NCBI RefSeq assembly: GCF_012932565.1
Contig: NZ_JABBYJ010000001.1
Location: forward strand, 1,054,001-1,118,000
Length of the DNA stretch: 64,000 nucleotides
DNA from: Sneathiella limimaris
GTDB taxonomy: Bacteria; Pseudomonadota; Alphaproteobacteria; Sneathiellales; Sneathiellaceae
Reading direction: 5' to 3'
Shown here: positions 1 to 64,000 of the stretch, in pieces
Numbering within the stretch: the first letter of the stretch is position 1
How the letters are laid out: every line of letters begins with the position of its first letter
Position numbers and translations under genes: made by a program
Notes under the pieces: model-generated
Told to the model about the DNA's origin: nothing
What the model saw: only the letters and a program-made list of their open reading frames with translations
Databases searched by the model: none

Positions 1-725
1 GTGACGGACCGACCGGGTTGCACATCGACAATCTTGTAAGGGCCTGACCCCAGCAGGGGCTCAAGCGTTGTCTCATTGAAGGCACGAGTTTCAAAAGACA
101 CTTTGGAGAGGATTGGCATGGTCGCGACTTGCAGTGCCAAGCCCCGGGTTAAAGCATTTTTGTTGAAGTCAAATCGGACAGAAGCCGGTCCCGTAATCTT
201 TGCGCTTTCAATGTCCTTATAGGAGACTTGATAACGAGGGTGACCTTCATTTTTGAGGGTTTCGAAACTGAAAACGATATCGTCCGGTGTGATGGGGGAG
301 CCATCATGGAACTGCGGTCCTTCGCGCAAATGAAATTCCACCCATTTGCCGTCAGGATCCAAATCGGCTTCCTTCGCAACGAGCCCATAGACCGCATCCG
401 GCTCATCATGGGCGCGGGTCATCAGGGTGGCGAAATTGAAGAAAAGATCACCACCCTTGTCGGAATTCAGAACCTCAGAAACCCCTTTGAGGATAAAGGG
501 GTTTACACTGTCAAAACTATTGAGGTTACGAAGGCGAATGCTACCGCCCTTGGGTGCGTTTGGATCGACATAGTCAAAATGGGCAAAATCAGCGCCATAT
601 TTCAGGTTGCCAAAACTGGAAAGCCCGTGAGTTTTTATGCCTTGCTCCGCAGCGATTGCAGACTGCAGGCTTAGTGCACCGACAAGAATGAGGGACGCGG
701 ATTTCAAAGCGGAAAGGAAGCGCAT
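1..725 (-). CDS. YejA-like peptide/microcin C ABC transporter substrate-binding protein, partial
   Basis: This is the N-terminal 241 residues of a family 5 extracellular solute-binding protein; the C-terminus lies beyond base 1. It starts with a signal peptide (MRFLSALKSASLILVGALSL, cleavage near A-I-A-A) and then has K-T-H-G-L-S, D-Y-V-D-P-N-A-P-K-G-G and N-P-F-I-L-K-G, which are typical of the YejA subgroup. The start ATG at 725 follows an AGAGGA ribosome site and lies only 14 bases after the stop of an upstream paralogue with the same motifs. The two are therefore a tandem duplicate in one operon, and permease/ATPase genes (yejB, yejE, yejF type) would be expected just outside the window. 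The likely role is periplasmic binding of oligopeptides; the exact ligand cannot be read from sequence. Confidence 0.85.
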   Translation of the reverse strand, partial: MRFLSALKSASLILVGALSLQSAIAAEQGIKTHGLSSFGNLKYGADFAHFDYVDPNAPKGGSIRLRNLNSFDSVNPFILKGVSEVLNSDKGGDLFFNFATLMTRAHDEPDAVYGLVAKEADLDPDGKWVEFHLREGPQFHDGSPITPDDIVFSFETLKNEGHPRYQVSYKDIESAKITGPASVRFDFNKNALTRGLALQVATMPILSKVSFETRAFNETTLEPLLGSGPYKIVDVQPGRSV

Positions 726-739
726 CAGTTATCCTCTTG

Positions 740-2599
740 CTAGTTGGAGTCTTTTTTCAGAGTTTCCAAGCCTTCTTTCAGCTTCCGTTGTTTTTCGGGA
801 TCAACCCACCAGGCGGTAATATCAGTGCCTTGGGATGGGTAGACATCTGTCTTGCCAAATTTGTTCCAGTAAGCAATTCGTTCATAGGCAGAGGTGAATT
901 GCGGGATAATATAGAAATTCCAGGTCAGCACGCGATCCAGTGCCCGAACAATCGGCTTCAGGCTTTCATAATCCGGTGCCGAGATCAGCCGCTCAATCAG
1001 ATCATCAACAACGGGGTTATCAATCCCCATCAGGTTTCGGCTACCGGGACGCTTACCAGCTGCACTGCCCCAAAATTCCCGCTGTTCATTGCCGGGACTA
1101 ATGGATTGGCCAAAAACAGACGTGACAATATCGAAATCATAATTGCGGAGCCGTTCCGTATATTGGGCGGTATCGACAACGCGGGACGTAGCAGTAACCC
1201 CCAATTTTTCGAGATTTTTGATAAAGGGGCCAAGAATACGAAGGCTGTTCGGGTCATAGGCCAGAAACTCGATTTCTAGCGGCTTTCCGGTTTTTGGATC
1301 GATCAGCTTGCCATCCTTCACATCCCATCCGGCTTTTTTCAGGATTGCTTTTGCAGCTCGTAGCGGCTTGCGATCCCGCCCGGAACCATCCGAGACAGGG
1401 GGCTCGTAAGCTGGGCCAAAGACGCGCTCAGGAACTTTCCCCCGGTATTCTTCGAGGATTTCCAGCTCTTTCCCCTCCGGTTTTCCCGTTGCGGCCATGA
1501 CGGAGTTATAAAAGAAGCTGTTGGTCCGTTCATACTGATCGTAGAAGATATTTTTATTGAGCCATTCAAAATCGAAAGCATAGGACAGGGCTTCGCGTAA
1601 AGCCGGGTCCTGAAACTTTTCTTTGCGGAGGTTATAGACATATCCCTGCTGCCCCGCTGGCGTTTTGCTGGGAATATTTTCCTTAACAACAAGGCCTTTC
1701 TTCAAGGCGGGGAAATCATATCCCGTAGCCCAGTTTTTTGCGCTATTTTCAGCCCTGAAATCATATTCGCCGGCTTTAAAGGCTTCCAGCAGAACGGAGC
1801 TATCCCGATAATAGTCATAGCGATAAGTATCAAAGTTATAGCGGCCTTTATTTATGGGCAGATCTTTTCCCCAATAATCCTTCACCCGCTCGTATTCTAT
1901 GAAGCGATTGGCTTCAAACTCTTTGATTTTATAGGGGCCGGATCCCATGATCGGATCAAGGGTAGTAGAGGTAAAGTCCCTGTTCTCAAAGTGCTTTTTG
2001 GATAGGACTGGCAGAAGTTGGCCCACAATTTGCGGGAGTTCCCGATTGGGTGGACCCGTGAATGTGAACTTAATCCGGTGATCATCCAGAATGATGCCTT
2101 CTTTCACATTGGCATAGTAATAGCGAAAAAGGGGCCGTCCATGCTCCTTAACCATTTGCAGGCTAAAGATCAGATCCTCGGCAGTGATGGGGGTGCCATC
2201 ATGAAAACGTGCTTCGGGACGCAAGTTAAAAATGGCGAAGCTGAGATCATCAGCAACTTCGACAGTTTCTGCGATCAACCCATATTCTGCGCTTGGGGAA
2301 TCAGCGGGCTGGGTCATCAGGGTTTCAAAGGTAAGTCCCAAGCCAGAAGCACTGTTTCCCTTTGAAATGAAGGGATTTAGGTTGTCAAAACCTCCAAGTG
2401 CGGAGAGTTTGATCTGCCCACCTTTCGGTGCATCGGGGTTGACATAATCCAGATGCGGAAAATCGGCTGGATATTTTAACGGGCCCGCAAGAGAGAGCCC
2501 GTGAGATTTTGTTGTCTTTACATCACTGGCCGAGGCAAGGGCTGGAACAACAAGAAAAGAGATAAGTGCCAAGCTGGCTGCAGACTTGAGTAAATTCAT
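740..2599 (-). CDS. YejA-like peptide/microcin C ABC transporter substrate-binding protein
   Basis: A 619-residue periplasmic binding protein of solute-binding family 5. It has a clear signal peptide (about residues 1-24, ending A-S-A-S), then the YejA-type opening with S-H-G-L-S and H-L-D-Y-V-N-P-D-A-P-K-G-G, and the family segments F-H-D-G-T-P-I-T-A-E-D and G-S-G-P-Y-K-I. The length matches YejA (about 600 residues). It is followed 14 bases later by a second, shorter-visible paralogue in the same direction. Known YejA-type systems import oligopeptides and microcin C-like compounds; that this copy does so is inferred from family membership. An 82-base gap separates it from the hisN-type gene upstream, so it may have its own promoter. 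Confidence 0.88.
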   Translation of the reverse strand: MNLLKSAASLALISFLVVPALASASDVKTTKSHGLSLAGPLKYPADFPHLDYVNPDAPKGGQIKLSALGGFDNLNPFISKGNSASGLGLTFETLMTQPADSPSAEYGLIAETVEVADDLSFAIFNLRPEARFHDGTPITAEDLIFSLQMVKEHGRPLFRYYYANVKEGIILDDHRIKFTFTGPPNRELPQIVGQLLPVLSKKHFENRDFTSTTLDPIMGSGPYKIKEFEANRFIEYERVKDYWGKDLPINKGRYNFDTYRYDYYRDSSVLLEAFKAGEYDFRAENSAKNWATGYDFPALKKGLVVKENIPSKTPAGQQGYVYNLRKEKFQDPALREALSYAFDFEWLNKNIFYDQYERTNSFFYNSVMAATGKPEGKELEILEEYRGKVPERVFGPAYEPPVSDGSGRDRKPLRAAKAILKKAGWDVKDGKLIDPKTGKPLEIEFLAYDPNSLRILGPFIKNLEKLGVTATSRVVDTAQYTERLRNYDFDIVTSVFGQSISPGNEQREFWGSAAGKRPGSRNLMGIDNPVVDDLIERLISAPDYESLKPIVRALDRVLTWNFYIIPQFTSAYERIAYWNKFGKTDVYPSQGTDITAWWVDPEKQRKLKEGLETLKKDSN

Positions 2600-2681
2600 T
2601 TTTCCCTGTTCGCATGTGTTTATTGCCTAACAACATGGGGGTAAATGGCTTTAACATCAAGAGGGAATGGCGCCCGGCTTC

Positions 2682-3461
2682 TTAACTTTTCAGAACGTCA
2701 AGGGTGGCTTCATGCAATGCAGAATTGCCTGTTGCCAGCACATAGCCCGGGTTTGTCAGGGTGAGTGGATTGCCATCCCAGTCTGAAATCTGACCACCAG
2801 CATTCTCAACAACTGGCACAAGTGCACAATAGTCAAAGGGCTTCATGTCTGCGTCAGCAACGATATCAACGAAGCCTTGTGACAGCAGGGCATAGGCGTA
2901 ACTGTCATATCCAAAACGGATCCGACGAACAGTCTCGGTCAATTTTTGATATTGCGGACCTTTGACGCTTTTGAACAGCTCAATCCCGTAGGAGAAGAGT
3001 GAGGCGGTCTGCACGTCAGTGATGTCTGCATTGGTTTGGATTTTGGTGCCGTTAAAGGTTGTCTCACCATTTGCGCCTACCCATCTCTCACCGGAAATCG
3101 GCTGATCGATCACACCCATCACAGGTTTTCCGTTCCGGGTGAGGCCAATCAATGTGGCAAATGTCGGGGCACCAGAAATAAAGGAGTGGGTCCCATCGAT
3201 CGGATCCAGGACCCATACATATTCAGCGTCCGTGCGGACCTGTCCATGTTCCTCGCCATAAATTCCATGTTCCGGGTAATGCGCTTCGATAATCTTGCGC
3301 ATGGCCATCTCGGCATTTTGGTCGGCAATTGTCACAGGACTCAAATCGTCCTTGCTGACAATTTCAATTTTTTTCCGGTAAAGGGGGCGAATGATCTCGC
3401 CTGCGGCATCAGCCAGCTTGCTGGCGAGATCAATAAACTCAGAAGGTACCTGGTTCGACAT
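2682..3461 (-). CDS. hisN: Inositol-monophosphatase-family histidinol-phosphatase
   Basis: A 259-residue member of the inositol monophosphatase superfamily. The metal-binding residues are visible: G-E-E-H-G at about residues 69-73, D-P-I-D-G-T-H-S at 86-93 and the distal P-F-D-Y-C motif near residue 210 followed by E-N-A-G-G. Family members of this length in alphaproteobacteria are usually histidinol-phosphatases, which remove phosphate from L-histidinol phosphate in the penultimate step of histidine synthesis; inositol-1-phosphatase or another sugar-phosphatase activity remains possible. No other his gene is in the window. The start lies 16 bases after the stop of the cytochrome c gene, so the two are probably co-transcribed. 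Confidence 0.8.
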   Translation of the reverse strand: MSNQVPSEFIDLASKLADAAGEIIRPLYRKKIEIVSKDDLSPVTIADQNAEMAMRKIIEAHYPEHGIYGEEHGQVRTDAEYVWVLDPIDGTHSFISGAPTFATLIGLTRNGKPVMGVIDQPISGERWVGANGETTFNGTKIQTNADITDVQTASLFSYGIELFKSVKGPQYQKLTETVRRIRFGYDSYAYALLSQGFVDIVADADMKPFDYCALVPVVENAGGQISDWDGNPLTLTNPGYVLATGNSALHEATLDVLKS

Positions 3462-3477
3462 ATTTTATGGCTGCCAC

Positions 3478-4023
3478 TTATTCCGTTGGCAGAGGAATGT
3501 CGGATGAACCCAAAGTCCGCAAGTAAGCAATCAGATCAGCGCGGTCGCCGTCTTTCTTGAGACCTGCGAAGGACATTTTTGTGCCCTTGATGTAATCTTT
3601 AGGCTTGGTCAGGAAGGCGTTTAGCTCTTCATAGCCCCAGGTGCCGCCCATCTCAACCAGAGCGCTGGAGTATGAGAAATCAGCGTGAGCGCCTTTGTTG
3701 TTGCCCAGAACTTTATATAGGTTCGGACCAATTTTATTTGCGCCGCCTTCTTCAACAGTGTGGCAGGCAGCACATTTCTTGAAGATTTTTTCGCCTTCAG
3801 CTGGATCCGCTGCTGCCATCAAAACAGCGAGTGATGGACCAGCATCTTTCTCTTCAGCAGCACCGCCAGCAGGGGCTTCTGCAGCGCCTGTATCAATCAC
3901 ATAGGAAGGTGTTTCCGGCATTGTTGGGGAAACGGCGATATTAGCGATTTCATTAATGGCTACAACTGCAAGCGCGCCTCCGAGTACCGCGCCAGCAATT
4001 TTATTTAGCTCAAAACTGTTCAT
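3478..4023 (-). CDS. cycM: Membrane-anchored class I cytochrome c (CycM type)
   Basis: A 181-residue protein with an uncleaved hydrophobic N-terminal anchor (about residues 8-30), an Ala/Gly/Pro/Glu-rich linker to about residue 70 and a cytochrome c domain. The haem-binding motif is C-A-A-C-H (Cys84, Cys87, His88), and Met150 in G-T-K-M-S-F-A-G is the probable sixth ligand. This is the layout of the membrane-bound cytochrome c552/CycM of rhizobia, which passes electrons from the bc1 complex to terminal oxidase at the periplasmic face of the membrane. It is transcribed divergently from kdsB, an arrangement common in alphaproteobacteria. Confidence 0.9.
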   Translation of the reverse strand: MNSFELNKIAGAVLGGALAVVAINEIANIAVSPTMPETPSYVIDTGAAEAPAGGAAEEKDAGPSLAVLMAAADPAEGEKIFKKCAACHTVEEGGANKIGPNLYKVLGNNKGAHADFSYSSALVEMGGTWGYEELNAFLTKPKDYIKGTKMSFAGLKKDGDRADLIAYLRTLGSSDIPLPTE

Positions 4024-4186
4024 TGCTTACCTCAGCTCTTCTATTCTGGAGGGTAGCTCTACCAAACACGGCAGAAAAAAGCGAGGGGAATTTAACGGGT
4101 TTTGCTTCGAAAGTCCAAGGCGTATAAAAAGTAAGCGATTTTGACACACTTTCAGCAGCAATTTTCGACCCAGGAGCAAAAGCACT

Positions 4187-4933
4187 ATGTCAAATGGTAA
4201 AGGACCCGTCGTTGTAATTCCGGCAAGAATGGCCTCTACACGTCTTCCCGGTAAACCCTTGGCGGAAATCGCAGGGGAGCCCATGATTGTGCAGGTCCTG
4301 AAAAGAGCCCTGGAGGCCGATATTGGTCCGGTAATTGTCGCTTGTGCAGAACGTGAGATTGCTGATGCCGTCAAGAAGGCTGGAGGAGAGGCCATTTTGA
4401 CCCGACCTGATCATCCTTCTGGTTCAGATCGTGTTTATGAAGCGCTGGAGACTTTTGACCCTGATCAGAAATATGACTCAGTTGTGAATTTGCAGGGTGA
4501 TTTGCCTGCTTTGGATCCCGCGGCAGTGATAGCGTCTTATGATGCTTTGCAGAAAAACCAGGCAGATATCGCGACGTTGGTGGCTGAAATTGAAGATCCA
4601 GAAGAATTGGATGATGAAAACGCAGTAAAAGCTGTTGTCAGTTTTAAAGAAGGGGAGAAAATTGGGCGCGCTATCTGGTTTTCCCGCTTGAAAGCGCCCT
4701 GGGGGGAGGGCCCCCACTATCACCATATTGGAATCTACGCCTATCAACGTGTTGCCCTGAAAGCCTTTATTGGTATGCCACCATCCCCTTTGGAGAAGCG
4801 GGAAAAGCTTGAGCAATTGCGGGCGCTGGAGGCTGGGATGAGGATTGATGCAGCTTGCGTTGACACAGTTCCTCTAGGAGTGGATACTCCGCAAGATTTG
4901 GAGCGAATTCGGTCCCTGATGGAGAAAAAGTAA
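4187..4933 (+). CDS. kdsB: 3-deoxy-manno-octulosonate cytidylyltransferase
   Basis: A 248-residue nucleotidyltransferase that activates Kdo with CTP to give CMP-Kdo for lipopolysaccharide core synthesis in the cytoplasm. The N-terminal nucleotide-binding signature I-P-A-R-M-A-S-T-R-L-P-G-K-P-L (residues 11-25) is intact, followed by D-H-P-S-G-S-D-R and V-N-L-Q-G-D-L-P (the Mg-binding Asp), and Y-H-H-I-G-I-Y-A-Y in the C-terminal half. The length matches the family. A gap of 56 bases leads to pheA on the same strand, so the two are likely one operon, as in many alphaproteobacteria. Confidence 0.95.
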   Translation: MSNGKGPVVVIPARMASTRLPGKPLAEIAGEPMIVQVLKRALEADIGPVIVACAEREIADAVKKAGGEAILTRPDHPSGSDRVYEALETFDPDQKYDSVVNLQGDLPALDPAAVIASYDALQKNQADIATLVAEIEDPEELDDENAVKAVVSFKEGEKIGRAIWFSRLKAPWGEGPHYHHIGIYAYQRVALKAFIGMPPSPLEKREKLEQLRALEAGMRIDAACVDTVPLGVDTPQDLERIRSLMEKK

Positions 4934-4989
4934 GAGTTTGGCCCAGATCCAACCGGAATTAATGACTTAAATAGAGAACCGAAACGAAA

Positions 4990-5850
4990 ATGGCAGCTCC
5001 AGATCCAGAAAATTCAATCGCCTTTCAGGGCGTTCCCGGCGCATACGGACATTTGTCGTGCAAGAAAGTCTTTCCAGACATGGAAGCAATCCCTTGTGAG
5101 ACCTTTTTGGATGCCATCAAAATGGTGCGGGAAGAAAAAGCCCTTTATGCCATGATCCCCATCGAGAACTCTCTAGGGGGGCGGGTTGCGGATATTCATC
5201 ATCTGCTACCAGAAAGCGGTCTTTATACGATCGGAGAGCATTTCCAGTCCGTCCAGCACCAATTGCTGGGGGTGGCAGGTTCGACTTTGGCAGACGTAAA
5301 AGCTGTTCACAGCCACGAGCAGGCTCTCTCTCAATGCCGGAACTTCATCCGGGAGCTTGGAATAGAGCCAATCATTCATGCCGATACCGCGGGTTCAGCA
5401 AAAATGGTGGCTGAGCTGGGTGATAAAAGTCAGGCTTCCATTGCTTCAAGCCTTGCGGGTGAAATTTATGGGCTGGATGTCTTGCGTGAGCGTGTGGAAG
5501 ATCGGCTGGGCAATACGACCCGCTTTTTGATCCTGTCCCGGGTCAGAAAAGATCCGAGCGTCAAGGGCGATCCTTGTATGACCAGTTTTGTTTTTCAGGT
5601 TCGTAGCCGGCCTGCCGCCCTTTATAAGGCACTTGGCGGTTTTGCGACGAATGGGCTTAATGTTACCAAGCTGGAGAGCTATATCACGGATGAAAGCTTC
5701 GAGGCAGCTCAGTTCTACATTGATGTGGAAGGGCATCCAGAAGAGGCGGCCATGGCACGTGCGATGGAGGAGCTGCAGTTTTTTTCCGCCAAGGTAAAAA
5801 TTCTGGGTGTATACCCACAACATCCATACCGGCGGCAATATAGCGCGTAA
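4990..5850 (+). CDS. pheA: Prephenate dehydratase
   Basis: A 286-residue monofunctional prephenate dehydratase, which converts prephenate to phenylpyruvate for phenylalanine synthesis. The catalytic domain spans about residues 8-185 (F-Q-G-V-P-G-A-Y-G-H start, I-P-I-E-N-S-L-G-G-R, and the N-T-T-R-F-L catalytic segment near residue 175). A C-terminal ACT regulatory domain (about 198-275) contains A-L-Y-K-A-L-G-G-F and K-L-E-S-Y-I. The usual E-S-R-P allosteric motif reads E-S-Y-I, a variant I recall from alphaproteobacterial homologues. There is no chorismate mutase domain. It lies 56 bases after kdsB. Confidence 0.94.
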   Translation: MAAPDPENSIAFQGVPGAYGHLSCKKVFPDMEAIPCETFLDAIKMVREEKALYAMIPIENSLGGRVADIHHLLPESGLYTIGEHFQSVQHQLLGVAGSTLADVKAVHSHEQALSQCRNFIRELGIEPIIHADTAGSAKMVAELGDKSQASIASSLAGEIYGLDVLRERVEDRLGNTTRFLILSRVRKDPSVKGDPCMTSFVFQVRSRPAALYKALGGFATNGLNVTKLESYITDESFEAAQFYIDVEGHPEEAAMARAMEELQFFSAKVKILGVYPQHPYRRQYSA

Positions 5851-5951
5851 CCCTTGCTTTCTGCTTAAAAGCACAATATAAGCACCTGCAAATTTAGGAT
5901 GGCTGTCGGCTGAAATTATTGGCGGCAGCCCATTTTGTAAGGTGTATTCAA

Positions 5952-6515
5952 ATGGAAGTTCTCAAATCCATGACAAATTTGCAGCGGTTCTTTTTGGTAA
6001 CCGGGATTGTTGCAATGACTGTTGTTGTGACGTCCTCCAACATTTTGGTGGAAATTCCGATTAATGATTGGCTGACATGGGGTGCGCTGAGCTATCCTTT
6101 CGCCTTTCTGGTCACAGACCTAACCAACAGGGCGCTAGGGCCATCCAGGGCTCGCATTGTTGTTTATGTGGGATTTGTTGCGGCAGTTGCCATGTCTCTG
6201 ATCTTGGCGGATAGCCGGATCGCACTGGCTTCAGGCTCTGCGTTTCTCCTATCACACTTGCTGGATATCTTTATGTTCGACCGGTTGCGCAAAGCGACCT
6301 GGTGGAAAGCTCCGGTATTTTCATCCGTAATCGCTTCATTCCTCGATACACTGCTGTTCTTCACGCTGGCCTTCGCCGGCACAGGCCTGCCATGGCAAAC
6401 ATGGGCACTCGGAGACTATGGAATCAAGCTGGCAATGGTTGTTGTACTGATTTTGCCATTCCGCGGAATGATGAAATACACAGACCCATTGACATTAGCA
6501 GGTACTGCTAGATAG
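5952..6515 (+). CDS. Queuosine precursor transporter (YhhQ/VUT family)
   Basis: A 187-residue integral membrane protein with about six hydrophobic segments. Diagnostic pieces are F-L-V-T-D-L-T-N-R (family L-x-x-D-x-x-N/Y signature), S-H-L-L-D-I-F-M-F-D-R-L-R and the following W-W-K-A-P. YhhQ-family proteins import queuosine precursors (preQ0/preQ1) across the inner membrane for tRNA modification; substrate is inferred. The reading frame is open from a TTG at 5919, but ATG 5952 with a TAAGGTG ribosome site eight bases upstream is the better start. I did not recognise a preQ1 riboswitch in the 100 bases upstream. Confidence 0.85.
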   Translation: MEVLKSMTNLQRFFLVTGIVAMTVVVTSSNILVEIPINDWLTWGALSYPFAFLVTDLTNRALGPSRARIVVYVGFVAAVAMSLILADSRIALASGSAFLLSHLLDIFMFDRLRKATWWKAPVFSSVIASFLDTLLFFTLAFAGTGLPWQTWALGDYGIKLAMVVVLILPFRGMMKYTDPLTLAGTAR

Positions 6516-6521
6516 AATTTT

Positions 6522-6607
6522 CCAAAAAAAAGGGCCGAGTAAAAACCCGGCCCCAAGTAAGGGAGGAAACGCTCTCTCTCGAGAGCAGTCAGTGTGTGTG
6601 TGCTGAC
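6522..6607 (-). ncRNA. Candidate trans-acting small RNA with anti-Shine-Dalgarno loop
   Basis: Read on the minus strand, this interval is a compact small-RNA gene. A GUCAG/CUGAC hairpin (6588-6607) is followed by a perfect GCUCUC-gaga-GAGAGC hairpin (6571-6586), an unpaired pyrimidine-rich stretch GUUUCCUCCCUUACUU (6555-6570) complementary to ribosome-binding sites, and an intrinsic terminator (GGGCCGGGU-UUUU-ACUCGGCCC plus eight U, 6524-6553). The terminator stem closes with a G-U pair on the minus strand but has an A-C mismatch on the plus strand, so the minus reading is favoured. A promoter-like pair lies just upstream. Exposed UCCUCC loops are known from alphaproteobacterial sRNAs such as the CcsR type; homology to those is not shown. 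The 5' end is approximate. Confidence 0.55.
6524..6553 (-). terminator. Rho-independent terminator of the sRNA candidate
   Basis: Nine-base-pair GC-rich stem (arms 6532-6540 and 6545-6553) with a UUUU loop, followed on the minus strand by eight U (A-run 6524-6531). On the plus strand the stem has a mismatch and no T-tract follows, so it would serve the upstream transporter gene poorly. Confidence 0.75.
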
Positions 6608-6612
6608 AACCC

Positions 6613-6649
6613 ATATATTGCACCTGCGAAAACAAATCGCAAGTGCAAT
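6613..6649 (-). promoter_or_regulatory. Promoter-like element within an inverted repeat, upstream of the sRNA candidate
   Basis: On the minus strand CTTGCG (6638-6643) and CAATATAT (6613-6620) are separated by 17 bases, resembling a promoter (loosely heat-shock sigma-like, CTTG...TAT). Both elements fall on an inverted repeat with 12-base arms (6617-6628 and 6638-6649, one mismatch, outer arms ATTGCAC/GTGCAAT) around a 9-base spacer. A bound repressor or activator at the repeat could control the downstream sRNA. Function is inferred from position only. Confidence 0.45.
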
Positions 6650-6653
6650 TTCC

Positions 6654-6944
6654 CTTTTTTCTTCAGAAAATTGCATTTTTTTTGAGCTTGCACTTTGTTT
6701 GTGCACGTTGATTAATTTATGTGCGAAAAATGACCGAAAATAGGGCGTTTCCGTTAGGGTTTTCTTAAGTTTTTGAGTAGCTCAGTCGAATCTAGTGCTA
6801 CTCATTTCACCAAAATTTCCGGCTGAAAAATGTTTGCTGTCCACATTTATTTTGTAATACTTCAATTTCTAATGCTGCATCGCAACAAATGAATGTGGGG
6901 CGAATTCGATTATTTTGAATCCTACTTTGACTTTTAAAAAGGAC
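6654..6944. other. Gene-free AT-rich interval with paired repeats
   Basis: No supportable protein gene is present. Further TTGCAT/TTGCAC/GTGCAC motifs occur at 6671, 6688 and 6701. A hairpin with 8-base arms TGAGTAGC/GCTACTCA lies at 6774-6804. A longer inverted repeat pairs 6841-6852 with 6887-6898 (12 bases, one G-T wobble). A near-palindrome TGCTGC-ATC-GCAACA lies at 6873-6887. These could be a second structured RNA, or leader/operator DNA for the sRNA candidate. Confidence 0.4.
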
Positions 6945-6971
6945 AAAAAAATGAGTCGGAAAACCGACTCA
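6945..6971 (-). terminator. Rho-independent terminator of nudC
   Basis: Perfect 8-base-pair stem TGAGTCGG/CCGACTCA (6952-6959 and 6964-6971) with an AAAA loop; on the minus strand it is followed by seven T (6945-6951). It lies 30 bases beyond the nudC stop. Confidence 0.88.
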
Positions 6972-7000
6972 CTTAAAAGAATCACTGTTTAAGATTCGGG

Positions 7001-7921
7001 TTATTCTTCGACCCAAGCCTTGGCAAGTTGGTGGGCTATTGCCATCGGAGGGGACATTCTTGGTGTTTCTGTTGTGCCAGAGCGGGCCAGCATCAAGCGG
7101 ACATCCTCCTTGCTGAACCACTGCGCATCGGCAAGCTCCACCTCGTCCAAGGTGATTTCTTCTGTCAGGGCCTCTGCAAAACAGCCAATCATCAGCGAGG
7201 AAGGGTAAGGCCAGGGCTGGGAAGAGTGATAGCGCACATCTCCACATTTAACGCCAGTTTCCTCGAACACTTCGCGCCGAACACCCTGTTCGATTGTCTC
7301 TCCTGGCTCAACAAAGCCTGCCAGAGCTGAATATTGTTGCTTGGGGAAATGATGGCCAGTCCCCAGGAGACAATAATCCCCCCGGGTCACCATCATGATG
7401 ACGACAGGATCTGTTCTTGGAAAATGAGACGCGTTGCAGGCTTCATCTACACATTTGCGAGAATAGCCCAGTTCGTTGACAGCTGTTTTACAGCCACAGA
7501 CGGAGCAGAACTGATGGTTTTCGTGCCAGGCCAGCATGGATCGCGCTTGAGCCAGGGCGCCGGCTTCACCAGGTCTGAGCTGGGATGAGACAGATCGAAC
7601 ATCAATGAATTTACCCCAATCGGAGTTCGGAACTGCTTTTGGGTTTTCAATCGCTGATACATCAACAGCAAAATGTGCAGCAAAATCGGCAATACCAAGG
7701 AACACAAGTGTAGCGCCCTGATCGATAAATTCCTGTACATCTGCGAGCCCCCGCCAGTCAATGCAGGGATCGCCAGCCAGTTCAATAAGGGCTTTCAAGC
7801 GATGCATGGGAAGGAATCGAGTGGAAGGATCTGCCATCTTTTGTTCCAGCCAAACAGGATCATTACGAAACTGCGCAGCGCGATCAAAACGGTTTCCGGT
7901 AAATACGAGGGGTTTGGTCAT
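7001..7921 (-). CDS. nudC: NAD(+) diphosphatase / NADH pyrophosphatase, RNA decapping Nudix hydrolase
   Basis: A Nudix hydrolase of about 306 residues that cleaves NAD(H) to NMN(H) and AMP and, in characterised homologues, removes NAD caps from RNA. A zinc-ribbon precedes the catalytic domain (C-S-V-C-G...C-V-D-E-A-C). The Nudix box G-F-V-E-P-G-E-T-I-E...R-R-E-V-F-E-E-T-G is complete, and S-Q-P-W-P-Y-P-S-S-L-M downstream is the motif that separates NudC from other Nudix enzymes. The open frame extends to 7972, but ATG 7921 (M-T-K-P-L-V-F) with AGAGAAG upstream is the better start. It is followed by a strong terminator. Confidence 0.93.
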   Translation of the reverse strand: MTKPLVFTGNRFDRAAQFRNDPVWLEQKMADPSTRFLPMHRLKALIELAGDPCIDWRGLADVQEFIDQGATLVFLGIADFAAHFAVDVSAIENPKAVPNSDWGKFIDVRSVSSQLRPGEAGALAQARSMLAWHENHQFCSVCGCKTAVNELGYSRKCVDEACNASHFPRTDPVVIMMVTRGDYCLLGTGHHFPKQQYSALAGFVEPGETIEQGVRREVFEETGVKCGDVRYHSSQPWPYPSSLMIGCFAEALTEEITLDEVELADAQWFSKEDVRLMLARSGTTETPRMSPPMAIAHQLAKAWVEE

Positions 7922-8017
7922 GGTTGATCTTCTCTGGCGAGGCTTATTTTCAGTCTTTATTGAGGCGTACAATATCTACAAAAGCAGAACGGATGCAAAT
8001 TTTTCCCAAAAAGGGGT

Positions 8018-8047
8018 TGCTTCTTAGCATCACATACCTGATATAAG
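8018..8047 (+). promoter_or_regulatory. Promoter of the SRP RNA gene
   Basis: TTGCTT (8018-8023) and TATAAG (8042-8047) are spaced by 18 bases and would start transcription near 8053, where the SRP RNA stem begins. Confidence 0.6.
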
Positions 8048-8052
8048 GCCTT

Positions 8053-8147
8053 GGAAGGCTGGCGTGGGCGTGCCCCTCGCGAACCCGGTCAGGTCCGGAA
8101 GGAAGCAGCCGTAACGAGTTTCGGTGCGGGTCATTGCCAGTCTTCTT
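8053..8147 (+). ncRNA. ffs: Signal recognition particle RNA (4.5S type)
   Basis: Contains the near-invariant SRP domain IV core GGTCAGGTCCGGAAGGAAGC (8087-8106), continuing AGCCG...ACGAG. Terminal arms AAGGCTGGC (8055-8063) and GCCAGTCTT (8136-8144) pair to close a single long hairpin of about 95 nucleotides, followed by a T-rich tract. This RNA binds Ffh and targets nascent membrane proteins. Exact ends are estimated from the pairing. The location just before dnaX is common in alphaproteobacteria. Confidence 0.95.
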
Positions 8148-8212
8148 TATTTTCTCAAAATCGACATCATTATCTTTTGATTGCGCCGACTGACATCTGG
8201 TAAGCTGCCCTC

Positions 8213-10075
8213 ATGTCAGAAGAAACGTCAAACACCACCTATCGCGTTCTTGCCCGAAAATACCGGCCTTCCAACTTCGATGACCTGATCGGTCATGAAG
8301 CGATGGTGCGGACCTTGTCCAACGCACTCGATTCTGGTCGACTTGCCCATGCATTTGTGTTGACCGGAACCCGAGGGATTGGAAAAACCACAACAGCGCG
8401 AATTATTGCGCGTGGACTTAATTGTACGGGCCCAGACGGAAATGGCGGTCCTACCGTTCATCCTTGTGGTGTTTGTGAGAATTGCAAAGCCATCGCCGAA
8501 GACCGGCATCAGGACGTTCTTGAAATGGACGCGGCCAGTCGAACAGGCGTGGATGATATTCGGGAACTTATCGACGGGGTTCGCTATCTACCCATTAATG
8601 CCCGGTATAAGATCTATATCATCGACGAAGTGCATATGCTGTCTAAGAACGCGTTTAACGCGCTCCTTAAAACCCTGGAAGAGCCGCCAGAGCATGTGAA
8701 GTTTATTTTCGCGACGACGGAAATTCGGAAAATCCCGATTACGGTTTTGTCCAGATGCCAGCGCTTTGACTTGAAGCGGGTCGATGCGGAAACGCTGAAA
8801 GCGTATTTTGGCAAAATCGCTGAAAAAGAAAACGCCTCTGTTGAGGATGCAGCTCTTGGCTTGATCGCGCGCGCAGCAGAAGGTTCTGTCCGTGATGGCC
8901 TGTCTTTGTTAGATCAAGCCATTGCCCATGGGGATGGCACTGTTTCTGTTGAGCAGGCGCGGGATATGCTGGGTCTTGCCGATCGATCCATCATGCTGGA
9001 TTTGATGGAGACCCTTTTCAAAGGGGATATCGCCGAGGCACTTGGGATTTTGCGTGGGCAGTATGACCGAGGTGCGGATCCTGTCGTTATTGTTCAGGAC
9101 CTGTTGGAACTCACTCATTGGCTGACAACCCTCAAGGTCACACCTGATGCCGCCAATAATGTTTCCATGAGCGAAATGGATACGGATCGCGGGCTGCAAA
9201 TGGCCGGGAATTTAACCATGCCTGTTTTGGCAAGAGCTTGGCAGATGCTGTTAAAAGGGCTGGATGAAGTGCGGTCTGCCCCGATGTCAATTGCCGCAGC
9301 TGAGATGGTGTTAGTCCGGCTGGTTTATGCCAGCAACCTTCCGACCCCGCAGGATCTGGCAAAACAAATTGGATCAGGCGCGGGAAATAACGGTACGCCG
9401 GCCTCTCCTCCCTCAGGCGGTGGAGCTGGCGGAGATAATCGCCCGCGAATGAGTGCAGCAGGAAATGCCACACTGGCAGTATCCAATCCGGCACCTCAGC
9501 AAAGCCCAATGCCAGACGCTGCACCTCGCGCACATTTATCAGTGGTTCCAAAAGATGATGTGATTCCAGCGGCAGAAGTCACGCCGGTCAATGAGCCTGT
9601 GACAGAGCCGGAGGTACAAGCTGAAATCCAGTCCGAGCCAGAAGGAGGTGAGGCGAAAGGCCTGACATCCTTGGAAGAGGTGTTAGAGATCCTCTCAGAC
9701 AAAAGCGATGTCCGGTTAAAAGGGCAAGTGATCAATTTTATTCGGCCCGTCCGCTTTATGGATGGGGTATTGGAATTTAGTCCGGCCCCTGGCGCATCTG
9801 CTGATCTTGCGGCAAAACTGGGGCGGCGGCTTCGTGAATTAACAGGCAAAAACTGGCAAGTCTCCATGACCGCCGATGCAGAAGGCGGGCCGACCATCGC
9901 AGAAATGCGTATGAGCCGGAAAGCCGCTTTGATTGCGGAGGCCGAACAACATCCACTGATCCAGAAAATTCGGGATCAGTTTTCGGGTATTTCAGTTCGG
10001 GAAGTGAGAGATTTAACCGAGGATATTGAAATTCTGGACGATGTCGGTATATCCGATGAAGACGATCTAGATTAG
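8213..10075 (+). CDS. dnaX: DNA polymerase III subunit gamma/tau
   Basis: A 620-residue clamp-loader ATPase that loads the beta sliding clamp and organises the replisome. Walker A G-T-R-G-I-G-K-T-T lies at residues 52-60, the zinc cysteines are Cys71, Cys85, Cys88 and Cys91, and Walker B with the DExx signature is I-I-D-E-V-H-M at 136-142, followed by N-A-L-L-K-T-L-E-E-P-P and the F-A-T-T-E sensor region. A low-complexity Pro/Ala/Gly/Glu-rich linker (about 390-485) leads to a C-terminal tau-specific domain. I saw no slippery A-run like the E. coli frameshift site. First gene of dnaX-ybaB-recR. Confidence 0.96.
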   Translation: MSEETSNTTYRVLARKYRPSNFDDLIGHEAMVRTLSNALDSGRLAHAFVLTGTRGIGKTTTARIIARGLNCTGPDGNGGPTVHPCGVCENCKAIAEDRHQDVLEMDAASRTGVDDIRELIDGVRYLPINARYKIYIIDEVHMLSKNAFNALLKTLEEPPEHVKFIFATTEIRKIPITVLSRCQRFDLKRVDAETLKAYFGKIAEKENASVEDAALGLIARAAEGSVRDGLSLLDQAIAHGDGTVSVEQARDMLGLADRSIMLDLMETLFKGDIAEALGILRGQYDRGADPVVIVQDLLELTHWLTTLKVTPDAANNVSMSEMDTDRGLQMAGNLTMPVLARAWQMLLKGLDEVRSAPMSIAAAEMVLVRLVYASNLPTPQDLAKQIGSGAGNNGTPASPPSGGGAGGDNRPRMSAAGNATLAVSNPAPQQSPMPDAAPRAHLSVVPKDDVIPAAEVTPVNEPVTEPEVQAEIQSEPEGGEAKGLTSLEEVLEILSDKSDVRLKGQVINFIRPVRFMDGVLEFSPAPGASADLAAKLGRRLRELTGKNWQVSMTADAEGGPTIAEMRMSRKAALIAEAEQHPLIQKIRDQFSGISVREVRDLTEDIEILDDVGISDEDDLD

Positions 10076-10088
10076 TGGAGAAACACGC

Positions 10089-10412
10089 ATGAAAAATCTT
10101 GGAAACCTGATGAAGCAGGCCAAGGAAATGCAATCTAAAATGGCTGAGATGCAGGCCGAACTGGAAACCCATGAAATTACGGGTGTTTCCGGCGCCGGCA
10201 TGGTCAAAGTGACCTTGAACGGCAAGGGCGACATGCGGGGTCTTTCAATTGACCCAAGCATTGTAGACCCGGAAGATAAAGAAATGCTGGAGGACCTGAT
10301 TAAGGCAGCCCACGCGGATGCACGGGTCAAAGTTGACGCCTACAGTCAGGAAAAAATGAAAGAAATGGCTGGTGGTATGCAGCTGCCCCCAGGCATGAAC
10401 CTACCGTTTTAG
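10089..10412 (+). CDS. YbaB/EbfC nucleoid-associated protein
   Basis: A 107-residue protein with the YbaB/EbfC pattern: a basic, Met-rich N-terminal helix (M-K-N-L-G-N-L-M-K-Q-A), then V-S-G-A-G-M-V-K-V-T-L-N-G-K-G-D and L-E-D-L-I-K-A-A-H-A-D-A, and a Met/Gly/Pro-rich tail. Family members are dimeric DNA-binding proteins, and the gene almost always sits between dnaX and recR, as here (13 bases after dnaX, 15 before recR). The exact cellular role is unsettled in the family. Confidence 0.95.
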   Translation: MKNLGNLMKQAKEMQSKMAEMQAELETHEITGVSGAGMVKVTLNGKGDMRGLSIDPSIVDPEDKEMLEDLIKAAHADARVKVDAYSQEKMKEMAGGMQLPPGMNLPF

Positions 10413-10427
10413 TAGGCTCATCAGTCA

Positions 10428-11024
10428 ATGAGCACATCTGAAATTGATCAACTGGTAAAGCTATTGTCCCGTCTACCGGGCCTCGGCGCCAGATCCGCAA
10501 GACGGGCGACGTTGCATCTCATACAAAATCGGGAAACGCTGCTTCTCCCCCTTTCTGCTGCGATGACCACTGCGGCAGAGAACGTAAAGACCTGTTCGAT
10601 TTGCGCCAATCTGGATACCACTGACCCTTGCGGGATTTGTGCTGATTATGAGCGAAATCGGGAATTGCTGTGCGTTGTACAGGATGTGGCTGATCTCTGG
10701 GCGCTTGAGAGATCAGGTGTCTTCAAGGGACTTTATCATGTTTTGGGCGGGACCTTGTCTGCGTTGGATGGGGTCGGCCCTGAAGATTTACGGATTGAGA
10801 GCCTCTTGTCACGCGTTCAGGAGGGACCGGTCAAAGAGGTGGTTATTGCTCTTAGCGCAACTGTAGAGGGGCAGACGACTGCTCATTATCTGACAGACCG
10901 GTTATCTGACTTTGATGTGGAAGTAACGCATCTTGCCCACGGAGTTCCGGTTGGCGGTGAGTTGGATTACCTGGATGACGGGACACTGGCAACCGCGCTT
11001 AAATCCCGTCGCCCCCTTGGGTAG
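10428..11024 (+). CDS. recR: Recombination protein RecR
   Basis: A 198-residue RecR of standard length. It has an N-terminal helix-hairpin-helix ([14 protein letters not shown]), a four-cysteine zinc finger (C-S-I-C...C-G-I-C), a TOPRIM domain (L-C-V-V-Q-D-V-A-D...H-V-L-G-G-T-L-S) and the C-terminal [10 protein letters not shown] motif. RecR forms a ring that helps RecFO load RecA at gaps during recombinational repair. Third gene of the dnaX-ybaB-recR operon; it ends 12 bases from the convergent rmuC stop. Confidence 0.96.
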
Positions 11025-11036
11025 TCACATAGATAT

Positions 11037-12245
11037 CTACTGGATGAGCGGCTCTGACGGGTTAGACAGAAGTTCCTCATTTCCACCCTCTTCCTCGAAT
11101 TGCAGGCTTTCGATTTTCTCACCCCGGCTGGTGATTTTTCGGCTGGAGGTTTCAATGTCTGTAATGTCTTTGGAGGCTTGAGCAAAATGACGAGACAAAT
11201 TGTCCACGCGCTTATCTAGCCGATCCACATCTTTTAAAAGGACGCCAACCTCTTTCTGAATTACGCCCGCTTGTTCGCGCATCTGGCTGTCTTTCAGAAC
11301 GGAGCGGACTGTGTTGAGGGTCGCCATCAAAGTGGTAGGAGAGACAATCCAGACCCGCGCATCATACGAGCGCTGTAGGATATCTGGAAAGTTGGTGTGG
11401 AGTTCCGCATAAACCGCTTCTGAGGGAAGGAACAAAAGCGCAGATTCGGCTGTTTCCTCTGCAATGATATATTTCTGACTGATATCCGAAATATGCTTGG
11501 TCATGGCTGTTGAAAATGCCCGGCGTGCTGACTGCAACTCTGCCTCTGTCTCGGCATTTCGCATCAGATGATAACTTTCCAGCGGAAATTTTGCATCCAC
11601 AACGATGGATCCGGGTGGATTTGGGAGTTTGATCAGGCAGTCAGCCCGCTTGGAATTGCCGAGTGTGACCTGAAATTCGTAGGCAGATGGTGGCAGCGCT
11701 GATTTAACAAGGTCGTTCAGCTGAATCTCACCGAACGCGCCCCGGGCCTGTTTGTTGGCGAGGATATCTTGCAGGCTGACGACCTGGCTTGAAAGGTTTG
11801 TCAGGTTATCTTGCGCCTTATCAATAATCGCCAGGCGTTGTTGCAAGTCACTTAGGGATTGTGTCGTTTTTTCAGTCGTTTGGGTCAGACTTTCCCCAAG
11901 AAGCTTGGAAACTTTATCGAGCCGCTCTGTGACAGTTTTATTGGTATTTTCCGTTGTTTGGGCAAGGCTGTCGCCAAGTCGCTTGGACACGGCATCCAAT
12001 CTCTCAGACAGGGTTTTATGGATTTCGCTTTGGCTCGCGGCGCCATCATTGGACATTTGGGCAAGCTGTCCTTCCAGCTTGGCCTGCTGGTTCAGAAGAC
12101 TTTCAGTGAGGCGGGTCATGGCCTCGCTATTCGACATGGCCGTCTGGATCATTCGCTCGGATCGGGAGATTTTGATCGCCACCATGATCACAGCGATCAC
12201 AGTTACAATCAGTCCAAACGCAACTCCAACTAACAGATAATCCAT
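11037..12245 (-). CDS. rmuC: DNA recombination protein RmuC
   Basis: A protein of about 402 residues with an N-terminal transmembrane helix (M-D-Y-L-L-V-G-V-A-F-G-L-I-V and onward), a long predicted coiled coil with repeated S-E-R-L-D-x-V-S-K-R/L-L-G-x-S-L-x-Q-T-T-E units (about residues 70-145), and a C-terminal nuclease-like RmuC domain (G-A-F-G-E-I-Q-L-N-D-L, V-D-A-K-F-P-L-E-S-Y, F-L-P-S-E-A-V-Y-A-E-L, S-P-T-T-L-M-A-T-L). RmuC limits certain recombination events such as inversions at short repeats. An in-frame ATG exists at 12281, but 12245 has AAGGG eight bases upstream and starts directly with the membrane helix. Confidence 0.92.
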   Translation of the reverse strand: MDYLLVGVAFGLIVTVIAVIMVAIKISRSERMIQTAMSNSEAMTRLTESLLNQQAKLEGQLAQMSNDGAASQSEIHKTLSERLDAVSKRLGDSLAQTTENTNKTVTERLDKVSKLLGESLTQTTEKTTQSLSDLQQRLAIIDKAQDNLTNLSSQVVSLQDILANKQARGAFGEIQLNDLVKSALPPSAYEFQVTLGNSKRADCLIKLPNPPGSIVVDAKFPLESYHLMRNAETEAELQSARRAFSTAMTKHISDISQKYIIAEETAESALLFLPSEAVYAELHTNFPDILQRSYDARVWIVSPTTLMATLNTVRSVLKDSQMREQAGVIQKEVGVLLKDVDRLDKRVDNLSRHFAQASKDITDIETSSRKITSRGEKIESLQFEEEGGNEELLSNPSEPLIQ

Positions 12246-12286
12246 TCTACTGCCCTTGCCCCTATCCCTGTTTTTCTGCATAAACC

Positions 12287-12336
12287 TTGACGTTCGGCCT
12301 ACAGCGTAATACCTAAAGGGTGATATTTACACCCTT
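12287..12336 (+). promoter_or_regulatory. Possible promoter and palindrome ahead of def-fmt-truA
   Basis: TTGACG (12287-12292) and TACCTA (12310-12315), spaced 17 bases, form a plausible promoter. Directly downstream AAGGGTG and CACCCTT (12316-12322 and 12330-12336) make a perfect 7-base inverted repeat, in the place of an operator at the start site or a leader hairpin. The assignment is by inspection only. Confidence 0.35.
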
Positions 12337-12367
12337 AGCATTGTAGCTGGAAGAGTTCGGGAAAACT

Positions 12368-12889
12368 ATGGCCCTTTTGCCAATTATTACAGCGCCGGAT
12401 CCGCGTTTGAAAACTGTATCTGAACCTGTTGGTCAGGTTGATGATGAAATTCGTCAACTGGTTTCTGACATGTTTGAAACCATGTATGAAGCGCCAGGTA
12501 TTGGATTGGCCGCTATTCAGGTCGGTGTGCAGAAACGGCTTTTGGTTGTGGATGTGGTCGGCAAGGGGCAGGAAGACAAGGATCCTGAGCCATTAGCGCT
12601 GATCAATCCGGAAATTACCTGGGTCTCTGATCATGACAATGTTTATGAAGAAGGGTGCTTGTCTGTTCCGGCTCATTACGCGGATGTTGTTCGCCCGGCA
12701 GAGATTGAAGTTTCCTATCTGGATGAGCAGGGCGAGAAACAGAAGCTGAAGGCGGATGGTCTTCTCGCAACTTGTATCCAGCACGAGATTGATCACTTGA
12801 ACGGAATTCTGTTTGTGGACCATATCTCAGCGTTGAAGCGGAACATGATTCTGCGGAAACTCCTGAAACAGAAAAAACTCGCAAGCTAG
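12368..12889 (+). CDS. def: Peptide deformylase
   Basis: A 173-residue metallohydrolase that removes the formyl group from nascent N-terminal formyl-methionine. All three motifs are present: G-I-G-L-A-A-I-Q (44-51), E-G-C-L-S-V-P (95-101, metal ligand Cys97) and Q-H-E-I-D-H-L-N-G (138-146, metal ligands His139 and His143, catalytic Glu140). Length is typical. It is the first gene of def-fmt-truA; fmt, which adds the formyl group to Met-tRNA, starts 12 bases after its stop. Confidence 0.97.
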   Translation: MALLPIITAPDPRLKTVSEPVGQVDDEIRQLVSDMFETMYEAPGIGLAAIQVGVQKRLLVVDVVGKGQEDKDPEPLALINPEITWVSDHDNVYEEGCLSVPAHYADVVRPAEIEVSYLDEQGEKQKLKADGLLATCIQHEIDHLNGILFVDHISALKRNMILRKLLKQKKLAS

Positions 12890-12901
12890 GAGCCGTTTGG
12901 A

Positions 12902-13822
12902 ATGAGCCTTCGAATTGCGTTTATGGGAACGCCAGATTTTTCCTGTACAGTTTTGAAGGCCCTTCTGGAAACCGAGCACGAAATTGTTTGTGTATATTCC
13001 CAGCCACCTCGTAAGGCTGGCCGCGGAAAATCCTTGAGGCCAACTCCAGTTCATCAATTGGCCGAAAGCAATGGTATTCCTGTACGCACACCTGTCTCTT
13101 TGAAATCAGAAGAAGCCCAACGGGAGTTTGCCGATCTGAATCTGGATGTTGCCATCGTGGTGGCGTATGGCCTTCTTCTTCCTAAAGCAATATTAGACGC
13201 CCCCAAGTTTGGATGCCTGAACTTGCACGCCTCACTTCTTCCCAGATGGCGGGGGGCTGCACCGATCCAGCGGGCCATTATGGCTGGGGATACGGAAACG
13301 GGTGTTGGGATTATGCAGATGGCTGAAGGGCTAGATACTGGTGATGTGCTCGCAGAGCTAAAAATTCCGATCACTCCCTTAACGACAGCAGGCAGTTTGC
13401 ATGATGAACTGGCCGAAGCTGGTGCCGTCCTTATGGTTCAGACCATATCTCATCTTGGGGATGGAAGCCTGACCCCGAGCGTTCAACCAGAAGAGGGCGT
13501 TACGTACGCTAAGAAAATTGACAAGGCGGAAGCCAAGATCAATTGGAACCTGCCTTCAGATGAGTTGAGTTGCCACATCCGCGGATTAAGTCCTTTTCCT
13601 GGCGCCTATTTTGAGGTGGACGGAACCCGGATCAAAGTTCTGAATGTGGAGCATGTGGACGCATCAGGTGCGCCTGGTGAGGTTCTGGATGATTTTCTGA
13701 CCGTTGCTTGTGGGCAGGGAGCGTTAAAGCTCACGTTGTTACAGCGAGCCGGAAAATCACCGATGGATACTTTGACATTCCTGAACGGGTTCAAGTTGCC
13801 CAAGGGCACCAGGCTAGACTAG
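12902..13822 (+). CDS. fmt: Methionyl-tRNA formyltransferase
   Basis: A 306-residue enzyme that formylates initiator Met-tRNA using 10-formyltetrahydrofolate. The N-terminal formyltransferase domain has [25 protein letters not shown] (catalytic Asn/His region), and [10 protein letters not shown]; the C-terminal OB-like tRNA-binding domain includes [10 protein letters not shown]. Its stop codon is directly followed by the ATG of truA, so translation of the two is probably coupled. Confidence 0.97.
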
Positions 13823-14560
13823 ATGCCACGATACAAGATCACGATAGAATATGATGGAACCGGCCTTGTCGGATGGCAACGTCAGGAAAATGGTCCTTCC
13901 GTTCAGCAGCATATCGAAGAAGCGATTTTTGCATTCGCTGGTGAAGAAGTCCGCATTCAAGGTGCAGGGCGGACTGATGCGGGTGTTCATGCGCTGGCGC
14001 AGGTTGCCAGTTTTGATCTGGTGAAAGAGTTCGAAGCGCGAACGGTCACCAATGCGATCAACTATCATCTGTCGCCAGAGCGGATCTCCATCTTGGAAAC
14101 GGAAATGGTGAGCGAAGAGTTTAACGCCCGGTTTTCGGCAACCGGGCGCAGTTATATCTACCGGATCATCAACCGTCCCTCCCGCCTTGCGCTGGATGCA
14201 GGCTATGCCTGGCATGTGAAGCGAGAGCTTGATGAGGGTAAGATGCAGGAAGCGGCTAATCTGTTGATCGGAAAGCACGACTTTTCCAGTTTTCGAGCAG
14301 CTGCCTGTCAGGCAAAAAGCCCCGTTAAAACCCTTAGCAAACTGGATGTGGTTCGCGACGGGGACATGATTGAGTTTTATGTCTCTGCACCATCATTTTT
14401 GCATAATCAGGTGCGAGCAATGGTCGGCACCCTGTCACTTGCAGGAACCGGGCAATGGATGGTTTCAGATGTTGAAGCCGCGTTAAACGCCAAAGATCGG
14501 CAGAAAGCCGGTCCAAATGCACCGCCTTATGGGCTGTATTTATCCCAGGTTACATATTGA
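13823..14560 (+). CDS. truA: tRNA pseudouridine(38-40) synthase
   Basis: A 245-residue pseudouridine synthase that modifies positions 38-40 in the tRNA anticodon arm. The catalytic Asp52 sits in [12 protein letters not shown] (48-59), with R-S-Y-I-Y-R-I and the C-terminal [12 protein letters not shown] motifs also intact. The start codon immediately follows the fmt stop with no intervening base. Last gene of def-fmt-truA; it converges on the small membrane-protein gene on the minus strand. Confidence 0.97.
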
Positions 14561-14579
14561 ACCAAGTGGGCTGGTGTTC

Positions 14580-15158
14580 TTAAAGGGACAGGGAAATCAC
14601 TGTTGAGAGGATAAATTCCAGAACGACCAATCCAATGGCAATGCCTGTATTTACGGCTAGCGTTCTGGAAATCACCATGAACAAAAAGAAATAGGCGAGG
14701 CAGAGGAAGGCAAAATACGCCACTGTCAGCAAACTTGCCCCCACTAAACCGTACAGCAGAATGAAGAGCAGAAGTGATAACAGGTTTATCAGAAACTGGC
14801 TCCAGTTATAGACAATTACAAAAGTGCCATACCGATTGGCAAAATCAGCGCTTTTCGAAACGATTAGAACAACTGCCAGATAGGCGAGCCAGGCAATGAT
14901 CGGCTTGAAAGATGGCCAAATAGAGAATTCCCTGGCGGTCAGTTCAACGTTCATATTTGTCTGCTGGATGATATCCGGTGAGACACTGAAGATGATGTAA
15001 CTGTGGATCAGATATACTGGGATGCTTAAAACCAGTGCGGCGAATGAGGTCCAGAATCCACCTGCAGAGATATTAAACCAGGACAGAGCATCCGGATCAC
15101 GCTTGGCGATCCGATAACATCCGATAATGGAGTTGCTCAGTTCCTGAAGAAGGCTCAT
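14580..15158 (-). CDS. Polytopic membrane protein, possibly Yip1-like, unknown function
   Basis: A 192-residue protein with about five predicted transmembrane segments (approximately 33-55, 82-102, 112-135, 137-160, 168-190) and a short polar N-terminus. The layout resembles small YIP1-type membrane proteins found beside dapE in alphaproteobacteria, but I recognise no catalytic or binding motif. It starts 3 bases after the dapE stop, so it is co-transcribed with dapE. Its role is unknown. Confidence 0.65.
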   Translation of the reverse strand: MSLLQELSNSIIGCYRIAKRDPDALSWFNISAGGFWTSFAALVLSIPVYLIHSYIIFSVSPDIIQQTNMNVELTAREFSIWPSFKPIIAWLAYLAVVLIVSKSADFANRYGTFVIVYNWSQFLINLLSLLLFILLYGLVGASLLTVAYFAFLCLAYFFLFMVISRTLAVNTGIAIGLVVLEFILSTVISLSL

Positions 15159-15161
15159 AGG

Positions 15162-16334
15162 TTAGCTCGTGAAATATCCGTCCAGAATGCTAGTGTAAAT
15201 ATCTGCCAGGCTTTCGATATCCTTTACAGCCACACATTCGTCAATTTTATGCATGGTCTGGCCGACGAGCCCAAATTCCACAACCGGACAGTAATTCTTG
15301 ATATAGCGTGCATCAGAAGTGCCGCCGGTTGTTGAAAGGTCGGGGCGCTGCCCCAAGTGACGTTCGATAGATCCTGCGACCAGATCACTGAACTCCCCTT
15401 CTGGTGTCAGGAAAGGTTCTGAATTTTTCAGGGCTTTCAACTGATACTTGGTGCCGCGTTTTGCCGCTACCCCTTCCAGAACATTCCGAATTTTCTCTTC
15501 CAGTCCATCAAGGGTGTGATGAGTGTTAAAACGGATATTGAAAGTTGCTTTGGCCTTTTTTGGGATCACATTGGTTGCTGGATTTCCCACATCAACTGTT
15601 GTGAACTCGAGGTTGCTTGGCTGGAAATTTTCACTGCCATCATCCAACGGCATCTCATCCAGTGCAGAGAGCATGGCGACAAGATGGGGAACAGGGTTAT
15701 CCGCAAGATGAGGATAGGCCACATGACCTTGAATGCCTTCAACAGTTAGAAAACCAGTAAAGGAGCCCCGGCGACCGATTTTGACCATTTCACCCATTTT
15801 ATTGGGGTTGGTCGGTTCGCCAACCAGGCAATGATCAATGACTTCGCCTTGTTCCTGCATCCATTCCAGGACTTTCCGTGTTCCGTTGATGGCAGGTCCT
15901 TCTTCATCTCCCGTAATCAGCAAGCTGATGGAGCCATTCAGGTTACCACCGCGGGATTTGATCAAGCGCTGGGCAGACGCCGCGAAACACGCTACGGCCG
16001 CCTTCATATCAGCGGCACCGCGACCATATAGCATTCCATCCCGGATTTCAGGGGCGAAGGGATCCACACTCCATTGATCAACATCTCCTGGAGGGACCAC
16101 GTCCGTATGTCCAGCGAAACAGAAGTTTGGGCCTTCAGTTCCATACCGTGCATAGAGGTTATCCACGTCAGGGGTATCAGTATCGGAAAAGGTTAGGCGG
16201 CTACACTTGAACCCAATTTCCTCTAAGGCTTCTTGGAGCACATCCAGCGCGCCTGCGTCCTTCGGGGTAACGCTCGGGCAGCGCATGAGGGTCTGTGTAA
16301 GTTCAATTACATCAATGTCAGTTTCATAACTCAT
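15162..16334 (-). CDS. dapE: Succinyl-diaminopimelate desuccinylase
   Basis: An M20-family metallopeptidase of about 390 residues that hydrolyses N-succinyl-LL-diaminopimelate in lysine and peptidoglycan synthesis. Metal-binding and catalytic segments are visible: [32 protein letters not shown] (catalytic Glu), and [11 protein letters not shown]. The frame is open to 16418, but the extra N-terminal residues are not family-like; ATG 16334 (M-S-Y-E-T-D-I-D) is the likelier start. dapD lies about 1 kb upstream on the same strand, with a transporter on the opposite strand between them. Confidence 0.94.
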
Positions 16335-16484
16335 AGCCGAGCAATACCTCTGTCTGAAGACTTGGTCAATAAGCTTGACCTGTCTGGCGGGGATAACTTT
16401 CTTGACATGCCTCGCCACAGTTGTAAATGATGGTCGGCCGTCCTTGTATCAAGTGATATCTTATCCTCATTTTCAGAGCGCTCC

Positions 16485-17387
16485 ATGGCAATCCCAATTA
16501 CGGCAAATAATAACAACTTACTGGGTATTCTTTATATTTCCCTGGCAATCTTAATGTTGTCCAGCATGGATGCCGTGGCCAAAAGCCTTGTGACTGCTGA
16601 TTATTCCAGTTTTCAGATCCTGTTTTTAAGAGGATGTATCAATCTGACACTGTTGAGCATAGCCATGCCATTTTTAGGTGGCATTAAGCTGGTCAGAACA
16701 ACTCGGTTCTGGGCGCATGGACTGAGAGGCCTGTTTGGTTTTTTGGCGCCGGTCTGTTTTTTCTCCTCTTTGACCTCCTTGCAATTGGCTGAGGCGACAG
16801 TTGTTTTCTTTATCTCTCCGTTCGTGATGACGGCTCTTTCGGTTCCACTGTTTAAAGAGAAAGTTGGAATTCACCGTTGGAGCGCCATTTTTGTCGGTTT
16901 TTGTGGGGTGATTTGGGTGGTTCAGCCCACCAGTGAAATCTTTGATCCCGCCATTTTCCTGGTCCTGGCGGCAAGCCTTTCTTACACGTTTCTGATGTTA
17001 AGTAGTCGATGGCTCGGTCAAACAGACAAGACATACACGATCGTTTTTTATGTGACCTTCTGGGTTACCATTTTAAGTGCTCCTGTCGCTCTGTATGTCT
17101 GGCAGGACATGGAGTTTCAACATTTTATAGCTGTTGGAGGGATGGCGCTGTTATCTCTTGCAGGGAATTTCTTCATCGTTAAAGCCTTTACCATTGGGGA
17201 AGTCGGTGCCATCACACCCTTTGAGTATCTGGGTCTTGTATGGGCCTTGATGCTGGGCTTCTTTTTCTTTGATGAAGTTCCGCTTCCCCATGTTTGGATT
17301 GGTATGGCGGTCATTGCTTTGAGCGGACTTTACATGGTTTACCGGGAGAATAAAAAAAGGCCTGCTCCAAAAGAGGAGCAAGCCTGA
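16485..17387 (+). CDS. EamA/DMT-family transporter
   Basis: A 300-residue drug/metabolite transporter with two EamA repeats and about ten transmembrane helices. The first repeat opens with L-Y-I-S-L-A-I-L-M-L-S-S-M-D-A-V-A-K, and the second ends with E-Y-L-G-L-V-W-A-L-M-L-G-F-F-F-F-D-E. The protein has a basic, Glu/Lys-rich cytoplasmic tail. Substrate cannot be inferred. The gene sits on the plus strand inside the otherwise minus-strand dapD/dapE pair; its last codons form part of the shared terminator. A second, diverged DMT gene lies near 46 kb. Confidence 0.85.
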   Translation: MAIPITANNNNLLGILYISLAILMLSSMDAVAKSLVTADYSSFQILFLRGCINLTLLSIAMPFLGGIKLVRTTRFWAHGLRGLFGFLAPVCFFSSLTSLQLAEATVVFFISPFVMTALSVPLFKEKVGIHRWSAIFVGFCGVIWVVQPTSEIFDPAIFLVLAASLSYTFLMLSSRWLGQTDKTYTIVFYVTFWVTILSAPVALYVWQDMEFQHFIAVGGMALLSLAGNFFIVKAFTIGEVGAITPFEYLGLVWALMLGFFFFDEVPLPHVWIGMAVIALSGLYMVYRENKKRPAPKEEQA

Positions 17388-17394
17388 TTTTTAA
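17357..17394. terminator. Bidirectional rho-independent terminator
   Basis: AGGC-TGCTCC and GGAGCA-GCCT arms pair around an AAAAGA loop, with TTTTT on the plus side and an A-run (T on the minus strand) at 17352-17358. It lies between convergent genes and overlaps the 3' end of the DMT gene, so it can serve both that gene and dapD. Confidence 0.8.
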
Positions 17395-17408
17395 TCGGTA
17401 CGATTAGC

Positions 17409-18254
17409 TTAGTCGCGAAGAAGATCGTTGATTGACGTTTTTGAGCGAGTCTGCTCATCAACTGTTTTCACGATAACGGCGCAATACAGGCTTGGTCCTG
17501 GTGTTCCGTCAGGAAGTGGCTTCCCTGGCAGGCTACCTGGTACCACAACGGAATAGGCTGGGACGCGGCCAATGTGGACTTCGCCAGTTTCGCGGTTCAC
17601 GATTTTCGTGGAAGCACCAATGAAGACACCCATGGACAGAACAGAGCCGGTTTCGACCACAACACCTTCGACCACTTCAGAGCGGGCGCCGATAAAGCAG
17701 TTGTCTTCAATGATGACGGGGCCGGCCTGAAGAGGTTCCAGAACACCACCAATTCCAACGCCACCGGAAAGATGGACATCTTTGCCGATCTGAGCACAGG
17801 AGCCAACGGTTGCCCATGTGTCTACCATAGTACCAGAATCAACATAAGCGCCCAGGTTCACAAAGCTTGGCATCAATACGACGTTTGGTGCGATATAGGC
17901 GCTGCGGCGAACGATTGTTCCGGGAACCGCCCGAAAGCCAGCTTTTGAAAATTCGTCTTTCGTCCAGCCTTCAAACTTGCTTGGAACTTTGTCCCACCAG
18001 TTGGTGTTGACGCCAGGTCCGCCTGCAATTTCAGTCATGTCATTAAGGCGGAAAGACAAGAGAACAGCTTTCTTCAGCCATTGATTGACTTGCCATTCAC
18101 CATTTACTTTCTCAGCCACCCGAGCTGCCCCGCTATCGAGCGCGTTCAGGGCTTCTTCGATGGCCTCTCTATTTTCACCAGTTGTCGCAGGAGAAATGGT
18201 TTCCCGATTGTCCCATGCGGCGTCGATCACCGGCTGCAGGTCAGCTAAACTCAT
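17409..18254 (-). CDS. dapD: Tetrahydrodipicolinate N-succinyltransferase
   Basis: A 281-residue enzyme that succinylates tetrahydrodipicolinate on the lysine/diaminopimelate route. The N-terminal helical domain ([12 protein letters not shown]) is followed by a left-handed beta-helix of hexapeptide repeats ([39 protein letters not shown]) and a C-terminal G-S-L-P-G-K segment. Length is normal. It feeds dapE's substrate and probably shares regulation with the HAD gene upstream. Confidence 0.96.
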
Positions 18255-18312
18255 TGTTGATCCTCAGTAAGAAATTGAATGTCGAGAAAACATAGCGACA
18301 GTCAGCGCCAAG

Positions 18313-19020
18313 TCAACTGCCAGAAAGCCGTGATTGCCGGTCTTCAACCAGGTGATGAAGCCACTCACTTAAATTATCGGCAATATGGTGGATATGGTCC
18401 CCGCCGGAATCCTCATGCGACCAATGGGCATTGTTGGGGATCCAGACGGTTTTCATCCCCAGATCATGCGCTGGTTTCAGGTTTTTGGCCATATCCTCAA
18501 AAAAGACGGATCGATTGGCCGGAATCTTCAAATCTGCCAGCATTTTCTCGTAAATTGAAATCGCTGGCTTTGGGGTGAATTCAGCCCAGTGGATGTCGTA
18601 AATCGCATCAAAATGATGATCGATTCCCAATTGCGAAGCAACATTGAGGGCATGAGCTTCAGAGGCATTTGTAAAAATGATTTTACGGCCTTCAAGCGCA
18701 TCTAACGCGTTACTGAGACGTGTGTCCGGCTCAATATGGCTAATGTCGATATCATGAACATAAGCGAGATAATCGCTTGGTGTTACGCCATTACATTTCA
18801 TCAAGCCATTAAGCGTTGTTCCATATTCCGAAAAATAATGCTTCTGGATTCGTCTGGCTTCCTCAAGATCAACTTGCAGAAAATTGGAGACGAACTCCCC
18901 CATCTTGACACTCATTTGGGAAAAGAGGTCGCAGTCGGCAGGATAGAGCGTGTTGTCCAAATCAAAGATCCAAGCATCTATATCTTCAAAATGGGTCCAG
19001 GAAGGTTTTTGATTTTGCAT
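18313..19020 (-). CDS. HAD-family pyrimidine 5'-nucleotidase
   Basis: A 235-residue haloacid dehalogenase-like phosphatase. Motif I is F-D-L-D-N-T-L-Y (nucleophile Asp20, general acid Asp22), motif II is I-F-T-N-A-S, and motifs III/IV are K-P...F-F-E-D-M-A-K-N. The D-x-D-N-T-L-Y-P start and helical cap resemble the SDT1/YjjG-like pyrimidine 5'-nucleotidases that neighbour dapD in alphaproteobacteria. The probable reaction is dephosphorylation of nucleoside monophosphates or a similar small phosphate ester; the exact substrate is inferred. It precedes dapD by 58 bases on the same strand. Confidence 0.85.
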   Translation of the reverse strand: MQNQKPSWTHFEDIDAWIFDLDNTLYPADCDLFSQMSVKMGEFVSNFLQVDLEEARRIQKHYFSEYGTTLNGLMKCNGVTPSDYLAYVHDIDISHIEPDTRLSNALDALEGRKIIFTNASEAHALNVASQLGIDHHFDAIYDIHWAEFTPKPAISIYEKMLADLKIPANRSVFFEDMAKNLKPAHDLGMKTVWIPNNAHWSHEDSGGDHIHHIADNLSEWLHHLVEDRQSRLSGS

Positions 19021-19157
19021 ATGGGAATTATGGTTGAGAACTGAGAGGATGCAAGGCTTATTGCCAAATGCGCTGAGTTTTTGATCAATGCTTTTAAGTC
19101 CCTGTTAAGCAAACAATCTTATGATAATTTTTTCGATTATCAGAAACATGTGCACAT

Positions 19158-20930
19158 ATGGGACTTTTCAGAAACCCTCTTGCCAAATCGTTGGAAAAGC
19201 AAGGGACTGCCAATCAACTGGAAACTTGTTACGCCGTTGAGCGGGAACTTGTCCTTTCCGACTTTCCGGGACTTGTGTTTGTTATCAATAAAGATCTGGA
19301 AGTTCTGGAGGTAAATGAGCGTGCCGGTCGCTTGTTGCAAAACCTTTCTGAAGAAGACCGTGAGCAGCTCGTGACATGTTTTCAGGCTGCTGTGTCAAAT
19401 ATCATTCCTAATTTACAAACTCTGAAAATTGAACGCTCCAGCGGTGAGCCAGAAATCTTTGATTTCACCTTTCTTCCACTTGAAAATATGCAAGGGCATT
19501 TCCTCGCTCTCGGGCAGGATACGTCCATGCAGCGCAATCTTACCAATGCCCTGATCAATTCGCGGCAGATGTTTAAGGATTTGATCGATTGCGTGTCTGA
19601 ATTTGTCTGGGAAACGGATGAAAGCGGTCAGTTCAAATATGTCTCCCGCGGCGGTGCATTTGGGTATGCCGCGGCTGAACTAGATGGAATGATTACCCAG
19701 GATCTATTGCTGGGTTCCGGTAAGGGGCATGACGTTGACTATGAAAATCCTTTTGTAAGCTGGAAGCCTGTAAAGGGACAACAAATATGGGCACGGTCTA
19801 AAGGCGGAAAACCGGTGTGTCTACAGGTTACGGCAATGCCACTGTTCGATAAGGCAGGAAACTGGATAGGATGCCGCGGGGCGGGTAAAGACATAACCCA
19901 GGAAGTCGATCACTTGGGCCGGATGGATAAACTGGCGGCTCAGGAGAAGCTGCTAAGCTCGGTTGTTGATGCTATCCGTCATGAAGTGGATCCAGAAAAA
20001 CTGTTCCAGATTGCTGGTGAGAAAACGCTAGATGCTCTTGGTGCGCGTAGACTTCAAATTGCCCGTGTAACAACAAGCGGTCAGTTGACTGTCGAATTTT
20101 CAAAAGATGTTACTGAAGATGTTCGCAGTTTTCTAAACTCTTGGTTTGAGAGTTCAAAGGTTACGCCGGATGAAGAGCATGAACTGATCACCTGTCATCA
20201 CGAGGGTCAGAAACTTTTCATCAGCCCATTTTATGTCAAAGGAAAACTGAACGGTTACATTGCGATTGTTCGGCAAGGAGAGGCAATGGACCTCACCGCA
20301 GAGGAGAAGCATCTTCTTCATCACCTTGCAGATCATATTGAGGTCGCGCTTATTCAGGTCCTTGCGCGGGAGCGGCTGATTGAATTGACCCGAACAGACG
20401 AGTTGAGTGGCCTTCTAAATCGAAGAGCGTTCCATCAAGATGTTGCCCAACGAATTGCGCATGGAAAGCGTACAGGTAATCGAAACGCACTTTTTTATGT
20501 CGATCTGGATAATTTTAAGCCTGTAAATGACCGATTTGGCCATGAAAAAGGGGATGAGGTCTTGAAGGCCGTGAGCGATTTGCTTTCCGAAAATAGCCGG
20601 GTTGGTGACCTTGTTGCACGTCTGGGCGGCGATGAGTTTGCGATCTGGTTCGAAGACATGCCGCCTAAAAAGGCGACGGAGAAAGCCTTGTGGTTACAAC
20701 AGCAGTGTAAAGAAGTGTCTGCAAGGTTAGAAATCAAAGACCCAGAGCTTGGCTTTTCTATTGGAATCGTTTGCACAAGTGGCGCGGCAACTGAACATCT
20801 GGATGGGCTTTTGAACTCAGCGGATGCAGCCATGTATGAAGTCAAAAAACAAGGAAAAGGGTCTTTTAGTCTGGTGAATTCCGAGGAAGCAGATCCAGCT
20901 GAAAAAGAGGGGAAAGATGTTACTCAGTAA
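19158..20930 (+). CDS. PAS-GAF-GGDEF diguanylate cyclase
   Basis: A 590-residue soluble signalling protein. The first 130 residues include a PAS-like region, a second PAS domain lies at about 135-255 (D-L-I-D-C-V-S-E-F-V-W-E-T-D-E), a GAF-like region follows at about 275-405, and the C-terminus is a GGDEF domain beginning at D-E-L-S-G-L-L-N-R-R-A-F. The active motif G-G-D-E-F is intact at residues 490-494, and the inhibitory RxxD site (R-V-G-D, 481-484) stands five residues before it, so product feedback is likely. No transmembrane segment was seen. It should make cyclic di-GMP in response to a cytoplasmic signal. It overlaps the next gene by 14 bases. Confidence 0.9.
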   Translation: MGLFRNPLAKSLEKQGTANQLETCYAVERELVLSDFPGLVFVINKDLEVLEVNERAGRLLQNLSEEDREQLVTCFQAAVSNIIPNLQTLKIERSSGEPEIFDFTFLPLENMQGHFLALGQDTSMQRNLTNALINSRQMFKDLIDCVSEFVWETDESGQFKYVSRGGAFGYAAAELDGMITQDLLLGSGKGHDVDYENPFVSWKPVKGQQIWARSKGGKPVCLQVTAMPLFDKAGNWIGCRGAGKDITQEVDHLGRMDKLAAQEKLLSSVVDAIRHEVDPEKLFQIAGEKTLDALGARRLQIARVTTSGQLTVEFSKDVTEDVRSFLNSWFESSKVTPDEEHELITCHHEGQKLFISPFYVKGKLNGYIAIVRQGEAMDLTAEEKHLLHHLADHIEVALIQVLARERLIELTRTDELSGLLNRRAFHQDVAQRIAHGKRTGNRNALFYVDLDNFKPVNDRFGHEKGDEVLKAVSDLLSENSRVGDLVARLGGDEFAIWFEDMPPKKATEKALWLQQQCKEVSARLEIKDPELGFSIGIVCTSGAATEHLDGLLNSADAAMYEVKKQGKGSFSLVNSEEADPAEKEGKDVTQ

Positions 20931-22170
20931 GCTGTTTGGACGGCAAAAAAATAAGGCTGTCACCTATGAAGAAAGCAAGGTTCTTGCAAATGACAAGGAC
21001 CCGAAAGTCCGGATCAAGCTGGCTGAAAACCCAACGACCAAGCCGGAAGTTCTCTATTACCTGACTGATGACAGCTCTTCCAAGGTGCGCCAAAGCGTAG
21101 CCCGGAATGAAAACACACCTACACAAGCAAATACCCTGCTTGCCAAGGATGAGGATGATGAGGTCCGTCAGGAGCTGGCCCGTAAAATCTGCCGCATCTT
21201 GCCGAGCCTCTCTGGTGAAGAAGCTGCGCAAATTAGGGAACAGACTATTGAAACTTTGGAGCTATTGGCATCTGATCAGCTTCCTTCCGTTCGAGCCATT
21301 CTCTCTGAGTCCCTGAAAAGCAGTTTAGATGCGCCCAAGCATATTATTTTGGCGCTTGCAAAAGATGCTGAAGAAATTGTCGCCTCCCCGGTGCTGGAAT
21401 ATTCCCCGCTACTTTCTGAAGCCGACCTTTTGGAAGTTATTGCCAGTGGAGTGGCCAGCGGCAGTTTGCCAGCGATTGCCCGAAGAGAAAATTTGGCTGA
21501 GGATGTGTCTGAAGCCGTCGCTGCCAGCCTTGATGTTCCTGCAGTCGCCGCCCTTTTGGCCAATAAATCTGCTCGGGTCCGCGAGGAAACACTGGATCAG
21601 TTAATTAGTCAGGCCGAAGGCATTGAAATGCTCCACGAGCCACTGGTGATGCGGGTGGATCTATCTATTCGGGCTATCAAGCGGATAGCGGGTTTTGTTG
21701 GTGCCTCGCTCGTTGAAAAGCTGGCGGAGAAGAATAATCTCTCTCCAGAAATTGAGAAAGAACTGAAGCGCCAGGTAAAAGGGCGCATTGACGAGTCCAG
21801 TGACCTGGATGCTGCCGATGTTATCGAGCAGGAAAAGCGGGCCGAAGCATTATGGTCCAAAGGTCAACTAACCGAAGATGTATTCCAGCAGGCCGTTTTG
21901 GATAATGACGTTCATTTTGTCCGCAAAGCCCTTAGCCTGCTTTCAGAATTACCAGCTCAAACCGTTAAGGCCATTCTCAATTCGCGAAATGCGAAGGTTG
22001 TGACGGCATTGTGTTGGAAGGCAGGCTTAAGCATGCGTCTTGCGATTAAGGTGCAGAGCGATATTGCCCATGTCGGCAGTCGTGACATCATCAATGCACG
22101 AGATGGCGTGGAGTATCCGTTTAGCCAGGAAGAGCTGGATTGGCAGCTCTCCTTCTTCACGGATGAATAG
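20917..22170 (+). CDS. DUF2336 helical-repeat protein
   Basis: A 417-residue, Leu/Ala/Glu-rich all-helical protein. It begins with HEAT-like units (A-N-D-K-D-P-K-V-R-I-K-L-A-E-N-P and D-S-S-S-K-V-R-Q-S-V-A-R-N) and matches the alphaproteobacterial DUF2336 type; a predicted family function is not established. Its ATG lies inside the last codons of the diguanylate cyclase gene (14-base overlap) with a GAGGGGAAAG ribosome site, indicating translational coupling. This context suggests a partner or effector in the same cyclic-di-GMP pathway, which is an inference. Confidence 0.8.
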   Translation: MLLSKLFGRQKNKAVTYEESKVLANDKDPKVRIKLAENPTTKPEVLYYLTDDSSSKVRQSVARNENTPTQANTLLAKDEDDEVRQELARKICRILPSLSGEEAAQIREQTIETLELLASDQLPSVRAILSESLKSSLDAPKHIILALAKDAEEIVASPVLEYSPLLSEADLLEVIASGVASGSLPAIARRENLAEDVSEAVAASLDVPAVAALLANKSARVREETLDQLISQAEGIEMLHEPLVMRVDLSIRAIKRIAGFVGASLVEKLAEKNNLSPEIEKELKRQVKGRIDESSDLDAADVIEQEKRAEALWSKGQLTEDVFQQAVLDNDVHFVRKALSLLSELPAQTVKAILNSRNAKVVTALCWKAGLSMRLAIKVQSDIAHVGSRDIINARDGVEYPFSQEELDWQLSFFTDE

Positions 22171-22188
22171 GAGAGCTGGAGCCTTAGA

Positions 22189-23100
22189 TTAGTCGTCCGG
22201 CTGATGGATCATGGTGCCGATACCATGTTCCGTGAAGGTTTCCAGTAGAAGCACATGAGGGATCCGGCCGTCCAGGATATGGGCGGCATCCACACCACTA
22301 TCCAACGCAAAAAGACAGGTTTCCAATTTAGGGATCATGCCCCCAACAATCGTCCCGTTGGACTGGAGTTTTTCAACTTCATTTGGTGTCAGGCGATTGA
22401 TGAGTTTCTTTTCTTTATCAAGAACGCCTTCCACATCCGTCATCATGATCAGCTTACTGGCACCAATGGCCGCAGCGATATGACCCGCAGCTGTATCAGC
22501 ATTGATGTTAAAGGTTTGGCCGTTTGGACCAACGCCGATCGGAGCGATCACAGGGATCACATCGATCTCTTCCAGGCTTTGCAAAAGTTCTGGGTTGATG
22601 CGGCAAGGCTCACCAACAAATCCCAGATCCAGGATACGTTCAATATTGCTGTCAGGATCCCGCTTTGTCCGTGTGAGTTTTTGAACCTCGATCAGGTTAC
22701 CATCTTTGCCAGACAAGCCAACCGCTAGACCGCCAGCCTCGTTAATATCCATAACAATGTTTTTATTCAGCGAGCCGCTTAAAACCATTTCAGCGATTTC
22801 CACAGTCGCTTTATCGGTAACCCTTAAGCCATCGACGAAGGAGCTTTGAATTTTCAAACGATCAAGCATACTGCCAATCTGAGGGCCGCCGCCGTGCACA
22901 ATAACCGGGTTGATGCCGACTTGTTTCAACAGGGCAATGTCCTTGGCAAAATCCTGAGCGAGACTTTTGTCGCCCATGGCATGTCCACCATATTTGATGA
23001 CAAATGTCTGACCTGAGAACTGGTGCATATAAGGCAAGGCCTCAGAGAGGATTTTTGCCTTCTTCAGCTGTTCTTCGACCGGCATCTGGTTCTTGGTCAT
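22189..23100 (-). CDS. argB: Acetylglutamate kinase
   Basis: A 303-residue amino-acid kinase that phosphorylates N-acetyl-L-glutamate, the second step of arginine synthesis. Visible motifs are V-I-K-Y-G-G-H-A-M near the N-terminus, [11 protein letters not shown], the substrate site [14 protein letters not shown], and M-T-D-V-E-G-V-L. The N-terminal extension (about 20 residues before K-Y-G-G) resembles the helix that mediates hexamer formation and arginine inhibition in regulated enzymes. It is the last gene of the rpmH-to-argB series. Confidence 0.96.
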
Positions 23101-23123
23101 TTCCCCATCCTTAAATCTTTACC

Positions 23124-23768
23124 CTAAACAAGTGTCGCCAGTTCAGCCCTAAGCTGTTCAATACCCTCTCCTTTTGCGGAGCTGGTCAGAAAAACTTCAG
23201 GGTGAGCGGCAGGCCGCTTGGAAAGTTCTTTTTCGGTTTTTTCAATTACTGAATTTAATTCAGCTTTTTTGCTTTTGTCTATCTTGGTCAGGACAATCTG
23301 GTAATTCACGGCTGCAATATCCAGCATCTTCATGATTTCCCGGTCGACATCCTTGATCCCATGACGGCTATCAATCAGCAGGCAGACCCGGCGCAGGTTG
23401 AACCGGCCTTTCAGATAGGTGTTTACCAAATCTGTCCAGGCAGCGATTTTGGTTTTTGATGCCTTGGCATATCCATGTCCAGGTAAGTCCACCAAAGATA
23501 ACCGTCCATCCAGTTCAAAGAAATTGATCTGCTGGGTTCGTCCCGGTGTGTTGGACGTGCGGGCAAGAGTGTTGCGGCCGGTTAGCGCGTTAATCAGGCT
23601 AGATTTGCCCACGTTTGACCGTCCTGCGAAAGCAACCTCGTTCAGGTCACTGTCTGGCAGCATGCTCAAATCCGCGGCCCCTGCCACAAATTTACATTCC
23701 TTGGAAAAAAGGAGGCGGCCTTCCTCTATGAAAGCCGCCTCCTCAATTTCTGATCTTTGATCATTCAT
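23124..23768 (-). CDS. engB: Ribosome biogenesis GTPase EngB (YsxC/YihA)
   Basis: A 214-residue GTPase of the TrmE-Era-EngA-EngB-Septin group, needed for assembly of the large ribosomal subunit. G1 is G-R-S-N-V-G-K-S-S-L, G2 has T-S-N-T-P-G-R-T, G3 is D-L-P-G-H-G-Y-A, G4 is T-K-I-D-K and G5 S-S-A-K-G-E-G. It sits between yidC (16 bases upstream) and argB (23 bases downstream), a standard alphaproteobacterial order. Confidence 0.96.
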   Translation of the reverse strand: MNDQRSEIEEAAFIEEGRLLFSKECKFVAGAADLSMLPDSDLNEVAFAGRSNVGKSSLINALTGRNTLARTSNTPGRTQQINFFELDGRLSLVDLPGHGYAKASKTKIAAWTDLVNTYLKGRFNLRRVCLLIDSRHGIKDVDREIMKMLDIAAVNYQIVLTKIDKSKKAELNSVIEKTEKELSKRPAAHPEVFLTSSAKGEGIEQLRAELATLV

Positions 23769-23784
23769 GTGTTTTCAGCTTTCA

Positions 23785-25521
23785 TCACCCGTTTACGGAA
23801 ACACCCATCCGTCGCATGATATACCACTGTTGAGCGATACTCAGGATGTTGTTCCATGTCCAGTAAATCACCAGGCCAGCCGGGAAGCTTGCCAATAGGA
23901 AGGTGAAGAAGATTGGCATGAACATAAAGATTTTCGCCTGAACAGGATCAGCAGGTTGCGGGTTGAACTTCTGCTGCAGATACATACTCAGACCCATCAG
24001 AAGTGGTAAAATACCAATCATCAAGAATTCTGGTGGTGTCCAAGGGATCAAGCCAAACAGATTGAAGATAGAGGTTGGATCCGGTGCAGAAAGATCCTGG
24101 ATCCAGCCATAGAACGGCTGGTGGCGCATCAGAAGCGTCACAAACAACACTTTATAGAGTGAGAAGAAAATCGGGATCTGTACCAGAATTGGCAGACAAC
24201 CTGCAGCAGGATTTGCTTTTTCCCGCTTATAGAGCGCCATCATTTCCTGATTCAGTTTCTGGCGATCCTCACCATATTTTTCCCGAAGCTTGACCATTTC
24301 AGGTTGCAGCTTTTTCATCTTGCTCATGGAGACATAGGATTTATGAGCAAGTGGCAGGAGGATAAGCTTGATAATCACGGTCAATGCCAGGATCGCAAGA
24401 CCCAGATTGCCGATCAATCCATCGAGCCATTCAAGAGCCACATACATGGGACGTGTTAGGAAGTAAAACCAGCCCCAGTCGATTGCCAGTTCCAGACGGT
24501 CAATGCCCATTTCTTCCTGATATTTGTCCAGAAGATGAGCTTCTTTGGCCCCGGCAAACATATGGTTTGTAACAGTTGTGGTGCTGTCAGCAGCAACAGT
24601 GACACCCTGCTGATTGATGTAATCAGTCTGGAAACGATCGCCCTGCTTAATATAGGTGAAGCGGTTTTTCAGATCCGCATTTTGATCGGGAACCAGTGCG
24701 GTCAGCCAGAATTTATCCGTGATCCCAATCCAACCACCTTTAGAGTCATTCGCCCGAGGGCCTTCCTCCATCAGGTCGTCATAGTCAATTTCTTCAAGGG
24801 TTTCATTGAACACGCCAATGGGGCCTTCATGAAGAATATAGAATCCTTGTGTTTCAGGAATGCCGGTCCGGGAAATCAGGCCATACGGGAAGAGAGTAAC
24901 AGGTTGATCGGTGTTGTTCTGAACAGTCTGCTCTACAGTGAACAGGAAGTGATCATCCAGTGTATAGGTCCGTGTAAAGATGAGGCCTTCCCCATTGTCC
25001 CAAGTCAGGACAAGTGGTTTCTCTGGGGTGAAGGTCGTTGCACTTGTCGACCAGATTGTCTGGGAATTGGGAAGTTTGACATTACTGTCAGCAGCGCCTG
25101 TCCAGCCAAACTCAGCATAGTAAGGATTAGGGGAACCAACGGGAGAGAGCAACTTGATTTCTGGGCTGTTGGGGTCAACTTCTTCGCGGTAATTGATCAG
25201 CGTCAGATCATCCAGCCGAGCACCCTTCAGTGAGATGGAGCCGTGGAGGGATGGGGTGTTGATTTGTACGCGGGCAGACTGCTTAAGTGCATCTGCTCGT
25301 GTCATTGCCTGAGTTGCAACAGAAGAACCAACTGTCGGAGCATTTGTTCCGCTAGCGCCTGATGTTGCGCCGGGAGATGGTGTTGCCCCTGTTGCGTCGG
25401 TGCCGGAAGTTTGCTCGACGGTTTGATCCTCTGTGACCGGAGGTTCGACGAAATATTGAAACCCGACAATAATGACAAGGCACAATACGATCGCGAGAAT
25501 CATATTCTTCTGTTCTGACAT
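23785..25521 (-). CDS. yidC: Membrane protein insertase YidC
   Basis: A 578-residue inner-membrane insertase. One N-terminal transmembrane helix (about residues 8-24) is followed by a low-complexity Thr/Gly/Ser/Ala linker, the large periplasmic P1 domain (about 75-355), and the conserved C-terminal core with about five helices (M-Y-V-A-L-E-W-L, K-L-I-L-L-P-L-A-H-K-S, the coiled region K-M-K-K-L-Q-P-E-M, and P-I-F-F-S-L-Y-K-V-L). It inserts membrane proteins alone or with SecYEG. The gene follows yidD by 15 bases. Confidence 0.97.
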   Translation of the reverse strand: MSEQKNMILAIVLCLVIIVGFQYFVEPPVTEDQTVEQTSGTDATGATPSPGATSGASGTNAPTVGSSVATQAMTRADALKQSARVQINTPSLHGSISLKGARLDDLTLINYREEVDPNSPEIKLLSPVGSPNPYYAEFGWTGAADSNVKLPNSQTIWSTSATTFTPEKPLVLTWDNGEGLIFTRTYTLDDHFLFTVEQTVQNNTDQPVTLFPYGLISRTGIPETQGFYILHEGPIGVFNETLEEIDYDDLMEEGPRANDSKGGWIGITDKFWLTALVPDQNADLKNRFTYIKQGDRFQTDYINQQGVTVAADSTTTVTNHMFAGAKEAHLLDKYQEEMGIDRLELAIDWGWFYFLTRPMYVALEWLDGLIGNLGLAILALTVIIKLILLPLAHKSYVSMSKMKKLQPEMVKLREKYGEDRQKLNQEMMALYKREKANPAAGCLPILVQIPIFFSLYKVLFVTLLMRHQPFYGWIQDLSAPDPTSIFNLFGLIPWTPPEFLMIGILPLLMGLSMYLQQKFNPQPADPVQAKIFMFMPIFFTFLLASFPAGLVIYWTWNNILSIAQQWYIMRRMGVSVNG

Positions 25522-25536
25522 TCCTAAGCCCTAATG

Positions 25537-25818
25537 CTACTCTATATGACCGGTCTGTCGTGGGTTTCCACAACACCGGTGCTCAGTTTTTCCTTTTTCA
25601 GGAACAGGATCATATCCTGAACCGCCCCACGGATGGCATCTGGCAAGACGCCGGATTGCATACCAGCTTCCAAGGAAGGGACCATGCACATTCAATGCTT
25701 CAATCGCATATGCAGAACAGGTCGGCTGATAACGACAATTCGCAGGAAGATAAGGGGATATGGCGTATTGGTAAACCTTTATTGGTACCTTAAACAGAAA
25801 TGTCAAAAAATTACGCAT
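25537..25818 (-). CDS. yidD: Membrane protein insertion efficiency factor YidD
   Basis: A 93-residue YidD with the family signature [25 protein letters not shown] and [17 protein letters not shown], including its conserved cysteines. It is a peripheral inner-membrane protein thought to assist YidC. Its ATG overlaps the rnpA stop region by 8 bases, so translation is coupled. Confidence 0.95.
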
Positions 25819-26182
25819 TTCTGTCCCTAGATTTCATGCTGTTGACCTTTTTCAAGGCGAAAACAAGGTCTGCTTGCAGGTCTTGGAAATCCCGTGTGAC
25901 AGTCCCTTGCCGGCCGATCAGGACATAATCAGTTCCAGGCCGGCCATATTTAGGCAACAAATCGTCAGCAAGTGCGCGCAAGCGGCGTTTGATTCGATTA
26001 CGCTTAACGGCATTTCCCGTCTTTTTGGTAGCCGTGAACCCCACACGCAAAAGTCCCGCATCTGATCCCTCGACTTGAGGGGCAGCCTGCAGGACTATTC
26101 CAGGTGTCGCCCATCTGCAACGAACTGATGCAACGCGTAAGAAATCTGCGCGCTTTTTCAGTCGTTCGACGCCTTTCGGCAT
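25811..26182 (-). CDS. rnpA: Ribonuclease P protein component
   Basis: A 123-residue basic protein that is the protein cofactor of RNase P, which trims 5' ends of tRNAs. The RNR signature [11 protein letters not shown] is intact, preceded by [13 protein letters not shown] and followed by D-Y-V-L-I-G-R. The start is three bases after the rpmH stop, and its own stop overlaps yidD by 8 bases. Confidence 0.95.
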
Positions 26183-26185
26183 AAT

Positions 26186-26320
26186 TTAGGCTGAAAGGCT
26201 CTTACGGCCTTTAGTCCGACGGTTTGACAGAACACGGCGACCGCCAACTGTAGCGCGGCGTGCACGGAAACCATGACGACGAGCGCGCACGAGTTTACTT
26301 GGTTGATATGTACGTTTCAC
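26186..26320 (-). CDS. rpmH: 50S ribosomal protein L34
   Basis: A 44-residue protein beginning [15 protein letters not shown] and containing H-G-F-R-A-R and [14 protein letters not shown], i.e. a standard L34. The start codon is GTG at 26318-26320 with GGAG eight bases upstream; no in-frame ATG is available. First gene of the rpmH-rnpA-yidD-yidC-engB-argB series, with a strong promoter about 60 bases upstream. Confidence 0.96.
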
Positions 26321-26377
26321 AGGACTTCTCCATAGGTCTTCAGCGCGCTGATGCACGATGAGAAAATTAAGCCCCGC

Positions 26378-26406
26378 TGTATAAGGGGTGTTGGAAGGGA
26401 AGTCAA
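26378..26406 (-). promoter_or_regulatory. Promoter of the rpmH operon
   Basis: On the minus strand TTGACT (26401-26406) and TATACA (26378-26383) are separated by exactly 17 bases, close to the housekeeping sigma consensus. It is the only strong candidate upstream of rpmH. Confidence 0.75.
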
Positions 26407-26660
26407 TGCGCGAAAGGACAGTTTTCTGACCTTTTTGCGTTCAGGCCACTTTCACGCGGGATTTCAACTTCTCTCACATTTAGTTGAGCAGGGCTTCCGC
26501 TTTTCAAACAGGTGAATAAGTTCTGTTTAAGATCGTGAGTATGGGGGATTAAGTCGCTCGCACCTCCCGACTACCACTGAATTGAGCCAGGGTCGCTAAA
26601 TATTCTGCCTTTTGCTCAGGAATTCGGTTAGGTTTTGTGTAATGATGAAGGTGATTCGGA
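26407..26660. other. Intergenic region between rpmH and TVP38 gene
   Basis: With the rpmH leader and promoter, about 340 bases separate rpmH from the next gene. I see no coding gene, tRNA, DnaA-box cluster or strong hairpin in this part. An AAGGTG ribosome site for the plus-strand gene lies at its right end. Confidence 0.5.
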
Positions 26661-27437
26661 ATGAGAGAGATGACAGATAGTCGTTCGGAAGGTATGGACA
26701 GCACGATCAGAAAATACCTGCCACTTGCAGTCATTGTTGGATTGTTCGCCTCATTCTTTATTTTTGGGCTTGATCGCTACCTCTCCTTCACCTTTATCAG
26801 TGAAAATCGCGACATGCTGCTGCAGATGGTTTCAGACCACTATACTTTGGCCATCTTTCTTTATTTTGCCTTTTATGTTGTTGCTGTTGCTGCCTCACTT
26901 CCAGGTGGGCTTCTGCTGACAATTAGTGGTGGTTTTTTGTTTGGATGGGTTGTCGCTGGGTTCGTGACCGTGGTTGCGGCAACCATTGGCGCCACAATAT
27001 TGTTCATTATCGCGAGGACATCACTGGGTACAACCTTGCGATCGAAGGCAGGCCCCTGGCTCGGTAAGCTTGAGGCAGGATTTCAGGAAAATGCCTTGAA
27101 CTATCTGCTGTTTCTGCGGCTGGTGCCGGCATTTCCATTTTGGCTCATCAATATTGCCCCAGCGTTTCTGGGGGTTTCCCTTGGGACTTATGTTGTCGGG
27201 ACCTTTGTTGGAATCATTCCGGGCACATTCGTATTTGCTTTTTTGGGCACTGGTCTAGACAGTATTATTCTAGAGCAGCAGGAGAGTTATCAGGCATGTG
27301 TCCAATCGGGCCAGACCGGATGTGCCTATGAATTTGAGGTCAGTTCTCTAGTTACGCCAGAGATTATTTTGTCTCTGATTGCTCTCAGTGTGATTTCCTT
27401 GTTGCCGATTATTATTAAGCGGTTCAAGAAGAAGTAG
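26661..27437 (+). CDS. TVP38/TMEM64-family membrane protein
   Basis: A 258-residue polytopic membrane protein of the TVP38/TMEM64 (DedA-like, VTT domain) family. Family marks are S-L-P-G-G-L-L-L-T-I-S-G-G-F-L-F-G, then F-I-I-A-R-T-S, F-L-R-L-V-P-A-F-P-F-W-L-I-N-I-A-P and G-I-I-P-G-T-F-V-F-A-F-L-G. These proteins are linked to membrane lipid or small-molecule transport, with no settled bacterial substrate. It ends 29 bases before a flavin disulfide reductase; TVP38 genes often sit next to mercuric-reductase-like genes. Start chosen at 26661 for its AAGGTG site; internal ATGs at 26670 and 26694 are possible. Confidence 0.87.
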   Translation: MREMTDSRSEGMDSTIRKYLPLAVIVGLFASFFIFGLDRYLSFTFISENRDMLLQMVSDHYTLAIFLYFAFYVVAVAASLPGGLLLTISGGFLFGWVVAGFVTVVAATIGATILFIIARTSLGTTLRSKAGPWLGKLEAGFQENALNYLLFLRLVPAFPFWLINIAPAFLGVSLGTYVVGTFVGIIPGTFVFAFLGTGLDSIILEQQESYQACVQSGQTGCAYEFEVSSLVTPEIILSLIALSVISLLPIIIKRFKKK

Positions 27438-27466
27438 GCCTTGGACAGGCGATTAAGGGTTTCTAC

Positions 27467-28894
27467 ATGGACATTATCAAAACAAACATTTGCGTCATTG
27501 GTGGCGGCTCCGGTGGATTAAGTGTCGCTGCAGGTGCTGTTCAGATGGGGGCGGATACCGTTCTTGTCGAAGGTGGCAAAATGGGCGGTGATTGCTTGAA
27601 TTATGGCTGTGTTCCCTCCAAAGCACTCATTGCAGCTGCTAAGAAAGCGGTGTCGTTAAAAACGGCTGACGCATTTGGGGTCAGTGGGCCTGATCCCGTC
27701 GTCGATTATGCCGCAGTTATGGATCATGTGGCAGATGTGATTGCCGGAATTGAACCGCATGACTCTGTGGAGCGGTTTGAGGGGCTCGGTGTAAAGGTTC
27801 TCCAGGGTTATGGAGAATTTGTTAGCCCTTCACAATTAAAAGTCGGGGAGACGGTGGTTGAAGCTCGCCGTTTTGTCATTGCGACCGGCTCCTCACCCAC
27901 GGCCCCTCCTGTTCCAGGACTTGATCAGGTTAATTACCTGACGAATGAAACCTTGTTTGCAAACCGTATCAAGCCAGAGCATCTGATTGTCATTGGCGGC
28001 GGGCCAATTGGTATGGAAATGGCCCAAGCCCATGCTCGCCTTGGCTGCAAGGTTACACTTCTTGAGGCATTTTCTGTTCTTGCGAAAGATGATCCGGAAT
28101 TAACCACTGTTGTGAAAGAAGCTGTGATCGCCAGTGGCGTTGATATTCGGGAGCAGGTCAAGATCGCATCAGTAAAGCAAGTTCAAGATGGCAGTTATGA
28201 GATTGATCTGGAAGAAGGCGGAACAAGTGAAACCCTGAAATCTTCCCACTTATTGGTAGCGGCGGGGCGAAAGCCGAATATAGATCGCCTAGGTCTTGAA
28301 GCGGCAAATATTAAGCACTCTGCGAGAGGGATTGAGGTTGATCGGCAGTTGAAAACCAGTAATCGGCGTGTTTTTGCCATTGGGGATGTAACCGGTGGCT
28401 ATCAATTTACCCATGTGGCCGGATACCATGCTGGAATTGTCATTCGGAATGCCTTGTTTCGACTACCAGCCAAGGTGAATTATGATGCGTTACCCTGGGT
28501 GACTTATACTGACCCGGAACTTGCGAATGTCGGTCTATCGGAAAAAGCCGCCAAAGAAAAGTTTGGAGATCGCGTTCGGGTTTTGGAATTTGACTATGCG
28601 GAAAATGATCGCGCCCGTGCGGAGCGACTGACCGTTGGTAAGGTTAAGGCCATCACGGATCATAAGGGAAAAATTCTCGGTGCTGCAATTGTTGGGGCTC
28701 AGGCTGGTGAACTCATTCAGCCATGGGCTCTTGCCATTACGGGTAAGCTGAAGATCTCAGCAATGGCAAGCTATATCTCCCCCTATCCGACTTTGTCGGA
28801 AATAAATAAAAGAGCGGCAGGTAGTTTCTATACGCCGCAACTCTTTAGTGAGAAAACACGCAAGATTGTTCGTTTTTTGAGCAGGTTTGGATGA
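27467..28894 (+). CDS. Mercuric-reductase-like FAD/NAD(P) disulfide oxidoreductase
   Basis: A 475-residue class I pyridine nucleotide-disulfide oxidoreductase. It has an N-terminal FAD motif V-I-G-G-G-S-G-G-L-S, the redox pair Cys43/Cys48 in G-G-D-C-L-N-Y-G-C-V-P-S-K, an NAD(P) motif V-I-G-G-G-P-I-G-M-E, F-A-I-G-D-V-T-G-G and a C-terminal dimerisation domain with Y-P-T-L-S-E-I-N-K-R. It lacks the N-terminal metal-binding domain and the C-terminal Cys-Cys of true mercuric reductase, and the His-x-His-P-T active-site end of lipoamide dehydrogenase reads S-P-Y-P-T. The physiological substrate is unknown; it is probably functionally tied to the adjacent TVP38 protein. Confidence 0.88.
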   Translation: MDIIKTNICVIGGGSGGLSVAAGAVQMGADTVLVEGGKMGGDCLNYGCVPSKALIAAAKKAVSLKTADAFGVSGPDPVVDYAAVMDHVADVIAGIEPHDSVERFEGLGVKVLQGYGEFVSPSQLKVGETVVEARRFVIATGSSPTAPPVPGLDQVNYLTNETLFANRIKPEHLIVIGGGPIGMEMAQAHARLGCKVTLLEAFSVLAKDDPELTTVVKEAVIASGVDIREQVKIASVKQVQDGSYEIDLEEGGTSETLKSSHLLVAAGRKPNIDRLGLEAANIKHSARGIEVDRQLKTSNRRVFAIGDVTGGYQFTHVAGYHAGIVIRNALFRLPAKVNYDALPWVTYTDPELANVGLSEKAAKEKFGDRVRVLEFDYAENDRARAERLTVGKVKAITDHKGKILGAAIVGAQAGELIQPWALAITGKLKISAMASYISPYPTLSEINKRAAGSFYTPQLFSEKTRKIVRFLSRFG

Positions 28895-28965
28895 TTTAGA
28901 GTTTTGAAACCAGCAGTAAAGACATTTGTTGGTTTCGGAACCGTAATTGTTTACTTTGGTTGATT

Positions 28966-30357
28966 ATGACACTCATCCGCGCCTTGACCAGAAGCTTTAA
29001 GAGCCTTTCTGCCCGATTGCTGCTATTGACAATTTTATTTGTCATGCTCGCTGAGGTGCTGATTTTTGTACCGTCAGTCGCCTTTTTTAGGGAAAACTAT
29101 CTGGTTAAAAAGGCCGAGTTTGCGCATCTGGCTTCCCTTGCCCTTCTGGCCTCTCCTGACCTGATGGTGTCGAAGGAATTGAAGCAGGAGCTTCTCTTTC
29201 GAGTGGGCGTTCGCTCCATCGTGTTTCGAAGTGCAAATTCCTCGATGCTGATGTTGTCGGAAGAAATGCCCCCGGAAGTCGATCGAACATTTGATCTGGC
29301 AAACACATCCCCCATGATCCTTATTAAGGACGCGATGGAAGCTTTGATGATGGGGGAGGGGCGGATAATTCGGGTGACAGCCCCCATCAAGGATGCACCG
29401 ACTTCTTCGTTGGAAATGGTTCTGGATGAGGCACCGATTATCGAAGCCATGCTCGATTATTCATGGAATATCTTTCAATTATCATTGGTTATTTCAGTGC
29501 TGACGGCGGTTCTTGTCTTTATCAGTCTGCATGGGCTGATGGTCCGTCCCATGGGTCGACTTGTCGCCAGCATGATTGCCTTTCGCCGATCCCCTGAGGA
29601 CACGACGGTTGGGATTGTCCCTTCTGGTCGGGTTGACGAAATCGGTGTTGCGGAAAAAGAGTTGGAAATCATGCAATCCACTGTTCGAAACGCCTTGAAA
29701 CAGAAAGAGCATTTGGCCGCACTCGGAACAGCTGTGACCAAAATCAGTCATGATCTTCGAAATATCCTTTCAACCTCGCACATTGTGACAGACAGCTTAT
29801 CTGCTGTTGATGATCCGATGGTGCAAAAAACAATTCCTCGTTTGGTGGGAAGCATAGACCGCGCCATTGAGCTCTGTACGCAAACGTTAAGATTTGGAAA
29901 GGCTGCGGAAAGGGCTCCGCAACGGGAAAGTTTTGATTTTCACCAATTGGTAGAAGAAGTTCGCGCAACGCTGCTAGCAGACGAGCAGTCTGGAATCGAT
30001 TGGCAAAACAAGGTGCCAGAGGGGTTTGATCTCTACGCTGACCGGGAACAGATTTTTCGGGTTCTGTTAAACCTTGGCCGGAATTCCATCGAAGCGATGG
30101 GGCATTCTGGTAAGCTGGAAATTTCCGTTGAAAAACAAGAAGGTAAAGTGGCTGTTCGCGTCGCAGATACTGGGCCTGGGATCCCAGAAAGAGCCCGCCA
30201 ACATTTGTTTGAGCCTTTCACAGGATCTGTTAAGAGCGGTGGCACGGGGCTAGGCCTCTCTATCTCAAAAGAATTGATTGAAGCGCATGGCGGTACTATC
30301 GCTGTTAAACAAACAGGGCCAACTGGGACAGTCTTCATTATTAACCTTATTGATTAA
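28966..30357 (+). CDS. Membrane sensor histidine kinase
   Basis: A protein of about 463 residues with two transmembrane helices (about 17-41 and 167-190) enclosing a periplasmic sensor of about 125 residues, a HAMP-like linker, a dimerisation/phosphoacceptor helix with His262 in T-K-I-S-H-D-L-R-N, and an ATPase domain with N box N-L-G-R-N-S-I-E-A, G1 D-T-G-P-G-I-P and G2 G-T-G-L-G-L-S. All catalytic boxes are present. The frame opens at TTG 28960; ATG 28966 is preferred. No response-regulator gene adjoins it, so it is an orphan kinase whose partner lies elsewhere. Confidence 0.9.
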   Translation: MTLIRALTRSFKSLSARLLLLTILFVMLAEVLIFVPSVAFFRENYLVKKAEFAHLASLALLASPDLMVSKELKQELLFRVGVRSIVFRSANSSMLMLSEEMPPEVDRTFDLANTSPMILIKDAMEALMMGEGRIIRVTAPIKDAPTSSLEMVLDEAPIIEAMLDYSWNIFQLSLVISVLTAVLVFISLHGLMVRPMGRLVASMIAFRRSPEDTTVGIVPSGRVDEIGVAEKELEIMQSTVRNALKQKEHLAALGTAVTKISHDLRNILSTSHIVTDSLSAVDDPMVQKTIPRLVGSIDRAIELCTQTLRFGKAAERAPQRESFDFHQLVEEVRATLLADEQSGIDWQNKVPEGFDLYADREQIFRVLLNLGRNSIEAMGHSGKLEISVEKQEGKVAVRVADTGPGIPERARQHLFEPFTGSVKSGGTGLGLSISKELIEAHGGTIAVKQTGPTGTVFIINLID

Positions 30358-30428
30358 GAGTTTGGCAACCACTTCGGGATAATGTGGCAAATCAGTAGAT
30401 TTGGGTCATAGACCTGGAGGGTGGCAGA

Positions 30429-30821
30429 ATGCTTCGTGTAATCGTTTGTGGATTTCTTTTTTCAGTCCTGTTGTCGACAACAGGGTGTACAAGTGCAGCC
30501 GTCGCTGTGCTTGATGAGAAAATGTCCCAGATGACTGACAAGGAATGTACCAGCGTAAACATCATGCTGGGCGAAGATTACTGCAAACCGAAGAGAAACG
30601 AGATCAAACAAGAACAGGTTTACTGTTATCGGACACTTGGTGGTGTTGATTGTTACTCTGAGAAATCTCCCTATTCTACACCTTCACCGCGCGTTCGAAG
30701 TGTGAGTGAACTGGGGTCAACCGGTGCCAAGGTTGAAACGGTCAGTCAGAAGAAAGACGACAGTCCCTTTTTCTCATGGATGACAACTTCCAAAAAGCTC
30801 GATACAGCTGAGCTTGACTAA
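30429..30821 (+). CDS. Small putative lipoprotein, unknown function
   Basis: A 130-residue protein with a hydrophobic N-terminus ending L-L-S-T-T-G-C (Cys20), which could be a lipoprotein signal though the residue three before the cysteine is not ideal. The mature part has three further cysteines in D-K-E-C-T-S, D-Y-C-K-P and V-Y-C-Y-R...V-D-C-Y, suggesting disulfides in the periplasm. A GGAGGGTGG ribosome site precedes it. I do not recognise the family; function is unknown. Confidence 0.65.
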   Translation: MLRVIVCGFLFSVLLSTTGCTSAAVAVLDEKMSQMTDKECTSVNIMLGEDYCKPKRNEIKQEQVYCYRTLGGVDCYSEKSPYSTPSPRVRSVSELGSTGAKVETVSQKKDDSPFFSWMTTSKKLDTAELD

Positions 30822-30891
30822 GACGAACTGACGGTCTCCTGCTTTGCTTGATTTGTGGGTAGGAATAGCATTTCAATTTCGTTAGAGTGAA

Positions 30892-30917
30892 CTTACCTTA
30901 TTCTCTACAGAGGTAAG
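30892..30917 (+). promoter_or_regulatory. Hairpin covering the tam ribosome-binding site
   Basis: CTTACCT (30892-30898) pairs perfectly with AGGTAAG (30911-30917). The right arm contains the GAGG ribosome site for the gene starting at 30924, so the hairpin would hide it. It may be regulatory or incidental. Confidence 0.4.
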
Positions 30918-30923
30918 ATACCC

Positions 30924-31694
30924 ATGACTTGGAATCCCGATCACTATCACCTTTATACGGATCATCGTTTACGGCCTGCATTGGATCTGCTGGCACAGGT
31001 AGATTTAACGCTGCCAATGGCTATTTACGATCTGGGGTGCGGGACCGGCAATGTGACAGCGCTTTTATCTCAGCGCTGGAATTCGGCTATTGTTGTCGGG
31101 CTTGATAGTTCAGAGGAAATGCTGGAAGTTGCCAAGAAGGAGCATCCTGCGTTGGAGTGGGTGCATGGTTCTATTGAGGATTTTAATCCGGCGAGTAAGG
31201 CCAGCCTGATTTTCAGTAATGCGGCCCTACACTGGCTGGATGATCACGAAACGCTTTTCGGGAACTTGATCAAACAGTTGCGTGAGGGGGGTATCCTTGC
31301 GGTTCAGATGCCAAATAACTTCACGGCTCCCTCTCATCAGAACCTCTATGATCTCGCCCAATCGGATAAGTGGATTGATAAGTTGGGGCATCTTGTGCGC
31401 CCGGCTCCCGTTCACAATTGTGAGTTCTATTACGATCTTTTATCTCCAATCACAGAACGCTTGAATATATGGGAAACAACCTATTACCAGGTCCTCAATG
31501 GAAAGAATGCAGTTCTTGAATGGACTCGAAGCACAGCCTTGATGCCATTTCTTCAGGCGTTGGATGACAAAGACGTGCAAGAGTTTGAAGATGAATACGC
31601 GAGCCTGCTCCTGCAAGACTATCCACTGCGGGAAGATGGATCTACTCTATATCCGTTCTCAAGACTGTTTATTGTCGCGCAGGTCGCTGACTAA
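30924..31694 (+). CDS. tam: Trans-aconitate 2-methyltransferase
   Basis: A 256-residue SAM-dependent methyltransferase. The N-terminus M-T-W-N-P-D-H-Y...D-H-R-L-R-P-A-L-D-L-L matches the Tam family, the SAM-binding motif is Y-D-L-G-C-G-T-G-N-V-T, and F-S-N-A-A-L-H-W-L-D follows. The length fits Tam. The enzyme methylates trans-aconitate, removing an inhibitor of aconitase. It is followed 15 bases later by a SAM hydrolase gene, so both members of the pair use SAM. Confidence 0.88.
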   Translation: MTWNPDHYHLYTDHRLRPALDLLAQVDLTLPMAIYDLGCGTGNVTALLSQRWNSAIVVGLDSSEEMLEVAKKEHPALEWVHGSIEDFNPASKASLIFSNAALHWLDDHETLFGNLIKQLREGGILAVQMPNNFTAPSHQNLYDLAQSDKWIDKLGHLVRPAPVHNCEFYYDLLSPITERLNIWETTYYQVLNGKNAVLEWTRSTALMPFLQALDDKDVQEFEDEYASLLLQDYPLREDGSTLYPFSRLFIVAQVAD

Positions 31695-31709
31695 GGCGAA
31701 AGTTTCCCC

Positions 31710-32441
31710 ATGATCCTCCTTTTTACGGATTTTGGATTGGCTGGCCCGTACACGGGTCAAATGATTGCGGCTATCCGGCAGGCTGGATATGGGGGCGATG
31801 TCATTTCTCTTTTTGCGGATGCCCCGGCATTCTCCCCAAGACATAGCGGTCGATTACTATCTAAGTATCATCAGGCTTTTCCTGCGGGGAGTGTCTTTCT
31901 AACAGTTATTGATCCAGGTGTCGGAAGCAGCCGAAAGCCGCTGGCTATCCATTGTCAGGACAAATGGTTCATTGGGCCAGATAATGGTCTCTTTGAATAT
32001 TTATACCGACAGGATGCCAACTTCACTGCATATGAAATTGTCTGGAAGCCCGAACGGCTGTCGAGCAGTTTTCATGGTCGGGATCTTTTTGCACCAGTCG
32101 CTGCTGAAGTTGCGTCAAACCAGCTGGATTTGGACAAAATGCGGAAGCTTTCACCTGAAACGCTTATACGGTTTCAATGGTCGGATCAGCCGGCAGAAAT
32201 CGTCTATGTCGACGTTTATGGGAACTGCATGACGGGAATGGATATGCGACCCCCAAATGGATTTGTGAATTTTGGCGATCAGAAAATACCTTTTTGCTCG
32301 ACATTTTCTGATGTGCCGGAGGGTGAGCCGCTTTGCTATATGAATTCAAACGGTCTCTTGGAAATTGCCGTTAATCAGGGGTCGGCTAGTGAGCGTCTCG
32401 GGATCCAGGTTGGTCACTCTTTCACTGTCCCGGGAGCCTAA
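31710..32441 (+). CDS. SAM hydrolase (SAM hydroxide adenosyltransferase, DUF62)
   Basis: A 243-residue member of the chlorinase/fluorinase/DUF62 family. Characteristic parts are I-L-L-F-T-D-F-G at the N-terminus, V-I-D-P-G-V-G-S-S-R, F-I-G-P-D-N-G-L-F and F-H-G-R-D-L-F-A-P. The F-H-G-R-D segment and absence of the fluorinase insertion point to the common bacterial form, which hydrolyses S-adenosylmethionine to adenosine and methionine. It lies 15 bases after tam and its stop overlaps the convergent ggt gene by four bases. Confidence 0.87.
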   Translation: MILLFTDFGLAGPYTGQMIAAIRQAGYGGDVISLFADAPAFSPRHSGRLLSKYHQAFPAGSVFLTVIDPGVGSSRKPLAIHCQDKWFIGPDNGLFEYLYRQDANFTAYEIVWKPERLSSSFHGRDLFAPVAAEVASNQLDLDKMRKLSPETLIRFQWSDQPAEIVYVDVYGNCMTGMDMRPPNGFVNFGDQKIPFCSTFSDVPEGEPLCYMNSNGLLEIAVNQGSASERLGIQVGHSFTVPGA

Positions 32442-34153
32442 TTTCCCAGGACCACACCTTCTCGTCTTGGATCCGCACCACCCCTTAGTTCTCCTTGAAC
32501 AACTTCAATGCCATGTAAGCCGCTGTTGAGAGATCGAAGTTTTACTTTATGCCCCAATTTTTCCAGCGCCTCCTGCAAGGTTCCGAGTTGAGTGTCTTCC
32601 TCGAGATCCAAGGTTCCGTTCCGATTGATGAAATGGGGCAGGTTGATAGCCTCCTGAATGGAAAGACCCCAATCAAGGTTTGCAATAAGGGTTTTAGTGA
32701 CATACCCGATAATTCTGCTGCCGCCGGGAGAACCAATAACAAGACGGAGCTGATCCTGTTCATCCAGAACAATCGTTGGTGACATAGAGCTGCGAGGGCG
32801 CTTCCCGGGCTCGATCCGGTTATTGATCAATTGGCCGGCTTTTTCAGGTAGGAAGGAAAAATCAGTCAGTTGATTGTTCAAGATAAATCCGCGGACCATC
32901 AGTCGGGAGCCAAAGACGTTTTCAACGGAAGTTGTCATGGAAACAGCGTTCCCCTCCTGATCCACGACACTAAAGTGACTGGTTGATGGTAGTTCAATAG
33001 CCTGATCAGGAGACAGGTCATACCCGGCTTTATCCGGATCGCCAGCCGAGTAAGGTATGTTCGTCTGGCCATCTTGAATAAGACTGGAGCGCCGCGCCGT
33101 ATATGCAGCTGAAAGCAGTCCCTCCTTCGGAAAAGAGACGAAATCTTCATCGGCCATAAATAGTCCCCGATCCGCAAAGGCGAGAGCACTGGCCTCAGCA
33201 ATCAGGTGGATAGACTTGGTCGAGAGAGGCTTTAGAGAGCCAAGAGGATAGCGTTCCAGAAGTTTCAGAATTTGCAAACTTGTCAGGCCACCTGAGGTCG
33301 GCGGACCCATGCCGCAGACCTTATTGGTGCGGTACAGGATGCAAACAGGTGTCCGCTCTTTGCTTTCATAGGTTGCCAGATCCTGGAGGTTTAAAAGGCC
33401 GGGGTTTTTAGCATCATTCGCAACGGCTTTGACAATATCTTCGGCAATTGCTCCTTTATAAAAACCCTGGCTGCCCTTCTCTGCGATCAAGGTAAGAGTG
33501 GCTGCCAGTTCAGGATTTGTCAAAACGGTTCCAACCGGCTTGGCAGAGCCATCCGTATTGTAAAAATAGTCTGCAGCAATGGCTTTGGTTTTTAAAAACT
33601 TGTCTCGATCCAGCAGATAATGGAGACGCGGAGAGATCTCAAAACCTTCTTCGGAGAGCGTAATAGCTGCTGAGAAAAGGTCTTTCCAGGGTAGCTTCCC
33701 ATATTTTTGGTGCGCCTTTTCAAGCATGGCCAAAACGCCAGGAACCCCAACCGCCTTTCCGCCGACAACAGCCTCGTAAAACTTTAATTTGGTGCCATCT
33801 TCTTTCAGAAAATAATCAGGTGTAACCGCAGCTGGTGCCTTTTCACGCCCATCAAATGTGGTAATTGATTTGGAACCTTTGTCATAAAAGAGCATAAAGG
33901 CGCCCCCGCCGATCCCAGAGGATTGCGGCTCGACAAGTGTCAAAACCATTTGGATTGCGATTGCAGCATCCACGGCACTGCCGCCTTTTGCTAAAATCTC
34001 CTGGCCTGCTTTCGCTGCATGCGGATTCGCTGCAGAAACCATATATTTGCCTTCAGCAGAAGCCGTGAAAGTTAGGAGTGAGACGGTAAGGCCGAGCAGG
34101 ATTTTGGAGCAGATAGAATGAATTCTACAGAATGCCGAGCGTTGGTTCTTCAT
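32438..34153 (-). CDS. ggt: Gamma-glutamyltransferase
   Basis: A 571-residue periplasmic N-terminal-nucleophile hydrolase that cleaves glutathione and other gamma-glutamyl compounds. A signal peptide (ending T-A-S-A-E near residue 34) precedes the large subunit with S-S-G-I-G-G-G-A-F and F-D-G-R-E-K-A-P. The small subunit should start at the catalytic Thr of S-T-S-H-F-S-V-V-D, followed by N-A-V-S-M-T-T-S-V-E and the distal S-P-T-I-V...G-S-P-G-G-S-R-I. Autocleavage at the Thr is inferred from family. It is divergent from the P1 peptidase gene. Confidence 0.94.
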   Translation of the reverse strand: MKNQRSAFCRIHSICSKILLGLTVSLLTFTASAEGKYMVSAANPHAAKAGQEILAKGGSAVDAAIAIQMVLTLVEPQSSGIGGGAFMLFYDKGSKSITTFDGREKAPAAVTPDYFLKEDGTKLKFYEAVVGGKAVGVPGVLAMLEKAHQKYGKLPWKDLFSAAITLSEEGFEISPRLHYLLDRDKFLKTKAIAADYFYNTDGSAKPVGTVLTNPELAATLTLIAEKGSQGFYKGAIAEDIVKAVANDAKNPGLLNLQDLATYESKERTPVCILYRTNKVCGMGPPTSGGLTSLQILKLLERYPLGSLKPLSTKSIHLIAEASALAFADRGLFMADEDFVSFPKEGLLSAAYTARRSSLIQDGQTNIPYSAGDPDKAGYDLSPDQAIELPSTSHFSVVDQEGNAVSMTTSVENVFGSRLMVRGFILNNQLTDFSFLPEKAGQLINNRIEPGKRPRSSMSPTIVLDEQDQLRLVIGSPGGSRIIGYVTKTLIANLDWGLSIQEAINLPHFINRNGTLDLEEDTQLGTLQEALEKLGHKVKLRSLNSGLHGIEVVQGELRGGADPRREGVVLGN

Positions 34154-34293
34154 GAGTTTAGACCTTGAAGGTTAGGAGATTTTTGTTTTCGTTCAAACAA
34201 ATATACTGATACACTCTTAAGCAGCAGGTTGACCTAATTTATGGATTAAGTCTACCTTCGCTGAATAATTTTAGGGGGCGTTGAAAAACGGTC

Positions 34294-35295
34294 ATGATAA
34301 AGCCAGGCAATAAGAACCTGATTACAGACGTTGAAGGCATTCAAGTTGGAAATGCACATGATGCCGAGGTGTTCACTGGCGTGACCGCCGTTATTCCGGA
34401 AAGATCGGCCGTGGGTGGCGTTGATGTACGTGGCGGTGGACCGGGCACACGGGAAACAGAAGTTTTACGGCCCGATTGCCTTGTCGATCGCGTGGACGGA
34501 ATTGTCCTGAGTGGTGGGTCTGTATTTGGGCTTGAGTCTGCAGCAGGTGCAACCTCGGCCCTTCATCATATGAAACGCGGATATCAGCTGAAAAACCTAA
34601 CTATTCCGATTGTTCCGTCAGCAGTGCTTTTTGATCTTGCGAATGACGGAAATAAAGACTGGGGTGATATACCACCCTATAGAGATCTTGGACGTCAGGC
34701 CGTTGAAAATATCAGTGATACTTTTGAGCTTGGGAATATCGGTGCAGGCTATGGGGCCGCTGCAGGGACAATAAAAGGGGGACTTGGTAGTGCTTCGGCT
34801 GTCTCGGATGATGGTGTTCAGGTAGGCGCGGTCATTGCAGTTAATCCAGTTGGGAGTGTGCTTATACCTGGAACACCAAATTTTTGGGCGTGGCCGCTTG
34901 AGCAGAACGGAGAGTTTGGCGGATTGGGAGCGCCGGATCTTGCTGAAGATATTTCGCTTGAGGCGATTAGCAGTGGCCGATTGATGGAGAATACCACGAT
35001 TGGCGTTGTCGCAACCAATGTCACCTTAAACAAAGCGCAGGCCCAGCGGGTCGCAATCATGGCACAGGATGGTTATGCCCGTGCAATACGGCCTGTACAT
35101 ACCCCGATGGATGGGGATACTATCTTTACACTATCCACGGAAAGAAAATCCCTGGATATACCCGAACCACTCGCTTTGGCCCGGATCGGGGCTATCGCAG
35201 CGGATTGCGTCGCAAGGGCAGTGGCCCGCGCCGTATATAATGCAGAAAGTTTGGGGAATTTGCCCGGCTATCACGCAAAATTTAAGAAAACATAG
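34294..35295 (+). CDS. P1-family peptidase (DmpA/BapA-like aminopeptidase)
   Basis: A 333-residue N-terminal-nucleophile-fold peptidase related to L-aminopeptidase D-esterase DmpA and beta-peptidyl aminopeptidases. Visible marks are T-D-V-E-G-I-Q-V-G-N, D-V-R-G-G-G-P-G-T-R-E, L-S-G-G-S-V-F-G-L and G-A-G-Y-G-A-A...K-G-G-L-G-S-A-S (Ser166/Ser168), the region that carries the conserved G-G-I-G-x-x-S segment. No signal peptide. It lies 13 bases ahead of a peptide-binding protein gene, which suggests uptake and hydrolysis of small peptides. Exact substrate unknown. Confidence 0.87.
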   Translation: MIKPGNKNLITDVEGIQVGNAHDAEVFTGVTAVIPERSAVGGVDVRGGGPGTRETEVLRPDCLVDRVDGIVLSGGSVFGLESAAGATSALHHMKRGYQLKNLTIPIVPSAVLFDLANDGNKDWGDIPPYRDLGRQAVENISDTFELGNIGAGYGAAAGTIKGGLGSASAVSDDGVQVGAVIAVNPVGSVLIPGTPNFWAWPLEQNGEFGGLGAPDLAEDISLEAISSGRLMENTTIGVVATNVTLNKAQAQRVAIMAQDGYARAIRPVHTPMDGDTIFTLSTERKSLDIPEPLALARIGAIAADCVARAVARAVYNAESLGNLPGYHAKFKKT

Positions 35296-35308
35296 ACAGG
35301 AGACTGGG

Positions 35309-36787
35309 ATGAAGAAATTACTGGTAGCAGTTGCTCTGGCATCGGCCGTTTTGGCTCCGGTGGTGGCAGAAGCTGCAAAAACATCGGTAACCTATGCGAT
35401 GCGTCTGGAACCGCCAGGGCTTGATCCGAGAACAGGGGCTGCAGCCGCTATTTCTCGTATTACCCTTTACAATATATACGAAGGCCTGACCCGGATTGAC
35501 TCTGAGGGTAAGGTGCAGCCGCTGCTGGCGAAAAGCTGGACAGTGAGCCCAGATGGTCTGGTTTATACCTTCAAGCTTGAAGAAGGTGTGAAATTCCACG
35601 ACGGAGCAGATTTCGATTCCAGCGATGTCAAATATACATTTGAGCAAAACGCTGCAGAAAACAGCCAGAACAAACGTAAAGGTCGCTTCACCAATATTGC
35701 CTCTATTGAGACACCAGATGTGGCTACAGTTGTTCTGACACTAAAAGAGCCCCGGGCTGATTTTATTGCTCAATTGGGCGAGTCAACGGCTGTGATTGTT
35801 GACCCGGCTTCTGACGCGACTAATGCAACAGCGCCAGTTGGTACAGGCCCCTATAAGCTGGACCGCTGGATCAAAGGTGATCAGGTTCGTCTCGTGATGG
35901 CAGATACCTATCGGGATAAAGGAAGTCTGAAACTCGAAAAAGCGACCTTCCGCTTTATCAATGATCCAGCTGCCCGGATGGCTAGCCTGATGACGGGTGA
36001 TGTTGATTTTACAGCAGTACCAAACGAGACTATTCAGCAGTTTAAGCTGGGTGATCAGTTCGTTGTGATGGAGGGAACCACAAACGGTGAGACCATCCTC
36101 AGCACCAACAATGCCAACCCTGCTTTATCTAAGCTGAAGGTTCGTCAGGCGATTGCACATGCCATTAACCGTCAGGAAATTATCGATGGTGCAATGTTTG
36201 GCTATGGCACACCTATTGGATCACATTTTGCGCCGCATCATCCGGACTATGTCGATCTGACTGGTACCTATCCATATGATCCTGAAAAATCAAAGGCTTT
36301 GTTGGCAGAGGCTGGTTATCCAAATGGACTTGAGCTGTCCTTGAAATTGCCACCAGTTGATGATTATGCCCGTAAAGGCGGTCAGATCGTAGCCGCTCAG
36401 CTTGAAAAAGTTGGTTTCAAGATCAAGATTGAAAATGTGGATTGGCCAAAATGGCTGGACGAAGTTTATAAGAAGAAAAACTACGACCTGTCCATCGTTA
36501 GTCATGTTGAGCCCATGGATATCAATATCTATGCGCGCGAAAACTACTATTTCAACTACAAAAACCCAGCCTTTAATAAAGTTATTAATGAGGCTGAGAC
36601 TGCCCTCAATGATGCTGAACGAAGCGCCAAGTTGAAAGAGGCTCAGGTGATGCTTGCTGAGGACGCTGTAAATGGCTTTATGTTCCAGCTGGCAAATGTG
36701 CAGGTTATGCGCAAAGGCCTGAAAGGTGTCTGGAAAGATGCACATCTCTTCGCAACTGATGTTGCCCGGATGAGCTGGGAAGACTAG
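35309..36787 (+). CDS. ABC transporter substrate-binding protein (family 5, peptide type)
   Basis: A 492-residue periplasmic binding protein. The true start is ATG 35309, which follows AGGAG and gives a clean signal peptide (M-K-K-L-L-V-A-V-A-L-A and cleavage after V-A-E-A-A); the open frame runs on upstream to 35069 but there overlaps the peptidase gene. Family 5 segments include L-E-P-P-G-L-D-P-R-T-G, F-H-D-G-A-D-F-D-S-S-D-V, G-T-G-P-Y-K-L and D-V-D-F-T-A-V. A strong terminator follows at once and no permease or ATPase gene adjoins, so it is an orphan that must use a transporter encoded elsewhere. Confidence 0.9.
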   Translation: MKKLLVAVALASAVLAPVVAEAAKTSVTYAMRLEPPGLDPRTGAAAAISRITLYNIYEGLTRIDSEGKVQPLLAKSWTVSPDGLVYTFKLEEGVKFHDGADFDSSDVKYTFEQNAAENSQNKRKGRFTNIASIETPDVATVVLTLKEPRADFIAQLGESTAVIVDPASDATNATAPVGTGPYKLDRWIKGDQVRLVMADTYRDKGSLKLEKATFRFINDPAARMASLMTGDVDFTAVPNETIQQFKLGDQFVVMEGTTNGETILSTNNANPALSKLKVRQAIAHAINRQEIIDGAMFGYGTPIGSHFAPHHPDYVDLTGTYPYDPEKSKALLAEAGYPNGLELSLKLPPVDDYARKGGQIVAAQLEKVGFKIKIENVDWPKWLDEVYKKKNYDLSIVSHVEPMDINIYARENYYFNYKNPAFNKVINEAETALNDAERSAKLKEAQVMLAEDAVNGFMFQLANVQVMRKGLKGVWKDAHLFATDVARMSWED

Positions 36788-36811
36788 ACCTTAGGTTTGG
36801 AAGTCAATGAA

Positions 36812-36839
36812 AGCCCGCTGGGAACAGCGGGCTTTTTTA
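36812..36839 (+). terminator. Rho-independent terminator after the peptide-binding protein gene
   Basis: Perfect 9-base-pair stem AGCCCGCTG/CAGCGGGCT (36812-36820, 36825-36833) followed by six T, 25 bases after the stop codon. Confidence 0.92.
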
Positions 36840-36990
36840 TTGGATGAAGAGAGTGATCTGTGTGCGGTCTCTATTGTCTCTAAACTAATCGATAAATTAG
36901 AGGGCGTGTGGTCTAGGGCTGGCCGAGCAAGCCCGCCTTGGCGAGTGATATAAGCTCTTAGCAGGGAGAGATGGTTTTGTTCTTCAGGCA

Positions 36991-37018
36991 TAAAAAAAGC
37001 GGCTCAGGAGCCGCTTTT
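36991..37018 (-). terminator. Rho-independent terminator of the large lipoprotein gene
   Basis: AAGCGGCT...AGCCGCTT arms with a short loop; on the minus strand seven T follow (A-run 36992-36998). The plus side also has a T-run, so it could act in both directions. The interval 36840-36990 between the two terminators holds only a weak CTCTAA/TTAGAG hairpin (36878-36902) and no supportable gene. Confidence 0.85.
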
Positions 37019-37038
37019 CTTTTTCGTAAGTTGTGGTC

Positions 37039-38241
37039 TTAGCGAACGTAGATATGAACTTCGCTTGTAACAGCCTGACCGCTGGAGGCGGTTGTCAGAT
37101 TAACGCGGGAGGCAGGCAGGCCCATATCTGTTAGGGACCGAAGAACCTTCCGGGCATTCCGGGTGGCTTTTGTCTGGTTTAGGGCTACATCAGCCGCGCC
37201 GCCTGTCATTGGGGCAACTGCAACAACATCAAATACAGACTGAGGACGGCTTTGGAGCGTCCGGTTGACAGCTGTGTAGAGAGCCTGCTCATAAGGAACA
37301 TTTTCCCGATCAAAACGGATCACAACGAGCGGCTGGCGATTGCCAGCATTGAAGTTCTGTGTGCTTGTGGAGGCAACCGGTGAAGAACTTGCAACTGGAC
37401 CTGTTGAGAGATAGGCCCGATTGGCAAGGCTGGCACCAAGGAGCTCACCGTTCTTAATGGAATGAGACAACGTCGTCAGATTTGCCCGTTCATTGCCGAC
37501 ATAGGCTGTCTGTCTGCTAATGTCTTCGGAAAGCTCGTTCAAAAGGCGATCCACCAGGACGACAGTCCGGTTTGTTTCGTCTTCCAGAATAGCGAGCTGA
37601 CGGTGATCTTCTTCGATCGCACCGGAAAGCCCATATGCTGCCCGTGTAGATTCTAGCAAATAAGCAGACATGCTGGAGTCGCTGGCAACAGCGTTAGCTA
37701 GGCTGTTCATGGAGGAAATATCTGCACCGATTCGCTCAAGTTGCAACTGGGCCTGGTTCCATTGATTGATCAGGATTGGGTTGCCAGGTGTTGTGCCAAC
37801 CTGGAGACGTGCATTTACGGCAGCAATCGTACCGTGATAGGCCTGAGAATTCGAAGTTGTTGTATTGCGAATTTGCTGAAGCTGCTGGTTCCGCAATTTC
37901 AAGCGCTCCTGAAGTGCTCCGAGCTCCGAACGAAGGACCGCAACTTTCTGACCAACAAATGTCCCTGTGTTTGGCGCAGCTGTTACGCCAGGCGTCACAA
38001 AGTTGGTGGATCCAAGAACGGGGGGTGCGTTCGCTGGAAGTGTCGCCGCGCCTGCGCCAGCCGGGCTCAAGGTCGGGTCGGGATTTTTTTCCGCTTCTGA
38101 GGCTGCAATTGGAACAGGAGCCCCTGTTGCTTCTGCGTCATCACCAGTCAATGCTGGCATCAGGGATTCGTCAATGAAAGAACAGCCTGCAACAAATAAA
38201 GCTGCAGTCAGCGCAATCGGTCGGGAAATGCGAAATACCAT
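37039..38241 (-). CDS. Large lipoprotein with coiled coil and OmpA-like C-terminus, unknown function
   Basis: A protein of about 400 residues. The lipobox F-V-A-G-C places the lipidated Cys at residue 20. An Ala/Pro/Gly/Thr-rich linker is followed by a helical, Gln/Leu/Arg-rich stretch (about 100-235, V-L-R-S-E-L-G-A-L-Q-E-R-L-K-L-R) that looks like a coiled coil. The C-terminal 110 residues (V-V-I-R-F-D-R-E-N-V...A-T-R-N-A-R-K-V-L-R-S-L-T-D-M-G-L-P-A-S-R-V) have the spacing of an OmpA-like peptidoglycan-binding domain, but the key Asp/Arg pair is not certain. A GTG start at 38253 is possible. A structural envelope role is inferred. Confidence 0.7.
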   Translation of the reverse strand: MVFRISRPIALTAALFVAGCSFIDESLMPALTGDDAEATGAPVPIAASEAEKNPDPTLSPAGAGAATLPANAPPVLGSTNFVTPGVTAAPNTGTFVGQKVAVLRSELGALQERLKLRNQQLQQIRNTTTSNSQAYHGTIAAVNARLQVGTTPGNPILINQWNQAQLQLERIGADISSMNSLANAVASDSSMSAYLLESTRAAYGLSGAIEEDHRQLAILEDETNRTVVLVDRLLNELSEDISRQTAYVGNERANLTTLSHSIKNGELLGASLANRAYLSTGPVASSSPVASTSTQNFNAGNRQPLVVIRFDRENVPYEQALYTAVNRTLQSRPQSVFDVVAVAPMTGGAADVALNQTKATRNARKVLRSLTDMGLPASRVNLTTASSGQAVTSEVHIYVR

Positions 38242-38267
38242 ATCGTGAAACACTCTATATTTGTAAT

Positions 38268-38292
38268 CGTAAACGGTTTTATTGAGTTTACG
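38268..38292 (-). repeat. Inverted repeat in the lipoprotein leader
   Basis: CGTAAAC (38268-38274) and GTTTACG (38286-38292) are perfect 7-base arms 11 bases apart, about 27 bases before the lipoprotein start. The arms share the core of the MerR-type operators near 53.1 kb, perhaps by chance. Confidence 0.3.
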
Positions 38293-38515
38293 AGACCCCC
38301 TATTCGAACAAGTTCGACATAAATACCGTAAAACAAAGGCAAATACTACCCATTCAAGTGTGAATGGACAAGAAAGGAATTATTGTGTGTTTTTTGCGTT
38401 TTTTTAGATTCAGCGCTTGCAATGTTGATCTGATTTGATTAGGTTCCCGATCCGCAGCGGGCAGTGATCTCCGCCCGACCTGCGAAAGACCCTGAAAATT
38501 TGACGGGTCAAGGAT

Positions 38516-38592
38516 GCACCGGTAGCTCAGCTGGATAGAGCACTAGACTACGAATCTAGGGGTCGGGAGTTCGAATCTTCCCCGGTGCGCCA
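38516..38592 (+). tRNA. tRNA-Arg (anticodon ACG)
   Basis: A complete cloverleaf. Acceptor arms GCACCGG (38516-38522) and CCGGTGC (38582-38588) pair fully, the D arm has AGCTCAGCTGGATAGAGC, the anticodon stem CTAGA/TCTAG encloses the loop CTACGAA with anticodon ACG (38550-38552), and the T arm has GTTCGAAT. CCA is encoded at 38590-38592. The wobble A is expected to be edited to inosine, so that it reads CGU, CGC and CGA. Confidence 0.97.
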
Positions 38593-38612
38593 TTTTACAA
38601 ATCTCCCAATAT

Positions 38613-40175
38613 TCAGCGTTTCTTCCAGTCTACACGATATAGATCAAACCGCCGGTCTTTCAGATTGCGAACCGTGCCGGAGTTCCGGCTGATGGTGAGC
38701 TGATCAAGACGTAAATCGGCGAAGACGATGCTTTCTGTGTTGACGTCGGTCATGGCAGCGATACCGTCCCGGGCAAAGGGGAAGTCACAAGGTGTGTAGA
38801 TCCCGCTTTCCGCATAATGCACATCCATATTTTCCACATCCGGTAGGTTACCGACAATGCCGGCCGTCGCAACATAGATCTGGTTTTCGACGGCCCGGGC
38901 CTGACAGCAGTATTTAACTCTGAGATAGCCTTGCCGTTCGTCCGTGCAGAAAGGAACAAAGAGGATTTTGGCGCCCTGATCGGTGAGGTGTCTAACCGGT
39001 TCAGGGAATTCTGTGTCATAGCAAACCAGAACACCGATCGGCCCGCAGTCCGTTTGAATGGCCTTCAGGCTATCCCCGCCCTTGATATTCCACCAATAAC
39101 TTTCGTTGGGAGTGGGGTGTAGCTTTGGCTGCGTGTGAAACTGTCCATCTCTTAGGAAGATGTAGGCATGGTTCTCAATCGTGTCTTCATCAATCCGGGT
39201 CGGGTGTGAGCCGCCAATGATATTGATGTTATAGGAGACGGCCAGGTTCTGCATGAACTTGACGTATTGGTCTGTGTAATTCGTGATCAGCTCAATGGAT
39301 TGCTGGGGGGATAATCTGTCCGGTTCCATAGAGACAAGAGGAATGGTCAGTAGCTCCGGAAAGAGGACAAAATCGGCCGTATAATCTGCGGCGACATCCA
39401 CAAAATATTCGACCTGTTTCGCGAAATCTTCGAAGGAATTAACTTTGCGAACCTGATACTGAACGGTTGCGATGCGAACTGAGTTCTGCGTCCGGCCTCG
39501 TTGCTCTGGTGTTCGGTTGTCACCCTCCTCAATGGCTGGGTTATGCCAAATCATGTGAGATGCATGCCCACGAGAGGACTTATCCGTTGGCAGGTAGTTT
39601 TTCAGAACACCAATTGCTTCAAATCCATTGCGGATATGGAAATTGATAACGGTATCTTTGATTTGGCCTTCCAGAACCTGATCCAGATAGTCTGTGGGGT
39701 CTGGAAATGATTTGGCCCGGCGTCCATATCCTGGCATGCGTCCACCAAATACAATCCCTTTCAGGTGATAATCGGTGCAGAGTTTTTTGCGAGCATTATA
39801 GAGGCGTTGTCCGATCCGCAACCGGCGGTACCCTGGATCCACACAAACTTCCATCCCATAGAGGTAATCGCCATCCAAATCATGACGGGATGCATAGCCG
39901 TACCCGGTGATCTGATCCCAGTTGTGCTGTTTAAGGGCAATAGCGCCAGAAATGATAAAGGTCGCACAATGTCCAACCACACGGCCATTATATTCAGCAA
40001 CAAACTGGCCTTCTGGGAAATTGGAGATTTGTCCCGCAATCGTTTTGTCGGTAAGGCTCAGCTCGGGTCCGTAGACTTTGGTGCTGAGTGCGACAATTCC
40101 GGCGATGTCAGAATGATTTGCCTGACGGACAATCAGCTTGATCTTTTGTCCTTTTACAGATTTTTTTGCGGTCAT
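38613..40175 (-). CDS. GNAT acetyltransferase-nitrilase fusion protein
   Basis: A 520-residue two-domain protein. Residues 12-215 form a GNAT acetyltransferase-like domain (V-C-V-D-P-G-Y-R-R-L-R-I-G-Q-R-L-Y acetyl-CoA loop). Residues 233-500 form a carbon-nitrogen hydrolase domain with the catalytic triad visible: Glu in L-F-P-E-L-L-T, Lys in T-Q-P-K-L-H-P-T-P, and Cys in V-L-V-C-Y-D-T-E-F-P-E. Proteins with this fusion are widespread but not biochemically well defined; the nitrilase half would act on an amide. Both active sites look intact. It stands alone between tRNA-Arg and the imu operon. Confidence 0.9.
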   Translation of the reverse strand: MTAKKSVKGQKIKLIVRQANHSDIAGIVALSTKVYGPELSLTDKTIAGQISNFPEGQFVAEYNGRVVGHCATFIISGAIALKQHNWDQITGYGYASRHDLDGDYLYGMEVCVDPGYRRLRIGQRLYNARKKLCTDYHLKGIVFGGRMPGYGRRAKSFPDPTDYLDQVLEGQIKDTVINFHIRNGFEAIGVLKNYLPTDKSSRGHASHMIWHNPAIEEGDNRTPEQRGRTQNSVRIATVQYQVRKVNSFEDFAKQVEYFVDVAADYTADFVLFPELLTIPLVSMEPDRLSPQQSIELITNYTDQYVKFMQNLAVSYNINIIGGSHPTRIDEDTIENHAYIFLRDGQFHTQPKLHPTPNESYWWNIKGGDSLKAIQTDCGPIGVLVCYDTEFPEPVRHLTDQGAKILFVPFCTDERQGYLRVKYCCQARAVENQIYVATAGIVGNLPDVENMDVHYAESGIYTPCDFPFARDGIAAMTDVNTESIVFADLRLDQLTISRNSGTVRNLKDRRFDLYRVDWKKR

Positions 40176-40290
40176 TTAGGGCCTTTGTTCGTTGCGCTGA
40201 GGATATCAACATCTCCGTCTTTTTATCAGATTGCAGAATATTTCTTTAGTGAAATGTCAGCTCCATAAAACCCAAATTGACGAAAAATAA

Positions 40291-40319
40291 TTGAATGTTC
40301 TTGTTTTGTTCCGTATAAT
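40291..40319 (+). promoter_or_regulatory. LexA (SOS) box inside the imuA promoter
   Basis: GTTC-N7-GTTC, the alphaproteobacterial LexA box, lies at 40297-40311. It sits between TTGAAT (40291-40296) and a perfect TATAAT (40314-40319), which are spaced exactly 17 bases, so LexA binding would block RNA polymerase. Transcription would start about 10 bases before the imuA ATG. Confidence 0.88.
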
Positions 40320-40336
40320 CAGACGTTCCCTTTAAA

Positions 40337-41260
40337 ATGGTGAACAGGATTCTCAAGCAAATGTCGGGCTTTAAACAACAGGCACTTACACATCTCAAGA
40401 AACAGATGCAGGAATTGGCTTCTCATACGGCGCTGAAATCCCTGCAGCAAAAAGATTGGCAGCCGGATCGGCGAGCCTCGGATCGGGTTGTACGAACCAA
40501 TCTGTCGGAGTTTGACAAGCATCTGCCTGAAGAGGGGCTGCAGACTGGCGTCATTCATGAATTTGTTCCTGCCCGTTATTCAGATTTTCCAGCAACACTT
40601 GGTTTCACACTTTGTCTGCTGAAGGCCTTTCAGAAAGAGCGGACAGGGCCTGTTCTGTGGTGCAGTTTCGGCAAAAGAGCCGATTTCCCGAACCAACCCT
40701 ATCCGCATGGCCTGACCTCCTTAGGGTTTAATCCCAATGATTTGCTGCAGGTATCCGTGACGGCGGAGCAGGAGTTTTTATGGGTTTTAGAGGAAGGGCT
40801 GGCGTCTGGTGCCTGTCCACTCGTGATAGGCGCGTATGTGGGACCTGAACGATTGTATGACTTTACGGCCAGCCGTCGGTTAGCCCTTCGGGCATCCCGT
40901 AGAGGCAGCACGCTTTTACTGGTTCGTAATTACAGTTCGGGGCAGGAGAGTGAAGCTCAATCATCGACAGCCGCTCAGACCCGGTGGCGGATCAGTGCCC
41001 GGCCTAGCAGCCCTGAATTTTTCCAAAACACACGATTACCGGGGGTTGGATGTCCACGTTGGCAGGTGGAACTGGTTCGCTGCAAAAGTGGTCGCCCCCA
41101 TATATGGCAACTGGAGTGGCAGTATGAGACGCATTCTTTCCGTCTGGCTTCCCCGTTGGTCGATCGAACATCGATATCGCCAACAACAAGGCCTAAAACA
41201 AGAATCTCCCCGTTTCAAAAACGCTTCTATGGGCGGCGACCGCATAGGCGAACTGGTTAG
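40337..41260 (+). CDS. imuA: SOS mutagenesis accessory protein ImuA
   Basis: A 307-residue RecA-like accessory protein of the ImuA type. Recognisable segments are E-G-L-Q-T-G-V-I-H-E-F-V-P near residue 70, V-L-W-C-S-F-G-K-R-A-D-F-P, a Leu-rich core L-R-A-S-R-R-G-S-T-L-L-L-V-R, and the C-terminal T-R-W-R-I-S-A-R-P-S and W-Q-V-E-L-V-R-C-K-S-G-R-P segments followed by W-Q-L-E-W. ImuA works with ImuB and DnaE2 in damage-induced mutagenesis. It is the first gene after the LexA-controlled promoter. An ATG at 40361 is an alternative start. Its last 137 bases overlap imuB in another frame. Confidence 0.9.
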   Translation: MVNRILKQMSGFKQQALTHLKKQMQELASHTALKSLQQKDWQPDRRASDRVVRTNLSEFDKHLPEEGLQTGVIHEFVPARYSDFPATLGFTLCLLKAFQKERTGPVLWCSFGKRADFPNQPYPHGLTSLGFNPNDLLQVSVTAEQEFLWVLEEGLASGACPLVIGAYVGPERLYDFTASRRLALRASRRGSTLLLVRNYSSGQESEAQSSTAAQTRWRISARPSSPEFFQNTRLPGVGCPRWQVELVRCKSGRPHIWQLEWQYETHSFRLASPLVDRTSISPTTRPKTRISPFQKRFYGRRPHRRTG

Positions 41261-42734
41261 AAAAGAAGAAGCTTTTGCACTGGTCACCCACGGGGTGCGA
41301 GGCACTCGTATTGTGGCTACTAATTTGGCGGCAGAACAACAAGGTGTGACATCTGCACAATCTCTTGCAGATGCACGGGCACTTTGTCCAAAGTTAATTA
41401 CTGAAGAAGCAACCCCGGAGCTGGATGCAGCAGCATTGGAGCGCCTGACACTCTGGTTATTACGATATAGCCCTATGGTTCGTTGCCAGACACCAGATGG
41501 ACTGGCAATTGACATTACGGGATGCGCCCACCTCTTTGGTGGAGAAAAATCTATGCTGACTGAGATACTGGATCGGTTGCGTGGCTTTGGCCTGACAGTG
41601 CGGGGAGCGATTGCAGATACAGCAGGTGGGGCATGGGCTGTTGCCAGGTTTGGGGAGAAAGCCTCTCATGTTATCCCGGCTGGACAGCTTCGACATGCCT
41701 TGAATGATTTATCTGTCGCTGCGTTGAATTTGCCGGTCGATGATGTTGAACGGTTGGAACAGTTGGGCCTTCGGAAAATAAGTCAGTTGACCGAAATTCC
41801 GGCAGCCTCTCTCACGACCCGTTTTGGAGGCGCGCTTGTGTCGCGGTTGCAGCAGGTGTTGGGGGAAGAGGCTGACGTTTTCGACCCATTAGTGCCGCCA
41901 CCTGTCTATCAGGTGGAGCAGTCGTTGATGGAGCCTGTTGTCCATCTGGACGGGGTGCAGGTTTGCCTGGAAAGGTTATCCGCAGATTTGCAGGGTGTTT
42001 TAAAAGCCGAAAATAAGGGCGCGCGATATTTTGAGCTACGGCTGTTTCGGATTGATGGGCATGTAGATCGGCTGGGCGCAGGAAGTCGGCGACTTTGTGA
42101 TGACGCCGCTTATATGCAGCTTTTATTCACCGAGACCCTTACCCGATTACAGACAGATGTCGATCTGGGGTTCGGATTTGATTTTGTCTCTCTGGCAGCC
42201 TTTGGGGTCGAGCCGATGGTGGATGAGCAGGCGTCTTGGGGGGTGAGTGAGGGAAGTCATGAACAGTCCCGTGAAATGGATCGACTGTTTGACCGGTTTG
42301 GAAATCGGTTTGGCTTTGACAGGGTGACCCGATTGAAGCCCCGGGAAAGTTATATTCCTGAAAATAGTTTTGAGGCGGTTGCCGTGAACCAGTCGCAAAA
42401 GCCAGCCTCATGGCCGGTTTATGGGCAAACGTCATTGGCGCGGCCGCTTTTATTGTTTCGACCTCCGGAGCCTGTGACCGTTTTGGCGGAAGTGCCTGAT
42501 GGTCCGCCGTTGCGGTTCGAATGGCGCCGTCAGCTGCACCATATTACCCGGGCGGAGGGGCCTGAGCGATTGTCTCCTGAATGGTGGCAAGTGCTGGAAG
42601 TTAGTTCACGGCAGACACGCGACTATTACCGAGTTGAGGATCAGGAAGGTCATCGCTACTGGCTCTATCGGGATGGACTTTATGATCGAAAAGGGGATCG
42701 CCCCCGCTGGTTTTTGCAAGGACTTTTTTCATGA
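41124..42734 (+). CDS. imuB: Y-family polymerase-like protein ImuB
   Basis: A protein of about 536 residues related to Y-family DNA polymerases but inactive as a polymerase in known cases; it bridges DnaE2 to the sliding clamp. It starts M-R-R-I-L-S-V-W-L-P-R-W-S-I-E-R-like and has a fingers/palm-like region (L-A-I-D-I-T-G-C-A-H-L-F-G-G-E, which lacks the usual polymerase D-E pair) plus a helix-hairpin-helix (L-G-L-R-K-I-S-Q-L-T-E-I-P). The C-terminus has W-W-Q and Y-Y-R-V-E-D...R-W-F-L-Q-G-L-F. The frame is open from 40950, but ATG 41124 has GGAG seven bases before it and matches the family start. Stop overlaps dnaE2 by four bases. Confidence 0.92.
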   Translation: MRRILSVWLPRWSIEHRYRQQQGLKQESPRFKNASMGGDRIGELVRKEEAFALVTHGVRGTRIVATNLAAEQQGVTSAQSLADARALCPKLITEEATPELDAAALERLTLWLLRYSPMVRCQTPDGLAIDITGCAHLFGGEKSMLTEILDRLRGFGLTVRGAIADTAGGAWAVARFGEKASHVIPAGQLRHALNDLSVAALNLPVDDVERLEQLGLRKISQLTEIPAASLTTRFGGALVSRLQQVLGEEADVFDPLVPPPVYQVEQSLMEPVVHLDGVQVCLERLSADLQGVLKAENKGARYFELRLFRIDGHVDRLGAGSRRLCDDAAYMQLLFTETLTRLQTDVDLGFGFDFVSLAAFGVEPMVDEQASWGVSEGSHEQSREMDRLFDRFGNRFGFDRVTRLKPRESYIPENSFEAVAVNQSQKPASWPVYGQTSLARPLLLFRPPEPVTVLAEVPDGPPLRFEWRRQLHHITRAEGPERLSPEWWQVLEVSSRQTRDYYRVEDQEGHRYWLYRDGLYDRKGDRPRWFLQGLFS

Positions 42735-45700
42735 TGCCCCAAGGCGTGGAGCAGTCTTATGCTGAGCTGGCTGTGAGTAGTAACTTCAGTTTTTTACGAG
42801 GAGCATCCCATCCGGATGAACTGGTTGTGACTGCTGCAGCTCTGGGGCTTCGGGCTGTCGGGATTGCTGATCGAAATACCTTGGCGGGCGTTGTGCGAGC
42901 CCATAAGGCTGCAAAAGCCAGTGGGATCCGGCTTGTTATCGGGACCCGGCTGGTTTTGAGAGATGGATTTGAAATCCTATGTTTTCCAACAGATAAAGCC
43001 GCTTATGGTCGGCTCACGCAACTTCTTAGTCTGGGGAATCGCCGAGCAGAAAAAGGGGAATGTCATCTGTCGTTTGAGGATGTGGTGACGTTTGGGGATG
43101 GACAGATTTTCATCGCGATGCCGCCTGATAAGCAACTGGATGATTTTGAAATCTGGGTTCAAAAGCTTGCAAGTGCATTTCCCAAAACCAGCTATGTTGC
43201 TCTCAAAAATCTATTGGGAATAGAAGATGCTCGTCAGTTGGCAGAATTGTCGGTGCTTGCAAAGCACTGTGGTTTGCCGACTGTTACCTGTAATGATGTG
43301 CTTTATCACATTCCCAGCCGTCGTCCGCTTCAGGATGTGCTGACCTGTATTCGAGAGCACGTTAAAATTCATGATGCCGGGTTTTTACTAGAAGCTAATG
43401 CGGAGCGATATCTAAAAGGTCCAAAAGAGATATATCGCCTGTTTTCCGGCTACGAACCATCGGTCCGGCGGAGCCTTGAAATCGTTGAGCGATGTCAATT
43501 TTCTCTTGATGAAATTGCCTATCAATATCCAGATGAGCCAAGCGGTGATAGCCCTACTCCACAGGCAGAGTTGGAACGATTAACCTGGATCGGGGCGCAA
43601 AAACGGTACCCTGAAGGGGTGCCAGAAAAAGTGACGACAACTTTGCAGCACGAATTGTCGTTAATTGGAAAGCTGTCTTATGCTCCTTATTTTCTGACTG
43701 TTTATGACATTGTCCGTTTTGCCCGCTCTCTTGAACCGCCCATTTTGTGCCAGGGCCGGGGTTCAGCTGCAAATTCAGCCGTTTGTTATTGCCTTGGGAT
43801 CACAGCAGTGAACCCTTCCGAGATCAATCTTTTGTTTGAGCGGTTTATTTCGGCTGAGCGAGGTGAGCCGCCGGATATTGATGTGGATTTTGAGCATGAG
43901 CGCCGTGAAGAGGTGATTCAGTATATATATAACAAATACGGTCGGCATCGGGCTGGTATTGCAGCGACAGTTGTCACTTACCGGACCAAAAGTGCCATTC
44001 GGGAGGTGGGAAAGGTCATGGGCCTTTCCGAGGATGTTATCGGTGCCCTCTCCAGCAGTGTTTGGGGGCATAGTTCGACGGGCCTGACATGGGAGCAGGC
44101 TGCATCCCTTGGTATTGGCCCAACGGATCGAAATATCCGTTATGTCCTGAAATTGGCGAAAGAGTTGATCGGATTTCCCCGACATTTGTCGCAACATGTG
44201 GGTGGCTTTGTCATTACACGGGATCCACTGATTGAAATATCGCCTATTTCCAATGCTGCGATGGAGGATCGGACCATTGTGGAGTGGGATAAGGATGATC
44301 TCGATGCTCTTGGAATTTTGAAAATCGATGTCTTATCACTTGGTATGCTGACTTGCATCCGCAAAGCCTTTGATTTGCTGGGTCAACATTATGGTGTGAT
44401 GATGGATCTTGCGGCAATCCCACGGGATGATAAATCGACCTACGAAATGATTCAAAGGGCTGATACGGTTGGCGTTTTCCAAATTGAGAGTCGGGCCCAG
44501 ATGTCTATGCTACCGCGTTTGAAGCCTGCAAATTTTTATGATCTGGTGATCGAAGTTGCCATCGTTCGTCCAGGCCCTATTCAGGGTGATATGGTGCATC
44601 CATATTTGCGTCGACGACAAGGACTGGAGCCCGTTTCCTATCCATCCGAAGAGTTGAAATCAGTATTGGAGAAAACCAAAGGGGTTCCTCTTTTCCAAGA
44701 GCAGGCCATGCAGATTGCTATGGTGGCAGCAGGGTTTACAGCGGAAGAGGCGGATCAATTGCGCCGGGCGATGGCAACCTTCAAGCGAACCGGCGATATC
44801 GGGAATTTCAAGATCCGTTTTATTGAGGGGATGAAAGCCCGTGGGTATGAGCCAGAGTTTGCTGAGCAATGTTTTCGCCAAATTGAAGGCTTTAGCGATT
44901 ATGGGTTTCCAGAAAGCCATTCGGCCAGTTTTGCGTTGTTGGCTTACGCCTCATCCTGGTTGAAGTGCCATTACCCTGATGTGTTCAGCGCAGCCATTTT
45001 AAACTCGCAACCTATGGGATTTTATTCTGCTTCCAGCTTGGTTCGTGATTTTCGGGAACATGGTGGGCAGGTTCTTGCTGCGGATATTAATAGAAGCGAA
45101 TGGGATTACACGTTGGAAGGGGCAAGCCGATCAAAGCAGTATTGGGCCTTGCGGGTTGGACTTCGGCAGGTGAAGGGGTTGAGTGAGGCAGCGGCCCGGC
45201 GGTTGGTGGCGCGGCGAAGGAATGGGTATGACAGTGTTAGGGATCTTTATTTTCGTGCAGAACTTGATATGAAATCCTTGGAGATGCTGGCGAATGCAGA
45301 TGCTTTTCGCTCTATCGGCATGGATCGCCGGTCCGCTCTTTGGGCTGTGCGAGGGCTGTCAGGGCAGGGAGGACGGCGCGGGGCGTTGGAGGAGCTCCCT
45401 CTTTTTGCGGTAGCCTCTGAAGGTCATGAAGCTTTGCAGCGGGAAGCAGAAGTAAAGTTGCCCTCCATGCCAATCGGTCAGCAGGTGATTGAGGATTATG
45501 CAAGTCTCCGATTGTCTTTAAAGGCGCATCCGGTAGCTCTTCTGCGAGGTAGATTACCTGGACGGAAGATTGTTACAGCTGAAGTTCTCAAGACGTTGAA
45601 ATCCGGTAGTTATGTTGAAGTGGCGGGTTTGATTTTATCTCGGCAGCGGCCGGGAACTGCCGCTGGGATCATTTTTATGACCCTTGAGGATGAAACGGAT

Positions 45701-45976
45701 ACGGTCAATGTAATTGTCTGGCCCCAGGTGTTCGAGAAATATCGTCAAGCTGTTCTTGGGGGACGGCTTGTCCGTGTCCGAGGACAGTTACAAATTGAGC
45801 AGAATGTTATTCATTTGATTGCCAGAGAGGTGGAGGATTTAAGCCAGCAACTGGCATCCCTGATGGAGGGTGCGCCAACCTTAAAGGCTTCTGTCACACG
45901 GCAGATTGCCAAACCAAACCTCTGGCAACATCCGCGAAGTACCTCTGTTATGCCAAAGGGTCGAAATTTTCATTAG
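42731..45976 (+). CDS. dnaE2: Error-prone DNA polymerase DnaE2 (ImuC)
   Basis: A 1081-residue C-family polymerase for translesion synthesis. The N-terminal PHP domain (Y-A-E-L-A-V-S-S-N-F-S-F-L-R-G, I-A-D-R-N-T-L-A-G-V-V-R) is followed by the palm with catalytic P-D-I-D-V-D-F and G-R-G-S-A-A-N-S, finger motifs (M-A-T-F-K-R-T-G, G-F-P-E-S-H-S-A-S-F-A) and a C-terminal OB fold (about 985-1040, V-A-G-L-I-L-S-R-Q-R-P-G-T). The ATG overlaps the imuB stop in ATGA, so the three genes are one coupled SOS operon. Length and motifs fit DnaE2 rather than replicative DnaE1. Confidence 0.95.
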   Translation: MMPQGVEQSYAELAVSSNFSFLRGASHPDELVVTAAALGLRAVGIADRNTLAGVVRAHKAAKASGIRLVIGTRLVLRDGFEILCFPTDKAAYGRLTQLLSLGNRRAEKGECHLSFEDVVTFGDGQIFIAMPPDKQLDDFEIWVQKLASAFPKTSYVALKNLLGIEDARQLAELSVLAKHCGLPTVTCNDVLYHIPSRRPLQDVLTCIREHVKIHDAGFLLEANAERYLKGPKEIYRLFSGYEPSVRRSLEIVERCQFSLDEIAYQYPDEPSGDSPTPQAELERLTWIGAQKRYPEGVPEKVTTTLQHELSLIGKLSYAPYFLTVYDIVRFARSLEPPILCQGRGSAANSAVCYCLGITAVNPSEINLLFERFISAERGEPPDIDVDFEHERREEVIQYIYNKYGRHRAGIAATVVTYRTKSAIREVGKVMGLSEDVIGALSSSVWGHSSTGLTWEQAASLGIGPTDRNIRYVLKLAKELIGFPRHLSQHVGGFVITRDPLIEISPISNAAMEDRTIVEWDKDDLDALGILKIDVLSLGMLTCIRKAFDLLGQHYGVMMDLAAIPRDDKSTYEMIQRADTVGVFQIESRAQMSMLPRLKPANFYDLVIEVAIVRPGPIQGDMVHPYLRRRQGLEPVSYPSEELKSVLEKTKGVPLFQEQAMQIAMVAAGFTAEEADQLRRAMATFKRTGDIGNFKIRFIEGMKARGYEPEFAEQCFRQIEGFSDYGFPESHSASFALLAYASSWLKCHYPDVFSAAILNSQPMGFYSASSLVRDFREHGGQVLAADINRSEWDYTLEGASRSKQYWALRVGLRQVKGLSEAAARRLVARRRNGYDSVRDLYFRAELDMKSLEMLANADAFRSIGMDRRSALWAVRGLSGQGGRRGALEELPLFAVASEGHEALQREAEVKLPSMPIGQQVIEDYASLRLSLKAHPVALLRGRLPGRKIVTAEVLKTLKSGSYVEVAGLILSRQRPGTAAGIIFMTLEDETDTVNVIVWPQVFEKYRQAVLGGRLVRVRGQLQIEQNVIHLIAREVEDLSQQLASLMEGAPTLKASVTRQIAKPNLWQHPRSTSVMPKGRNFH

Positions 45977-45991
45977 AGGATTTTTGTGACT

Positions 45992-46879
45992 CTAAATTTT
46001 TTTAAGAACGACCCGTTCCCGTTTAAAAACATAGAGGCCGCTGGCGACAACAATGGAGATACCAATCCAGGTCAGAGGGCCCGGAATATGTCCAAAAACG
46101 ATTAATCCGAAAAGCGTAGCACTAATAATCTCTGCATAAGAGAAGGGAGCCATGCTGGAGGCATCTCCTGTTTCAAAGGCTTTAATAATGAAGAAGTGAC
46201 TGAGGGTGCCCAGCAACCCGGTTAGAACCATTAAACTGAATCCATGAAAATCCGGCGTTGTCCAATGGAACGGCAGGAAAAAAGCCATCAGTACTGTTCC
46301 GAAAATAGCCGTATAGAGCAGTGTGTTTAATGGACTGCCTGACGTTGTCAGTTTCCGGGTCAAAATTAGGTAAATAGCATAAAAAGCGGCAGAGCCAAAA
46401 GCCAACAAGTATCCAAGGAATTCACCGTCTGCTTCTGGTCTCAAGATAAAAAGGGTGCCTGCGAAGCCAACAAGGACAGCACCCCACCGATGCCAACCCA
46501 CCTTCTCCCCTAACAGAAAAGGGGCCAGTGCTGTCATGATAAGGGGAGAGACAAAGAAAACGGCCTTGCCGTTCGTCAGGGGAATGAATGCCAGAGCTCC
46601 AAAAAACAGCGCAGTGTCGCCCAACAGAAACAAGGCGCGAGCCGTCTGCCAATTAAGCCGTTCCGGTATGAGGCGAATTTTGACCCTGAAGATGAAAAAT
46701 AGCGGAAGCAAGGTCAACAAGTGAAAAAAATACCGGCTCCACACGACCTGGGCCAACGGGTACTCGGCCACGAGGTACTTGGCTGTTCCATCCATTACAG
46801 GGACAAGGAGCATCCCTAAAATGAAATAGATCGGAGCAGTGTTTTTTTGAGCCACTGAAGAATAGTGAGTGTTTCCCAT
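45992..46879 (-). CDS. EamA/DMT-family transporter
   Basis: A 295-residue drug/metabolite transporter with about ten helices and two EamA repeats. It opens with I-Y-F-I-L-G-M-L-L-V-P-V-M-D-G-T-A-K-Y-L and has L-T-N-G-K-A-V-F-F-V-S-P-L-I-M-T-A-L-A-P-F-L-L-G-E-K in repeat one; the end is R-E-R-V-V-L-K-K. Substrate unknown. Its ribosome site is unusual: GGAG lies one base before ATG 46879 inside a perfect ACTCCT/AGGAGT palindrome (46880-46895), so either that hairpin limits translation or initiation is internal, at Met23. It is related to, but diverged from, the copy at 16.5 kb. Confidence 0.85.
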   Translation of the reverse strand: MGNTHYSSVAQKNTAPIYFILGMLLVPVMDGTAKYLVAEYPLAQVVWSRYFFHLLTLLPLFFIFRVKIRLIPERLNWQTARALFLLGDTALFFGALAFIPLTNGKAVFFVSPLIMTALAPFLLGEKVGWHRWGAVLVGFAGTLFILRPEADGEFLGYLLAFGSAAFYAIYLILTRKLTTSGSPLNTLLYTAIFGTVLMAFFLPFHWTTPDFHGFSLMVLTGLLGTLSHFFIIKAFETGDASSMAPFSYAEIISATLFGLIVFGHIPGPLTWIGISIVVASGLYVFKRERVVLKKI

Positions 46880-46940
46880 ACTCCTTATTAGGAGTAATTA
46901 TCACTCAGTTCAAACAGAAGAATACCGAAACCATAAAAGG

Positions 46941-47399
46941 TTAGTGGCTATTACCGTAATTTTCCTGACTTCGTTCCTGAATGACTTTTTCAAGTCCCGG
47001 TAAGGTTCGATTTGCAGTGGTGTGAAAATCCGCAAAAATCCGAAGTTTGGAAATTAGGTCATTTCTGAAAGTCCAGATCTGCATCCAGCTTGAACTCCAG
47101 GGTTCGTTGTTAGGAGTGAGTACACATTCCAAGTCACCCCGAACGATCATCTTATGGTCTTCATGGTGAAAGTCAGTTGGCTTAAATTCCTTAATCTTCA
47201 AAAACTGACGACAAATGTTGAAAAGATTATGAGCGCCTTTCTTTCCGATAAAAGTTGCTGCGTAACTGTCGGAATGAATTTGATTGCCTAAACACACATG
47301 AATTTCAGCATCGTTGGCTAGTTGACTTATAAATCTCTCCGGTTCGTGGTTTTTAAGGTTATTAAGGAACTCAAAAACAATATCTTCGTTAGTCCGCAT
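46941..47399 (-). CDS. SnoaL/NTF2-like protein, unknown function
   Basis: A 152-residue protein with the alpha-plus-beta-barrel pattern of the SnoaL/NTF2 superfamily: an N-terminal helix (I-V-F-E-F-L-N-N-L), A-N-D-A-E-I-H-V-C-L, an F-I-G-K-K-G-A-H-N-L-F turn and C-terminal strands S-W-M-Q-I-W-T-F-R-N-D-L-I-S-K-L-R. A strong AAAGGAGG ribosome site lies eight bases upstream of ATG 47399. Superfamily members include isomerases, cyclases and binding proteins, so no function is assigned. No co-directional neighbour is close enough to suggest an operon. Confidence 0.65.
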   Translation of the reverse strand: MRTNEDIVFEFLNNLKNHEPERFISQLANDAEIHVCLGNQIHSDSYAATFIGKKGAHNLFNICRQFLKIKEFKPTDFHHEDHKMIVRGDLECVLTPNNEPWSSSWMQIWTFRNDLISKLRIFADFHTTANRTLPGLEKVIQERSQENYGNSH

Positions 47400-47493
47400 T
47401 TCGTGTTGCCTCCTTTGAACTCAAAGACTGCAGGCACATCGTACTTTATTAGTATTGCAGATATATAAGTTATCTCTAAACAACGGGAAGGCA

Positions 47494-47518
47494 AATACAA
47501 TTTTAAAAAAATTGTATT
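47494..47518. repeat. AT-rich perfect inverted repeat
   Basis: Eleven-base arms AATACAATTTT/AAAATTGTATT (47494-47504, 47508-47518) with an AAA centre, in the 256-base interval between the SnoaL-like gene and the CaiB gene. It could be an operator about 95 bases ahead of the SnoaL-like start or a weak hairpin. I see no gene in this interval. Confidence 0.4.
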
Positions 47519-47655
47519 AAACCTTCCAAAAAGTGAAATAATTTTACCATGATTAGTTTCCCAGTTTTTTATAACCGTTTGCACGGTTCCAGCTCACTTA
47601 TATTTACTTATAACCATTCTTATGCGCCATCGACCTATCGTCAAGATGATAGATT

Positions 47656-48855
47656 TTACATCTTCGGTTTTTCCCAAAGGATTTCAGCAGACTTGAGACC
47701 TTCTATCTCTTCTTTGCTGTATCCGATTTCTGAGAGAATTTCTTCCCCATCTGCTCCAAAGGCTGGTGGAACCGAATGTAGTCCCCCAGGTGTTCGGCTC
47801 ATCTTGACCGCTACACCTGTTCCTGCGTAACCGTCTTTTTCGATAACCATTTGGCGGTGCTTTGTGTGAGGATGGTTTAGGGCCTCTGAAAGGCTCATTG
47901 CGGCACCTGCTGGAACGCCTGCTTCTAAAAGCTTTGTCGCAAACTCGACGCCGTCCTTGTCTTTGAGGTATTCCTCTAAAATGGCATTTAGTTCATCACG
48001 ATGCTTCAGTCGGGTTGAATTATCAACAAACCGTGGATCTTCTGGTAGTTCAGGGCAACCTAATGCGGTGCACAGTTTTCGAAACTGTCCATTATTCCCG
48101 ATGCCAAGGAAAATAGGGGTATTGGCCGTTGCATATAGATCATATGGTGCGATGTTCGGGTGTGAGTTACCTGTAAGAACAGGTTCTTTTCCACTCATCA
48201 AATTATTTGGCGCATGAGGATGCTGCAGCTGTATTCCCGTATCGTAGAGGGAGACTTCAACTGATTGTCCCTTACCAGATTTGTGCCGTTCGTTGACAGC
48301 CATCAAAATGCCAATCACAGCATTCATTCCGGTACCTAGATCGATCAAAGGAATGCCTACACGGACTGGCCCAGATTCAGGGGATCCATTCACACTGATC
48401 AGGCCTGCCCAGGCTTGCAGCACGGCATCATAACCAGGGAAACCACCAAAGGGTCCATCTGCGCCAAAGCCTGTGACACGGCAATGAATAAGTGTTGGAT
48501 ATTTTTTGGCTAAAACCTCGTCGTAGCCAAGGCCCCATTTCTCCATAGAGCCGGTTTTGAAGTTTTCGACAAGAATGTCGGCATCTTCTAAAAGTTTCAG
48601 AAGAATTTCTTTCCCTTCTTCTTTTCGAATATCAAGTGCAATGGATCGCTTGTTCCGGTTGGCGCCGGAGAAATAAGCAGACAGTCCATCAGCGTTGAAA
48701 GGAGGACCCCAAGTGCGTGTTTCATCGCCTTGGGGGGGGTCAATCTTGATGACTTCCGCGCCGTGGTCAGCTAGAATCTGGGTACAAAAAGGCCCACCTA
48801 AAACTCTTGAAAGGTCGATTACCTTCAGGCCGCTCAATGCGCCAGTACTTGTCAT
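47656..48855 (-). CDS. CaiB/BaiF-family CoA-transferase
   Basis: A 399-residue family III CoA-transferase. Family marks are G-L-K-V-I-D-L-S-R-V-L-G-G-P-F-C-T and G-A-E-V-I-K-I-D-P-P-Q-G-D at the N-terminus, A-N-R-N-K-R-S-I-A-L-D, L-V-E-N-F-K-T-G-S, and a G-I-P-L-I-D-L-G-T-G-M-N segment in the catalytic-Asp region. These enzymes move CoA between carboxylic acids; the acid here is unknown. It lies 37 bases after the IpdAB-like pair, so the three form one operon. Partner genes such as formyl-CoA decarboxylase are absent, arguing against oxalate use. Confidence 0.87.
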   Translation of the reverse strand: MTSTGALSGLKVIDLSRVLGGPFCTQILADHGAEVIKIDPPQGDETRTWGPPFNADGLSAYFSGANRNKRSIALDIRKEEGKEILLKLLEDADILVENFKTGSMEKWGLGYDEVLAKKYPTLIHCRVTGFGADGPFGGFPGYDAVLQAWAGLISVNGSPESGPVRVGIPLIDLGTGMNAVIGILMAVNERHKSGKGQSVEVSLYDTGIQLQHPHAPNNLMSGKEPVLTGNSHPNIAPYDLYATANTPIFLGIGNNGQFRKLCTALGCPELPEDPRFVDNSTRLKHRDELNAILEEYLKDKDGVEFATKLLEAGVPAGAAMSLSEALNHPHTKHRQMVIEKDGYAGTGVAVKMSRTPGGLHSVPPAFGADGEEILSEIGYSKEEIEGLKSAEILWEKPKM

Positions 48856-48892
48856 AACTAAGTCCTTAACTCAATTTTTGTTTGTGGATTGT

Positions 48893-49636
48893 TTAACTGA
48901 TTTCGGCTGTTTCTGCAAAAACGCGATCGGCAAACTGGGGATATACCTCCCGCACTTTGTGACTGATTTTTGTCTCCAGCAAAGACATAAGCTCAGGATC
49001 TGCTGACGGCGTAATTGGTGTATTTTCGACATAATCAAACTCAAAGCCGGTATTGTCCAAGACATCTTCCAGTGAGCTTTGCTTGTGGATACTGTCTAGC
49101 CTGAAGCGACGCTTCGCCTTATCAAAACGGAAGAAGCACTTATTGGTAAGTAGTCCGTAAGGTCCACCATGCCTATAGATATTCTCCTCACTTGTTCCAG
49201 GCGCGCTGATAAAGTCTACCTTGTCTACCAGGACGCGCCGGGTGTGCTCTTCCCGAAACAGGATAACTTTTGGAATTAAGAAATAAAGGTATGCCGACCC
49301 GAAGGTGCCAGACCATCTAGGGCTATTCTTTGGGTAGTCACCAATACCCATCAGGTTAATGTTGGCCTGACCATCGATTTGGCCACCACTTAAGAAGAAA
49401 GCATCTATGCGGCCTTGTGCGGCGCAGTCAAATAACTCCTGCGCCCCGTTTGTAAAGAAGTTGTTCTTCACTGATCCAAGAATATTGATGAAGCGGGGGT
49501 TTTGCCAGGCTTCCTTTGCCAGCAATGCTGCGGCGCCCGGGATAGGGGAGGACGCGCCAACAGCAACGTGATTGCAATCCCGAAGCAGATTGGCAACAAA
49601 GCAGATCAGTTCTTTTTTGATATCTGCATCAGACAT
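48893..49636 (-). CDS. Family I CoA-transferase beta subunit, IpdB-like
   Basis: A 247-residue subunit of the glutaconate CoA-transferase/IpdAB type (N-terminal C-F-V-A-N-L-L-R-D, V-A-V-G-A-S-S-P-I-P-G-A-A-A-L-L-A-K, then D-A-F-F-L-S-G-G-Q-I-D and G-G-P-Y-G-L-L-T-N-K). The catalytic glutamate context (E-S/N-G) of true transferase beta subunits reads A-S-S-P here, a feature of IpdB-type proteins, which in IpdAB act with the alpha subunit as a ring-opening hydrolase in steroid breakdown. That function is only a suggestion. Its start overlaps the alpha-subunit stop by eight bases. Confidence 0.82.
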   Translation of the reverse strand: MSDADIKKELICFVANLLRDCNHVAVGASSPIPGAAALLAKEAWQNPRFINILGSVKNNFFTNGAQELFDCAAQGRIDAFFLSGGQIDGQANINLMGIGDYPKNSPRWSGTFGSAYLYFLIPKVILFREEHTRRVLVDKVDFISAPGTSEENIYRHGGPYGLLTNKCFFRFDKAKRRFRLDSIHKQSSLEDVLDNTGFEFDYVENTPITPSADPELMSLLETKISHKVREVYPQFADRVFAETAEIS

Positions 49637-50444
49637 GAGAAGCTTCCTTCAGGACATATTCATTGAGGTAGTCGTTAAAGCCCTGTTCGGTTTGTGCCAT
49701 TTGGCAGTACTGCTTTAAATGGGCACTGTCCTCGCCGTTGCCTTGCCAAAATCCGAGCGGCCAGCTTCCGCCCGGTAAAACGCAAAAGTCCGTTACATAT
49801 AGTGCCGGCAATGTGCCTGCAGCATAAGTTTCATCTTCTAGTAAATCGCCATCAAATTGCTTTTCTACTGTTATCAAGGCCCCTTTAGAAGCCTGTGCCA
49901 TATTGACAAGTTCCCTGCGTCGTCCAACCCAGATATTTCCGTTTTTATCAGCCATAGGTGCATGAAAGATGGAAAAATCAGGCTGAATTGCTGGAATGAG
50001 GATGACCGGATCCTCTTCATTGGTCAGCGGATTTTGAATGACTTTCCAATCCGGATGATGATTGACGATATCACTGCCAATAATCCCTCTAAGAGGCATA
50101 AACGGGATTCCCTTTTGGGAGGCTTGCAAAGCGGCGTGAACAGCGGGGCATGTTGCATCAACCAGTCCGACGCTGCCAGACTTAACGGCGCGAGTGAACT
50201 GAGGGGGCGGATTATGTTCGCCCATCGTTAGGGCAGAGCTCTCATAAGTCGCCACACACCCAGCTCCGATCAGAAGCTCGGACTGAAAGCCTGATGTAGG
50301 AACGCCGACAATATGAAGATTGCGTCGGCCTTGCCGAATGATTTCCCGGGTCGTTTCCATTGCGATACCGGCATAATCTGCAGGAACAGCAAGTTTCAAC
50401 CCATCCTTTATGTGAGCCACTAAGGCCTTAATCGATACACTCAT
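49629..50444 (-). CDS. Family I CoA-transferase alpha subunit, IpdA-like
   Basis: A 271-residue alpha subunit of a heteromeric CoA-transferase-fold enzyme. Visible marks are L-H-I-V-G-V-P-T-S-G-F-Q-S-E-L-L-I-G-A-G, A-L-T-M-G-E-H-N-P-P-P (a Glu in the region of the IpdA catalytic residue) and A-I-Q-P-D-F-S-I-F-H-A-P-M-A-D. The beta subunit overlaps it by eight bases and a CaiB-type transferase follows. A palindromic operator lies just upstream of the start. Substrates of this pair are unknown; aromatic, steroid or short-chain acid breakdown is plausible. Confidence 0.82.
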   Translation of the reverse strand: MSVSIKALVAHIKDGLKLAVPADYAGIAMETTREIIRQGRRNLHIVGVPTSGFQSELLIGAGCVATYESSALTMGEHNPPPQFTRAVKSGSVGLVDATCPAVHAALQASQKGIPFMPLRGIIGSDIVNHHPDWKVIQNPLTNEEDPVILIPAIQPDFSIFHAPMADKNGNIWVGRRRELVNMAQASKGALITVEKQFDGDLLEDETYAAGTLPALYVTDFCVLPGGSWPLGFWQGNGEDSAHLKQYCQMAQTEQGFNDYLNEYVLKEASHV

Positions 50445-50468
50445 GAATGATCCTTATTGTTGTTTTTG

Positions 50469-50483
50469 GTTGGTTTGACCAAC
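50469..50483. promoter_or_regulatory. Palindromic operator candidate ahead of the CoA-transferase operon
   Basis: GTTGGT-TTG-ACCAAC, a perfect 6-base-arm palindrome, 25 bases before the alpha-subunit start. Its GGT-N3-ACC form resembles operators of FadR/VanR-type GntR regulators. No GntR gene is in the window. Confidence 0.45.
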
Positions 50484-50547
50484 TGGTTTTGTATCTGAGC
50501 GACAGAGTTCAGTTTATTTGAAAGCAAACAAAAATGAAATTAGAAAC

Positions 50548-51312
50548 CTAATCTTTTCGGAAGAGAACAGATGCGATCCAACCAGCAGCCAGGGCAATCA
50601 GGATGGCGACGATACCATGTATGTAGGGAAACCTGTTGGCGAATTCAAAAATACGCCTGCCCACGCCAAATTTTTTGATGAAAAGTGGCGATGTCTGTGC
50701 GCTGATCAGTTCCCCATCGAGAAAGAGATAAATTTCAGCAATATAATTGCCAACCGGGACGTTGGCAGGGAAATGCACGGAAGTTCGAAAAAGAGAACTT
50801 CCTAGAAAAATGACGGCCGCATCGTCATAGGAATAAAGATCGTTCTGGGAGTTTTGACGAACGACTGCCGCTTCATAGTCTGCAGTGTCTTTGCCGGCTG
50901 TCTTTTCGATAATACCAAGCTTATCTTTACCAATTCGAAGCCTGCCCAGCGTAGCCGGATCCGTGATTTCTTCGATCGGCTTGTTACTGGCAATCACATA
51001 AAAGCCAGGAACATGGGAAAGGGACACTGACTGGGTGTTTGCCCAAATACCCAGAATTCGTTCTTTTTTGCGAACCATAACCTCGCGATGGGGACCTCTG
51101 ACAACAACAATAATATCGCCGGGTTCAGAAAGGTCATATTCGCTTGAGGACTGAATTGACCCAAACAGAAGCAGGTCCGTACCAGTAAAGTCAGATGTGA
51201 CCGAGATCAGATGTGAGGATATGTCCGTCACGAGCGTATTGCTGGCTTTGGCCGGAAGGCTGAAGAAGGTCAATATGATTAGCGCGATGCGAAAGGACCA
51301 AGACATGCTCAA
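50548..51312 (-). CDS. TIGR02186-type periplasmic/membrane protein
   Basis: A 254-residue protein with a signal peptide (about 1-23, ending P-A-K-A-S), a beta-rich periplasmic domain (L-L-L-F-G-S-I, D-I-I-V-V-V-R-G-P, W-A-N-T-Q-S-V-S, G-F-Y-V-I-A-S-N-K-P) and one C-terminal transmembrane helix (about 228-249). This matches the alphaproteobacterial TIGR02186 type, whose genes lie next to TauE/SafE exporters; function is undefined. It overlaps the TauE gene by four bases, so the two products are probably made together and act together. Confidence 0.82.
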   Translation of the reverse strand: MSMSWSFRIALIILTFFSLPAKASNTLVTDISSHLISVTSDFTGTDLLLFGSIQSSSEYDLSEPGDIIVVVRGPHREVMVRKKERILGIWANTQSVSLSHVPGFYVIASNKPIEEITDPATLGRLRIGKDKLGIIEKTAGKDTADYEAAVVRQNSQNDLYSYDDAAVIFLGSSLFRTSVHFPANVPVGNYIAEIYLFLDGELISAQTSPLFIKKFGVGRRIFEFANRFPYIHGIVAILIALAAGWIASVLFRKD

Positions 51313-52232
51313 TGATCCCCTTGCAGAACAATAAAGCTGTAAAGGTCATCTGGTGTTAGAACTAGATCCAGTGCGAGTTTGCCGCAAACTAAAAGCACCA
51401 TAAGTGCCAGCAGGGATCTGAGTTGCTCGCCCTTCATTTTCGAGCCAATTCTTGTTCCGATCTGAGCGCCAACGACGGCACTGCTCATCAGCAAAAGAGC
51501 CAACAGGACATCAACGGTTTGTGTGGTTACAGAATGAAGGAAGGTGACGTTTGCTGTTACGAAAATAATCTGAAATAGTGACGTTCCAATAACTACAGTT
51601 GTCGGCATGCCCATGAGATAGATCATGGCAGGAACCATAATAAATCCGCCTCCTACGCCCATAATGGCAGAGAGGATGCCCACAAAAAAACCTAACGTTA
51701 GCGGCAGTAATGCACTGATATATAGCTTTGATTTTCGAAACCGCATTTTAAACGGCAGGCCATGTATCCAATAGTGCTGATGAAGTTTTTTCCGTTTAGT
51801 CGTACCGCGTTTGCTTTTGACGATCGACCCAATGCTTTCAAAAAGCATCAAGCCCCCGATGACGCCAAGAAACAGAACGTAGGATAACGAGATTAAAAGA
51901 TCGACCTGTCCCGCTGTTTTGAGGAGAGCGAAAACCCAGGTGCCAAAGGCCGACCCAACAAGGCCGCCAATGAGCAAAACGGTCCCCATTTTCAGGTCAA
52001 CATTTCCGCGTCGCCAATGAGCTAAGACACCCGAGACACTTGCGGCTACAAGTTGGTTCGCGCCGGTTGCAACGGCAACTGCAGGAGGAATGCCGGTAAA
52101 AATGAGGAGCGGAGTCATCAAGAAACCTCCGCCTACCCCAAACATGCCAGATAGCAAGCCGACTGCACCGCCCATTCCCAAGATCAGAAATAAATTAACT
52201 GATATCTCGGCAATAGGTAAATAAACTGGCAT
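51309..52232 (-). CDS. TauE/SafE-family anion/sulfur exporter
   Basis: A 307-residue polytopic membrane protein of the TauE/SafE (DUF81) family, with two homologous halves marked by G-L-L-S-G-M-F-G-V-G-G-G-F-L-M-T-P and G-I-L-S-A-I-M-G-V-G-G-G-F-I-M-V-P. A basic cytoplasmic loop (K-S-K-R-G-T-T-K-R-K-K) joins them. Family members export sulfite, sulfoacetate or other sulfur anions. The ArsR regulator upstream and the TIGR02186 partner downstream fit a sulfur-stress operon like those governed by BigR/SqrR; the substrate is inferred. Confidence 0.87.
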   Translation of the reverse strand: MPVYLPIAEISVNLFLILGMGGAVGLLSGMFGVGGGFLMTPLLIFTGIPPAVAVATGANQLVAASVSGVLAHWRRGNVDLKMGTVLLIGGLVGSAFGTWVFALLKTAGQVDLLISLSYVLFLGVIGGLMLFESIGSIVKSKRGTTKRKKLHQHYWIHGLPFKMRFRKSKLYISALLPLTLGFFVGILSAIMGVGGGFIMVPAMIYLMGMPTTVVIGTSLFQIIFVTANVTFLHSVTTQTVDVLLALLLMSSAVVGAQIGTRIGSKMKGEQLRSLLALMVLLVCGKLALDLVLTPDDLYSFIVLQGDH

Positions 52233-52275
52233 TTGGCTATCAGCCCTGGATCAAATTTGGTGTCAACGAAAGTTA

Positions 52276-52290
52276 TGTATACTTAATACA
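52276..52290. promoter_or_regulatory. Inverted repeat, possible ArsR operator
   Basis: TGTAT-ACTTA-ATACA (52276-52290) lies between the arsR-type gene and the TauE gene, about 45 bases before the TauE start. AT-rich imperfect palindromes are the usual targets of ArsR-type repressors. Assignment is by position. Confidence 0.4.
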
Positions 52291-52356
52291 CCAATTTGAC
52301 GATAATTGTAACTCGCTCTCCGTTGAAAGTTGGATTTTTATCTAAAAACCAACATC

Positions 52357-52671
52357 TTAAGAAGCAAGGCGGACTGACTGCAGTAAATTCAGGATCTTAT
52401 CGTTATAAAGCGAATAATAGATCGTCTGAGCTTCTCTTCGAGTTGTGACAATTTCGTCACGCCGAAGCCGCCCGAGATGTTGTGAGAGCGCTGATTGGCT
52501 GATTTTGATCTTCTTTTCGAGCTCGCCAACAGACAATTCTTGTTCTGAAAGGCAAGTCAGAATCTCAAGGCGCCGTTGATTGCTCAAGGACTTCAAAATT
52601 TTACTAGCTTTGTAAAGGTAGTCAGAAAGATCTGTAAAATCCTTCTGGATATCTGTTGCGGTGTTGATCAT
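52357..52671 (-). CDS. ArsR/SmtB-family transcriptional regulator
   Basis: A 104-residue winged-helix regulator. The helix-turn-helix is S-V-G-E-L-E-K-K-I-K-I-S-Q-S-A-L-S-Q-H-L (about 49-68), followed by the wing T-T-R-R-E-A-Q-T-I-Y-Y-S-L. Position ahead of a TauE exporter resembles BigR/SqrR, persulfide sensors that use two cysteines; here Cys40 is present at the expected first site, but no other cysteine occurs, so the disulfide switch is incomplete. No metal-site C-x-C motif is seen. It probably represses the TauE/TIGR02186 genes. Confidence 0.87.
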   Translation of the reverse strand: MINTATDIQKDFTDLSDYLYKASKILKSLSNQRRLEILTCLSEQELSVGELEKKIKISQSALSQHLGRLRRDEIVTTRREAQTIYYSLYNDKILNLLQSVRLAS

Positions 52672-52710
52672 ATGTACCTCCCCCCGAAGGCATTACAAAT
52701 AAGTCAGCTG

Positions 52711-53043
52711 TCACTCTCTGACGGTACTGAGTTTTAAGTGGCGATCCAGATTTCCACTAAGCCATAAAAAGTACATGCGAAAATCACTTATGAGTGACCA
52801 TAAAGGATACCTGAAGGTTGCAGGCCGGTTTTTCTCAATTAAGAAGTGTCCAATCCAAGCCGGCCCATATCCACAAATTAGAGCTAAAGCTAAATAAAGT
52901 GGAGCTTGCGTCGTGATAAACATGATGAGTAAAACCAAGGAGAAAGACGTCCCACCAAAGTGGAACCACCGGCAAAGCGGCTTGGAATGTTCCTGCAAAT
53001 AGTAGGGCCAAAATTCCTGATAGGTTGTAATCTTGTCCGTCAA
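52711..53043 (-). CDS. Mpo1-like (DUF962) membrane protein
   Basis: A 110-residue protein of the DUF962/Mpo1 family: [20 protein letters not shown], a hydrophobic central region, and [21 protein letters not shown] with the conserved histidines. Yeast Mpo1 is an iron dioxygenase in alpha-oxidation of 2-hydroxy fatty acids; a lipid-oxidation role here is inferred. The start is TTG (53041-53043): an in-frame stop directly precedes it and AAGGTGAG lies upstream. Divergent from the MerR gene, sharing an operator region with it. Confidence 0.82.
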
Positions 53044-53140
53044 TTACTCACCTTTTACTGTTCCATCAAAACGGTAACGGCGAATTTATACCCAATTTTT
53101 TCGAATTTTGCACGTGATTGTATGGTGAAATAGGAAATTT

Positions 53141-53156
53141 TTTACGTTTACGTAAA
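53141..53156. promoter_or_regulatory. Second MerR-type operator copy
   Basis: TTTACGTTTACGTAAA, a near-palindrome (arms TTTACGT/ACGTAAA) that repeats the core of the larger palindrome six bases downstream. Position favours action on the divergent Mpo1-like gene or cooperative binding. Confidence 0.5.
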
Positions 53157-53161
53157 GGAGA

Positions 53162-53191
53162 GTTGACGTTTACGTAAACGTCAACTATAAC
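53162..53191 (+). promoter_or_regulatory. MerR-type operator overlapping the promoter of the beta-oxidation block
   Basis: A perfect 24-base palindrome (53162-53185; half site GTTGACGTTTAC). Its TTGACG (53163-53168) serves as a -35 box with TATAAC (53186-53191) 17 bases on. The operator therefore covers the -35 box and the entire spacer. The MerR gene starts 35 bases later, so autoregulation is likely. The form resembles what I recall of LiuR-type sites. Confidence 0.75.
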
Positions 53192-53226
53192 ATAAATCAT
53201 TAAATGTCATTCTTTTGGGAGATGGA

Positions 53227-53643
53227 ATGGAAAAGGAACGCTATTCGATTACGGACCTCGCTGAAGAATTTGAGGTCACTTCCCGTACGATCAGATTTTA
53301 TGAAGATAAGGGTCTTATTTCACCTTTTCGTGAGGGGTTGACCCGAGTTTATTCGCGCGGCGATCGAGCTCGCCTCAAATTGATTTTGCGTGGACGGCGT
53401 CTTGGTTTCAGTCTGCAAGAGATCAAGAAAATGATTGATCTCTACGATCCCACCCAAGGTGTTTCTAAGGAACAGCTCACCTATACGCTGAAGAAATGTA
53501 AAGACCAGCTTGATAAGCTGATCGTTCAGCGAAAAGACATTAATGATGCCATTCTTGAGCTCGAAGACGGAATTTCAGAGCTTGAAAACTTTCTGTCGCA
53601 GAACACATGCGATAGTGAGGCTCCCAAAAAGAAATTGGCTTAA
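53227..53643 (+). CDS. MerR-family regulator, LiuR-like
   Basis: A 138-residue regulator with an N-terminal MerR helix-turn-helix (Y-S-I-T-D-L-A-E-E-F-E-V-T-S-R-T-I-R-F-Y-E-D-K-G-L, about 5-30), wing residues R-V-Y-S-R-G-D-R-A-R, and a long C-terminal dimerisation helix (about 80-128). There is no metal-binding cysteine set: a single Cys lies mid-helix and another near the tail. It sits directly ahead of beta-oxidation genes, like LiuR regulators of branched-chain amino acid and fatty acid use. Start chosen at ATG 53227 with GGAG; a TTG at 53215 is less likely. Confidence 0.87.
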   Translation: MEKERYSITDLAEEFEVTSRTIRFYEDKGLISPFREGLTRVYSRGDRARLKLILRGRRLGFSLQEIKKMIDLYDPTQGVSKEQLTYTLKKCKDQLDKLIVQRKDINDAILELEDGISELENFLSQNTCDSEAPKKKLA

Positions 53644-53756
53644 GTTATCTTTCATCGTTTTGTGGGGCCTGATTGTCGGGTGCTCATTTCAATCAAGTAA
53701 TTAAATCCCTTGGCCTGACAAAGGAAGCAGGCTGAAACTGGAAAGGAATTTAGATC

Positions 53757-54893
53757 ATGAAGAACGTGGTCATTGCAGGGTATAAACGCTCTCCCTTCAC
53801 ACTTGCTAACAAAGGTGAGTTGATTAAAGTTCGCCCCGACGAACTGACGGCCCAGGTTGTGAAAGGCCTTGTTGAGGATAGTGGCGTGAATGTCGAGGAT
53901 ATCGAAGACGTTATTATCGGAAGTGCTTTTCCAGAAGCCGAGCAGGGACTGAATGTTGCCCGGATTATCAGCTTTCTTGCAGGGCTACCAAAGACTGCGG
54001 CTGCAACAACTGTAAACCGCTTCTGCGGATCTTCCATGCAGTCCATCCACATGGCCGCAGGTGCCATTCAGATGGGCGCAGGTGACGTGTTCATCTGCGG
54101 TGGTATTGAAAGCATGACCCGTGTTCCAATGGGTGGGTTTAACCCAGCTCCGCACCCTCGTTTGTATAAAGAATATCCAGAAGCTTACGTTTCTATGGGC
54201 ATCACTGCTGAAAATCTGGCGAAACAATACAGTATTTCTCGTCAGGAGCAGGAAGAAATGGCTGTTGAGAGTCATGCGCGCGCTACTGCTGCCAGAGAAG
54301 CTGGCAAATTTGTGGACGAGATCGTTCCAATTGTGGATGGCAATATCCGCGTTGAGCAAGATGGATGTATTCGGCCTGAAACTACCTTGGAAACTCTGGC
54401 GGGTCTGAAGCCAGCGTTCGATGAAGCGGGTTCAGTAACGGCAGCTACATCTTCTCCGCTGACAGATGGTGCGTCTGCAACGTTGATTTGTTCTGAAGAA
54501 TATGCAGATGCAAACGGCCTGAAAAAAATGGCGCGGATCAAATCCATTGCGGTTGCCGGTTGTGCGCCTGAAATTATGGGAATTGGACCTGTCCCAGCAA
54601 CTGAAAAAGCATTAAAACGTGCCGGCCTGACATTAAGCGACATCGATATTATTGAGCTTAATGAAGCTTTTGCTGCGCAGTCTATTGCTGTGTTGAAGGA
54701 AGCCGGTATGTCCTACGACAACACCAACATTGATGGCGGTGCTATTGCGATCGGTCATCCAATGGGTGCAACAGGTGCCCGGATCACCGGTAAGGTCGCC
54801 AGCTTGCTACAGCGTGAAGGTAAGTCTCTGGGTCTTGCGACACAGTGTATTGGTGGTGGTCAAGGTATCGCGACAGTATTGGAGGCTTGCTAA
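53757..54893 (+). CDS. fadA: Acetyl-CoA C-acyltransferase (3-ketoacyl-CoA thiolase)
   Basis: A 378-residue thiolase that splits 3-ketoacyl-CoA to acetyl-CoA and a shortened acyl-CoA. The nucleophile is Cys90 in N-R-F-C-G-S-S, with N-E-A-F-A, G-G-A-I-A-I-G-H-P-M-G-A and the C-terminal Q-C-I-G-G-G-Q-G catalytic Cys/His motifs intact. GGAAAGGAA precedes the start. It is followed by the HAD-crotonase gene three bases after its stop. The neighbouring trio (thiolase, HAD-crotonase, dehydrogenase) has the content of Bacillus fadNAE. Confidence 0.92.
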   Translation: MKNVVIAGYKRSPFTLANKGELIKVRPDELTAQVVKGLVEDSGVNVEDIEDVIIGSAFPEAEQGLNVARIISFLAGLPKTAAATTVNRFCGSSMQSIHMAAGAIQMGAGDVFICGGIESMTRVPMGGFNPAPHPRLYKEYPEAYVSMGITAENLAKQYSISRQEQEEMAVESHARATAAREAGKFVDEIVPIVDGNIRVEQDGCIRPETTLETLAGLKPAFDEAGSVTAATSSPLTDGASATLICSEEYADANGLKKMARIKSIAVAGCAPEIMGIGPVPATEKALKRAGLTLSDIDIIELNEAFAAQSIAVLKEAGMSYDNTNIDGGAIAIGHPMGATGARITGKVASLLQREGKSLGLATQCIGGGQGIATVLEAC

Positions 54894-54895
54894 TC

Positions 54896-57229
54896 ATGGC
54901 CATTGAGAAGGTAGCCGTTATCGGTGCCGGTGTCATGGGTGCTGCGATTGCCGCCCATGTCGCCAACGCAGGGTATCAGGCCGTATTGCTGGACATCGTT
55001 CCTGAAGGTTCAGACAACCGTAACGTTCTGGCGGAAGGCGCTGTTGCCAAAATGTTGAAAACCAAACCGGCGCCGTTTATGCACAAACGGAACGCTAAGT
55101 TGGTTGCAACTGGAAATCTGGAAGACAATCTGGACATGGTTGCCGATTGCGACTGGATTTGTGAAGCGATTATCGAGCGGACGGATCTCAAACAGGATCT
55201 TTATAAAAAGCTGGATACTGTTCGCAAACCCGGATCAATCGTAACCTCAAATACGTCTACAATTCCGCTGAAGACCTTGATGGAAGGGATGCCTGAAAGC
55301 CTGCAAAAGGATTTCGCAATTACCCATTTCTTTAATCCACCTCGCTATATGCGATTGTTTGAATTGGTCAAAGGACCAATGACCCGGGATGATGCTATTG
55401 AAGATTTACGTCAGTTCGCAGATGTAGCGTTGGGTAAAGAAGTAATTGATTGTTTCGACACGCCTGGCTTTATCGGAAACCGAATTGGTATTTACTGGTC
55501 TTTCGTTGCGATTAAGTCTGCATTTGACTTGGGCATGACAGTTGAAGAAGCAGATGCTGTCTGTGGTAAGCCAATGGGAATTCCATCCACAGGTATCTTC
55601 GGCTTGGGCGATCTGACCGGGATTGACCTGGGTCCGAAGGTGAACGCGTCTATGCTGAGCGAGTTGCCAGCAAGTGATCCGTTCTGCCAGGAGTATGATG
55701 AAAACCATCCAATGGTGAACACCATTGCCCAAATGATTGAGGAAGGCTACACCGGCCGCAAGGGCAAAGGTGGTTTCTACCGCATGAACAAAGACGGTGG
55801 AAAAAAGATCAAAGAAGCCAGGAACCTGAAAACCGGCGAGTATGCAAAAGCAGCAAAGCCACAACTGGGTTCTGTAAAAGCAGCTCGCAAAGGGTTGCAG
55901 GCGCTTGTTGAGTTTGATGATGTCGGTGGCAAATACGCATGGGAAATCCTCTCGAAAGTCATTTCTTATGCCGCCAATCTGGTTGGTGAGATCTCAGACA
56001 ATATAATTGCCATCGATAGTGCCATGAAAACAGGCTACGCCTGGAAATATGGACCGTTCGAGCAGCTGGATCAGCTGGGTAATCAGTACTTTATTGATCG
56101 TCTCGCCGCAGAAGGTAAGCCGGTTCCAGAATTTCTGAAAAAAGTTGGGGATCGCCCGCTTTATAAAGAAGAAGGAACAGATGCTTTCTATATGACGCTC
56201 GAAGGTGAATACGCCAAAGTTCCTGTTGCCGAAGGGGCCTGGATGTTGGCTGACATCAAGCGCGGCAAAGAGCCGGTCATGTCAAACAAAGGTGCCAGCA
56301 TCTGGGATCTGGGTGATGGCGTAGCCTGTCTCGAAATCCACACGAAGATGAACAGCATTGACCAGGACGTGGTCACCATGCTGCAGCAATGTGCGAAACT
56401 GGATAAGAAAGGCTTCAAGGCCCTGGTCATTGGCAATGATGCTGATAACTTCTCAGTTGGTGCAAACGTTGGTGTCGTTCTATTTGCCGCGAACGCTGCT
56501 ATGTGGCCCGTGATTGAAAACTCCATCAGTGAAGGTCAAAACGCCTTGATGAAGTTGAAATATGCACCGTTTCCAGTTGTAGCGGCTCCTGCCGGTATGG
56601 CGCTTGGCGGTGGTTGTGAGATCGTTCTTGCTGCAGACACTGTTCAAGCGCATGCAGAAAGCTACATGGGTCTTGTGGAGGTCGGTGTTGGCGTTCTTCC
56701 AGGCTTTGGTGGCTGTAAGGAACTTGTTTTCCGGGCCATCCAAAACAAGAAGCGTCCGGGCGGTGCAATGCCTGCGTTGGCAACCGTGTTTGAAAATATT
56801 TCGACAGCAAAAGTTGCAACAAGTGCCGCAGAAGCCAGAGACATGTACATCATGCGCGAAGGCGATGCTGTTACAATGAACCGCAAACGCGTGCTGGCGG
56901 ATGCAAAAGCTAAAGCGTTGTCCATGGTCGATGGATATCAGCCACCAGAGCAGGTTGAGATTAACCTGCCAGGACCAACTGCTGCTGCGGCTTTTGATAT
57001 GGCCGTCCAAGGTTTTGTCACAATGGGTAAAGCTACAGCTTATGATGCTGTTGTTGGTGCTGAAGTTGGCCGAGTTCTTTCCGGTGGTGACACGGACATT
57101 ACGCAGCCGATCACTGAGAAGAAAATGCTGCAATTGGAGCAAGAAGGCTTCATGAAGTTGTTGCACAATACGAAAACGCTTGATCGGATTGAGCATATGC
57201 TCACTACCGGTAAGCCGCTTCGGAACTAA
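54896..57229 (+). CDS. 3-hydroxyacyl-CoA dehydrogenase/enoyl-CoA hydratase, HAD-first type (FadN-like)
   Basis: A 777-residue bifunctional enzyme. The NAD-binding 3-hydroxyacyl-CoA dehydrogenase comes first (V-A-V-I-G-A-G-V-M-G-A-A-I, residues 5-17; S-N-T-S-T-I-P; I-T-H-F-F-N-P-P, catalytic His), and an enoyl-CoA hydratase (crotonase) domain follows (V-V-A-A-P-A-G-M-A-L-G-G-G-C-E-I-V-L-A near residue 565). This order is the reverse of E. coli FadB and matches Bacillus FadN. The open frame reaches further upstream, but ATG 54896 follows GGAGG and the thiolase stop. Confidence 0.9.
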   Translation: MAIEKVAVIGAGVMGAAIAAHVANAGYQAVLLDIVPEGSDNRNVLAEGAVAKMLKTKPAPFMHKRNAKLVATGNLEDNLDMVADCDWICEAIIERTDLKQDLYKKLDTVRKPGSIVTSNTSTIPLKTLMEGMPESLQKDFAITHFFNPPRYMRLFELVKGPMTRDDAIEDLRQFADVALGKEVIDCFDTPGFIGNRIGIYWSFVAIKSAFDLGMTVEEADAVCGKPMGIPSTGIFGLGDLTGIDLGPKVNASMLSELPASDPFCQEYDENHPMVNTIAQMIEEGYTGRKGKGGFYRMNKDGGKKIKEARNLKTGEYAKAAKPQLGSVKAARKGLQALVEFDDVGGKYAWEILSKVISYAANLVGEISDNIIAIDSAMKTGYAWKYGPFEQLDQLGNQYFIDRLAAEGKPVPEFLKKVGDRPLYKEEGTDAFYMTLEGEYAKVPVAEGAWMLADIKRGKEPVMSNKGASIWDLGDGVACLEIHTKMNSIDQDVVTMLQQCAKLDKKGFKALVIGNDADNFSVGANVGVVLFAANAAMWPVIENSISEGQNALMKLKYAPFPVVAAPAGMALGGGCEIVLAADTVQAHAESYMGLVEVGVGVLPGFGGCKELVFRAIQNKKRPGGAMPALATVFENISTAKVATSAAEARDMYIMREGDAVTMNRKRVLADAKAKALSMVDGYQPPEQVEINLPGPTAAAAFDMAVQGFVTMGKATAYDAVVGAEVGRVLSGGDTDITQPITEKKMLQLEQEGFMKLLHNTKTLDRIEHMLTTGKPLRN

Positions 57230-57241
57230 GGGAGATTTGAA

Positions 57242-59032
57242 ATGCCGATTTATAATGCTCCTGTAAAGGATATCAAATTTGTCCTCAATGACCTCTTGGG
57301 TCTGGACAAAATGACAAACCTTCCAGGTTTTGAAGACGCAACGCCGGACATGGTGGACGCCATTCTGACCGAGGGCGCCAAAATGATGGAAGAGGTTATT
57401 CAACCTCTCAATCAGGTTGGTGACAAAGAAGGATGTACCTGGAACGATGGCGAGGTGACGACCCCATCTGGCTTTAAGGAAGCTTTTGACGCCTACCGCG
57501 AAGCGGGCTGGATGGGGATTGATGCCGATCCTGAGTATGGCGGACAAGGCTTGCCGCATGTGGTTGGAATTGCGCTGGCCGAAATGATGTCTTCTGCCAA
57601 CATGGCCTTTGGTATGTATCCCGGCCTCACCCATGGTGCGTATGCAGCTATCCATAAGCATGGAACGGACGAGCAGAAGCAGACTTGGTTGCCAAAGATG
57701 GTAACGGGCGAATGGACTGGGACAATGAACCTGACCGAGCCACATTGTGGAACGGATCTGGGTTTGATGCGGACTAAAGCTGTCCCGCAGGAAGATGGAA
57801 GCTATAAAATCACGGGCACGAAGATTTTCATCTCTGCTGGTGAGCATGACATGGCTGACAACATCGTTCATCTGGTTCTGGCGAAAATTCCTGGCGGCCC
57901 TGAAGGCATCAAGGGTGTATCTCTTTTCATCGTGCCGAAGTTTGTGCTGGATGAGAACGAAAACCCAGGAGAGCGCAACGGTGTTACTTGTGGTTCCATA
58001 GAGCACAAGATGGGCATTCATGGTAACTCTACCTGCGTAATGAACTATGAGGATGCAACAGGCTATCTTCTTGGTGACGCTCACAAAGGTATGCGCGCAA
58101 TGTTCACCATGATGAACGCAGCTCGTCTCGGTGTGGGAATTCAAGGTCTTTCACAGGCTGTTGTTGCTTATCAGAACGCCGTTGAATATTCCAAGGATCG
58201 CTTGCAGGGCCGTTCCATTTCTGGTGTGAAAGCACCAGAGAAGGCTGCGGATCCAATTATTGTGCATCCGGATATTCGTCGAAACCTTTTGATGTGCCGC
58301 GCATTTACTGAAGGTGCACGTGCGCTTGGTTTATGGGCTGGTTTGCAGGTTGATATGGTCGACAAGCATCCTGATGCTGATGTTCGTCGGGATGCGGACG
58401 ATGCGCTTGGTCTGCTGACGCCTGTGATCAAGGCTTACTTTACGGATATGGGTTTTGAGCTTTCTGCGACAGCCATGCAGTGTTATGGCGGTCACGGCTA
58501 TATCCATGAATGGGGTATGGAACAGTTTGTTCGAGATGCTCGGATCACCCAGATTTATGAAGGTGCCAATGGTATTCAGGCATTGGACCTGGTGGGTCGG
58601 AAACTGCCTGCAAATATGGGTCGTTCTTTGCGGCAATTCTTCCATCCTGTCGACGCATTCATCCAGGAAAACATGATGAATGCTGAACTGCAGGAGTTTG
58701 TCATGCCATTGGCGAAATCTTTTGCCAAACTCCAACAGGGTACAGCCTTGCTCGGTGAGAAAGGCATGAAAAATCCAGATGAGGCGGGTGCCGCTTCATC
58801 AGAATATCTTCGGATGTTTGGTCTTGTTGCGCTTGGCTTCATGTGGGCGAAGATGGCCAAAATTGCGAAAGAGAAACTGGCAGAGGGTGCGGAAGATAAG
58901 CAGTTTTATGAAACCAAACTGGTTACAGCCCGCTTCTTCTTCGAGAGGATGATACCAGATGTGTCCTCCTTGTTGGTGAAGATGTCTGCTGGATCACAAA
59001 CAATGATGGAATTGGAAGCAGAAGCTTTCTAA
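57242..59032 (+). CDS. Acyl-CoA dehydrogenase with C-terminal extension (FadE5-like)
   Basis: A 596-residue acyl-CoA dehydrogenase of the long, C-terminally extended type. The N-terminal/middle domains show Y-G-G-Q-G-L-P, W-T-G-T-M-N-L-T-E-P-H-C-G-T-D-L (FAD contacts) and the helical domain ends with I-Y-E-G-A-N-G-I-Q-A-L-D, in which the Glu is at the MCAD-like catalytic position. About 140 further residues follow. It catalyses the first oxidation of beta-oxidation and is 12 bases after the FadN-like gene. A long antisense open frame on the minus strand here is a shadow. Confidence 0.92.
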   Translation: MPIYNAPVKDIKFVLNDLLGLDKMTNLPGFEDATPDMVDAILTEGAKMMEEVIQPLNQVGDKEGCTWNDGEVTTPSGFKEAFDAYREAGWMGIDADPEYGGQGLPHVVGIALAEMMSSANMAFGMYPGLTHGAYAAIHKHGTDEQKQTWLPKMVTGEWTGTMNLTEPHCGTDLGLMRTKAVPQEDGSYKITGTKIFISAGEHDMADNIVHLVLAKIPGGPEGIKGVSLFIVPKFVLDENENPGERNGVTCGSIEHKMGIHGNSTCVMNYEDATGYLLGDAHKGMRAMFTMMNAARLGVGIQGLSQAVVAYQNAVEYSKDRLQGRSISGVKAPEKAADPIIVHPDIRRNLLMCRAFTEGARALGLWAGLQVDMVDKHPDADVRRDADDALGLLTPVIKAYFTDMGFELSATAMQCYGGHGYIHEWGMEQFVRDARITQIYEGANGIQALDLVGRKLPANMGRSLRQFFHPVDAFIQENMMNAELQEFVMPLAKSFAKLQQGTALLGEKGMKNPDEAGAASSEYLRMFGLVALGFMWAKMAKIAKEKLAEGAEDKQFYETKLVTARFFFERMIPDVSSLLVKMSAGSQTMMELEAEAF

Positions 59033-59050
59033 AACCGGGACTTGATGAGG

Positions 59051-59085
59051 AGGCCATAATAGTGAACACTGTTATGGCCTTTATC
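59051..59085 (+). terminator. Hairpin, possible terminator or attenuator
   Basis: Perfect 9-base arms AGGCCATAA/TTATGGCCT (59051-59059, 59072-59080) followed by TTTATC, 18 bases after the dehydrogenase stop. The T-tract is short, so partial read-through into the next gene set is likely. Confidence 0.5.
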
Positions 59086-59115
59086 ATTAATCGCGGTTTT
59101 TCTGTGTTCAAAAAA

Positions 59116-59151
59116 TGACAAATTGTCACTTACAAATAAAAATAATATTTA
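59116..59151 (+). promoter_or_regulatory. Palindrome and possible promoter of the second beta-oxidation set
   Basis: TGACAA-A-TTGTCA (59116-59128) is a perfect palindrome whose TTGTCA (59123-59128) could be a -35 box, with TATTTA (59146-59151) 17 bases on. It differs from the MerR-type operator at 53.2 kb, so a separate regulator is suggested. Confidence 0.4.
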
Positions 59152-59177
59152 AATCAAGGGGTTGAGGAATAAAACAA

Positions 59178-60314
59178 ATGGCGTCTAGAAAGATTTTTAG
59201 CGAAGAGCATAATATTTTCCGGGAATCAGTTCGCAAATTTTATGAGGAACATATTGTTCCTTATCACTCCCAATGGGAAAAGGAAGGTCAGGTCAGTCGG
59301 GAAGCTTGGCTTGAAGCAGGTCGCCAAGGCCTTCTTTGCATGACCATTCCTGAAGAATATGGTGGGCTTGGTGTCGATAAATTGTTCAGTGTCATTATGA
59401 TGGAAGAGCAGGCACGGGCAGGAACCAGCGGTCCTGGATTTGGTCTTCATTCTGAAATTGTCGGCCCCTACATCCTTCATTACGGAACTGAAGAACAGAA
59501 AAAGAAATATCTGCCGAAACTGGCAAGCGGTGAAATGATTGGCGCCATTGCCATGACCGAACCTGCTGCCGGTTCAGATTTGCAGGGGGTTAAAACCCGT
59601 GCTGTTAAGGATGGGGATCATTATGTGATCAATGGCTCAAAAACGTTTATTACAAACGGTTATATGAGTGATTTGGTCATTGTCGTGACCAAAACCGATC
59701 CAGATGCGGGTGCCAAAGGAACCACGCTTTTCTTGGTTGAAGCAGATACGCCAGGTTTCTCAAAAGGTCGAAACCTGGATAAGCTGGGCTTGAAGGCTCA
59801 GGATACAGCTGAGCTCTTCTTTGAAGATGTTCGTGTCCCAGAAAGTGCTATTTTGGGCGGAGAAGGGAAAGGTTTCTTTTGCCTGATGCAGGAATTGGCG
59901 TGGGAGCGGTTGCAGATCGCGATCGGAGCCACGGCAACCATGGAAGCGGTTTTGGACGAGACTATTGAGTATACCAAAGAACGCAGCGCTTTTGGTCGTA
60001 GCATTGCCCAGTTCCAGAATACAAAGTTTAAGCTCGCTGAACTCAAGACCGAAGCCACGATTGCCCGAACATTTGTAGATGATTGCCTCGCTAAACTTAT
60101 GGATGACGAGTTGTCAGTAGAAACGGCCGCCATGGCGAAATACTGGTGTTCGGATCTAGAGAATAAACTCATTGACGAATGTCTGCAGTTGCATGGTGGC
60201 TATGGCTTCATGTGGGAGTACCGGGTTGCCCGGTCTTATGCGGATGCCCGTGTTCAGCGGATCTATGGTGGCACCAACGAAATTATGAAAGAAATAATCA
60301 GTCGTAGCCTTTAA
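59178..60314 (+). CDS. Long-chain-type acyl-CoA dehydrogenase
   Basis: A 378-residue acyl-CoA dehydrogenase. FAD-binding segments include A-M-T-E-P-A-A-G-S-D-L-Q and F-I-T-N-G-Y-M-S-D. At the usual MCAD catalytic-Glu site the sequence reads Y-G-G-T-N-E-I-M-K-E, i.e. Gly replaces Glu, while E-L-A-W-E-R-L-Q-I-A provides the Glu in the position used by LCAD and isovaleryl-CoA dehydrogenase. It is therefore active-site class LCAD/IVD. It is the first gene of the second set, 21 bases ahead of the thiolase. Confidence 0.92.
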   Translation: MASRKIFSEEHNIFRESVRKFYEEHIVPYHSQWEKEGQVSREAWLEAGRQGLLCMTIPEEYGGLGVDKLFSVIMMEEQARAGTSGPGFGLHSEIVGPYILHYGTEEQKKKYLPKLASGEMIGAIAMTEPAAGSDLQGVKTRAVKDGDHYVINGSKTFITNGYMSDLVIVVTKTDPDAGAKGTTLFLVEADTPGFSKGRNLDKLGLKAQDTAELFFEDVRVPESAILGGEGKGFFCLMQELAWERLQIAIGATATMEAVLDETIEYTKERSAFGRSIAQFQNTKFKLAELKTEATIARTFVDDCLAKLMDDELSVETAAMAKYWCSDLENKLIDECLQLHGGYGFMWEYRVARSYADARVQRIYGGTNEIMKEIISRSL

Positions 60315-60335
60315 GGCACGCACAAGGAGGAAAAC

Positions 60336-61544
60336 ATGACGGAAGCCTTTGTATATGATGCCGTGAGAACCCCCCGCGGTAAGGGCCGGGCAAGTGGTAG
60401 CTTGCATGAGGTTACGCCGATAAACTTGGCGGTAACCGCTCTGAAAGCAGTTCAAGAAAGAAATGATCTGGATACATCACTTGTCGATGATGTGGTTTTA
60501 GGATGCGTTGAACCTGTTGGTGAGCAGGGTGCTGTTATTGGGCGTGTTGCCCCATTGCACGCGGGTTATGCTGAAAGTGCTTCAGGTGTGCAGATCAACC
60601 GGTTCTGTGCATCTGGACTTGAAGCGGTAAATATGGCTGCAGCTCAAGTGATGTCGGGTCAAAGTGATTTAACAGTTGGCGGCGGCGTTGAGAGTATGTC
60701 CCGGGTTCCAATGGGATCCTCAGGAGGTGCCTGGTCGGCTGATCCACAGGTTGCTTTTAAAACCTATTTCGCTCCGCAAGGAATTGGCGCGGATATGATC
60801 TGTACCAAATGGGGTTACAGCCGTGATGATGTAGACGCTTATGCTGTTGAAAGTCAGAAGCGGGCCAAACATTCATGGGACAATGGATATTTCAAAAACT
60901 CCGTTGTACCGGTCAAGGATATGAACGGTCTGACTATTTTGGATCATGATGAGCATATGCGTCCGGAAACTACTATGCAGTCTCTTGGCTCCCTTGAAGC
61001 TTCTTTCGCAACACAAGGGGAACAATACGGGTTTGATGCTGTTATTCGCCAGCGTTACCCAGAAGTTGAGAAACTGAACCATGTTCACCACGCCGGAAAT
61101 TCCTCCGGGATCGTAGACGGCGCTGCGGCCGTCCTGATCGGGAACAAGGAAGCTGGCGAGAAAATCAATGCTAAGCCTCGAGCTCGTTTCAAATCGTTCG
61201 CTTCAATCGGCAGTGAGCCTTCTATTATGCTGACAGGCCCTTCCTATGCAGCGGAAAAAGCCCTGAAACGAGCTGGCATGACCAAATCAGATATTGATCT
61301 TTGGGAACTAAACGAAGCTTTCGCAGGTGTGGTTCTTCGGTTTATGGATGTGATGGGTGTGGATCACAGTGAAATCAACGTAAATGGCGGCGCTATTGCA
61401 ATGGGTCATCCGCTTGGTGCCACTGGTGCCATGATCCTTGGAACAGTTCTGGATGAACTGGAGCGCCGAGATCAGAACACAGCATTGATTACGCTTTGCG
61501 TGGGTGCTGGTATGGGCACTGCAACCATTATTGAACGTGTGTAA
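60336..61544 (+). CDS. Acetyl-CoA C-acetyltransferase (thiolase)
   Basis: A 402-residue thiolase with [11 protein letters not shown] at the N-terminus, nucleophile Cys91 in [29 protein letters not shown] and T-L-C-V-G-A-G-M-G. The opening sequence and length match the FadI-like acetyl-CoA acetyltransferases common in alphaproteobacteria. A strong AAGGAGG ribosome site precedes it. It is followed 15 bases later by the crotonase-HAD gene, the natural partner. Confidence 0.93.
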
Positions 61545-61559
61545 GGGGTCGCAATAAAG

Positions 61560-63695
61560 ATGATTAACTATGAAGTAGATGGCGACGGAATTGCCACGAT
61601 TACATGGGATATGCCTGGCCGCAGCATGAATGTGCTGAACAATGACAGTATTCCCGCATTCAAAGAAGCCGTTGAGAAAGCAATTTCCGATGAGGCTGTT
61701 AAAGGGGTCATTATCACCTCAGCCAAGCCAGACTTGATTGCTGGTGCGGATCTTGAGATGCTTCAGGGCTGGAACGGTGCTGAAGAAATGTATCAGAATG
61801 GGATGGAGCTGCAGATGTTGTTCCGTTCCATCGAAAAATCCGGCAAGCCTTTTGTTGCTGCGATTAATGGAACAGCGCTGGGCGGAGGGTTCGAGATTTG
61901 CCTCGCCTGTCATCGTCGGATTGCTGCTGATAACCCTAAAGCAAAAATTGGCCTTCCTGAGGTTAAAGTGGGGTTGTTACCAGGCGGTGGTGGAACTCAG
62001 CGTCTTCCCCGGTTAATTGGAATTCAGGCAGCGCTTCCTCTTTTGTTGGAAGGGAAGCATCTCAGCCCTGAAAAAGCCTTGAAGGTTGGAGCCATCAATG
62101 AAGTGGTGCCAGCAGACAAACTAATTGAAACTGCGAAAGCCTGGTTGAAAAATGCCAAGCCGGAAGATGCTGTGCAGCCATGGGATAACAAGAAATTCCG
62201 TATTCCAGGCGGCGCACCTATGAGCCCGACAGGCATGATGACCTTCACGGCCGGCAATGCCATGCTTCGAGACAAAACTCAGGGAAATTACCCTGCAGCA
62301 TTGAATATCATGTCTTGTGTTTACGAAGGCTGTTGCGTCGATATTGATAACGGCTTGAAAATCGAAACCCGGTATTTCGTAAAAACATGTATGTCGCCAG
62401 AAGCGAAAAATATGATCAGGAGCCTCTTCTTTGGCATTGGGGCGGCGAACAAACTCGCGAGCCGACCAAAGGGTGTTCCAACACAGAGCTATAAGAAAGT
62501 TGGTGTGTTAGGTGCCGGTATGATGGGTGCAGGTATCGCATACGTTACAGCAATGGCTGGTATTGAAGTTGTTTTGATCGATCAGGACCAGGCTGCTGCC
62601 GAACGCGGCAAAGGTTATAGCGAAAATCTGCTGAAGAAGGCAATTTCCCGGGGCCGTATGACCGAGGAAAAGGCTGCAGGAATTCTCTCCCTAATTACGC
62701 CGACAACTGATTATGCCCTTCTGGATGGAGCGGACATGGTTATTGAGGCGGTATTTGAAAATCGGGATATCAAGGCGGATGTTACGCAAAAATCAGAGGC
62801 GGTCCTTGCTGATACCGCGATTTTTGCCTCTAACACATCGACCTTACCCATCACTGGATTGGCCGAGGCAAGCAAACGCCCTGAAAACTTTATTGGACTG
62901 CATTTCTTCTCACCCGTGGATAAAATGCCATTGGTAGAGATTATCTGTGGGAAGGAAACCAGTCAGGAAACTCTCGCTCGGTCTATGGACTATGTGAAAG
63001 CCATCCGGAAAACGCCGATTGTTGTCAATGACAGCCGTGGTTTCTATACAAGCCGTGTCTTTGGAACTTATGTCAGTGAAGGTATCGCGATGCTGGCTGA
63101 AGGTGTGAACCCTGCCTTGATTGACAATGCAGGTAAAATGGCTGGTATGCCAGTTGGTCCTCTGGCACTTGCAGATGAGGTTGCGCTGGACTTGATCTAT
63201 AAGGTCGCCAAACAGACTCAAAATGATCTTGGTGACAAATATGTTCCTGCCCCTAGTGAACCTGTCGTTTCCAAGATGGTAGAAGAACTAAATCGGGTTG
63301 GAAAGCGTGAAGGTAAAGGGTTCTATGAGTATCCTGAGGGCGGCAAAAAGCATCTTTGGGAAGGACTTGCTGAGCATTTCCCACAGAAACCAGAAGATGA
63401 GCAACCCTCTGTTGACGAAGTGATTAAACGACTGATGTTTATTCAGTCTGTTGAGACAGCGCGGTGTTTGGAAGAAAATGTAGTTACTAATCCAACTGAT
63501 GCAGATGTTGGATCGATCCTTGGGTGGGGCTTTGCACCATTTCAGGGCGGTGCGATTAGTCAAATTCACACCGTTGGTGTTGATACATTCGTTTCCGAAT
63601 GTGATCGGTTGGCACAAGCCTATGGTGCGCGATTTACACCGCCGGCCATACTGAGAGATATGGCATCCAAAGGGGAGCAGTTTTACGCTGCCTGA
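61560..63695 (+). CDS. Enoyl-CoA hydratase/3-hydroxyacyl-CoA dehydrogenase (FadB/FadJ type)
   Basis: A 711-residue bifunctional enzyme with the crotonase first (V-A-A-I-N-G-T-A-L-G-G-G-F-E-I near residues 102-116, followed by L-P-E-V-K-V-G-L-L-P-G-G-G-G-T) and the NAD-binding dehydrogenase second (V-G-V-L-G-A-G-M-M-G-A-G-I near 315; S-N-T-S-T-L-P; G-L-H-F-F-S-P-V with the catalytic His). The oxyanion-loop Gly residues and the catalytic Glu region are present. It is last in the block; a strong terminator follows. Domain order is opposite to the FadN-like protein 5 kb upstream. Confidence 0.94.
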   Translation: MINYEVDGDGIATITWDMPGRSMNVLNNDSIPAFKEAVEKAISDEAVKGVIITSAKPDLIAGADLEMLQGWNGAEEMYQNGMELQMLFRSIEKSGKPFVAAINGTALGGGFEICLACHRRIAADNPKAKIGLPEVKVGLLPGGGGTQRLPRLIGIQAALPLLLEGKHLSPEKALKVGAINEVVPADKLIETAKAWLKNAKPEDAVQPWDNKKFRIPGGAPMSPTGMMTFTAGNAMLRDKTQGNYPAALNIMSCVYEGCCVDIDNGLKIETRYFVKTCMSPEAKNMIRSLFFGIGAANKLASRPKGVPTQSYKKVGVLGAGMMGAGIAYVTAMAGIEVVLIDQDQAAAERGKGYSENLLKKAISRGRMTEEKAAGILSLITPTTDYALLDGADMVIEAVFENRDIKADVTQKSEAVLADTAIFASNTSTLPITGLAEASKRPENFIGLHFFSPVDKMPLVEIICGKETSQETLARSMDYVKAIRKTPIVVNDSRGFYTSRVFGTYVSEGIAMLAEGVNPALIDNAGKMAGMPVGPLALADEVALDLIYKVAKQTQNDLGDKYVPAPSEPVVSKMVEELNRVGKREGKGFYEYPEGGKKHLWEGLAEHFPQKPEDEQPSVDEVIKRLMFIQSVETARCLEENVVTNPTDADVGSILGWGFAPFQGGAISQIHTVGVDTFVSECDRLAQAYGARFTPPAILRDMASKGEQFYAA

Positions 63696-63712
63696 TAGAA
63701 GCTATAAATCAT

Positions 63713-63746
63713 AAAAAAGCGCGGTAGAGATACCGCGCTTTTTTTA
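63713..63746. terminator. Strong bidirectional terminator
   Basis: Perfect stem with arms AAAAAAGCGCGGTA and TACCGCGCTTTTTT (63713-63726, 63731-63744) and a GAGA loop. T-runs on both strands serve the convergent FadB-type and thioesterase genes. Confidence 0.93.
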
Positions 63747-63751
63747 TCGGT

Positions 63752-64000
63752 TCAAATTTGATGTTTCAATAATCGTTCTTCTGGAACATTTCGATATTCT
63801 TCTGGAAGCTCAACAGCTTTTCTAAGGGACATATCAAAGTAGCATCCAAGAACTGTTGTACAGTTCACCACTTCCCCAGTATCGCAGTTGATCAGGTGAT
63901 GCCCGAAGACAAAGTTTTTAGGCATTCTATCGAGCAATCCACTTTTTAGAACCAAAGAATCCGCCATACGGATAGGACGATTAAACTCGGTGTAGTAATC
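63752..64000 (-). CDS. Acyl-CoA thioesterase-like (4HBT) protein, partial
   Basis: The C-terminal 82 residues of a protein that continues past base 64000. It begins D-Y-Y-T-E-F-N-R-P-I-R-M-A-D and contains F-V-F-G-H-H-L-I-N-C-D-T-G-E-V and T-V-L-G-C-Y-F-D, the strand pattern of the hotdog-fold 4HBT/YbgC thioesterases (R-P-I, G-H-x-L, D-x-x-T). Thioesterases free fatty acids from CoA. An internal ATG (63967) is not taken as the start because the frame is open upstream. It lies opposite the beta-oxidation block. Confidence 0.72.
   Translation of the reverse strand, partial: DYYTEFNRPIRMADSLVLKSGLLDRMPKNFVFGHHLINCDTGEVVNCTTVLGCYFDMSLRKAVELPEEYRNVPEERLLKHQI

Follow-up and report, generated by a model that had tools for sequence, protein, structure and literature searches.

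Small RNAs (sRNAs) of the αR8 group are recognized by a 10-nt single-stranded UUUCCUCCCU that lies 3' of a weak hairpin and is followed by a terminator (PMC12559287). Through this αR8 seed, the Caulobacter sRNA SisA represses mRNAs at the 5' UTR, as tested with point and compensatory mutations, and the Sis RNAs are in turn counteracted by the sponge CrfA (PMC12559287). In Sinorhizobium meliloti, MmgR restrains phasins and polyhydroxybutyrate (PHB) storage (PMC8401924), and the mmgR promoter, activated by NtrC and repressed by AniA/PhaR, contains a dyad within its -35/-10 region (PMC8401924; PMC7143759). PhaR binds CAATTGTGCACCGCAGCATTA at this promoter (PMC12542648); the PhaR consensus has been given as TGCRNYGCASMA (PMC6201568).

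Within the 64-kb stretch of DNA analyzed here (the window), we find an sRNA gene that is real, but a member of the already known alphaproteobacterial MmgR/αR8 family. What is new lies in its details: a 5' hairpin, the locus and, above all, a genus-specific dyad at the predicted promoter.

Structure and family assignment

The gene and its parts are as follows.

6524..6607, minus strand: αR8-family sRNA gene (MmgR/αR8), predicted transcript of ~84 nt; RF00519 match and conservation in nine species
6588..6607, minus strand: 5' hairpin GUCAG-(CA)n-CUGAC, 5' of the Rfam-matched span; stem invariant, loop a CA repeat of 6-12 nt across species
6571..6586, minus strand: second hairpin GCUCUC-GAGA-GAGAGC; compensatory changes in relatives
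6560..6569, minus strand: UUUCCUCCCU seed, the αR8 10-mer with anti-Shine-Dalgarno signature (sequence; alignment; PMC12559287)
6524..6553, minus strand: Rho-independent terminator GGGCCGGGU-UUUU-ACUCGGCCC with a 9-bp stem, a UUUU loop and eight U; fold and terminator scan, three pairs changed on both sides

From 6607 to 6524, the minus-strand sequence is GUCAGCACACACACACUGAC U GCUCUCGAGAGAGAGC G UUUCCUCCCU UACUUG GGGCCGGGU UUUU ACUCGGCCC UUUUUUUU, with CACACACACA as the loop of the 5' hairpin (GUCAG-CACACACACA-CUGAC), GUUUCCUCCCUUACUU as the unpaired stretch between the second hairpin and the terminator, and the eight U at 6531-6524. All of the parts that the preliminary description had placed on this strand (two hairpins, an open pyrimidine stretch and a terminator with eight U) are present within 6607-6524. 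The minus-strand fold has an energy of -37.5 kcal/mol (z = -5.8), which none of 200 dinucleotide shuffles reached. A stable fold is also obtained for the plus strand (z = -4.5), so that the strand cannot be told from the energy alone; we assign the sRNA to the minus strand, as had been proposed, because of its terminator, its Rfam match and homology, and its predicted promoter. One terminator-stem pair is G-U on the minus strand and A-C on the plus strand, where the stem is also not followed by a T run, and the terminator scan detected the terminator on the minus strand only, in agreement with the preliminary description. The seed core is largely, not fully, open in the predicted fold, and in folds reaching past the U run, two or three core bases pair with GG(A) 3' of the terminator.

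The preliminary description knew of no sRNA here, a statement now superseded, as the element is Rfam RF00519 (suhB = MmgR, αr8; full name 'Makes More Granules Regulator RNA (mmgR)'). The match covers the full 77-position model at 6593-6517 on the minus strand with 46.9 bits (E 1.6e-6 for the 64-kb window), exceeding the gathering score of 41 only modestly, and it is the sole match in the whole genome at E <= 0.001. At 6569-6560, directly after the hairpin at 6586-6571, the window's 10-mer is letter-for-letter the αR8 UUUCCUCCCU; the exact 10-mer TTTCCTCCCT has ten sites genome-wide, with an sRNA-like context at the sRNA locus only. The αR8 features of a score above gathering, an unpaired 10-mer after a hairpin and a 3' Rho-independent terminator (6553-6524) are therefore found together. 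The linkage to an N-formylglutamate amidohydrolase gene seen in most species was not found: the genome has five such genes, with no αR8-like sequence, and hence no second αR8 copy, in flanks of ~1.5 kb. This linkage is not obligatory, since Caulobacter SisB-D also lie elsewhere.

Other assignments were considered for the same region. The αr14 model (RF02344) gave no match at E <= 1 in 6400-6800, and matches to mir-367, SorY and SorX were below their gathering scores. A minus-strand ORF at 6416-6706 is not coding, as its frame is disrupted by loops whose lengths differ by one and two bases among species. The Rfam scan of the whole window gave three matches, namely a tRNA, an SRP RNA and RF00519; the bacterial small SRP RNA lies at 8056-8146, upstream of dnaX, in an ordinary arrangement.

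Locus and conservation in the genus

The sRNA gene lies between two protein-coding genes.

5952..6515, plus strand: queuosine precursor transporter gene (Vut_1, TIGR00697), convergent neighbour; start codon assumed
7001..7972, minus strand: NADH pyrophosphatase gene (NudC-type NUDIX), same-strand neighbour upstream of the sRNA gene
6949..6974, minus strand: terminator-like hairpin after nudC, separating nudC from the sRNA gene (terminator scan)

The preliminary description had the sRNA transcribed against the transporter gene. The two genes are indeed convergent, but because the RNA ends ~9 bases short of the stop codon, it opposes only the 3' UTR of the transporter. At the end of the transporter gene, the plus strand carries a strong promoter-like TTGACA-18-TAGAAT (11/12) at 6489-6518; if used, it would produce a transcript that is the complement of the sRNA and possibly its sponge. 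This site is probably due to chance, with its -35 in Leu-Thr codons of the transporter, its -10 at the stop codon and different sequences there in relatives.

Matches to RF00519 (E <= 0.001) occur in 22 of 24 congeneric genomes besides the window's own, and in nine species, including the window's, the sRNA gene directly follows the queuosine-precursor-transporter gene on the opposite strand. Across these nine species, 19/19 stem pairs are kept in 9/9 species (100% of 171 stem cells paired), both partners have changed in five of the stem pairs, a number attained by 5 of 500 shuffles (expectation 2.2), and the covariation score of 0.276, as opposed to 0.129 in shuffles, is reached by 0/500; RNAalifold, unaided, gives the same structure. 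The covariation test named in the preliminary description thus came out in favour of a conserved RNA. For the 5' hairpin, covariation offers neither support nor refutation because its stem never varies. Among 24 aligned members of the class, CUCC of the seed is invariant and most other seed positions are at least 90% conserved, and the αR8 seed is also conserved in copies at unrelated loci.

The transporter is present without the sRNA in 11 congeners, which form one clade (100/100) in the transporter-protein tree. Their monophyly suggests a single split of the locus in the history of the genus. A stray TTTCCTCCC at the transporter locus of one of them (L050) is perhaps a remnant of the sRNA. 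Genome G058, from another family, has RF00519 three times in tandem within ~600 bp (L003:1329-1847), with a PhaR-type site upstream of each copy.

Predicted promoter and dyad

The only unusual part of the element is a long, near-perfect inverted repeat that covers the predicted promoter and has so far been seen in a single genus.

6618..6648, minus strand: 31-bp dyad TTGCACTTGCGA-N7-TCGCAGGTGCAA over the predicted -35/-10; near-invariant in nine species, with diverging flanks
6615..6620, minus strand: predicted -10 CAATAT, with 7 nt between it and the predicted start (6607); CAATAT and its spacing kept in nine species
6642-6637, minus strand: predicted -35 TTGCGA, with a 16-nt spacer to CAATAT

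Upstream of the sRNA, the nine species have almost nothing in common except the dyad TTGCACTTGCGA-N7-TCGCARGTGCAA, the first T of which is lost in one species. The dyad is followed by TAT and then by GTCAG, and the distance from CAATAT to GTCAG is 7-8 nt. Judging from the spacing, CAATAT and TTGCGA are the predicted -10 and -35 of the sRNA gene, so that the dyad would span both elements; it is probably an operator bound by a regulator that controls sRNA transcription. With a 16-base core pattern, no second site was found in the genome at up to two mismatches. At three mismatches, the full pattern has one further genomic site. It overlaps one open frame at its start and lies shortly before a second one, which encodes an ABC-type ATPase with two nucleotide-binding domains. 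Sampled over the class, 3 of 385 genomes carry the dyad, and all three belong to the same genus. An NtrC-like palindrome, TGCAC-TTTGTTT-GTGCA (TGCAC-N7-GTGCA), lies at ~6690-6706 upstream of the sRNA promoter; it is not conserved in the alignment of relatives and was therefore not used for the promoter reading.

Of the 32 other CCUCCC-containing copies that were retrieved (αR8 and αR8-like), 21 have a PhaR-type YGCRNYGCR upstream of the core, as compared with 7% of control windows; of the transporter-linked copies, 0/9 have one. This contrast is a pattern and not a functional test, given the simple control and the relatedness of the copies. In place of the TGC-N3-GC palindrome of PhaR/AniA sites, the dyad has TGC-N4-GCG. 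The genome does encode PhaR, at G000:C1:919858-920040, and its phaP and phaR promoter regions carry normal N3 PhaR sites. We reject the dyad as a plain PhaR site, as its N4 spacing differs from the N3 at phaP, phaR and the multi-CCUCCC sRNA promoters of this genome, although it may be a relaxed one. It is conceivable, and we put this forward only tentatively, that in one clade of the genus the αR8 sRNA exchanged the usual PhaR-type operator for the 31-bp operator of another regulator with essentially one genomic target, so that an old anti-Shine-Dalgarno sRNA would answer a new signal, while separate sRNAs with multiple CCUCCC, encoded on another contig, would retain the PhaR link.

That other contig of the genome carries, at L123:1090-1545 (G000:C3, ~147,435-147,890), a tandem pair of longer sRNA-like units. 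Both have CCUCCC in hairpin loops or linkers and PhaR-type sites upstream (TTGCAACGCAA, TTGCAATGCAGCA); with scores below gathering, the first is similar to αr14 (28.7 bits) and the second to αr8 (28.4 bits). Similar units are found in many congeners (L082, L086, L087, L091, L092, L094, L099).

Mode of action and comparison with known systems

Taken as a whole, the locus is very probably the gene of a trans-acting αR8 (MmgR/SisA) sRNA whose seed would pair with ribosome-binding sites and whose dyad would be the site of a regulator. Transcription would begin near 6607 and end in the U run at 6531-6524, giving an RNA of ~84 nt, at a level probably set by the regulator on the dyad covering -35 to -10. 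This RNA would display a mostly unpaired UUUCCUCCCU between two hairpins and a terminator, and the 10-mer, probably with Hfq, would pair with purine-rich ribosome-binding sites of several mRNAs. Such pairing would lower translation, with targets most likely in carbon storage and nutrient metabolism, as in relatives. The mode of action is most likely SisA-like because this is the published mechanism of the family with the same seed; by this analogy, the blocking of ribosome sites by the pyrimidine stretch, as already suggested in the preliminary description, is the best reading.

The comparison with CcsR-type sRNAs drawn in that description was not borne out. A stress-induced sRNA cut out of the 3' UTR of the mRNA upstream, in this case that of nudC, would agree with the CCUCCC-type motif and with a position downstream of nudC on the same strand. 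However, CcsR1-4 are processed from the 3' UTR of the ccaF1 mRNA (PMC8625941), whereas the upstream gene here is nudC, which has its own terminator-like hairpin and lies nearly 400 bp from the sRNA gene, so that a 3' UTR origin of the ccaF1 type is not found; moreover, the element is a single unit that matches RF00519, and we consider this origin very unlikely. We also regard it as improbable that the RNA mainly acts as a cis-antisense RNA on the 3' UTR of the convergent queuosine-precursor transporter and so controls this gene. The genes converge to within ~9 bp of the stop codon and occur together in nine species, and since the plus strand has no terminator-like site up to 7100 in the terminator scan, a readthrough RNA of the transporter would be fully complementary to the sRNA. 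Yet the coding sequence is not overlapped, the 11 congeners keep the transporter without the sRNA, and the seed is kept in copies away from this locus. A stem-loop with a U run between convergent genes could, finally, be a mere transcription terminator without an RNA of its own, to which we give almost no credence, as the conserved 10-mer, second hairpin and upstream dyad are nothing that a terminator needs.

One variant of the αR8 reading concerns the dyad itself, for which we see a small chance that it is not a DNA operator but, within a longer αR8 RNA, a 5'-terminal hairpin of 12 bp. The arms vary at a single position, where A or G faces U, and both would pair in RNA. Nevertheless, the region 5' of the dyad shows no conserved promoter, CAATAT is conserved with a fixed spacing to GTCAG, which fits a -10, and the middle seven bases vary freely, as between half-sites.

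For the trans-acting αR8 sRNA, the genome provides hfq, phaR and phasin genes, and we surveyed 53 initiation regions of the window against internal coding windows and shuffled cores. The core pairs slightly better with initiation regions than with internal coding windows (median -10.7 vs -8.3 kcal/mol), and hardly better than shuffled cores do (average -10.6 vs -9.9, sd 0.4). This survey over 53 window ORFs is weak. The main phasin gene of the genome pairs poorly with the core (-5.8 kcal/mol), so that the phenotype known from MmgR may not apply here. Better pairing (-13.7, AGGGAG before the start) is seen for a second phasin-like gene, itself a weak match. In an acyl-CoA-dehydrogenase-like gene at 57242 on the plus strand, the start is preceded by CUAAGGGAG, the complement of CUCCCUUA in the sRNA; its -19.1 kcal/mol is the best of the 53 window ORFs and, as the best of 53, not significant.

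Of the described systems, MmgR of Sinorhizobium meliloti shares with the window sRNA a full-length covariance-model match, the UUUCCUCCCU core, the preceding hairpin, the terminator, a single recognized copy and a dyad at the -35/-10 region. In contrast to MmgR, as far as the Rfam model goes, the window sRNA has an extra conserved 5' hairpin with a CA-repeat loop; it also sits between the queuosine-precursor transporter and nudC genes, and its dyad is not the same as CAATTGTGCACCGCAGCATTA, the PhaR site published for mmgR. SisA-D, the αR8 siblings of Caulobacter crescentus, have the same 10-mer seed, which in Caulobacter acts on 5' UTRs and is, with Hfq, sponged by CrfA, but the window genome has one recognized copy instead of four, and this copy is not beside an N-formylglutamate amidohydrolase gene. 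CcsR1-4 of Rhodobacter sphaeroides share the CCUCC-rich motif and the anti-Shine-Dalgarno idea, although they are processed from the ccaF1 3' UTR, whereas the window sRNA gene stands alone and has a predicted promoter of its own. The αr14 (NfeR1-type) sRNAs likewise have anti-Shine-Dalgarno motifs, placed there in hairpin loops and in the window sRNA in one unpaired linker. As an sRNA, the window element is otherwise ordinary; it adds a further lineage to the map of αR8 sRNAs and offers a clean comparison between the same seed and a different promoter logic. If the regulator of the dyad is found, the rewiring of conserved anti-Shine-Dalgarno sRNAs to new signals could be addressed directly.
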